From a virus: a DNA stretch of 21,750 nt. The stretch spans positions 1-21,750 of the IMG/VR virus record IMGVR_UViG_3300027797_000163; one strand, written 5' to 3'. The notes below the pieces were generated by a model. That model was not told the origin of the DNA, ran no database searches, and saw nothing but the letters and a program-made list of their open reading frames with translations. Below are positions 1 through 21,750 of the stretch, in pieces (within the stretch, counting starts at the first letter, position 1; every line of letters starts with the position of its first letter). A program made the position numbers and the translations under genes.

Positions 1-937
1 GTTTCTGAGATGCTTCACGATTGAATATACCTCGCTCTCCAGAGTGTGATTCATAGATACTAGACCATTCACGCATAAACTGTCCAATACCGGGTGTTTC
101 GGCATAGGTAGCAGAGTTATTGGCTAAGGCTCGGTGTCCTTGACCATCCCACCAATTGCCTGCTTTAGCGTGTGCCATCTTATCGTCTGACAAATCAGAC
201 AAGGAAATCATTGCACTTCGTCTGACTCCACCCACAACAACAACTTCCCCGATTTTGCACAGAATATCGTGACACTCAATGGACGACAAACGGCGACCAA
301 CTGCCCCTCTAAACTTGGCAATAGTGAACTTAAAAAGTTCTTCCAAAGGTCCGGGTCCAGAAGCACGCCCTCCGAACACTCTGAGTCTAGCTCCCGCAGG
401 TCTAACTTTGGATAAGTCATACCTTGGAACTTCACCAGAATATAGTAAAGCAATGAGTTGTCTAAGTGATTTAGCCCATCCTTCTTTAGAATCCGACACC
501 ACAATAGTAGTCTGACTAGAAAACAACTGCTCAGGGACTTCAGGTAGTTTAGAAACATATTGTTGCTCCACAGAAAAGCCGACACCAGTGCCACAGAGAA
601 GAATGTACATTGCTTCATCAAAGGCTTTAAGGTCATCGATTGGTAAATATGAACAGTTAAATGCTGCAACATTCTGACGCTCTAGTGCTGGTCCTGCTGT
701 CATCACAGCTCTCATAGACGGTACTACCTCTAATGCTACTACTGCTTGTTCTAATTCATTTCGTAACTCAGGTGGTAATGTGTAGTTCTGTTTGGTTTTG
801 AGATGCTCTGTCATAAAATCAAAATAGCGTGCTACAGTTTCACTCCAGTGTTCTCTGCGACCTTTATCGTCAAGATAGCGACTGTATCGTGATTTAGCAA
901 TAAAGATATTGTAGGGACTCATCTTATATTCTGTCAT
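1..937 (-). CDS. Adenosylcobalamin-dependent (class II) ribonucleoside-triphosphate reductase, N-terminal part
   Basis: The gene starts at ATG 937 and runs off the left edge, giving 312 codons of a longer protein. Recognisable stretches match the monomeric B12-dependent RTPR family: SRYSRYLDDKGRREHW near residue 16, AFNCSYLPI with Cys95, a LLCGTGVGFSVE loop, VRPAGARLRVFGGRASGPGP, SIECHDILCKIGEVVVVGGV and ALANNSATY. By family knowledge the enzyme reduces ribonucleoside triphosphates to deoxynucleotides in the cytoplasm, with adenosylcobalamin generating a thiyl radical; Cys95 would be one of the redox-active pair. The active-site thiyl cysteine and its partner lie beyond the window. It is the last visible gene of the replication operon and starts 2 bases after the upstream stop. 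It would supply dNTPs for phage replication without needing oxygen, but would need host cobalamin. Family call is strong; completeness is unknown. Confidence 0.93.
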   Translation of the reverse strand, partial: MTEYKMSPYNIFIAKSRYSRYLDDKGRREHWSETVARYFDFMTEHLKTKQNYTLPPELRNELEQAVVALEVVPSMRAVMTAGPALERQNVAAFNCSYLPIDDLKAFDEAMYILLCGTGVGFSVEQQYVSKLPEVPEQLFSSQTTIVVSDSKEGWAKSLRQLIALLYSGEVPRYDLSKVRPAGARLRVFGGRASGPGPLEELFKFTIAKFRGAVGRRLSSIECHDILCKIGEVVVVGGVRRSAMISLSDLSDDKMAHAKAGNWWDGQGHRALANNSATYAETPGIGQFMREWSSIYESHSGERGIFNREASQK

Positions 938-939
938 TA

Positions 940-1095
940 TTATTTAACTTCCTGTTCTAATTTATCGGCGTATTCTTCAATTCTATCAGAAAACATTTGG
1001 ACGATTTCTTCACTACTAATATCTAACAACTCTAGCAGTGTGATTTCGTCCAATTCTTTAAGACGCTCTTTAATTTCATGCAGCAGTAATGGCAT
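940..1095 (-). CDS. Small acidic protein, 51 aa
   Basis: An ATG at 1095 opens 51 codons (MPLLLHEIKERLKELDEI..., ending EQEVK). The start lies inside the end of the DUF3310 gene (20-base overlap) and the stop is 2 bases before the reductase start, so it fills the gap exactly. The protein is helical and strongly acidic, with a Leu/Glu-rich centre around residues 18-30 resembling short charged-helix proteins found near replication genes in T7-like phages. An AGAAAGAAAAAG purine run precedes the start. No domain is recognised. Coding is inferred from position, coupling and amino acid composition. Confidence 0.7.
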   Translation of the reverse strand: MPLLLHEIKERLKELDEITLLELLDISSEEIVQMFSDRIEEYADKLEQEVK

Positions 1096-1348
1096 CTTTT
1101 TCTTTCTGAATAAGGTAGTCTAAGTAGTGTCGGGCTTTCTCTAGGTCTTCAACTCCATTCTTGTATTTATATCGGAGGATATATTTTACCACATTTCCTG
1201 CCCAATAGTCAAGTTCCCATTCTTCAATAATTTCCCAAGGCTGATGCGCTCGTTTGTAATGACTGCCACCAACCTGTTGATTCATTAAGTCATTGTTTTC
1301 ATTAACAAATCCATAGGGATATGGCATTGCGAGTGGAATGTCATCCAT
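1076..1348 (-). CDS. DUF3310 family protein
   Basis: A 90-residue protein whose core, GGSHYK at residues 27-32 followed by QPWEIIEEWELDYWAGN and a LEKARHYLDYLI helix near the end, is the hallmark of DUF3310. This small family is widespread in phages and sometimes annotated as a nucleotide kinase without biochemical proof. ATG 1348 overlaps the upstream exonuclease stop by 8 bases. The internal ATG at residue 22 is an alternative start that would leave the whole conserved core. The role is unknown; linkage to nucleotide metabolism and replication genes is seen here as in many other phages. Confidence 0.85.
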   Translation of the reverse strand: MDDIPLAMPYPYGFVNENNDLMNQQVGGSHYKRAHQPWEIIEEWELDYWAGNVVKYILRYKYKNGVEDLEKARHYLDYLIQKEKDAITAA

Positions 1349-2084
1349 AGTATTTTACCTCTGCTGACTTTTTAAGTGATTTTGTTCCTTGTGACCAAGT
1401 TCCGCAATCCCGGCATTGATATCGTTGATACGCTCCTGTAGTAGATACAGCAGTGCCTCGTCTTTGCAGATTCGTCGAAGCACAGTTAGGGCAATGGTGT
1501 CCATCCAAGAAGAGATTGTGATTAGGATGAGACTTAACCCAAGGAAGAAGAGTGCTGTACAACGACTCAAGTAAAACGACATCTTGTATATTATACTTCT
1601 CCATACGCTTCCAAGCATCTTTGTCTCCGTTCATGCACTTGACCCACAACTCATGTCCTTCGTGTTCGTGTTTCTTACCGAGTCCTAAACGCTGTGCTAC
1701 ATAGTCCAGCTTGTTACTAGGAAACCTAAAGTTGCTACGAACAACACGCAATAGGTCAATTTGTTTATAAGGCGATGGTGGATTAAAACGATGTAGTAAG
1801 AATTCCTTGTTAAGAGTAGGAATATCAAACTTAGTACCATTGTAATGAACCACAGCATCTGCATCGTTGAGAAGACCATGAATTCCTTTCAGCATTGTCT
1901 TGGGTCGTGACTGGTGAACAGAATCAAACAGTATTTCTTTTTGTCCTAGCCACTTAGCTGCGTAGCATAGGACATAAGAAGACTCCATCAATTGATTGAT
2001 ACTGACATTCTGTTGCCACAGACCCCACACATGAGCTGTGTTTGGACTTGACTCAATATCAAGCAATAGTATTTTCAAGACCAT
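1341..2084 (-). CDS. DEDD-type 3'-5' exonuclease (RNase H-like fold) with C-terminal zinc ribbon
   Basis: The protein has 247 residues. Exo I motif is LLLDIESSP (Asp9, Glu11), Exo II is HYNGTKFDIPTL (Asp87), and Exo III is YNIQD (Tyr164, Asp168), the DEDDy arrangement of the DnaQ/RNase H-like exonuclease superfamily. A tail ribbon follows with Cys198/Cys201 and Cys224/Cys227. Family knowledge supports a metal-dependent 3'-5' nuclease acting on DNA or RNA; which substrate cannot be told. The polymerase at 4295-5944 has its own proofreading domain, so this enzyme is probably used for repair, recombination or host DNA degradation. It starts within the upstream gene (10-base overlap) and is followed by DUF3310 with an 8-base overlap, so it is firmly within the operon. 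Confidence 0.88.
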   Translation of the reverse strand: MVLKILLLDIESSPNTAHVWGLWQQNVSINQLMESSYVLCYAAKWLGQKEILFDSVHQSRPKTMLKGIHGLLNDADAVVHYNGTKFDIPTLNKEFLLHRFNPPSPYKQIDLLRVVRSNFRFPSNKLDYVAQRLGLGKKHEHEGHELWVKCMNGDKDAWKRMEKYNIQDVVLLESLYSTLLPWVKSHPNHNLFLDGHHCPNCASTNLQRRGTAVSTTGAYQRYQCRDCGTWSQGTKSLKKSAEVKYYG

Positions 2085-2377
2085 TCCTCATCGTCAGACT
2101 TACCAAACTTAAACTCTGCCTGTTCAGGTGAGTCAATGCTATACTCTTGCGCTCGTGTTGAGCATCCACCATAATCGATAAACCTAATTTTGTTCTTAAT
2201 ATCGTAGCCGTAAACACCGCTAAGAAAGTCAGCGAAGTCAAGCATTACCGAAGTCCACTCTACATTATCTTCATGAGTAAATTCAGACTCAATAGAGCGT
2301 TGTTTTGCATAGCCGTAGGTGTCGTCGCCGTTGTCATATCCAGATTCAAAACTAAAACGATAAGTATTGTCGTCCAT
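2075..2377 (-). CDS. Acidic hypothetical protein, 100 aa
   Basis: A 100-residue very acidic protein (MDDNTYRFSFESGYDNGDD..., ending SDDEEWS), with many Asp/Glu/Tyr residues and a hydrophobic patch around residues 43-56. The start is preceded by AAAGGAAATAGA, a good ribosome binding site. Its 3' end overlaps the exonuclease start by 10 bases. I recognise no domain. A DNA-mimic role is possible for such an acidic protein but is speculation. Confidence 0.72.
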   Translation of the reverse strand: MDDNTYRFSFESGYDNGDDTYGYAKQRSIESEFTHEDNVEWTSVMLDFADFLSGVYGYDIKNKIRFIDYGGCSTRAQEYSIDSPEQAEFKFGKSDDEEWS

Positions 2378-2389
2378 TCTATTTCCTTT

Positions 2390-2725
2390 CTAAGGTCTTG
2401 CCATTAAGTTAAATAATACTTCTGCATCAATTACTGCTAAAGGTTTACTGCCGTTCTGCTTAACAATTACAATTGGTTCATAATCACCATGTGATTGTGC
2501 CTGTTCATAATACTTGTACACTGCAACCTTGGCTAATGATTTACATTCAATTGAGGCTGGGATTTCGTCCTTCGCCAACTGAGACATCACTATATCTTCC
2601 CCATGGCTGCCCATCGGACAACTGCGTAAGTCTAGTTCGCTTAGTTGCGGATACCTTTTTAACAACTCGCTTACTACCCACTTTTGTAGGTTTCGTCCCT
2701 TTGCTTTCGCTGACTGTGGCTTCAT
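2390..2725 (-). CDS. PD-(D/E)XK nuclease, small phage resolvase-like
   Basis: A 111-residue protein beginning SAKAKGRNLQKWVVSELL (residues 5-22), then LDLRSCPMGSHGEDIVMS (Glu43, Asp44), IECKS (Glu60-x-Lys62) and YKYYEQAQSHGDYEPIVIV. The GED...ECK spacing and the following YEQA segment are characteristic of the PD-(D/E)XK nuclease fold, in a small phage family commonly placed near replication genes and likened to Holliday junction resolvases. Expected role is metal-dependent cleavage of branched or host DNA. The start has AAAGG six bases upstream. The start codon lies deep within the preceding gene (179-base out-of-frame overlap). The N-terminal motif argues that this start is real. Fold call is good; substrate is inference. 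Confidence 0.85.
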   Translation of the reverse strand: MKPQSAKAKGRNLQKWVVSELLKRYPQLSELDLRSCPMGSHGEDIVMSQLAKDEIPASIECKSLAKVAVYKYYEQAQSHGDYEPIVIVKQNGSKPLAVIDAEVLFNLMARP

Positions 2726-2948
2726 TTAATACCTTTCTATCTTTAATCCATGCTTTGGGAATATGCATCCGAGCATTGGTTTCGGTATCCGACCAAGTCG
2801 ATGCAATGCAGATTGCTTCATCTGTTTCGTGAACAAGAAAACCAACAGTAATGCACTGATGAATCTCTGCTTTAACTTTCTCTTCCCATCCGGAATCAGC
2901 AACAGCATCAATCCATGAGATTTGAATTATATCTGGGGGAGTTGCCAC
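2547..2948 (-). CDS. Conserved small phage protein with basic tail
   Basis: Start chosen at GTG 2948 because AAAGGA lies nine bases upstream; an upstream GTG at 2975 in the same frame lacks a ribosome binding site. The 133-residue product begins VATPPDIIQISWIDAVADSG and continues through a likely beta-rich domain (GFLVHETDEAICIASTWSD, MHIPKAWIKDRKVL). This resembles a short phage protein family of unknown function. After about residue 75 comes a Lys/Arg/Ser/Thr-rich tail that reads for 179 bases through the start of the nuclease gene in another frame. The tail may be a read-on after loss of an ancestral stop, or a genuine basic nucleic-acid-binding tail. It overlaps the exonuclease gene end by 22 bases. 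Confidence 0.75.
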   Translation of the reverse strand: MATPPDIIQISWIDAVADSGWEEKVKAEIHQCITVGFLVHETDEAICIASTWSDTETNARMHIPKAWIKDRKVLNEATVSESKGTKPTKVGSKRVVKKVSATKRTRLTQLSDGQPWGRYSDVSVGEGRNPSLN

Positions 2949-3607
2949 AGTTCGTGTTCCTTTCGTTGTAACCACAGTAGTTGTCCATTTTCTAACACAC
3001 GCTTTTCATCGCCGTCATACGCCTTGAGAACGGCTGTATATAATTCTGTTTCATTGGTACAGTCTGCTAGTATCTTCTTTGCCTTAACAGGACCAATACC
3101 TTTTAATCCAATGATGTTATCAATCCTATCGCCAGTCAGTATCTGTGTGTAGAAAGCTACCAAGCCTTCAAACTCTGAGACATAATACTTCTGTTTCTTA
3201 CGATAGTTGTAATGCCAACCTCTAAACTGGTTTAAATCCTTATCGATATGCACCATGATGGTTTCGTCTTCAGGCACTGCATAAGCAGCAATGCCAACGG
3301 CATCGTCAGCTTCAATTCCTTTAACGACAGTAAAGCCCCACGATGTGACTAAATGACATTTAAGTGCTTGAAAATGCACAGGTTTCTCTGAAGTGCGTTG
3401 TCCTTTGTAGGGCGCAGTAACGGCTAGTTCATCTCGAAAGTTACCTTTACCAGTCAAGAATCCTTTATAGTCTTCACAATCTAAATCCATGCACAACTCA
3501 ACCATTGTCTGCTCAAGTCGTGAAACTGCAATAGGTTCCTCTACATCGTTGCTAGAGAAACCTACTGCATAGATTAACGAATCAGCGTCAATCAGAGCTG
3601 TTATCAC
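2927..3607 (-). CDS. 5'-3' exonuclease (FEN/PIN-like, T7 gp6-type)
   Basis: A 226-residue protein with the metal-binding acids of the FEN superfamily: IDADS (Asp7, Asp9), GIEADDAV (Glu99, Asp101, Asp102), HIDKDLNQ (Asp122, Asp124) and TGDRIDN (Asp160, Asp163). A helix-three-turn-helix GLKGIGPVKAKKIL follows at 167-180 and would grip duplex DNA. APYKGQR near residue 65 matches the basic loop of the family. By homology it removes RNA primers and recesses 5' ends during replication and recombination, and may degrade host DNA. ATGA coupling with the SSB gene (3604-3607) links it to the replisome. It is shorter than T7 gp6 (about 300 residues), but all motifs are present. Confidence 0.93.
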   Translation of the reverse strand: MITALIDADSLIYAVGFSSNDVEEPIAVSRLEQTMVELCMDLDCEDYKGFLTGKGNFRDELAVTAPYKGQRTSEKPVHFQALKCHLVTSWGFTVVKGIEADDAVGIAAYAVPEDETIMVHIDKDLNQFRGWHYNYRKKQKYYVSEFEGLVAFYTQILTGDRIDNIIGLKGIGPVKAKKILADCTNETELYTAVLKAYDGDEKRVLENGQLLWLQRKEHELWQLPQI

Positions 3608-4020
3608 AGGATATCATCATCCATGTTGTCGTCAGCAGCAACGCCATCGGCGCTGTACTTAACTAAATCAGTGATAACAATCTTTGCTAATGAAGCCGAG
3701 ACACCTTCTTTGTTCTTCCACTTCCACTCGTAAGGCTTGATGAGGGCAACTGCTTTAGAACCATTACCAACGGCATCTTTGATTTCATTGCCGTCCTTGT
3801 CGTACGGCTGGATAGCGTAGTTTGACTTCACAGTCAAGAACCAACCCTTCTCAGGTTTGTCCTCACGCTTGCGTGGTGAAAGACCGATAGACTCCAACGC
3901 CTGTACAGCATTGTCTGAGAGATTGGCTAAGTCACATTGGAACTTACCACTCATCTCATTAACTCTATCAAAAGAAGCCCATTGAACTTCGGCTTGAATT
4001 TTTACTGGTTTCATTTCCAT
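3604..4020 (-). CDS. Single-stranded DNA-binding protein (T7 gp2.5-like)
   Basis: A 138-residue protein ending in an acidic tail with a terminal hydrophobic pair (DDNMDDDIL), as in T7 gp2.5 and other SSBs that use the tail to contact polymerase and helicase. The body has an OB-fold-like pattern (KIQAEVQWASFDRVNEMSGK, GWFLTVKSNYAIQPYDKDGN, GNGSKAVALIKPYEW). It is much shorter than T7 gp2.5 (232 residues), so assignment rests on tail, beta pattern and position between polymerase and exonuclease. A strong AAGGAG precedes ATG 4020; codon 3 is also ATG. It would coat single strands at the fork. It is ATGA-coupled to the exonuclease. Confidence 0.85.
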   Translation of the reverse strand: MEMKPVKIQAEVQWASFDRVNEMSGKFQCDLANLSDNAVQALESIGLSPRKREDKPEKGWFLTVKSNYAIQPYDKDGNEIKDAVGNGSKAVALIKPYEWKWKNKEGVSASLAKIVITDLVKYSADGVAADDNMDDDIL

Positions 4021-4109
4021 AATACTCTCCTTATCTACAACGGTTTAGAAATACTACAACTATTATTATACAACAACTTACAACTACTCTATTCCATGAT
4101 ATGAAATAG
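4021..4109 (-). promoter_or_regulatory. Intergenic gap with weak promoter-like element before SSB
   Basis: This is one of the few gaps in the minus operon (89 bases). On the minus strand it holds TATAAT within TTGTTGTATAATAATAG, but no good -35 at 17 bases (AATAGA), so an internal sigma70 promoter boosting SSB is only possible. An AAGGAG ribosome binding site sits at its downstream end. Confidence 0.3.
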
Positions 4110-4295
4110 TTACTGCAATGTCTGTGTGGAGTAATCAATACTGGCTTCTAGTGTGCCATCCTCAATATCCAGTAACGCATCTTTTAATAACTCGTAGGTT
4201 TCTTCAAGGTCAAAAGAGGATTCTAAACTGTAAGTACCATTCTTATAAGCAGTAACAACAGTCATCCCTAATATGTCTTCTTTATTTTTATCCAT
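4110..4295 (-). CDS. Small acidic hypothetical protein, 61 aa
   Basis: A 61-residue protein (MDKNKEDILGMTVVTAYKNG...), with a central acidic helix (LEETYELLKDALLDIEDG). Its ATG shares one base with the polymerase stop codon (TAATG), so it is almost certainly translated by coupling to the polymerase. No domain recognised. It is the last gene before a gap, with SSB following. Confidence 0.72.
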   Translation of the reverse strand: MDKNKEDILGMTVVTAYKNGTYSLESSFDLEETYELLKDALLDIEDGTLEASIDYSTQTLQ

Positions 4296-5944
4296 TAATG
4301 GGTCTCTTTCCAGTTATTGCCTACACGATATTCGCCACTTAATGGACAGCGCATATTTAATACTACACCAGCATCGGCAATTGACTGTACACCTAGTTTG
4401 CCGACTTCGTCTGCACGATTCTCTTCCACTTCAACCTGCCATTCATCGTGGACATTGGCTACGAACTTATAATCAATCTGTGACTGGCGTAAACGCTTGT
4501 TGAATATCACCAGTGCCTGTTTCATTGCTATCGCACCTGCGCCTTGCAGTAGCGTGTTGAGCGCCGAATGCTCCGAGCGAACGAGTAGTTTGCGTCCGTC
4601 AAGACCCGGTAGCCACGCTTTCTGAACATAGAGACGAGATACTTTTTCCCGCAACGCTCTAAGCCTCGGTGTGTTCCGTAGAAAACGAGTAATGAGTGCT
4701 TGTCCTTCTTTCGCTGAACCTCCAACAATTGACCCAATCTTGGCACTTCCTGCACCATAGAGGAATGCATAGATAAAAGTCTTAGCTTGATTCCTTGTTT
4801 CAATTCCCGCAGCTTTTTGGTTGGCTGTGTGTATGTCGCCTGATACAACTTCAGTAGTATACGCATCGTCTTTCATATAATGAGCCAGCATCCGCAACTC
4901 TAAACCACTTGCATCAATGCCAACTAATTTATATCCTTTCTTAACTGTCCAAAGTTCCCTACATTCAGGACCATAAGGACTACCACTATTGGGAACCTGT
5001 GCCATGTTAGGACTGTGGTGTGTCATACGACCAGTGACTGCGCCGTTAGTGATTACCTGTCCATGTACACGACCATCAGTTTGAATAGCATCAAGCCAGC
5101 TTTCAACCTGTGCTATCCGCTTTTGTAACATCAAGTATTCAGCGATGGCTTTCGCTTCTGGGATGTCGATGCCTTCGAGCGTGGTTTCGTCGACGATGAT
5201 GTTGCCTTTCGGGGTACGCTTTTTCGGCTTCCAGCCTTTTTCAATGAGCCTTTCGGCGATTTGCTGGCGACTTCCGGGATTGAAGTCTTCCACGATGTCG
5301 GGAAGGGGTCTACCATGTGTTTTATGGGTGCGACCAGATGTGACTTTGGCAGGAAAGATGCTCTGCATTTCAACGCAAATAGCGTCCAACTTAGTTTTAA
5401 GAACAGATAATAATTGTAGAGCTTTAGCTTCATCGAATCTGAATCCACTTCGCTCTTGCTCTGCGATGATGAACGCAACTTCGTGTTCGAGTTTGATACT
5501 TTCTTTTGAATAATCATTTGACATCTCCTTGGTTAAATGTTCATACAACTTCTGTGTTACTAATGTATCTTGAATGCAATAGTCAAGCATCTCTTGAGTA
5601 AGACCGCCATTAAAAGATTCAAAACTACTCTTAAAGAATCCAATACGCTTACCCCATTCAGACAGACTGTGACCGCCGTCTAATTGCGGATTATATAGGC
5701 GAGACATCACTAAGGTGTCAACAATCTTTTCTTCCGCAATTGTTATTTTCCATAAGTTCTTTAGAACAGGAACATCAAAGAAGATTCCATTGTGAGCGAT
5801 AATCTGCTCTGCTCTGTCTAAGAAATTCTGCAGCCCAACAAAGTTCTGCCAAATATGAACTTGGTTTGTATCAATGTCACGAGCAACGACACACCAAATC
5901 TTGTCGGGAAATAAATTGGTTTCAATATCAAGAACGATTCTCAT
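4295..5944 (-). CDS. Family A DNA polymerase with 3'-5' exonuclease domain (T7 gp5-like)
   Basis: The 549-residue replicative polymerase. The exonuclease domain has DIE (Asp6, Glu8), HNGIFFDVPVL (Asp57) and YCIQD (Tyr122, Asp126). The polymerase domain has motif A DASGLELR (Asp344, Glu349), motif B RNQAKTFIYAFLYGAG (Arg384, Lys388, Tyr392, Tyr396) and motif C NVHDEWQVEV (His499, Asp500, Glu501). Tyr392 aligns with T7 Tyr526 and E. coli Pol I Phe762. T7 gp5 has 704 residues. About 80 of the missing residues fall between Exo III and motif A, where T7 carries its thioredoxin-binding loop, so host thioredoxin dependence is unlikely (inference). Coupled to both neighbours: ATGA with the gene before and TAATG with the one after. 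Two stretches (about 4530-4690 and 5150-5350) are noticeably richer in G+C than the rest. Confidence 0.97.
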   Translation of the reverse strand: MRIVLDIETNLFPDKIWCVVARDIDTNQVHIWQNFVGLQNFLDRAEQIIAHNGIFFDVPVLKNLWKITIAEEKIVDTLVMSRLYNPQLDGGHSLSEWGKRIGFFKSSFESFNGGLTQEMLDYCIQDTLVTQKLYEHLTKEMSNDYSKESIKLEHEVAFIIAEQERSGFRFDEAKALQLLSVLKTKLDAICVEMQSIFPAKVTSGRTHKTHGRPLPDIVEDFNPGSRQQIAERLIEKGWKPKKRTPKGNIIVDETTLEGIDIPEAKAIAEYLMLQKRIAQVESWLDAIQTDGRVHGQVITNGAVTGRMTHHSPNMAQVPNSGSPYGPECRELWTVKKGYKLVGIDASGLELRMLAHYMKDDAYTTEVVSGDIHTANQKAAGIETRNQAKTFIYAFLYGAGSAKIGSIVGGSAKEGQALITRFLRNTPRLRALREKVSRLYVQKAWLPGLDGRKLLVRSEHSALNTLLQGAGAIAMKQALVIFNKRLRQSQIDYKFVANVHDEWQVEVEENRADEVGKLGVQSIADAGVVLNMRCPLSGEYRVGNNWKETH

Positions 5945-6315
5945 TCTATTATTGTAACCAAGTCTGCAAGATTAATCAAGTATAATTTAGAAGTATTATC
6001 ATCACCACCACGCACTACTCTTGGCTTATTCTGTTTTATATAGCGCTTTAGCACCGCTACAGGAAACACGAGCGTCATGATTAGTTCACCCTTTAATGCT
6101 AGATTGTGAAACCAAAAGTCTGATTGTGTTACAGCAATGCCACTAGGATGTCCACGACTCTCAAATTCAATTACAATGTTACCAGTAGAATTCCATTTAT
6201 CTCGCTCGGTCTTAACTTCAATCTTACTGCTCTGAAATATATTAGCAATCTTTTGTTCAAAGATTTGTCCGTATTCCAAATCAATATCAAAGCGATTATC
6301 GTTATTCAATTTCAT
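5941..6315 (-). CDS. PD-(D/E)XK-like phage protein, 124 aa
   Basis: A 124-residue protein with FDIDLEYGQIFEQKIANIF (residues 9-27; Glu20), KIEVKTERDKW (Glu33-x-Lys35) and GHPSGIAVTQSDFWFH (55-70). This Glu...ExK pattern followed by a conserved Ser/Asp/Trp segment is seen in a small phage family likely to have the restriction-endonuclease fold. ATGA-coupled to the polymerase (5941-5944) and to the membrane protein upstream (6312-6315). A role in processing replication intermediates or host DNA is plausible, not shown. Confidence 0.7.
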   Translation of the reverse strand: MKLNNDNRFDIDLEYGQIFEQKIANIFQSSKIEVKTERDKWNSTGNIVIEFESRGHPSGIAVTQSDFWFHNLALKGELIMTLVFPVAVLKRYIKQNKPRVVRGGDDNTSKLYLINLADLVTIIE

Positions 6316-6461
6316 TTAAGATTAATCCAAAGTCCAATCTGCGCTGCAGCATATCCTATCCAAATCAATGCGTTAGACATACTGCCTTTGCTCAGTTGTA
6401 ACACACCAACAACTAAATAGCCAATGCCAGTGGCTCCGACAATGTAGTGTTCAAGAGTCAT
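6312..6461 (-). CDS. Two-helix small membrane protein, 49 aa
   Basis: ATG 6461 opens 49 codons: MTLEHYIVGATGIGYLVVGV, then LQLSKGSMSNALIWIGYAA and a short end WINLK. Two hydrophobic segments (about residues 7-22 and 31-47) flank a short polar turn, so an inner-membrane hairpin is expected. The gene is bracketed by ATGA overlaps on both sides (6458-6461 and 6312-6315), strong evidence it is translated despite its length. Function unknown; small phage membrane proteins in replication operons could anchor replication or alter host membrane behaviour, which is speculation. Confidence 0.72.
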   Translation of the reverse strand: MTLEHYIVGATGIGYLVVGVLQLSKGSMSNALIWIGYAAAQIGLWINLK

Positions 6462-6664
6462 TTCTTCTTAACTGTTTTTTTGGCAACGACTGGTGTAGGT
6501 GGTACTGGTCTTGGTGTCTCAAACATCACTGCTAGTAGTTCCTGTATCTCAGGTTCAGTAGCGACCCAACGATGCCCATTGTTGAACACAATCTCCCTAT
6601 CAATAATGTAAGTAACAGAATCAGGATTGACTAAACGACCATTAATATTGACTAGTTTATTCAT
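6458..6664 (-). CDS. Small hypothetical protein with Pro/Lys-rich tail
   Basis: Start chosen at ATG 6664 (MNKLVNINGRLVNPDSVTYI), giving 68 residues and an 8-base overlap with the preceding gene; an in-frame ATG at 6685 would overlap by 29 bases. The N-terminal 45 residues look like a compact beta domain. The tail (TPRPVPPTPVVAKKTVKKK) is proline- then lysine-rich and may bind nucleic acid or be disordered. ATGA-coupled to the membrane protein downstream. No family recognised. Confidence 0.66.
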   Translation of the reverse strand: MNKLVNINGRLVNPDSVTYIIDREIVFNNGHRWVATEPEIQELLAVMFETPRPVPPTPVVAKKTVKKK

Positions 6665-6923
6665 CACCCATGCGCTCCAGTTCATGCTCTGCCAACGCCG
6701 TAGCAGCTTTGAGACTCTTAATCAGTTGTTCTACATCACTACGATGGTCAGGACAGATAACACCACGAACAAAATACGCATCCAGTGTTTGACGCATTAC
6801 TTCCTTGAGTGTGCTTTTAAATGTAATCGGGTCATCGCTATCGCCGATATAAAAACCATACTCAAGACTACCATTCTCGGCAATCCAAATAAAGCTATCT
6901 AGTTTAACTGTCTTCGTAGTCAT
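6657..6923 (-). CDS. Hypothetical protein, 88 aa
   Basis: An 88-residue protein (MTTKTVKLDSFIWIAENGSL...), with a predicted C-terminal helix rich in Leu/Ala/Glu (VEQLIKSLKAATALAEHELE). A clear AAGGAG lies upstream of ATG 6923. It begins 2 bases after the stop of the preceding gene. No recognised domain. Confidence 0.7.
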   Translation of the reverse strand: MTTKTVKLDSFIWIAENGSLEYGFYIGDSDDPITFKSTLKEVMRQTLDAYFVRGVICPDHRSDVEQLIKSLKAATALAEHELERMGDE

Positions 6924-6925
6924 CC

Positions 6926-7249
6926 TTACTCCTTATCTAAATATTTGTCAATCGCTTCATCAATCTCTTTACCGAGCATCCATTGCCATTTGGTCATATC
7001 GCCGTTACACAGGATTACTGACGGCGCTGCAATCTCAGGATTCACATCCCACGATGCACTGCGTAGCCAGTTATATCGCTCTGCATTCTTGAACACTTCC
7101 TGATTGTCCTGAATGCGACTGAACACATTCTTGTTGAGTTCTCTCAATCGGTCAATCTCAGTGCATAAATCAGTAATGATTTTACGAGTGACATGGTAGT
7201 CATCGGTCTGTGCATAACGCTTGGCTTTTTCAATTAAATCATTATTCAT
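6926..7249 (-). CDS. Hypothetical phage protein, 107 aa, ATGA-coupled to primase-helicase
   Basis: A 107-residue protein with an N-terminal charged helical/coiled region (residues 1-58, including ITDLCTEIDRLRELNKNV) and a C-terminal half containing NAERYNWLRSASWD and GKEIDEAIDKYLDKE. The ERYNWLR...EIDEAID pattern recurs at the C-termini of many small phage proteins of unknown function (family recollection, no search). Its start overlaps the primase-helicase stop by 4 bases (ATGA, 7246-7249). Confidence 0.75.
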   Translation of the reverse strand: MNNDLIEKAKRYAQTDDYHVTRKIITDLCTEIDRLRELNKNVFSRIQDNQEVFKNAERYNWLRSASWDVNPEIAAPSVILCNGDMTKWQWMLGKEIDEAIDKYLDKE

Positions 7250-8832
7250 AGTGTATCCTTTATCTCTAACATTCTTCCGGTTTGTCCATTATACAGCAAA
7301 GAACCACAATTGCCAGTGTAGCCACTAAATCGATTCTTTAATACCCTAACACTAGTGGTGTTGCGCTCAATCATATCTGCAGCCTGTCCATTACGCTCTA
7401 ACCCAATAACGATGTCAGAGAGCTGTGCAATAGCGCCTGAACCACGCAACTGTGCTAAGGATGTCACAGCACCTTCCTCGTGTCCACGACCTTCGTTACG
7501 CTTTAGGTGTGAGACACAAATCAAACTGATGCCAGTCTCCTGTACAATCATGCGTAGCTTAGTCATGATAGCGTCTAAGGCTTTACGCTCATCACCAACA
7601 TCGCCACCACTGACAATAATACTAATGTGGTCAAGAAACACATAACCACAGCCAAGACCTTTAGCCATGTAACGCACTCTGTTGACAATATTTTCCAAAG
7701 AAGTGCTGCCAAAATGGTCAAACAAATACAAACGGTCAGTTCCCAAAGTTCTATCAAATGCATCTTTTAACTCCTCAGAAGTAACTTCAACATCAGGTAA
7801 ATGAATAGGTTTGTTCACCGCCAAAGACATAAGCGACCTAGCAGTCTTGCGGACTCCCTCTTCAAGAAACATAAGTCCGACATTGTCACTAGTCTTGTTA
7901 AGGATATGCCAAACGATTTCTCGTAAGAACTGAGATTTGCCAAGACCAGAGCCTGCTGTGACCATGACAAGTTCCCCTTTACGAATGCCGTATGTGAGTT
8001 TATTAACGCCGTCATACGGATAGTCACAATCAGCTTTCTCAATAGGAGACGATACCAATTCCCAGAGGGTGTTACCTTGAATAATTCCATCAGGTATGTA
8101 AGATTCAGCAGCCCACCAAGTATCAATAAATTCTTTACTAGCATCATTTTCAAGGTAATCAGAGGCATCTTTGTATCCTGTCTTGTGTTTCATGATTTTA
8201 ACTTTGCCACCAAACAACTCCGCTACTGCTTGTGCTGCTTTCTGTCCGGGTTCATCGGCATCAAACGATAAGATAATATTCTCAAAAGAATCAATCCATT
8301 CGTATTCTGCTTTACAGTCCTTTAGAGCGCCACTAGCGCCACTGCGAATACTGACACAAGGGTATTTGCTACCCTGCATCTGATAAGCCGCTAGAGCGTC
8401 TAATTCACCCTCACAGATAGTTAAGTAGCGACCTGATTTAGTAAACAGATTCTGACCAAAGAGTGTGGCTTCCTTGAAGTCACCAGCAATGCTAAACGAC
8501 TTAGCCTCAACCACCCTAGTCTTGATAGCAACCATCTTGCCGTCAATGTCATAGTAGGGATAGTAGTGTTTGCCATCATCCTGTTTAACACCAAAGGCTA
8601 TGCAAGTAGCCGAAGTAATACCACGATTAACGATACTACGAGAAGAAGCAGTGTCATAAAAGTTTAGTTCCTTGTTCATTGGTTTTTTGTAATCTTTCGT
8701 AATTTCACCATTCCTAGCCTTGTATGTGTGGCATACATGGCAGTAAGTGTGTCCATCGCTGTGCATCGCATTACCATCGCTTGACCCGCACGCATCACAA
8801 GCCATGTGATAGAGAAATTTACTCTCAGTCAA
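7246..8832 (-). CDS. DNA primase-helicase (T7 gp4-like)
   Basis: Start chosen at TTG 8832, giving 528 residues. AGAGGGG lies eight bases upstream, the TTG overlaps the upstream stop as TTGA, and the product then begins TESKFLYHMACDACGSSDG, aligning with the T7 gp4 N-terminus. The zinc site Cys12/15/31/34 has the same spacing as T7 Cys17/20/36/39. The reading frame stays open to ATG 8967, but those 45 extra residues are low-complexity. TOPRIM: ICEGELDALA (Glu141) and SFDADEPG (Asp191, Asp193). RecA-type helicase: AGSGLGKSQ (Lys299), FLEEG (Glu324), VFLDHIS (Asp401), SHLKR (His442) and KNRFSGYTG (Arg501, the T7 Arg522 finger). It unwinds the fork and makes primers for the polymerase encoded downstream. 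T7 gp4A is 566 residues. Confidence 0.95.
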   Translation of the reverse strand: MTESKFLYHMACDACGSSDGNAMHSDGHTYCHVCHTYKARNGEITKDYKKPMNKELNFYDTASSRSIVNRGITSATCIAFGVKQDDGKHYYPYYDIDGKMVAIKTRVVEAKSFSIAGDFKEATLFGQNLFTKSGRYLTICEGELDALAAYQMQGSKYPCVSIRSGASGALKDCKAEYEWIDSFENIILSFDADEPGQKAAQAVAELFGGKVKIMKHKTGYKDASDYLENDASKEFIDTWWAAESYIPDGIIQGNTLWELVSSPIEKADCDYPYDGVNKLTYGIRKGELVMVTAGSGLGKSQFLREIVWHILNKTSDNVGLMFLEEGVRKTARSLMSLAVNKPIHLPDVEVTSEELKDAFDRTLGTDRLYLFDHFGSTSLENIVNRVRYMAKGLGCGYVFLDHISIIVSGGDVGDERKALDAIMTKLRMIVQETGISLICVSHLKRNEGRGHEEGAVTSLAQLRGSGAIAQLSDIVIGLERNGQAADMIERNTTSVRVLKNRFSGYTGNCGSLLYNGQTGRMLEIKDTL

Positions 8833-8999
8833 TGTTTTGACCCCTCTGCCGTAATCAGTTGGCAACGAAGTGCTTGTACCTCTGCCAGTGCCATAACTAG
8901 TTCGGTTTGTGTTCGCACCAGTTCGTCCTGTAATGCTTTGATTTGGTTCATCAAATCTTGTTCGCATAATTCTCTATCCTCGCTCGTAAAAGTTGTCAT
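8829..8999 (-). CDS. Small coiled-coil protein, 56 aa
   Basis: Start chosen at ATG 8999, seven bases after GGAG; an in-frame upstream ATG at 9080 would run across the neighbouring gene. The 56 residues (MTTFTSEDRELCEQDLMNQI...) show a heptad-like pattern of Leu/Val/Met through residues 16-50, so a coiled coil is expected. Its stop overlaps the TTG start proposed for the primase-helicase, suggesting translational coupling. Function unknown. Confidence 0.68.
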   Translation of the reverse strand: MTTFTSEDRELCEQDLMNQIKALQDELVRTQTELVMALAEVQALRCQLITAEGSKH

Positions 9000-9021
9000 T
9001 GGTTTTCTCCATTTCCAAAAG

Positions 9022-9195
9022 TTATTCCAATTCACTAGGTTTAGTGGCGGACACTTCCATACCATCTTCAGTTCCTTCAAATAATTTTAACTCTTTTGCA
9101 CAATGAATGCAAAGGAAAACATAACCATCGGGTATAGCTCCTCGACGAAGTTCATCGTTTTCAGCCTCAAGCATTGCTCTAGTTTTCTTAGTCAT
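9022..9195 (-). CDS. Small CxxC protein, 57 aa
   Basis: ATG 9195, preceded by TTAGGAG, opens 57 codons (MTKKTRAMLEAENDELRRGA, then IPDGYVFLCIHCAKELKLFE). A charged helix comes first, then a CIHC pair (Cys29, Cys32) that could bind zinc as half of a site in a dimer. The excellent ribosome binding site and tidy fit between neighbours support coding. Function unknown. Confidence 0.7.
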   Translation of the reverse strand: MTKKTRAMLEAENDELRRGAIPDGYVFLCIHCAKELKLFEGTEDGMEVSATKPSELE

Positions 9196-9205
9196 AACTC
9201 TCCTA

Positions 9206-9257
9206 ATGTATCGTATTTGTTACAATAACCCCACTTTATGTATCGTTTATGATACAT
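9206..9257. repeat. Three copies of ATGTATC/GATACAT around a gene junction
   Basis: ATGTATCG occurs at 9206-9213 and 9238-9245, and its inverse GATACAT at 9251-9257. The last two form a perfect 7-bp stem with a 6-base loop that covers the stop of the zinc-ribbon gene. The segment lies in the gap before the 57-residue gene. It may be a protein-binding site or an RNA hairpin between cistrons; it has no T-run, so it is not an intrinsic terminator. Confidence 0.4.
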
Positions 9258-9495
9258 TACGACCCCAGCGATGCCCACAATCGGGACACCGCCACGCCGT
9301 AGTCCGGTCTAAATCCCTATCGTATAACCCGATAGCCCTGCCCCATTGTCCTTGGGTTCTATCTGCACCATACGATTTAGCACTTTTGTCTGCCTCTGCC
9401 TCTGAGCCTGTTTTCTCAAAAAAGTGTTCCCATATAGAACCACCATCTAAATCAGTCTTACACTTTGGGCAATACCCATGTTCATTTGATGCCAT
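9247..9495 (-). CDS. Zinc-ribbon protein, 82 aa
   Basis: An 82-residue protein with two CxxC knuckles, GYCPKC (Cys9, Cys12) and WRCPDCGHRW (Cys70, Cys73), separated by a charged helical insert containing HFFEKTGSEAEADKSAKSYG. This looks like a rubredoxin-style zinc ribbon split by a long loop. Such proteins in phages often contact nucleic acid or RNA polymerase, but nothing here proves it. AGAGG precedes ATG 9495 and the 5' end overlaps the upstream gene by 14 bases. Confidence 0.78.
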   Translation of the reverse strand: MASNEHGYCPKCKTDLDGGSIWEHFFEKTGSEAEADKSAKSYGADRTQGQWGRAIGLYDRDLDRTTAWRCPDCGHRWGRNVS

Positions 9496-9637
9496 GGTGT
9501 GCCTCTATTGCTCTGACAAACTGCACCACCCCAGCGTGCGTATTGATGTAAACATCTAAAGATTCTAAGATTTTATCTAGTTCTTCCTCGGTTATCGGTT
9601 TACGATTTAATGCTTCGGTAATCTGTTCACTTAACAT
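9482..9637 (-). CDS. Small hypothetical protein, 51 aa
   Basis: ATG 9637 preceded by AAGGAG opens 51 codons (MLSEQITEALNRKPITEEEL, then DKILESLDVYINTHAGVVQF, ending FVRAIEAHHGIK). It overlaps both neighbours in other frames (11 bases before, 14 bases after), typical of this operon. The sequence is a predicted helical bundle; its ending resembles small phage proteins with an FVRAxExxHGI end (recollection). Function unknown. Confidence 0.7.
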   Translation of the reverse strand: MLSEQITEALNRKPITEEELDKILESLDVYINTHAGVVQFVRAIEAHHGIK

Positions 9638-9848
9638 CAATCACTCCTTGTATTCTAACCCTGTGCGGGTAATCCTTCTCAATCCAAAAGCAACGATACA
9701 CGCCGTCACGAACACTAAGCCAAGCCTCATAGCGTTGGTATTTGCCTGTAAAGTCATCGCAGCCAGTGTGGTCAAAATCAACCTGATTAGCAACCCAGCC
9801 ACACACAACACCGAGCGCAAACACTCCAATGAAAATAATCTCTTTCAT
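9627..9848 (-). CDS. Membrane-anchored small protein, 73 aa
   Basis: Start chosen at ATG 9848, which overlaps the upstream stop as ATGA and has AAGGA upstream; an in-frame ATG at 9869 lacks this. The 73 residues start MKEIIFIGVFALGVVCGWVA, a clear N-terminal transmembrane helix or uncleaved signal anchor, followed by a soluble part with two Cys (FDHTGCDDF, VYRCFWIE) that could pair in the periplasm. Function unknown. Confidence 0.7.
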   Translation of the reverse strand: MKEIIFIGVFALGVVCGWVANQVDFDHTGCDDFTGKYQRYEAWLSVRDGVYRCFWIEKDYPHRVRIQGVIDVK

Positions 9849-10027
9849 GAGTTCCTTGCAATCATCCAATCTAACGCATCATGCAAAATACTAAATCTAG
9901 GTGATTGTTCGGTTTTGTTCTTCCATTGGAATACCATCTTATCAGCAACATCCCAAGTATTCTTATCATGGTTCCACTTTGCCGAACGCTCATGGTCTGT
10001 AATCAATTCCATCCCCATCTTATTCAT
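9845..10027 (-). CDS. Hypothetical protein, 60 aa
   Basis: A 60-residue Trp-rich protein (MNKMGMELITDHERSAKWNH..., ending LHDALDWMIARNS). Start overlaps the upstream gene by 8 bases and the stop overlaps the next start by ATGA. The pattern of Trp and charged residues suggests a small beta domain with a C-terminal helix. No family recognised. Confidence 0.66.
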   Translation of the reverse strand: MNKMGMELITDHERSAKWNHDKNTWDVADKMVFQWKNKTEQSPRFSILHDALDWMIARNS

Positions 10028-10190
10028 CCATATCCTCCGCTACTGCTCGACCGACTAATCGATTAACCTTATCAGCGATAGCAGTTGATAAATCGTCCAT
10101 GACCTTGTCATAACCATAATCACCAATTAAATCAACCATATCCATCATAATAAAGTGATAGCGTGCTTCTTCGTTATGACTTTGATTCAT
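10020..10190 (-). CDS. First gene of the replication operon, 56 aa hypothetical
   Basis: ATG 10190 follows a GGGGGGT ribosome binding site and opens 56 codons (MNQSHNEEARYHFIMMDMVD, ending GRAVAEDMDE). Acidic and helical. It is the first gene downstream of the minus promoter at 10223-10251, and its stop lies within the next gene (8-base overlap). Function unknown. Confidence 0.68.
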   Translation of the reverse strand: MNQSHNEEARYHFIMMDMVDLIGDYGYDKVMDDLSTAIADKVNRLVGRAVAEDMDE

Positions 10191-10222
10191 AAACACCCCC
10201 CGTTAGTTAAAAGACAATACCA

Positions 10223-10251
10223 ATTAAAAGACATAACCACCAAAAAGTCAA
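10223..10251 (-). promoter_or_regulatory. sigma70 promoter for the replication operon
   Basis: On the minus strand TTGACT (10251-10246) and TTTAAT (10228-10223) are separated by exactly 17 bases. Transcription would start near 10216 and reach the first gene at 10190. A repeated TTGTCTTTTAA-like element lies over and after the -10. Confidence 0.75.
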
Positions 10252-10274
10252 TACATAAGACAAAAATAAACTAC

Positions 10275-10303
10275 TTGACAACAATTCAAAAGTGCATTAT
10301 AAT
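10275..10303 (+). promoter_or_regulatory. Perfect-consensus sigma70 promoter pointing into the early cluster
   Basis: TTGACA (10275-10280), a 17-base spacer, then TATAAT (10298-10303): a complete consensus on the plus strand. The predicted start is near 10310. There is no plus-strand gene before 14416, so the product is either a small RNA from 10310 on or an antisense transcript to the minus cluster at 10435-13542. The -35 boxes of this and the divergent minus promoter are only 23 bases apart. Confidence 0.82.
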
Positions 10304-10307
10304 AACT

Positions 10308-10416
10308 ATATAGGTAAACAACATAGACTATCGTTGATTGTTTCTTTATGTTAATTGATAGTAGTCTATATTCACAGTTACGATATAGACTATATTAACT
10401 ATAACGATACCTATAT
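10308..10416 (+). ncRNA. Candidate structured RNA downstream of the plus promoter
   Basis: The segment starts where transcription should begin and contains nested inverted repeats. The outer arm is ATATAGGTA (10308-10316) with TACCTATAT (10408-10416). TATCGTT (10329-10335) pairs with AACGATA (10403-10409), and TAGTCTATA (10362-10370) with TATAGACTA (10384-10392). ATAGACTAT at 10323-10331 can also pair with 10362-10369, so alternative folds exist. No ORF of note is present. The same elements could instead be DNA operators. Confidence 0.35.
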
Positions 10417-10434
10417 TACCCGCAAGCGAGTGCA

Positions 10435-10695
10435 TTATCGCTCATCCCAATCAGTCCAGTAGTCACCATCTTCATATAAATCTAGCTCTCCATTGATATA
10501 ACCCTCATCATCAATCAATGATTCAGGTAATGCCGTATCCGATTCCGCCATTAAATCTTGCCTTACTTGGATTGGTATGTGCGCCTCTATTGTCTTTAAA
10601 CAATCGGTGCATATCTCAATATACTTTTTAGTGAAAGCGTGTTTAATCGTCGCCTCATAGTCTGTCAACATGGTATTGCAACATTGGCATCTCAT
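10435..10695 (-). CDS. Zinc-finger-like acidic protein, 86 aa
   Basis: Start chosen at ATG 10695 (MRCQCCNTMLTDYEATIKHA) because AAGGAG lies nine bases upstream; an in-frame ATG at 10728 sits inside the preceding gene. Cys3, Cys6, Cys29 and Cys32 form a two-knuckle zinc site of a kind common in small phage proteins (CxxC...LTDYEAT...CxxC), followed by an acidic tail ending YEDGDYWTDWDER. Such proteins can be host RNA polymerase or translation modulators, but this is unproved. Last gene of the early cluster. Confidence 0.78.
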   Translation of the reverse strand: MRCQCCNTMLTDYEATIKHAFTKKYIEICTDCLKTIEAHIPIQVRQDLMAESDTALPESLIDDEGYINGELDLYEDGDYWTDWDER

Positions 10696-10696
10696 C

Positions 10697-10954
10697 TTAA
10701 AAATCTCCTTCAGCAATATTCTGAGCAATATCTAACCAATAAGCCTTAACTTTGTCTATTACTTCGGCGGGTGCGCTATTGGGTTTATAGTCCTCATCTA
10801 GCTCTAATTGGCTTAGCGCCTCATCCCAATTATCAGAATCAGCCCAATAGCACTGCCCGTCACTAGCGATTAGACAATCAACAGACTCCTGAAATGCTTC
10901 GCTATCATAATCCCCGTCGTCGGGTTCATAGTATCGATTATTGTTGTAATTCAT
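10697..10954 (-). CDS. Acidic hypothetical protein, 85 aa
   Basis: Start chosen at ATG 10954 with AGAGG upstream; an in-frame ATG at 10981 lies against the terminator-like hairpin. The 85 residues (MNYNNNRYYEPDDGDYDSEA...) are extremely acidic and Tyr/Asn-rich at the N-terminus, then helical (PAEVIDKVKAYWLDIAQNI). Net charge is strongly negative, as in DNA-mimic anti-defence proteins, though nothing specific identifies it. Confidence 0.72.
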   Translation of the reverse strand: MNYNNNRYYEPDDGDYDSEAFQESVDCLIASDGQCYWADSDNWDEALSQLELDEDYKPNSAPAEVIDKVKAYWLDIAQNIAEGDF

Positions 10955-10973
10955 AAAAGCCTCTCTATTCAAG

Positions 10974-11008
10974 AAAAACATAGTAGATAATACCTCGGTA
11001 TCATCTAC
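10974..11008 (-). terminator. Intrinsic terminator or attenuator within the early cluster
   Basis: On the minus strand the arms GTAGATGATACC (11008-10997) and GGTATTATCTAC (10994-10983) form a 12-bp stem with one G-U pair and a tiny loop, followed after four bases by TTTTT (10978-10974). This looks like a rho-independent terminator lying directly upstream of the last two genes of the cluster. It could therefore tune their expression as an attenuator. Confidence 0.6.
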
Positions 11009-11030
11009 ACCATAAAAACCCCGTATACGC

Positions 11031-11050
11031 CGTTTTAGAGCGTTTTAGAG
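11031..11050. repeat. Perfect tandem 10-bp duplication
   Basis: CGTTTTAGAG occurs twice head to tail. The right-hand copy contains the stop codon of the 33-residue membrane peptide gene on the minus strand. Probably a local duplication. Confidence 0.8.
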
Positions 11051-11146
11051 GTATTCATGAGTATAACATAACATCACTCCAACAAGATGATAAACAACAT
11101 AGGCTAAAATAAGGTATGTCATACACCAAAATAATAGGGTTTTCAT
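11045..11146 (-). CDS. Single-span membrane microprotein, 33 aa
   Basis: ATG 11146 overlaps the preceding stop as ATGA and is preceded by GGAGAGGG. The 33 residues begin MKTLLFWCMTYLILAYVVYH and continue LVGVMLCYTHEYL, essentially one hydrophobic helix. It is too short for most gene callers. Coupling and the membrane-like composition support translation; the function is unknown (toxin-like, superinfection or host membrane modulation are guesses). Confidence 0.58.
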   Translation of the reverse strand: MKTLLFWCMTYLILAYVVYHLVGVMLCYTHEYL

Positions 11147-11295
11147 TCTGTTTTTACCCTCTCCTGAGTAAGCATTTTAGTAAAATCCTGATACCACTTA
11201 TCAAAATCATTAACCCCGCACATTAGCCTAAAATCGGGGTCATCTAAGCGCATTGCCATAAAATCCATGTAATAGTCAAATCTATCCTTATTCAT
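11143..11295 (-). CDS. Small hypothetical protein, 50 aa
   Basis: ATG 11295 opens 50 codons (MNKDRFDYYMDFMAMRLDDP, then DFRLMCGVNDFDKWYQDFTK, ending QERVKTE). It starts one base after the stop of the preceding gene with GAGG-like purines upstream, and is ATGA-coupled to the membrane microprotein. Aromatic and acidic, probably helical. Function unknown. Confidence 0.65.
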   Translation of the reverse strand: MNKDRFDYYMDFMAMRLDDPDFRLMCGVNDFDKWYQDFTKMLTQERVKTE

Positions 11296-11296
11296 A

Positions 11297-11497
11297 TCAA
11301 TACCCCTCTTTCTCAGATAACCACGCTTTAATCACTTCGTCAATGTCTTCTGTTTTCTCAGTGATAATATTAGCGTCAATGATTCGCTTAGCGATATTAC
11401 ATAAGTGCCAGCGACTTTCTGCCCTAGGTCTATCCTCTAATATATCGCCAATTTGTAGCGCCACTTCTGTGGCTATTTCTAAGTGTGAATAATTCAT
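11297..11497 (-). CDS. Hypothetical protein, 66 aa
   Basis: A 66-residue protein (MNYSHLEIATEVALQIGDIL..., ending VIKAWLSEKEGY), predicted all-helical with amphipathic helices at 5-20 and 30-48. ATGA overlap with the CxxC gene upstream (11494-11497). No family recognised. Confidence 0.7.
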   Translation of the reverse strand: MNYSHLEIATEVALQIGDILEDRPRAESRWHLCNIAKRIIDANIITEKTEDIDEVIKAWLSEKEGY

Positions 11498-11670
11498 TCT
11501 TCAATCTCCTCATCATATTGTCGCAATTGGTCAATCATATCAAAACAACTCGCCAAACAAGTAGGGCAAAACGCTACGGGAATAATGCCAAACTCTCCGG
11601 CTATCCCGCCCTCACTGTCTAAACTAAAAACATAATGGCAAGTAGAGCATTTTGTTTTTTCGTCTTTCAT
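11494..11670 (-). CDS. CxxC zinc-binding protein, 58 aa
   Basis: ATG 11670 opens 58 codons with Cys8/Cys11 (KCSTCHY) and Cys35/Cys38 (FCPTCLASC), a compact four-cysteine zinc ribbon, and an acidic C-terminal helix (QLRQYDEEIEE). It is coupled by ATGA to both flanking genes (11667-11670 and 11494-11497). Function unknown; one of three consecutive-type small zinc proteins in this cluster. Confidence 0.72.
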   Translation of the reverse strand: MKDEKTKCSTCHYVFSLDSEGGIAGEFGIIPVAFCPTCLASCFDMIDQLRQYDEEIEE

Positions 11671-11873
11671 GCCATAGCCTCATTAAAAACAACATCATAA
11701 CAATGTGAGCAAATAGCGTCTAAGCCTTGTTCATCCATACAGTCAATAATTGCTAACTGCTTTTCTGTGTGCTCATCCCAATCAACATTCCAAAATAAAT
11801 CATTACTAGAATGAATAGACCCGCATTTATCACAGGTTTGTAAACCTTGCATTAATTGTTCATCAGTAATCAT
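11667..11873 (-). CDS. CxxC zinc-binding protein, 68 aa
   Basis: Start chosen at ATG 11873, seven bases after GAAGAGG; a TTG at 11879 in frame would overlap the previous stop. The 68 residues have Cys14/Cys17 (TCDKCGS) and Cys55/Cys58 (ICSHCYD), a zinc-ribbon pair flanking an acidic helix. ATGA-coupled to the next gene. Function unknown. Confidence 0.72.
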   Translation of the reverse strand: MITDEQLMQGLQTCDKCGSIHSSNDLFWNVDWDEHTEKQLAIIDCMDEQGLDAICSHCYDVVFNEAMA

Positions 11874-11875
11874 AA

Positions 11876-12118
11876 TCAAACCTCTTCGCTTTCATAGATA
11901 TACTCTAATTGGTTATAAACTTCTTGCGCTATTTCATCATCTGTCATATTGATATAACCCTTACAACCGCCTAAAAGTAGGTCATAAATCGTATTATCGT
12001 TATAGGTAGAATCTGACTGACATAGGGTTAAATCGTTTTCTAGTAATTCGTCAATCCATTCTTGCCGTGTTTTCGTAATCTTATTATTGCAATTAAATCT
12101 AACTGTCAATTCACTCAT
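11876..12118 (-). CDS. Acidic hypothetical protein, 80 aa
   Basis: An 80-residue protein (MSELTVRFNCNNKITKTRQE...) with a short beta start, then acidic helices ending YNQLEYIYESEEV. It begins 2 bases after the preceding stop. No domain recognised; the composition is typical of early phage proteins. Confidence 0.7.
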   Translation of the reverse strand: MSELTVRFNCNNKITKTRQEWIDELLENDLTLCQSDSTYNDNTIYDLLLGGCKGYINMTDDEIAQEVYNQLEYIYESEEV

Positions 12119-12120
12119 TT

Positions 12121-12342
12121 TTATATCTCCTCTTTAGCGGGTTCAAACTTCGGGCAATCATCATCTAATTCGCAATAATCAGCAACTCCCGCATCATATC
12201 CGAGTTTATAGAATTGCTTATGTAGCTCGTTCATGTTTTCATATGTGCCATTCTCAAAATAGCCTGATGCTCTGCCTTGCCAATATCCTAAAGCATACGG
12301 GAAAGCATCTTTTAAGAATTGCGTTGTTTGATAGTCTGTCAT
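12121..12342 (-). CDS. Hypothetical protein, 73 aa
   Basis: A 73-residue protein with Tyr/Gly-rich repeats YALGYWQGRASGYFENG and FYKLGYDAGVADYCELDDD. The GYxxGxxDYC element resembles short helices of small phage proteins of unknown function. It starts 2 bases after the neighbouring gene. No function can be assigned. Confidence 0.7.
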   Translation of the reverse strand: MTDYQTTQFLKDAFPYALGYWQGRASGYFENGTYENMNELHKQFYKLGYDAGVADYCELDDDCPKFEPAKEEI

Positions 12343-12344
12343 AG

Positions 12345-12515
12345 TTAAGCCTTTAATTGGTTATATAGCATTGTTAATTTATCATCAGGATAAACAGTGT
12401 ATCCGCCTAGTGCTAAGAAATCGATTAGTATCTGTATATTTTCATATTCAGGGTCGCCTACAATCCAATCGATTTCATTTTGTGTCAATTCCTTAATCAT
12501 TTTAATTCGATTCAT
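12345..12515 (-). CDS. Hypothetical protein, 56 aa
   Basis: Start chosen at ATG 12515, preceded by GAAAGGGG; the frame stays open upstream to 12551 but that part lies in the membrane microprotein gene. The 56 residues begin MNRIKMIKELTQNEIDWIVG and end YPDDKLTMLYNQLKA; helical and amphipathic. Function unknown. Confidence 0.66.
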   Translation of the reverse strand: MNRIKMIKELTQNEIDWIVGDPEYENIQILIDFLALGGYTVYPDDKLTMLYNQLKA

Positions 12516-12528
12516 AATAAAACCCCTT

Positions 12529-12609
12529 TCATAAATAGAAAACAATGACATAAACCGCAGTTAAACAAGTGTATAAACACACGCCGGTAAGTAATAAAGA
12601 TTTAAGCAT
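12529..12609 (-). CDS. Single-span membrane microprotein, 26 aa
   Basis: ATG 12609 shares a base with the preceding stop (TAATG) and opens 26 codons: MLKSLLLTGVCLYTCLTAVY followed by VIVFYL. It is one hydrophobic helix with a positive N-terminus and two Cys. The stop is followed directly by the AAGGGG of the next gene, so it fits the operon exactly. Very short, so only moderately certain. Confidence 0.5.
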   Translation of the reverse strand: MLKSLLLTGVCLYTCLTAVYVIVFYL

Positions 12610-12938
12610 TATTCTGCCTCGCTTTCCTGTTTGTCATCCTCTAATTGCTCCGCCTCTACCTCGACATAATAGCGGGCTATTTCGTGAAAGTTTACCTCTC
12701 GAAATGAGGCGTTCATTACATCAGCGAAAAACCCTGACTCAATATCGGGCATCATATCAACAAACATATCGTTGATTCTTTCCGCCACTAAGCCTGTGAT
12801 TGTGTCTAAATCCTCATATGAGCCGAAATAATCGCCTGTAATCAGAGCGATTTGCTCAGACATACGCCAATCGTTATCAATCCACAAATTAGCGTTCCAA
12901 GTTTCGTAATTTGTCCATCCATTGTATTTACTAGACAT
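12609..12938 (-). CDS. Conserved phage protein (DUF7249-like), 109 aa
   Basis: A 109-residue acidic protein starting MSSKYNGWTNYETWNANLWI. The YNGWTNYETWNxxLW opening is a conserved signature of a family found across phages and plasmids, which I recall as DUF7249. It is all-helical, with an acidic C-terminus (EAEQLEDDKQESEAE). Function is unknown in the family. It starts 16 bases after the upstream gene and is TAATG-coupled to the membrane microprotein. Confidence 0.8.
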   Translation of the reverse strand: MSSKYNGWTNYETWNANLWIDNDWRMSEQIALITGDYFGSYEDLDTITGLVAERINDMFVDMMPDIESGFFADVMNASFREVNFHEIARYYVEVEAEQLEDDKQESEAE

Positions 12939-12954
12939 GATTAAACCCTTTCAA

Positions 12955-13251
12955 TTAGATTGCGACATTGTCGAGATAGGTGATACCCTTGCGAGTGCTG
13001 ACACTAGCGCCCAAAGCCCGTAGGCGTGATTTAGTGGTAGGTGTTGACCATTGTGCCAAGGTTTTGACATCAACGTCTAAGTCCTTAGAATCATACCAAT
13101 AATCCGCTATGTGATTACCATGTAGATAAATCTCAGCACGCAAGCCAAAGGGATTCCCGCCACCATTCTCGATATGGACTAAGGTGTTGTCCATTGTCCA
13201 ATTGCGTTTGGACTCGATAGCGTTAAGCATTTGTTGTTCAATCTTTCTCAT
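12955..13251 (-). CDS. Conserved small phage protein, 98 aa
   Basis: A 98-residue protein beginning MRKIEQQMLNAIESKRNWTM, then LRAEIYLHGNHIADYWYDS, and STPTTKSRLRALGASVSTRKG near the end. The pattern of an N-terminal helix, an xVYLHGNxIA strand and a TPTTxSRLRALG helix recurs in a family of small phage proteins seen near early genes (recollection). It may be a small nucleic-acid-binding fold, but no function is known. Confidence 0.8.
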   Translation of the reverse strand: MRKIEQQMLNAIESKRNWTMDNTLVHIENGGGNPFGLRAEIYLHGNHIADYWYDSKDLDVDVKTLAQWSTPTTKSRLRALGASVSTRKGITYLDNVAI

Positions 13252-13305
13252 TTGTAATACTCCTGTCTAAAGTTAAGATAAAGCATTTACTACAATTCCA
13301 GTCTA

Positions 13306-13334
13306 TCCCTATCGCTAACGCTACGCAATAGGGA
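13306..13334. other. Stem-loop between two early genes
   Basis: TCCCTATCGC (13306-13315) and GCAATAGGGA (13325-13334) form a 10-bp stem with one mismatch on the plus strand, which is a G-U pair on the minus-strand RNA; the loop is nine bases. It is not followed by T-runs on either side, so it is more likely a processing or stability element than a terminator. Confidence 0.5.
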
Positions 13335-13344
13335 CAAACCCTTA

Positions 13345-13542
13345 TTAATTTAAATATATAGTATTGTGAACAAAATCAACCCTGTAATTTACTTGGGTGT
13401 CTTTCGGGTAATCCTTAAACACGAACAAAGCGTCAGTCTTTTTCATCTCAAAATATGTGCCGTCATCATCACTATATTTGACATAGCCCATGATTCGCTT
13501 GCATTGTTTCAAGTCTTTTAAAAAGTCTTTTAATGTAAACAT
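13345..13542 (-). CDS. First gene of the early cluster, 65 aa hypothetical
   Basis: A 65-residue basic-start protein (MFTLKDFLKDLKQCKRIMGY, ending VDFVHNTIYLN), mixed alpha/beta. AAAGGGAACACC gives its ribosome binding site. It lies next to the large control region and would be the first gene translated from an early minus transcript starting in that region. No family recognised. Confidence 0.7.
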   Translation of the reverse strand: MFTLKDFLKDLKQCKRIMGYVKYSDDDGTYFEMKKTDALFVFKDYPKDTQVNYRVDFVHNTIYLN

Positions 13543-13712
13543 GGTGTTCCCTTTCTTATCTACTGTTTATCAATACTGCATACACAGTATAACGGGTTAG
13601 TGCTATGAAAAGATACTAGGATAAACCCTAAGTTATTGATTGTATTTAACTATTGATTGAGATACTTGATAGTTTATGTCTATGCCCTTTGTTGGTGCAA
13701 GGTTTACTAGGT

Positions 13713-13833
13713 TGCACTATAATGGTGCATCATTGCCCCATACATATTCTCTATCGCCTGCACAGTCTTAATAGTTTTTCTCTATCGTCATGTAAGTGAG
13801 CGCTTACTTGCAGCACTGCACTATATTGGTGCA
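13713..13833. repeat. Two copies of the dyad TGCACTATAWTGGTGCA
   Basis: TGCACTATAATGGTGCA (13713-13729) and TGCACTATATTGGTGCA (13817-13833) differ at one base. Each has TGCAC/GTGCA arms around a 7-base centre that contains a -10-like hexamer (TATAAT or TATATT). A related TTGGTGCAA lies at 13692-13700. This is a repressor-over-promoter layout, although no good -35 is seen at 17 bases. Confidence 0.65.
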
Positions 13834-13858
13834 TAACCATGTAAGTGAGTGCTTACTT
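13794..13858. repeat. Two copies of a 16-bp palindrome AAGTGAGYGCTTACTT
   Basis: Copies at 13794-13809 (AAGTGAGCGCTTACTT) and 13843-13858 (AAGTGAGTGCTTACTT), start to start 49 bases apart, each preceded by ATGT. A third copy, a perfect palindrome, lies at 20791-20806 after a late promoter. The shape resembles operators of dimeric helix-turn-helix regulators such as the TetR type. Confidence 0.75.
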
Positions 13859-13954
13859 CGCTAAAGTGTTGTATTAAAACAACATAGGGGGGGAGGGTAG
13901 ACTATGTTGTGTAATGTTGGCGGAGCCTCCATAGCATACAAAAGAGTAAAATAG

Positions 13955-14004
13955 GACTATGATAATTGATAAAAAAGGGACATAGTCAATGATGTTGTAT
14001 GTCC
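13955..14004 (+). other. Two mutually exclusive stem-loops
   Basis: GACTATG (13955-13961) can pair with CATAGTC (13981-13987), or GGACATA (13978-13984) with TATGTCC (13998-14004). The two stems share bases, so only one can form. No nearby gene depends on them obviously. Confidence 0.4.
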
Positions 14005-14063
14005 TTGATTAGTAAGGAAGAATAAAATAGGGACAGACTCGATGGAAATGCTCACTCCGTAGG

Positions 14064-14114
14064 AGGTCGCTGTTGTCCCCAGCGGAGACCTATATTGTCA
14101 GTGCAGACCCGCTG
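14064..14114 (+). other. G+C-rich stem-loop with competing partner
   Basis: AGGTCGCTG (14064-14072) pairs with CAGC (14080-14083) and GACCT (14087-14091) across a 3-base bulge, giving a 9-bp stem with a 7-base loop. CAGCGG (14080-14085) can instead pair with CCGCTG (14109-14114). The block is richer in G+C than its surroundings, which suggests a conserved structure, DNA or RNA. No T-run follows. Confidence 0.45.
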
Positions 14115-14175
14115 AATCTGCTCAGTCGCAGACGGCTATAATAACCCTACTACAAAACATACTATAAAATAATGC

Positions 14176-14204
14176 TTGACAAAATAGCAAAAATGTGCTA
14201 AAAT
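14176..14204 (+). promoter_or_regulatory. sigma70 promoter for the packaging/structural operon
   Basis: TTGACA (14176-14181), 17-base spacer, TAAAAT (14199-14204). Start of transcription is expected near 14211, leaving a 205-base leader before the terminase small subunit. Nineteen bases from the -10 start, AAACAACA (14218-14225) matches the same position of the 10275 promoter. Confidence 0.85.
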
Positions 14205-14243
14205 CGCCTTACAAGTTAAACAACACACTATAAAGAAACATAT

Positions 14244-14376
14244 AAGCCCTGCAAGCAGTGGATTTATTATAGCACGCTAAACCACTCTAAACCACTTGGT
14301 GAAAAACAATTACCAAGAAACCCCCTGATAGCGAACTACAGCCTAACGGCAGTATACTATAGTACTAATAGGGCTT
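14244..14376 (+). ncRNA. Structured 5' leader of the late transcript
   Basis: AAGCCCT (14244-14250) can pair with AGGGCTT (14370-14376), closing a domain of about 133 bases that contains an AGTGG/CCACT stem, CTTGGT (14295-14300) with ACCAAG (14312-14317), and a GCC/GGC mini-hairpin. A TTTGAATTTTTGTG tract follows the closing stem, as in an attenuator. No ORF is present. Structure is read by eye only. Confidence 0.4.
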
Positions 14377-14415
14377 TGAATTTTTGTGTCTTTCCTTTAA
14401 GGATAAAAAGGCGTT

Positions 14416-14895
14416 ATGTTAGAAGTTGAAAAACAATTATCTACCGAAGATGCACAGTCGCTAGACGATGGTATTGTCTTAAAGAAGCGGCGACCAAAGT
14501 TGGTTAGACGCAAAGTAGTCGATGGTAAACCTGTTCGTGGTCGTCCTTCCAACAAGGCTCTCGCCAAGAAGAAGAATCCCGGCGTGGTGGGCAGACCGCC
14601 CGGCGACGCAGCAAGGATTGCAGAGTTTAGAGCAAGGCTGTTGGCAACGCATGGCGATAGTGTGATAGAGAAGATTATCACGACTGCGCTACAGGATGGA
14701 CACCCAGCACAGGGAGCAATGCTAAAGTTCTGTGGAGAACGATTGTTACCACTCTCAGGCTTTGAAGGAAAGAACGGTGGTGGTACGCCACAGATTAGTA
14801 TTAACATCAGCGGACTCAGTTCGACAATTGAAACCTCTGAAGTGATAGACAATGATGTCACCGATGTAACCATTAAGGACATCGATGAATCTTGA
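14416..14895 (+). CDS. Terminase small subunit (probable)
   Basis: A 159-residue protein with a basic N-terminal third (KKRRPKLVRRKVVDGKPVRG at 24-43, GRPSNKALAKKKNPGVVGRP) suited to DNA binding, then a helical centre (DAARIAEFRARLLATHGDSV) with AMLKFCGERLLPLSGFEG and a C-terminal acidic tail. The central pattern recurs in phage genes that lie directly before TerL. It would recognise the packaging site and load the large subunit. It overlaps terL by 11 bases. AAAGG precedes the ATG. The name rests on position and pattern; sequence similarity among small subunits is generally weak. Confidence 0.8.
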   Translation: MLEVEKQLSTEDAQSLDDGIVLKKRRPKLVRRKVVDGKPVRGRPSNKALAKKKNPGVVGRPPGDAARIAEFRARLLATHGDSVIEKIITTALQDGHPAQGAMLKFCGERLLPLSGFEGKNGGGTPQISINISGLSSTIETSEVIDNDVTDVTIKDIDES

Positions 14896-16141
14896 CTTTA
14901 AACTACTGAAGTGGCAACAAACTGTATTTAAAGACCCTACTCGCTTTAAGGTAATTGCTGCTGGTCGTCGCTGTGGAAAGTCTAGGTTATCGGCAATAAC
15001 CCTCTTGATTGAAGGGTTAAACTGTCCTGAAGGTTCGAGTGTGATGTATGTTGCCCCAACCCTCGGTCAAGCAAGAACGATTATGTGGGACTTGTTGATG
15101 GACTTAGGGAAGCCTGTCATCAAATCTGCTCACATTAACAATTTAGAGATTAGTCTAGTTAACGGCAGGAAAATCCTCATTCGAGGCGCTGATAACCAAG
15201 ACTCATTGCGTGGTGTGTCTTTGTCGTACTTGGTAATGGACGAAGTTGCCTTTATCAAGTCAGAGATTTGGGAACGAGTATTGCGTGCTGCTCTATCGGA
15301 TAAAAAAGGTAGAGCCATGTTTATCTCTACTCCCTCTGGTCGTAATCACTTTTATGAGTGGTTTCAATTAGGACAGAGTGGTGTTGATGAAGATTGGAAG
15401 TCGTGGCACTTCACCACCGCTGACAATGAAACCATTGACCCTAAAGAGATTGAGGCTGCTAAGAGAACATTAAGTAGCTTTGCATTCGGACAAGAATACC
15501 TGTCTTCCTTCAATAATGCTGGTGCAGGATTATTTAAAGAAGAGTGGATTAAGTTTGGTGAAGAACCTGAGCTTGGGTCGTGGTACATCGCAGTAGACTT
15601 AGCTGGCTTTGAAGATGTTGCTAAGAGTGCTAGTGCTACCAAGAAAAGACTAGACCAATCCGCTATAGCGATTGTCAAAGTCACCGATGATGGTACATGG
15701 TTTGTAGAGAAGATTGAGGCTGGTCGCTGGGACATCCAGACTACCGCACTCAATATCTTAAAGAATATTAGAGAGTATGAACCTCTAGCAGTTGGTATCG
15801 AGCGAGGGGCGCTAAAGAATGCAGTATTGCCTTATCTTAGTGATTTGATGCGAAAGAACAACTGTTACGCTCATATCTTAGATTTGACGCATGGCAACAA
15901 GAAAAAAGTAGATAGGATTGTTTGGGCTTTACAGGGTCGTTTTGAGCATGGACGAGTGATACTAAATGCTGATGAAGACTTTGAAGAGTTTGTTGACCAA
16001 TTGCTAATGTTTCCAACTGCACAGGTGCATGACGACTTACCTGATGCACTAAGTTATATTGACCAACTAGCAGTAACAAGTTACAGTATTGACAATGAGT
16101 CAGATGATTGGCAAGCCCTCGACATAACGGCAGGCTACTAG
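14885..16141 (+). CDS. terL: Terminase large subunit
   Basis: The 418-residue packaging motor. The N-terminal ATPase has Walker A AAGRRCGKS (25-33, Lys32), Walker B YLVMDE (Asp119, catalytic Glu120) and the coupling motif FISTPSG (147-152). The RNase H-like nuclease domain has AVDLAG (Asp238), VGIERG (Glu306) and HDDLPDALSYI (Asp383/384, Asp387). It cuts concatemeric phage DNA and pumps it through the portal using ATP. Its length is at the short end for TerL (T7 gp19 is 586), but every motif is present. The start overlaps the small subunit gene. Confidence 0.95.
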   Translation: MNLDFKLLKWQQTVFKDPTRFKVIAAGRRCGKSRLSAITLLIEGLNCPEGSSVMYVAPTLGQARTIMWDLLMDLGKPVIKSAHINNLEISLVNGRKILIRGADNQDSLRGVSLSYLVMDEVAFIKSEIWERVLRAALSDKKGRAMFISTPSGRNHFYEWFQLGQSGVDEDWKSWHFTTADNETIDPKEIEAAKRTLSSFAFGQEYLSSFNNAGAGLFKEEWIKFGEEPELGSWYIAVDLAGFEDVAKSASATKKRLDQSAIAIVKVTDDGTWFVEKIEAGRWDIQTTALNILKNIREYEPLAVGIERGALKNAVLPYLSDLMRKNNCYAHILDLTHGNKKKVDRIVWALQGRFEHGRVILNADEDFEEFVDQLLMFPTAQVHDDLPDALSYIDQLAVTSYSIDNESDDWQALDITAGY

Positions 16142-16142
16142 T

Positions 16143-16205
16143 ATGAAAACTTGTTTTAAATGTAAGTGTACTAAAGGAAAATTATGGCTGAAAATATGGA
16201 CATGA
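16143..16205 (+). CDS. Possible 20-codon CxxC micro-ORF or gene remnant
   Basis: Between terL and the portal gene, ATG 16143 opens MKTCFKCKCTKGKLWLKIWT and stops inside the portal gene. The MKTCFKCK opening is typical of small zinc-finger or HNH proteins (family pattern MKTCxKCxxxK), so this may be the stub of a deleted gene or a real micropeptide. There is no clear ribosome binding site. Confidence 0.25.
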   Translation: MKTCFKCKCTKGKLWLKIWT

Positions 16206-18250
16206 ACGAAGGCACTAGCTGGGAAGAACCCTCTGAAGCAGACAAAGAGCTTTGTGCTTTTGTTATACAACATTGTGACCGCTGGAGAGATTCTCGTGAT
16301 GAGAACTACCTAGAATACTGGAAAGAGTACGAAAGAATCTTCCGTGGAATCTGGGCAGACGAAGACAAGACACGAGAGTCTGAGCGTAGCCGTCTAATCA
16401 GTCCAGCAACACAACAGGCAGTAGAAACCCGCCATGCTGAAATCATGGAAGCAATATTTGGTAACGGAGAGTTCTTCGACATCAAGGACGATGTGCGTGA
16501 TTACAACAACAATCCAATGGATGTTGAAGCACTCAAGATTCAGCTTAGAGAAGACCTTGAGAAACATAAGATTCGTAAGTCTGTTGACCAAGTAGAATTG
16601 ATGGCAGAGATTTATGGTACTGGTATCGGTGAGATTATCGTTAAGCAAGAGAAAGAGTTTGTTCCTGCTACGATGCCAATGCCGGGCAGTACACAAGCAG
16701 CCTATGGCGTACAAGAGAAAGAATACTTCTGCGTTAAGGTTGTTCCTGTCAATCCGAAGAACTTCCTTATTGACCCCAACGCTACCTCAATTGAGGATGC
16801 AATGGGTTGCGCTGTTGAAAAGTTTGTGTCGATTCACAAAGTGGTTGAAGGCATGGAAAAAGGTATCTATCGTAAGGTAGACATCGGACCTGCTGGCAAT
16901 GACGATGACTTAGAAGTAACTCAAGAAGTAGTTCAGTACCAAGACGATAAAGTCAAGCTCCTAACCTATTATGGTTTAGTGCCTAGAGAGTACCTAGAAC
17001 AGCTTGAGAACGAAGGTGACGAAGTTGTTGACCTCTTCCCTGAAGACAGTACTGCGGATAGCTACAGCGACCTCGTAGAAGCTATTGTCGTTATCGCTAA
17101 CGATGGACTACTCCTCAAGGCTGAGAAGAATCCCTACATGATGCAAGACCGACCTGTCATCGCCTACCAAGACGATACAGTTCCTAATCGTTTCTGGGGT
17201 CGTGGTACAGTTGAGAAAGCCTATAATATGCAAAAGGCTATCGACGCACAGCTACGCAGTCACCTAGACAGCTTGGCATTGACCACAGCACCAATGATTG
17301 CGATTGATGCGACTCGCTTACCTCGTGGTTCTAAGTTTGAAGTTAAACCCGGTAAAGCACTTCTTACCAATGGTAATCCTGCTGAGATTATGATGCCATT
17401 CAAGTTTGGTCAGACTAGCCCTGAGAACTTCGCTACCTCAAAAGAGTTCGAGCGTATGTTGCTCATGGCAACTGGAACCCTAGATAGCCAAGGAGTTGTG
17501 TCTCAGGCTTCTCGTGATGCCTCTGGTGCTGGTATGTCTATGGCAATGGCTGGTATCATCAAGAAGTACAAACGCACCTTAACGAACTTCCAAGAAGACT
17601 TCATGGTTCCGTTAATCAAGAAAGCAGCCTTCCGTTATATGCAATTTGACCCTGAGCGTTATCCTTCAGTAGATATGAAGTTTATTCCTACTGCTACTTT
17701 GGGTATTATGGCTCGTGAATACGAACAACAACAGCTCATTGGACTATTACAGACCCTTGGACCTAATACACCAGTCCTCCCAATCATCCTCAAAGGCATC
17801 ATTACCAATTCTAGCCTGTCTAATCGTGCTGAACTAGAGCAAGCATTGACCCAAATGAGTCAACCTAACCCAGAACAACAGCAAATGCAGCAAGTTCAGG
17901 CTCAACTAGCAATGCAAACCCAACAAGCACAGATTAAACAGCTTGATGCTAGTGCTGCTAAAGACATGGCAGATGCTCAGAAGACGATGGTTGAGGCACA
18001 GTTGGCTCCGAAAGAGGTGGAAGCCAAGGTTCTGAGTGCTGTTTCACGCAATTTACCAGACGACGACAATGCTGCCAATGTAGAATTTGACCGCAGAGTT
18101 AAGATTGCTGAGTTAATGCTAAAAGAAGCAGACTTAAAGAACAACACCAAGATTGTTGAGTTGCAAATGGCAGATAAAATGGCTACAATAGGGAAAGCAG
18201 AAGAAGAATTCCTAAATAACTTAACTGAGAAGCTATCAAACAATGGCTAA
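16184..18250 (+). CDS. Portal protein
   Basis: The 688-residue portal subunit; a dodecameric ring at one head vertex is the family arrangement. Family features include RDSRDENYLEYWKEYERIFRG near residue 36, SRLISPATQQAVETRHAEIM at about 71-90, VVPVNPKNFLIDPNA, and DRPVIAYQDDTVPNRFWGRG in the clip/stem region. The C-terminal 120 residues are Gln-rich and coiled-coil-like (QQQMQQVQAQLAMQTQQAQI), as in the barrel of podovirus portals. AAAGGAAAATT gives the start. It follows terL by 42 bases and overlaps the fibre gene by 8. Length fits podovirus-type portals. Confidence is high from motifs and gene order. Confidence 0.92.
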   Translation: MAENMDMNEGTSWEEPSEADKELCAFVIQHCDRWRDSRDENYLEYWKEYERIFRGIWADEDKTRESERSRLISPATQQAVETRHAEIMEAIFGNGEFFDIKDDVRDYNNNPMDVEALKIQLREDLEKHKIRKSVDQVELMAEIYGTGIGEIIVKQEKEFVPATMPMPGSTQAAYGVQEKEYFCVKVVPVNPKNFLIDPNATSIEDAMGCAVEKFVSIHKVVEGMEKGIYRKVDIGPAGNDDDLEVTQEVVQYQDDKVKLLTYYGLVPREYLEQLENEGDEVVDLFPEDSTADSYSDLVEAIVVIANDGLLLKAEKNPYMMQDRPVIAYQDDTVPNRFWGRGTVEKAYNMQKAIDAQLRSHLDSLALTTAPMIAIDATRLPRGSKFEVKPGKALLTNGNPAEIMMPFKFGQTSPENFATSKEFERMLLMATGTLDSQGVVSQASRDASGAGMSMAMAGIIKKYKRTLTNFQEDFMVPLIKKAAFRYMQFDPERYPSVDMKFIPTATLGIMAREYEQQQLIGLLQTLGPNTPVLPIILKGIITNSSLSNRAELEQALTQMSQPNPEQQQMQQVQAQLAMQTQQAQIKQLDASAAKDMADAQKTMVEAQLAPKEVEAKVLSAVSRNLPDDDNAANVEFDRRVKIAELMLKEADLKNNTKIVELQMADKMATIGKAEEEFLNNLTEKLSNNG

Positions 18251-20420
18251 CATTAAAGATTTTATTAAGAAAATCGGTAATAGTGCTGTTTCGTTAGAGG
18301 AGCAGCAACAGGCATTAGCTCAGGTAGAGAAGACCATCATCGAAGCCAAGCAAAAGCGTACCGAAGCAGTTGGTAAGAACGCTGATATGGTGATTCAGGC
18401 ACTTAAAACCATTGAAGCAAAGCTAGAGGCTAAATTAAACGAGTTAAACAACACTCCAGCTAAGCAAGGTGTCCAAGGACCTGTTGGTAAAGACGGTAAA
18501 GATGGCAAAGACGGTAAAGCTGGTCGTGATGGAATCAGCGGTAAAGACGGAACCGATGGCAAAGACGGCGTAGACGGTAAAGACGGTATCTCAGTCGTTG
18601 ACGCTAAGATTGACTTTGATGGTTCCTTAGTTGTTTACCTATCTAACGGTAGTGAAATTGATTGCGGTCAGATATTACAGCCTGAAGTAGCTAAGAATAT
18701 TATCATCAGTAGCGGTGGCTCTGGTACATCACAGGTTGTTACCGATACCTTAGTGTCTCTACAGAATCAGATTAATACTTTAACTGGTATTGATGGTATC
18801 TTAGGTGATATGGCACAGCAAAACGCCAACGCAGTAGCTATCACAGGCGGCACAATCAATGGCACTACTATTGGTGCTACTACCCCATCTACAGGTAAAT
18901 TTTCAACTTTAGAAACTACAGGAACAAGCACTTTAGGTACAAGCTCTAGCCAATTTATTCAAGCTGAAGGTGGTGCAACAGCAGTTTTATTGTCTGCCCA
19001 AGGCTCAGGAACTAACATTCCATTGGCTTTACAGCCAAAAGGAACAGGAGCAATCCAAGCACAAGCTACTACATCTACTGCTGCTGGTGGTAATGCTAGG
19101 GGTTCTAGAGCCGTTGATTGGCAATTGGAAAGAGGAACAGCTAGTCAAGTAGCTAGTGGTGCTTATTCAAATATTGGTGGTGGATTTGGAAATATTAATA
19201 ATACTTTTGCTGGTTCTCTTGGCGGTGGATATGATAATACAGCAAGCGGAAACTTTGCTTCTGTTTTAGGTGGAAGAAATAATACAGCTAGTGGAACACA
19301 AGCATTTGTTGGCGGTGGATATATAAATACTGCGGCTGGGTATTTAAATTTTATTGGCGGTGGTTTTACTAATTCAGGCACAGCATTAGCGGCAGTAACT
19401 ACTCAAAGTGGTACGATGAACGCTACTACAGCCGTTACATTGTCAGGTAGTAACGCTAACATCAAAGTCGGTCAATACATCACAGGCACTTCAATCTCTG
19501 GTGATACCTATGTAGCCGCTATAAGTGGAACAGCATTAACTTTAAGTAAAGTAGCATCAGGCTCATCTACATCAACCCTATCATTCTTTACCCCTCATGG
19601 AGTAGTAGTAGGCGGTGGTAATAACCAAGCTACAGGGGCATATAGTGCAATTCTAGGCGGAGGCGATGCTGGTACTGCGGCTAATAGGAATGTGGCTAGT
19701 GGGGATTGGAGTTTTGTTGGTGGTGGTAGAACTAACACAGCTTCAGGAAGTGGTGCGGTAGTTGCTGGTGGTGGATATTACAATGGAGTAGGTGCATCAA
19801 ATGCTGGTAATACAGCTTCAGGTGATGGTGCTTTTATTGGTGGCGGTTTTTCTAACTCAGCACAATCATTTGGTGCTAGTATTTTAGGTGGAAATAATAA
19901 TACTGCTAATGCTACTTATTCTGTTGTACTAGGTTCTCAAGCTGGAATAACAAGAGGTATTCAAGGAAATACTGTTTCCCCAGCTAGTGCAACTCCGATT
20001 GGCTCACCACAAGGCTCTGCACAATCAGCTTTACTTGTATTGGGTGTTCAAACTACAGACGCTACAGCAACAGTACTACGCTCAAATACATCAGCCGCAG
20101 GTACAAACAATCAAGTAATCCTACCTAATAACTCTGCTTACTTCTTTACTGGAGAAGTAGTATCAGGAGTTACTGGCGGTGGTAACACGAAAGGTTTTAC
20201 TATCGAGGGTGTAATTAAGCGTGGTGCTAATGCCGCATCTACAGCTTTAGTTGGTACTCCTACAGTAACTTCTACTTATGCTGATGCTGGTGCATCGACA
20301 TGGGCTATCGCAGTAACAGCCGACACGACTAATGGTGGTTTAAGAGTAACCTTTACAGGGCAAGCTAGTACGACAATTAGAACAGTAGCACAAATTCGTA
20401 CAACAGAAATGACTTACTAA
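18243..20420 (+). CDS. Trimeric fibre: coiled coil, collagen-like stalk, YadA-like beta-roll
   Basis: A 725-residue structural fibre. Residues 14-70 are a charged coiled coil; 76-115 carry 13 Gly-X-Y triplets (mostly GKD), a collagen-like stalk; 155-300 are Ser/Thr/Gly-rich linker; about 302-380 and 453-568 hold repeats of the form GGGxxNxAxGxxAxVxGG, resembling the left-handed beta-roll of YadA-type adhesin heads; 600-725 is a beta-rich tip. Residues 380-453 are a distinct inserted domain (NIKVGQYITGTSISG...). All elements trimerise in known proteins. Position directly after the portal would fit a head fibre or a receptor-binding tail fibre; which one cannot be told. Start overlaps the portal by 8 bases. 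Confidence 0.85.
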   Translation: MANIKDFIKKIGNSAVSLEEQQQALAQVEKTIIEAKQKRTEAVGKNADMVIQALKTIEAKLEAKLNELNNTPAKQGVQGPVGKDGKDGKDGKAGRDGISGKDGTDGKDGVDGKDGISVVDAKIDFDGSLVVYLSNGSEIDCGQILQPEVAKNIIISSGGSGTSQVVTDTLVSLQNQINTLTGIDGILGDMAQQNANAVAITGGTINGTTIGATTPSTGKFSTLETTGTSTLGTSSSQFIQAEGGATAVLLSAQGSGTNIPLALQPKGTGAIQAQATTSTAAGGNARGSRAVDWQLERGTASQVASGAYSNIGGGFGNINNTFAGSLGGGYDNTASGNFASVLGGRNNTASGTQAFVGGGYINTAAGYLNFIGGGFTNSGTALAAVTTQSGTMNATTAVTLSGSNANIKVGQYITGTSISGDTYVAAISGTALTLSKVASGSSTSTLSFFTPHGVVVGGGNNQATGAYSAILGGGDAGTAANRNVASGDWSFVGGGRTNTASGSGAVVAGGGYYNGVGASNAGNTASGDGAFIGGGFSNSAQSFGASILGGNNNTANATYSVVLGSQAGITRGIQGNTVSPASATPIGSPQGSAQSALLVLGVQTTDATATVLRSNTSAAGTNNQVILPNNSAYFFTGEVVSGVTGGGNTKGFTIEGVIKRGANAASTALVGTPTVTSTYADAGASTWAIAVTADTTNGGLRVTFTGQASTTIRTVAQIRTTEMTY

Positions 20421-20430
20421 GGAGATTTAC

Positions 20431-20697
20431 ATGGCACTACGATTACCCGTTCAAACCCAATTTGGCGTACCAGCCCCCCAAGCCTACGCTAGAATCACTA
20501 ACTTCTTTGGTACTAAAGACCAAATCCAAGTCCAAGTGGCTATTCATTATGACGAGTCAGCACGACATGGCAACATGGCTACAGTCAAAGAAAACGCACA
20601 CTACATTAATATGGAAGATTTAAAGGGTGACTTAATCCCAGCCATTTATGAGGTTCTAAAGACCTATAGCGATTATGCTGATGCTGAGGACTGCTAG
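20431..20697 (+). CDS. Conserved small phage protein following the fibre, 88 aa
   Basis: An 88-residue protein starting MALRLPVQTQFGVPAPQAYA with a strong AAGGAG upstream. Segments TNFFGTKDQIQVQVAIHYDE and LKGDLIPAIYEVLKTYSDYA resemble a small structural-cluster protein commonly placed beside fibre genes (recollection). Mixed alpha/beta; possibly a fibre-associated or chaperone protein, unproved. Its stop lies in the stem of the terminator at 20690. Confidence 0.78.
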   Translation: MALRLPVQTQFGVPAPQAYARITNFFGTKDQIQVQVAIHYDESARHGNMATVKENAHYINMEDLKGDLIPAIYEVLKTYSDYADAEDC

Positions 20698-20727
20698 TGT
20701 CATATATGACAGTTTAGAGCAGTTTTT
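20690..20727 (+). terminator. Intrinsic terminator after the fibre module
   Basis: ACTGCT (20690-20695) pairs with AGCAGT (20718-20723) and is followed by TTTTT (20723-20727). The loop contains a perfect 14-bp palindrome TGTCATATATGACA (20698-20711) that extends the structure. It ends the terminase-portal-fibre transcript just before a new promoter. Confidence 0.75.
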
Positions 20728-20747
20728 ATAAAAGTATTAAAAAAGAC

Positions 20748-20776
20748 TTGACTTTTTACCGAAGTTGTGGTAAAAT
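20748..20776 (+). promoter_or_regulatory. sigma70 promoter for the capsid/scaffold genes
   Basis: TTGACT (20748-20753), 17-base spacer, TAAAAT (20771-20776). The predicted start is near 20783, and the 16-bp palindrome at 20791 lies within the first 25 transcribed bases. Confidence 0.8.
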
Positions 20777-20790
20777 ACCGCTATAAATGT

Positions 20791-20806
20791 AAGTAAGCGC
20801 TTACTT
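20791..20806. promoter_or_regulatory. Perfect 16-bp palindrome, operator-like (third copy)
   Basis: AAGTAAGCGCTTACTT is a perfect palindrome matching the two copies at 13794 and 13843 at 14-15 of 16 bases, with ATGT again in front. It sits immediately downstream of the promoter start, where a bound regulator would block transcription; as RNA it could also form a hairpin. Confidence 0.7.
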
Positions 20807-20827
20807 CTCCTACAAGGATAAAGAAGA

Positions 20828-21079
20828 ATGATAGATAAAAAACTACAAGAATACTATGAGAATCGCTTTTCAATGGCGGCTACTCAGGGTTGGCAAGACT
20901 TAATGGAAGATGCACAGACAATGTTCAATTCCTTAAACAATGTCTTACCAATCCAAACTGAAACAGATTTGCATCTAAAGCGAGGACAGTTGGACATACT
21001 CCAATGGCTTCTCAGTCTTAAAGATGTATCCGAGCAGTCCTACGAACAGCTCATGTCGGGAGACACGGCGAATGAGTAG
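20828..21079 (+). CDS. Conserved small phage protein, 83 aa
   Basis: An 83-residue helical protein (MIDKKLQEYYENRFSMAATQ, then GWQDLMEDAQTMFNSLNNVL, TDLHLKRGQLDILQWLLSLK). The ExxYExRFxxxxxxGWxDLxED and DLHxxRGQLDIxxWLL patterns recur in small proteins near scaffold and capsid genes in T7-like phages (recollection). First gene after the internal promoter. Function unknown, perhaps assembly-related. Its stop overlaps the start of the zinc-ribbon gene. Confidence 0.78.
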   Translation: MIDKKLQEYYENRFSMAATQGWQDLMEDAQTMFNSLNNVLPIQTETDLHLKRGQLDILQWLLSLKDVSEQSYEQLMSGDTANE

Positions 21080-21302
21080 GAAGTTATATGATTTTAAATG
21101 CTCTACAGGACATATCACAGAGAGTTTTGTTAACGATACAACAACAGAAGTTCAGTGTGAATGTGGTTTAGTTGCTAACCGAATTATTTCTCCTATAAGA
21201 ATTAGTTTAGATGGCACTGACCCCGTTTTTGTGGCTGCCTACGATAGATGGGCAAAAAGGCACGAAGACAAACAGAAGCAAGAAGCAAAGCAAAACGCCT
21301 GA
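21072..21302 (+). CDS. FmdB-like zinc-ribbon protein, 76 aa
   Basis: Start chosen at ATG 21072, overlapping the preceding stop by 8 bases. The 76 residues open MSRKLYDFKCSTGHITESFV and contain Cys10/His14 and Cys29/Cys31 (QCECG), a variant of the FmdB zinc ribbon in which the first knuckle is C-x3-H rather than CxxC. A helical charged tail ends AAYDRWAKRHEDKQKQEAKQNA-like. FmdB-like proteins are common in phage structural modules; their role is not established. Confidence 0.75.
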   Translation: MSRKLYDFKCSTGHITESFVNDTTTEVQCECGLVANRIISPIRISLDGTDPVFVAAYDRWAKRHEDKQKQEAKQNA

Positions 21303-21330
21303 GATACCTTTACCGCAGGTAAAGCCTCAG
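21299..21330 (+). other. Stem-loop before the scaffold gene
   Basis: CTTTACC (21308-21314) and GGTAAAG (21318-21324) form a perfect 7-bp stem with a GCA loop, extended outward by CTGAG (21299-21303) with CTCAG (21326-21330). No T-run follows. It may be an RNA processing or stability element between cistrons. Confidence 0.6.
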
Positions 21331-21375
21331 ATTATTAATCCTAAAATCACTTGATTCGGTGACGGGAGACTTTAA

Positions 21376-21750
21376 ATGGCAGCAACATTTATTCAAGAAG
21401 AAGAACTGTTTGAAAGCAATGAGCAAGAAGTAGTACAAGATGTTAATACTCCAGAAGCGTCTACAACTGATGCACAACCTGAAGTTAAACCAGAACCAGT
21501 AGAGGCATTACCCGAGAAGTACCGAGGTAAGTCCGCAATAGAAATTGCAAAGATGCATCAAGAAGCTGAAAAGCTCATTGGTCGTCAAGCAAACGAGGTT
21601 CACGAAGTACGCAGTCTTGCAGACCAGCTTTTAAAGCAACAACTCGAAGCTCGAACAAAAGAAACAGCGCCTATTGAAGAATCGCTTGAAGAAGACTTTT
21701 TTGTAGACCCTAAACAGGCTGTCAACAGACAAGTAGAGAAGCATCCTGCT
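21376..21750 (+). CDS. Scaffolding protein, N-terminal part (probable)
   Basis: ATG 21376 follows GGGAGA and opens 125 codons continuing past the window. The N-terminus is acidic and disordered (EEEL...NEQEVVQDV...), then ALPEKYRGKSAIEIAKMHQE and AEKLIGRQANEVHEVRSLAD form a coiled coil. This PEKYRGKSxxExxKMxQEAEKLIGRQ pattern is typical of podovirus scaffolding proteins placed just before the major capsid protein. It would guide procapsid assembly and then leave. The rest, and the capsid gene, lie to the right. Confidence 0.78.
   Translation, partial: MAATFIQEEELFESNEQEVVQDVNTPEASTTDAQPEVKPEPVEALPEKYRGKSAIEIAKMHQEAEKLIGRQANEVHEVRSLADQLLKQQLEARTKETAPIEESLEEDFFVDPKQAVNRQVEKHPA

Follow-up and report, generated by a model that had tools for sequence, protein, structure and literature searches.

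A conserved consensus promoter with an AT-rich downstream segment as a candidate transcription-dependent replication origin in a clade of uncultured aquatic phages

Described origins and opposing promoters, and how the locus compares

R-loop origins of the oriF type in phage T4 combine a promoter with a downstream unwinding element, and the T4 origins use a middle promoter together with accessory proteins of the phage. To our knowledge, the choice of start site in phages which carry a T7-type replication module and no recognised RNA polymerase gene has not been worked out. The primary origin of phage T7 contains an AT-rich cluster and nearby priming sites (PMC12839067). In phage lambda, the promoter pO opposes pR and its OOP RNA, complementary to the last part of an early gene, overlaps cII; loss of pO disturbs replication as well (PMC3985674, PMC5869508).

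The locus considered here lies in a viral DNA stretch of 21,750 nt (the whole stretch that was analysed, called the window below) and consists of a promoter, P1, and the AT-rich segment following it, together called the P1 unit. It is similar to the T7 primary origin (phi1.1A/phi1.1B) in that a promoter stands directly before an AT-rich segment which belongs to the least stable DNA of the genome, and in that a primase-helicase, a family A DNA polymerase and a gp2.5-like SSB are encoded in the genome. However, P1 matches the sigma-70 consensus, whereas the T7 origin promoters serve the phage polymerase; there is one promoter instead of two, and P1 points against its own operon. The resemblance to lambda pO/OOP is that a host-type promoter opposes the early transcript in the early and replication region, but OOP is tied to cII and stops at the hairpin terminator tO, whereas no terminator is seen near the P1 unit, and the early gene whose 3' end is overlapped does not stay the same, as another gene intervenes in three relatives (L026, L027 and L064). 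By general description, a promoter with a downstream unwinding element, the unit is also like the T4 oriF-type origins. The Pelagibacter phages HTVC103P and HTVC104P, which come closest among cultured phages as judged by the primase-helicase (about 51% identical), differ in that the helicase lies inside a long co-directional gene run, and no comparable opposing consensus promoter was found in the stretch just upstream of it.

The P1 unit and its conservation among relatives

The sequence-only reading had described a perfect TTGACA-17-TATAAT promoter on the plus strand, 4 kb behind it without a plus-strand gene, and nested, mutually exclusive inverted repeats in the predicted transcript, and all three descriptions were confirmed (Table 1). 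P1 matches the consensus at 12 of 12 positions and is the sole site of this quality in the window, where about 0.026-0.03 would be expected by chance; it also scores highest among 22 promoter-like sites between 8000 and 15000. It sits in the gap 10197-10434 between two minus-strand genes, A and B, whose products have no PHROG match. In the window, gene B is the gene that the predicted P1 transcript crosses in antisense, and the first credible plus-strand gene past P1 is a probable terS at 14416. The A+T content reaches 73.5% over 10304-10420, against 58.6% window-wide. The palindrome ATAGACTAT occurs at 10323 and 10385 and nowhere else in the window. The repeat search recovered the inverted repeats of Table 1, of which the first two exclude each other because they share an arm. 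No small conserved plus-strand ORF was seen in the unit by eye, and in many relatives an ATG there is directly followed by TGA or TAA (also judged by eye).

Table 1 Features of the P1 unit and its surroundings in the window
Feature	Position	Strand	Remark
Primase-helicase gene, T7-type	7246..8967	-	beside the unit; tblastn matches to annotated DNA primase / primase-helicase
Gene A, small conserved protein	10020..10196	-	left neighbour of the P1 unit; orthologues in relatives
Upstream stretch AAAAGTCAATACATAAGACAAAAATAAACTAC	10243..10274	+	conserved; A-tract 10262-10270
P1 promoter	TTGACA 10275-10280, 17-nt spacer, TATAAT 10298-10303	+	predicted start ~10310
AT-rich downstream segment	10304..10421	+	conserved; candidate unwinding region and transcribed leader
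Inverted repeat	10362-10371/10383-10392		10 bp, 100%
Inverted repeat	10320-10330/10362-10372		91%
Outer inverted-repeat pair	10308-10316/10408-10416		
Gene B, small CxxC protein, acidic C-terminus	10435..10728	-	right neighbour; orthologues in relatives
P2 promoter, TTGACA-17-TAAAAT	14176..14204	+	before probable terS; other conserved strong promoter

The primase-helicase as a query retrieved 80 related viral contigs, all of them metagenomic, and about 56 of these, plus the window, span the gap between genes A and B. P1 was found at the same place with 11-12 of 12 matches in nearly all of the gap-spanning contigs (class I), as TTGACA-16/17-TATAAT or a one-base variant of it. Every one of the closest relatives whose contigs cover the site has it, so that the absence from close relatives which would have refuted the sequence-only reading is not seen. 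L028 keeps the -10 and the downstream part and has a poor -35; L077, L079 and L080 are members of a sister clade. A pattern scan of viral contigs yielded eight further contigs with the unit, and genes A and B adjoin it in all eight. In the sister clade, recovered by a second helicase search, the equivalent spot is occupied by TTGACA-17-TGnTACCCT, a promoter of the extended -10 type, with TACTCT, TAACCT, TACTTT or TATCCT as the -10 in a few members. Throughout L131-L192 of this clade the -10 is nearly always TGnTACCCT, as opposed to the TATAAT of class I, a difference which could perhaps reflect another host. No match was found in a DNA-level search of annotated phages, nor a relative in the bacterial genomes searched for host identification.

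In sampled class I pairs, the P1 hexamers are 99% identical, compared with 54% at fourfold sites of the helicase gene; identity is 77% over transcribed nt 1-50 and 67% over the next 60. The upstream stretch, with a mean identity of 74% in such pairs, also exceeds the 54% of the helicase fourfold sites. Its A-tract looks like an UP element, a role suggested by its sequence, and on its minus strand a TTGACT hexamer possibly marks a candidate divergent promoter. T7 primase-like pentamers in this stretch were considered and dropped, as they are lost in several relatives (by eye).

The surroundings of the unit are more variable. In L026 and L027 the unit and gene B are separated by a minus-strand gene of 190 aa, and in L064 by another one of 134 aa, while about 500-600 extra nt separate gene A from the unit in L008, L023 and L033. 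P1 and the downstream segment are kept in all these cases, which argues that the constant thing is the unit itself and not the gene that its transcript overlaps. The loci within a clade are homologous and hence are not independent trials; the sister clade, whose downstream sequence is unrelated to class I, therefore provides the best independent check. P1 and its segment are a real, conserved and probably functional unit.

These insertions bear directly on the proposal that P1 makes an antisense transcript which shuts off the gene cluster 10435-13542. The part of this proposal that stands is a conserved plus-strand promoter facing the minus-strand early cluster, which is strongly supported, and because the promoter opposes that cluster, an antisense transcript from P1 is likely, as judged from the sequence; the conserved part, however, ends before the genes. 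An OOP-like function, in which the P1 RNA or the moving polymerase would reduce the output of the cluster 10435-13542 at a later stage of infection, is suggested by orientation and position, since the transcript enters gene B at once, and lambda pO provides an actual precedent (PMC3985674, PMC5869508). The region 10436-10540 is moreover C-rich and G-poor (29.5% C, 10.5% G), which suits Rho-dependent ending and a short RNA. On the other hand, the C-over-G excess is merely average to high in the relatives, the gene under the transcript is a different one in L026, L027 and L064 with the unit unchanged, no intrinsic terminator is found near the unit, and a constitutive consensus promoter, if not masked, would work against the early genes right from the start of infection. 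We therefore regard such a function as unlikely, though it deserves some weight.

Replication genes, genome arms and the second conserved promoter

The eight near-complete relatives (G001-G008) share one layout, with the early and replication genes on a minus-strand arm and the structural genes on a longer plus-strand arm. The family A DNA polymerase, the gp2.5-like SSB and an exonuclease are encoded on the same arm as the primase-helicase. A search for a single-subunit RNA polymerase in these eight relatives gave no match, with the controls silent as well. TTGACA promoters with at least 11 of 12 matches recur in nearly all eight genomes at two places, P1 and P2, both on the plus strand, and one further plus-strand promoter of this quality is found in three of the eight. 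On the minus strand none reaching this threshold was found in the window or in G001-G008, despite the early and replication genes there.

P2 precedes the probable terS, which lies directly upstream of the terminase large subunit gene; TerL was assigned by PHROG, and the TerS product has no PHROG match. The P2 leader (14205-14395, plus strand) is conserved in relatives with a mean fold z-score of -1.8, and its hairpins look compensatory (CTTGGT..ACCAAG; GGGGAAC..GTTCCCC or AGGGGG..CCCCC at the equivalent place). It is closed by AAGCCCT..AGGGCTT, followed by a T-run before terS. By analogy with lambda pR', of which it is reminiscent, it is possibly an attenuated late leader RNA; it has no match in Rfam. 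Upstream of P2, a short plus-strand hairpin at 14047-14066 takes the forms CTCC-GTA-GGAG, CCTCT-GGA-AGAGG and CTGC-GAA-GCAG, both sides changing together between relatives as judged by eye. The divergent gap holds two copies of the inverted repeat GTAAGTGAGyGCTTAC (13790-13860), and two copies of GCACTATAwTGGTGCA lie near it (13714-13729 and 13820-13836). Similar motifs were seen in relatives, and these repeats are possibly regulator sites. Farther along the plus-strand arm, the product of 18243-20420, probably a tail or adhesin protein, contains repeated units of the GGxxNTASG type and a collagen-like stretch, GKDGKDGKDG.

Since P1 is co-directional with the structural genes and, together with P2, is one of the conserved strong promoters, its transcription might cross the 4 kb of antisense DNA and add to that from P2. 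No strong intrinsic terminator stands in the way; the sole plus-strand terminator-like site between P1 and P2, at 11460, is weak. However, Rho would normally cut short 4 kb of untranslated RNA, P2 and its conserved leader already head the structural genes so that P1 would duplicate P2, and the conserved AT-rich segment would be left unexplained. A role of P1 as an upstream late promoter is thus highly improbable.

RNA fold, duplex stability and the candidate origin

The inverted repeats had suggested a small structured phage RNA, with covariation across relatives as the check, and this suggestion is not supported: compensatory change did not exceed that in shuffled sequences, and no conserved fold was found. 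RNAalifold on 54 sequences returned no structure. Mean fold z-scores in class I are -0.9 (plus strand) and -0.8 (minus strand), and the sister-clade mean is -0.4, where a few members have strong hairpins with z near -4 which are not general. A consensus fold computed for the 17 closest relatives contains 31 pairs, not one of which shows a double compensatory change, and the outer helix lacks part of one arm in 6 of 17 close relatives. A stem ACATx/xATGT was also considered and rejected, because its fifth pair varies largely without compensation. None of the Rfam covariance models matched the unit at gathering score. In the absence of a conserved RNA fold, the act of transcription or the DNA itself is the likelier target of selection.

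A trans-acting small RNA need not be folded: an RNA of about 110-200 nt, abundant and for the most part unstructured, could pair by its linear sequence with a host or phage transcript. The strong promoter would suit such an RNA, as would the better conservation of the first 50 transcribed nt than of the remainder in class I, and most class I members carry the block ACAACATAGACTATCGTTGATTGTT with hardly any change. But the downstream sequence of the sister clade is unrelated, a conserved fold, a terminator and an Rfam family are all absent, and the phage translation starts offer no shared target, the top matches being near the shuffled expectation and mostly unshared. This makes a pairing RNA rather unlikely. 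The palindromes could alternatively be operators for a phage or host protein controlling P1 or the minus-strand genes, considering that ATAGACTAT is found in the window at 10323 and 10385 alone and that most class I relatives have it too, in some cases as ATAGTCTAT. Its first copy is, however, destroyed in seven relatives (L040, L042, L043, L046, L058, L067 and L068), and the sister clade has other sequences, so that a regulator-binding element is the least probable of the explanations weighed here.

The feature shared by the units is low duplex stability. Nearest-neighbour energies were ranked for 150-bp windows within each contig. Of 44 class I contigs, 43 have the unit among the least stable 1% of windows, and in 22 of the 44 no window is less stable. 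The same was found in the sister clade, where the 26 units all belong to the least stable 1.2% and the majority come first, even though their downstream sequence is not related to that of class I. The constant feature is a promoter followed by some 100-150 bp of DNA whose duplex stability is very low, and in the window the segment after P1 is the least stable DNA. Because the ranking is biased in favour of short non-coding gaps, which are AT-rich anyway, P2 and other gaps were taken as controls, which account for part of this bias: P2 is in the least stable 1% in 1 of 21 cases, and in seven of the eight near-complete genomes the P1 gap comes first among intergenic gaps of at least 120 bp, the gap of the eighth (G003) being left unscored, apparently as a chance ORF covers it. 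As a yardstick, the same measure applied to T7 ranks its primary origin (phi1.1A/B) within the least stable 0.06-0.5%, the figure varying with the window size chosen, and puts the overall stability minimum of T7 beside phiOL.

Given that low stability is the shared feature, a transcription-dependent origin fits better than a shut-off of the cluster or a small RNA. By analogy with T7, we tentatively propose that P1 and its AT-rich segment form a replication origin fired by host RNA polymerase, a reading to which we give somewhat less than an even chance. We infer transcription in vivo, DNA opening, priming and origin function from a locus where a conserved promoter, DNA of low duplex stability and nearby replication genes are found together. 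Host sigma-70 RNA polymerase would start at P1 (about 10310) and proceed rightward through the least stable DNA, and transcription into the AT-rich segment would open the duplex or form an RNA-DNA hybrid. The T7-type primase-helicase and the family A DNA polymerase of the phage could then load at the opened segment, and the replisome would start replication from the transcript or from the newly exposed strand. Antisense RNA over gene B would be an expected by-product of P1 firing.

Other observations bear on the proposed origin in both directions. The fourfold-site AT skew of the minus-strand genes differs across P1 in all eight genomes, which are related to each other; with finer binning the change across P1 is gradual, and the skew, a weak sign for an origin, could stem from gene content. 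Against an origin, the primary-sequence conservation in class I (77% over the first 50 nt) is higher than a pure melting element would need. Nor were iterons or known initiator sites recognised.

Opening of DNA and antisense transcription may also be two effects of one replicator, fired by host sigma-70 polymerase and opposing the early operon, which would open the DNA and at the same time shut the early genes; we consider this combined form quite unlikely. If it is true, such a replicator would couple the start of replication to the early-late switch in T7-like phages without a recognised RNA polymerase of their own. The constant promoter with its melting-prone segment, found by position and stability, provides a testable origin candidate for a large uncultured aquatic clade, and position together with stability, rather than sequence, may serve as a simple in-silico rule for finding other origin candidates.

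What the first reader, a model, noticed from the sequence alone, without database searches (positions are those of the whole stretch)
19146..19946. YadA-like beta-roll array split by an inserted domain in a collagen-bearing phage fibre
The fibre joins a coiled coil, a 13-triplet collagen-like stalk and beta-roll repeats typical of bacterial trimeric adhesin heads. Residues 380-453 (19380-19601) interrupt the repeats with a different VGQYITG-type domain and different base composition. This modular make-up is a likely hotspot for host-range change.
Basis: partly seen in the sequence, partly recalled or inferred. Interest (0 to 1): 0.5.

Follow-up and report, generated by a model that had tools for sequence, protein, structure and literature searches.

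The report
Recombining beta-roll phage fibre head
This phage gene encodes a fibre whose bacterial-adhesin-like rod is split by a small plug-in domain, and comparison with over a hundred relatives suggests that the plug-in and the repeats just after it stay constant and act as a joint at which pieces of the fibre head are swapped.

Summary
The 725-residue fibre (18243-20420) has a helical N-terminus, 14 collagen triplets, a 15-residue-period beta-roll (UspA1/BoaA type), a roughly 70-residue non-repeat insert (380-449), more beta-roll and a tip whose predicted fold resembles T4 gp9. The insert is not part of the roll; folded alone it is a small beta-barrel of a kind also found inside phage adaptor and other virion proteins.

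The interpretation needs correcting. The insert is not the changeable part: 117 of 118 distinct relatives have it at the same site, about as conserved as the tip. The two coils after it (450-495) are the most conserved and the other coils are hypervariable. 700 of 6555 gene pairs share a near-identical DNA block, mostly the insert's end plus the constant coils, against 0 in eight codon-permutation controls. Long shared blocks often break there (9 of 20 edges). The cassette sits on many N-terminal types, with tip and N-terminus nearly uncorrelated, and is followed by one 88-residue partner gene; some relatives carry an HNH endonuclease gene between the two.

Best reading: a mobile head cassette, presumably receptor-binding, that shuffles through conserved internal joints. 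Host, receptor and position on the virion are unknown. New variant of a known kind.

The parts
16184..18250 (+). Portal protein gene (SU10/P22 type) directly upstream; overlaps the fibre start by 8 bases
   Evidence: Pfam SU10_portal E 7.6e-23; PHROG portal E 4.2e-46
18243..18467 (+). Fibre residues 1-75: N-terminal anchor, probably helical/coiled coil
   Evidence: sequence; only sub-threshold coiled-coil-type Pfam matches; coiled coil not computed
18468..18593 (+). Fibre residues 76-117: 14 collagen-like Gly-X-Y triplets
   Evidence: Pfam Collagen E 2.6e-7; count; DNA repeat family D1
18594..19097 (+). Fibre residues 118-285: linker region; relatives with the same anchor differ from here on
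19098..19379 (+). Fibre residues 286-379: first beta-roll array (variable)
19380..19589 (+).
19590..19727 (+). Fibre residues 450-495: constant coils, the most conserved block and main zone of near-identical DNA blocks shared between relatives
19728..19937 (+). Fibre residues 496-565: second beta-roll array (variable)
19938..20027 (+). Fibre residues 566-595: variable link to the tip
20028..20420 (+). Fibre residues 596-725 and stop: C-terminal beta-sandwich tip, fold like the C-terminal domain of T4 gp9
   Evidence: 1qex Z 10.9, rmsd 2.6, 109 aligned
20431..20697 (+). 88-residue partner gene (PHROG 18037, function unknown) that travels with the head cassette

Best explanation
A trimeric phage fibre (trimer inferred) whose C-terminal ~440 residues plus the following 88-residue gene form a mobile head cassette. 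A left-handed beta-roll rod carries one looped-out beta-barrel (the insert), continues through conserved coils and variable coils, and ends in a gp9-like tip. The outward positions of the variable coils are the likely contact surface. The insert's end, the constant coils and the start of the tip are conserved and act as joints for homologous recombination, so that arrays and tips are reassorted among phages and among unlike N-terminal anchors. Shown here: architecture, conservation pattern, DNA-level mosaicism, anchor swapping, linkage with the partner gene. Inferred: trimer, receptor binding, that the insert is a lateral decoration, and that selection for recombination plays any part.
For: Fold: UspA1 3pr7 profile E 9.3e-18; BoaA 3s6l Z 14.2, rmsd 2.4, 116 aligned; AtaA 3wp8 Z 13.3, rmsd 1.9, 112 aligned; tip to T4 gp9 1qex Z 10.9. 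Insert in 117 of 118 distinct relatives; in the set found with the tip alone, 90 of 94 tip-bearing ORFs have it, 3 are cut off upstream and 1 lacks it. Median pN/pS ratio: rolls 0.62 and 0.69, insert 0.27, constant coils 0.19, tip 0.25. 700 of 6555 representative pairs share a block scoring 100 or more; left edge in the insert 569, right edge in the constant coils 574; 0 of 6555 in each of 8 synonymous-codon permutations. All 13 blocks of 350 nt or more: 9 of 20 internal edges fall in residues 438-480, about 10% of the length. L208 is near-identical to L038 over 288-446 and to L174 over 461-636. Window and L163 share 129 identical bases at residues 447-490 and are about half to two-thirds identical in the rolls. 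Nearest-tip neighbour shares the N-terminal type in 21 of 106, 17.1 expected. L227: portal 96% and anchor 94% identical to the window's, head replaced. Partner gene behind a tip in 72 of 76 loci found with the partner alone; in the other 4 behind an HNH fragment ending in TTEMTY.
Against: Only the best 80 of 208-395 relatives per scan were kept. Inferred edges in conserved DNA partly reflect where homology exists. The 13 long blocks involve 19 fibres and are not independent. Most pairs are saturated at synonymous sites in the constant coils too (median pS 0.56). Low distance correlations that involve the rolls are uninformative, since the rolls do not correlate even with themselves (odd/even codons 0.07 and 0.21). 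No host, receptor or virion location is known; the full-model insert has pLDDT 37-63.
Confidence: 0.66

Rival explanations
1. The insert itself is the receptor-binding element, like the protruding loop of the CbpF beta-roll, and the rolls are only a rod.
For: CbpF precedent: a loop emerging from the beta-roll binds CEACAM1 (PMC13432900, passages seen). The insert holds one loop that varies in sequence and length (between GTSI and TYVAA).
Against: Insert median pN 0.17 against 0.37-0.43 in the variable rolls; nearest-neighbour identity 0.94 against 0.63 and 0.62; the same kind of domain sits in adaptor and other virion proteins, where host specificity is less expected.
Confidence: 0.2
2. Roll hypervariability is made by a diversity-generating retroelement or other targeted mutation, not by recombination plus ordinary selection.
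For: Variable positions are confined to a few per coil; rolls use AT-ending codons.
Against: No reverse transcriptase (PF00078) in the window at E up to 1, with the control genomes ringing in 4 of 14; no template repeat: direct repeats of 28 nt or more are the collagen array and the roll coils, plus one 63% match at 6500; array lengths also change. The record is probably a fragment, so a retroelement elsewhere is not excluded.
Confidence: 0.05
3. Ordinary old divergence: rolls evolve fast under weak constraint, the insert and tip slowly, and no special exchange takes place.
For: Rolls carry a simple repeat with few fixed positions; most module pairs are saturated.
Against: Near-identical blocks beside 0.56-0.75 identical flanks in the 40 pairs listed, absent after codon permutation; unlike heads on near-identical anchors.
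Confidence: 0.1

Closest known systems
UspA1 / YadA-type heads of trimeric autotransporter adhesins (3pr7, 3s6l, 3wp8, 9gh5)
   Same: left-handed parallel beta-roll with 14-16-residue coils; sequence match to UspA1 E 9.3e-18, fold Z 12.8-16.5 (the 3pr7 row has rmsd 16.4 over 198 residues because the two rolls fit separately)
   Different: phage gene beside a portal gene; collagen stalk; no YadA membrane-anchor match among the Pfam hits up to E 1; inserted beta-barrel; gp9-like tip
CbpF of Fusobacterium nucleatum (beta-roll with protruding loop; PMC13432900, passages)
   Same: a beta-roll decorated by something looped out of one turn
   Different: there a short receptor-binding loop, here a ~70-residue conserved domain that recurs in other virion proteins
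T4 gp9 C-terminal domain (1qex)
   Same: predicted fold of residues 596-725, Z 10.9, rmsd 2.6, 109 aligned
   Different: 8% identity; gp9 connects long tail fibres, here the domain ends the fibre
Phage plug-in beta-barrels: Bridgette 8eci chain 1 (recalled as a capsid decoration protein), LKA1 gp49 residues 280-372, insertions in SU10-type adaptors
   Same: insert fold: 8eci Z 9.3, rmsd 2.2, 70 aligned, 27% identity; LKA1 Z 7.6. Adaptor insertion: profile A2 to A3 probability 97.2, E 3.5e-11; the SU10_adaptor model runs through the domain, residues 17-287 to positions 1-183
   Different: here it sits inside a beta-roll coil and is fixed across the family
Pelagimyophage structural proteins with collagen and YadA domains (PMC7029224, passages)
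   Same: collagen repeats and YadA domains reported in putative receptor-binding structural proteins
   Different: no inserted beta-barrel or cassette described in the passages seen

Membership tests
Trimeric autotransporter adhesin (type Vc) | left-handed beta-roll head | tested here: met
Trimeric autotransporter adhesin (type Vc) | C-terminal membrane-anchor barrel (Pfam YadA_anchor, name recalled) | tested here: not met
   not among the Pfam hits up to E 1; C-terminus is a gp9-like sandwich; gene lies in a phage head-module order
Pfam UspA1_rep / YadA_head / LbR_Ice_bind | curated model match | tested here: inconclusive
   none for the window head; among 90 relatives LbR_Ice_bind 23, UspA1_rep 11, YadA_head 2 at E up to 0.1
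Collagen-like phage fibre | Gly-X-Y run matching Pfam Collagen over its cut-off | tested here: met
   30.7 bits against 27.2
T4 gp9 family | sequence homology to gp9 | tested here: inconclusive
   fold match only, 8% identity; no gp9 row in the PDB sequence searches
Recurring phage plug-in beta-barrel (as in PHROG 5838, 10467) | profile match of the insert | tested here: met
   PHROG 5838 E 2.3e-5 and 10467 E 2.8e-5 for the window insert alone; 35 and 34 of 48 members of A4; hhalign A2-A3
Ig-like decoration domains of phages | immunoglobulin sandwich | tested here: inconclusive
   model is six-stranded and its best rows are beta-barrels; an absent row excludes nothing
Diversity-generating retroelement target | reverse transcriptase and template repeat nearby | tested here: not met
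   within the 21750 bases held

The most novel reading that the evidence does not exclude
The insert/constant-coil block is kept as a DNA-level joint, a conserved recombination handle inside a receptor-binding gene. It lets uncultivated phages reassort two hypervariable arrays, a tip and a partner gene onto unlike anchors, and an HNH endonuclease lodged at the tip's end helps spread the distal half by homing.
Probability: 0.22. Interest if true: 0.72.

Novelty: new variant of a known kind. Interest (0 to 1): 0.5.

Why it matters
Mosaic tail fibres are familiar, but joints are usually inferred at domain borders. Here the joints can be placed to within tens of residues inside a repeat rod, in a family with hundreds of members in uncultivated viruses. 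If the arrays set specificity, host-receptor changes in these viruses could be read from metagenomes. The linked 88-residue gene and the tip-end HNH gene give two direct, testable leads on fibre assembly and cassette spread.

Tried and rejected
Searches that found nothing or little: NCBIfam and PHROGs for the whole fibre; cultured phages (INPHARED) with the whole fibre and with the insert at E up to 1; the tip gave one weak match, Cyanophage Cy-LDV1 putative tail fibre, 35.7%, E 5e-3; the 88-residue gene none and none in PDB sequences. Insert profile against PDB sequences: only an antibody chain at E 0.19. Genome contigs: 1 relative from 129 stretches, L380, an 8-kb contig in a Saccharibacteria-labelled bin that carries phage-type genes; this is not taken as evidence of a host. 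Paper searches listed no paper that from its listing describes this cassette; only passages of two papers were seen.

Rejected: 'foreign' insert (its composition is nearer to the phage average than that of the rolls). Rejected: an AlphaFold low score in the insert means disorder (alone, with a wider alignment, mean pLDDT 84.5). Low distance correlations involving the rolls were not used as evidence. My first wording 'the insert is the most conserved part' was corrected: the constant coils are, and insert and tip are alike.

Limits: every viral scan kept the best 80 of 208-395 relatives; in the first look, 12 N-terminal clusters include 4 singletons, one of them L212 with an uncertain start. 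Fold runs were single-chain; no trimer could be predicted. A1 was given 90 of 114 non-redundant cassettes; A2 32 of 118 inserts; A3 16 of 24 loci. L212 was dropped from the distance statistics and L081 (the window itself) from the locus tables. In one search the stored gap was that of the last row; one search shows that the five large values belong to loci with a nearer tip, so direct neighbours are 59, not 54.

Full report
What is there. The window is a virus record of 21750 bases. The fibre gene follows terminase (14885-16141) and portal (16184-18250) and overlaps the portal's end; downstream lie an 88-residue gene and further small genes. In relatives the same order goes on to a 275-residue and a 320-residue gene that by their look are scaffold and major capsid genes (names by eye, not tested). 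So the gene sits in a head-type module, and a head fibre is as possible as a tail fibre.

Check of the observation. Repeat period, insert boundaries and collagen run are as described, with 14 rather than 13 triplets. The model of residues 286-725 made with 90 relatives has confident rolls and a poorly resolved insert. The second roll matches BoaA (Z 14.2, rmsd 2.4, 116 aligned), AtaA (Z 13.3) and CbpF (Z 12.8), and the tip matches T4 gp9 (Z 10.9). By sequence the rolls are closest to UspA1. The insert alone, with 48 sequences, gives mean pLDDT 84.5 and six strands; best PDB row 8eci chain 1, Z 9.3, 70 aligned, then LKA1 tailspike Z 7.6. In the viral fold library 15 matches have E up to 0.001, among them structural proteins and a tail collar protein.

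The insert as a recurring part. Its profile matches a domain family that interrupts SU10-type adaptor proteins: in L381 the SU10_adaptor model runs from residue 17 to 287 across the domain at 86-159. It also lies in L394, a head-closure-type protein (PHROG 578, E 1.8e-39), and a related sequence matched 59 cultured phage records, 58 of them named as cyanophage, Synechococcus or Prochlorococcus phages. In L380 a second domain of this look is nested in the insert and another in the tip (by eye).

Constancy and change. From four scans 119 distinct complete cassettes including the window were assembled; 117 of 118 relatives have the insert, L212 lacks it. Because two of these queries held the insert, the tip-only query is the fairer count: 90 of 94, with 3 cut off and 1 without. 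Median pairwise pN: first roll 0.37, insert 0.17, constant coils 0.11, second roll 0.43, link 0.40, tip 0.16; pS 0.56-0.65 throughout. Array lengths peak at 94 and 109 residues before the insert and at 113, 128 and 143 after 450, with other lengths between, for example 106 in 11, which fits gain and loss of whole coils. In 182 and 91 regular coils the most variable places are the two after GG and the two after the second fixed G, often aromatic (the fixed G and N are fixed by the search pattern).

Exchange. After removing sequences above 95% identity 115 remain. 700 of 6555 pairs share a near-identical DNA block; 569 left edges lie in the insert and 574 right edges in the constant coils. Permuting synonymous codons within columns gives 0 of 6555 in each of eight runs, and none of the 13 blocks of 350 nt or more; this control removes relatedness as well, so the divergent flanks (0.56-0.75 in the 40 pairs listed) are what speaks for exchange. 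Of 20 internal edges of the long blocks 9 lie at 438-480 and 4 at 605-613. L208 joins an L038-like first half to an L174-like second half. The window shares 129 identical bases with L163 in this zone. Distance correlations agree for the modules that can be tested: within insert 0.62, constant coils 0.62 and tip 0.87, between them 0.18-0.23.

Anchors. 106 full-length fibres fall in 12 N-terminal clusters (26, 23, 18, 16, 9, 4, 3, 3 and four singletons); the nearest tip neighbour shares the cluster in 21 of 106, 17.1 expected. Conversely L227 keeps the window's anchor (94%) and portal (96%) with another head, and L226, 99% identical in portal, already differs after the anchor.

Partner gene. It follows the cassette in 86 of 115 cassettes with room, window included; of the other 29, 14 have a second fibre next, 13 an HNH gene, one a cut-off HNH-like start (L186) and one neither (L206). 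In loci found with the partner alone, 72 of 76 with at least 150 nt upstream have a tip upstream, 59 directly and 13 at 632-699 nt, and the remaining 4 have HNH fragments ending in TTEMTY. Of the same-anchor phages with other heads, five (L230, L231, L232, L235, L239) can be read through to the next conserved genes and none has it. Its function is unknown; a chaperone or tip partner is the obvious guess.

Mechanism. Most likely a trimeric fibre whose rod coils present variable outward residues, with the insert as a constant lateral decoration and the conserved blocks as joints where homologous recombination can act. Whether the joints are selected for this, or are conserved for structure and only happen to permit it, cannot be told.

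Literature. PMC13432900 (passages) describes the CbpF loop; PMC7029224 (passages) reports collagen and YadA domains in pelagimyophage structural proteins. Nothing listed by the seven paper searches describes this cassette.

Noticed in passing
L173, L079, L188, L133, L204, L145, L139, L108, L163, L149, L172, L237, L143 (directly after the fibre stop): An HNH endonuclease gene (L188: Pfam HNH_2 E 7.8e-5; PHROG HNH E 3.3e-19) follows the fibre in 13 of 115 cassettes. In 7 of the 12 complete ones its own last residues repeat the fibre's end (TTEMTY/F), as if it had entered just before the fibre's last codons.
   Followed up: partly
L380:799-3693: The insert of this distant relative seems to contain a nested second domain of the same look, and the tip another (by eye).
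   Followed up: no
window 19098-20027 and 113 relatives: Variable rolls use far fewer G/C-ending codons than insert and tip for the same amino acids (Asn 0.29/0.25 against 0.64/0.62); insert above first roll in 104 of 113. Unexplained.
   Followed up: partly
L193, L215, L183, L179, L096, L223, L126, L167, L192, L051, L155, L023, L142, L141: A second fibre gene with another N-terminus follows the first in 14 of 115 cassettes.
   Followed up: no
L212:3233 ORF: The only complete roll-plus-tip ORF without the insert; its N-terminal part is odd and the start uncertain.
   Followed up: no
L227, L230, L232, L239: Replaced heads come with their own different small downstream gene (62-66 aa) overlapping the fibre's end.
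   Followed up: partly
window 18243-20697: The fibre lies between portal and (in relatives) scaffold- and capsid-like genes, so it may be a head fibre rather than a tail fibre.
   Followed up: no
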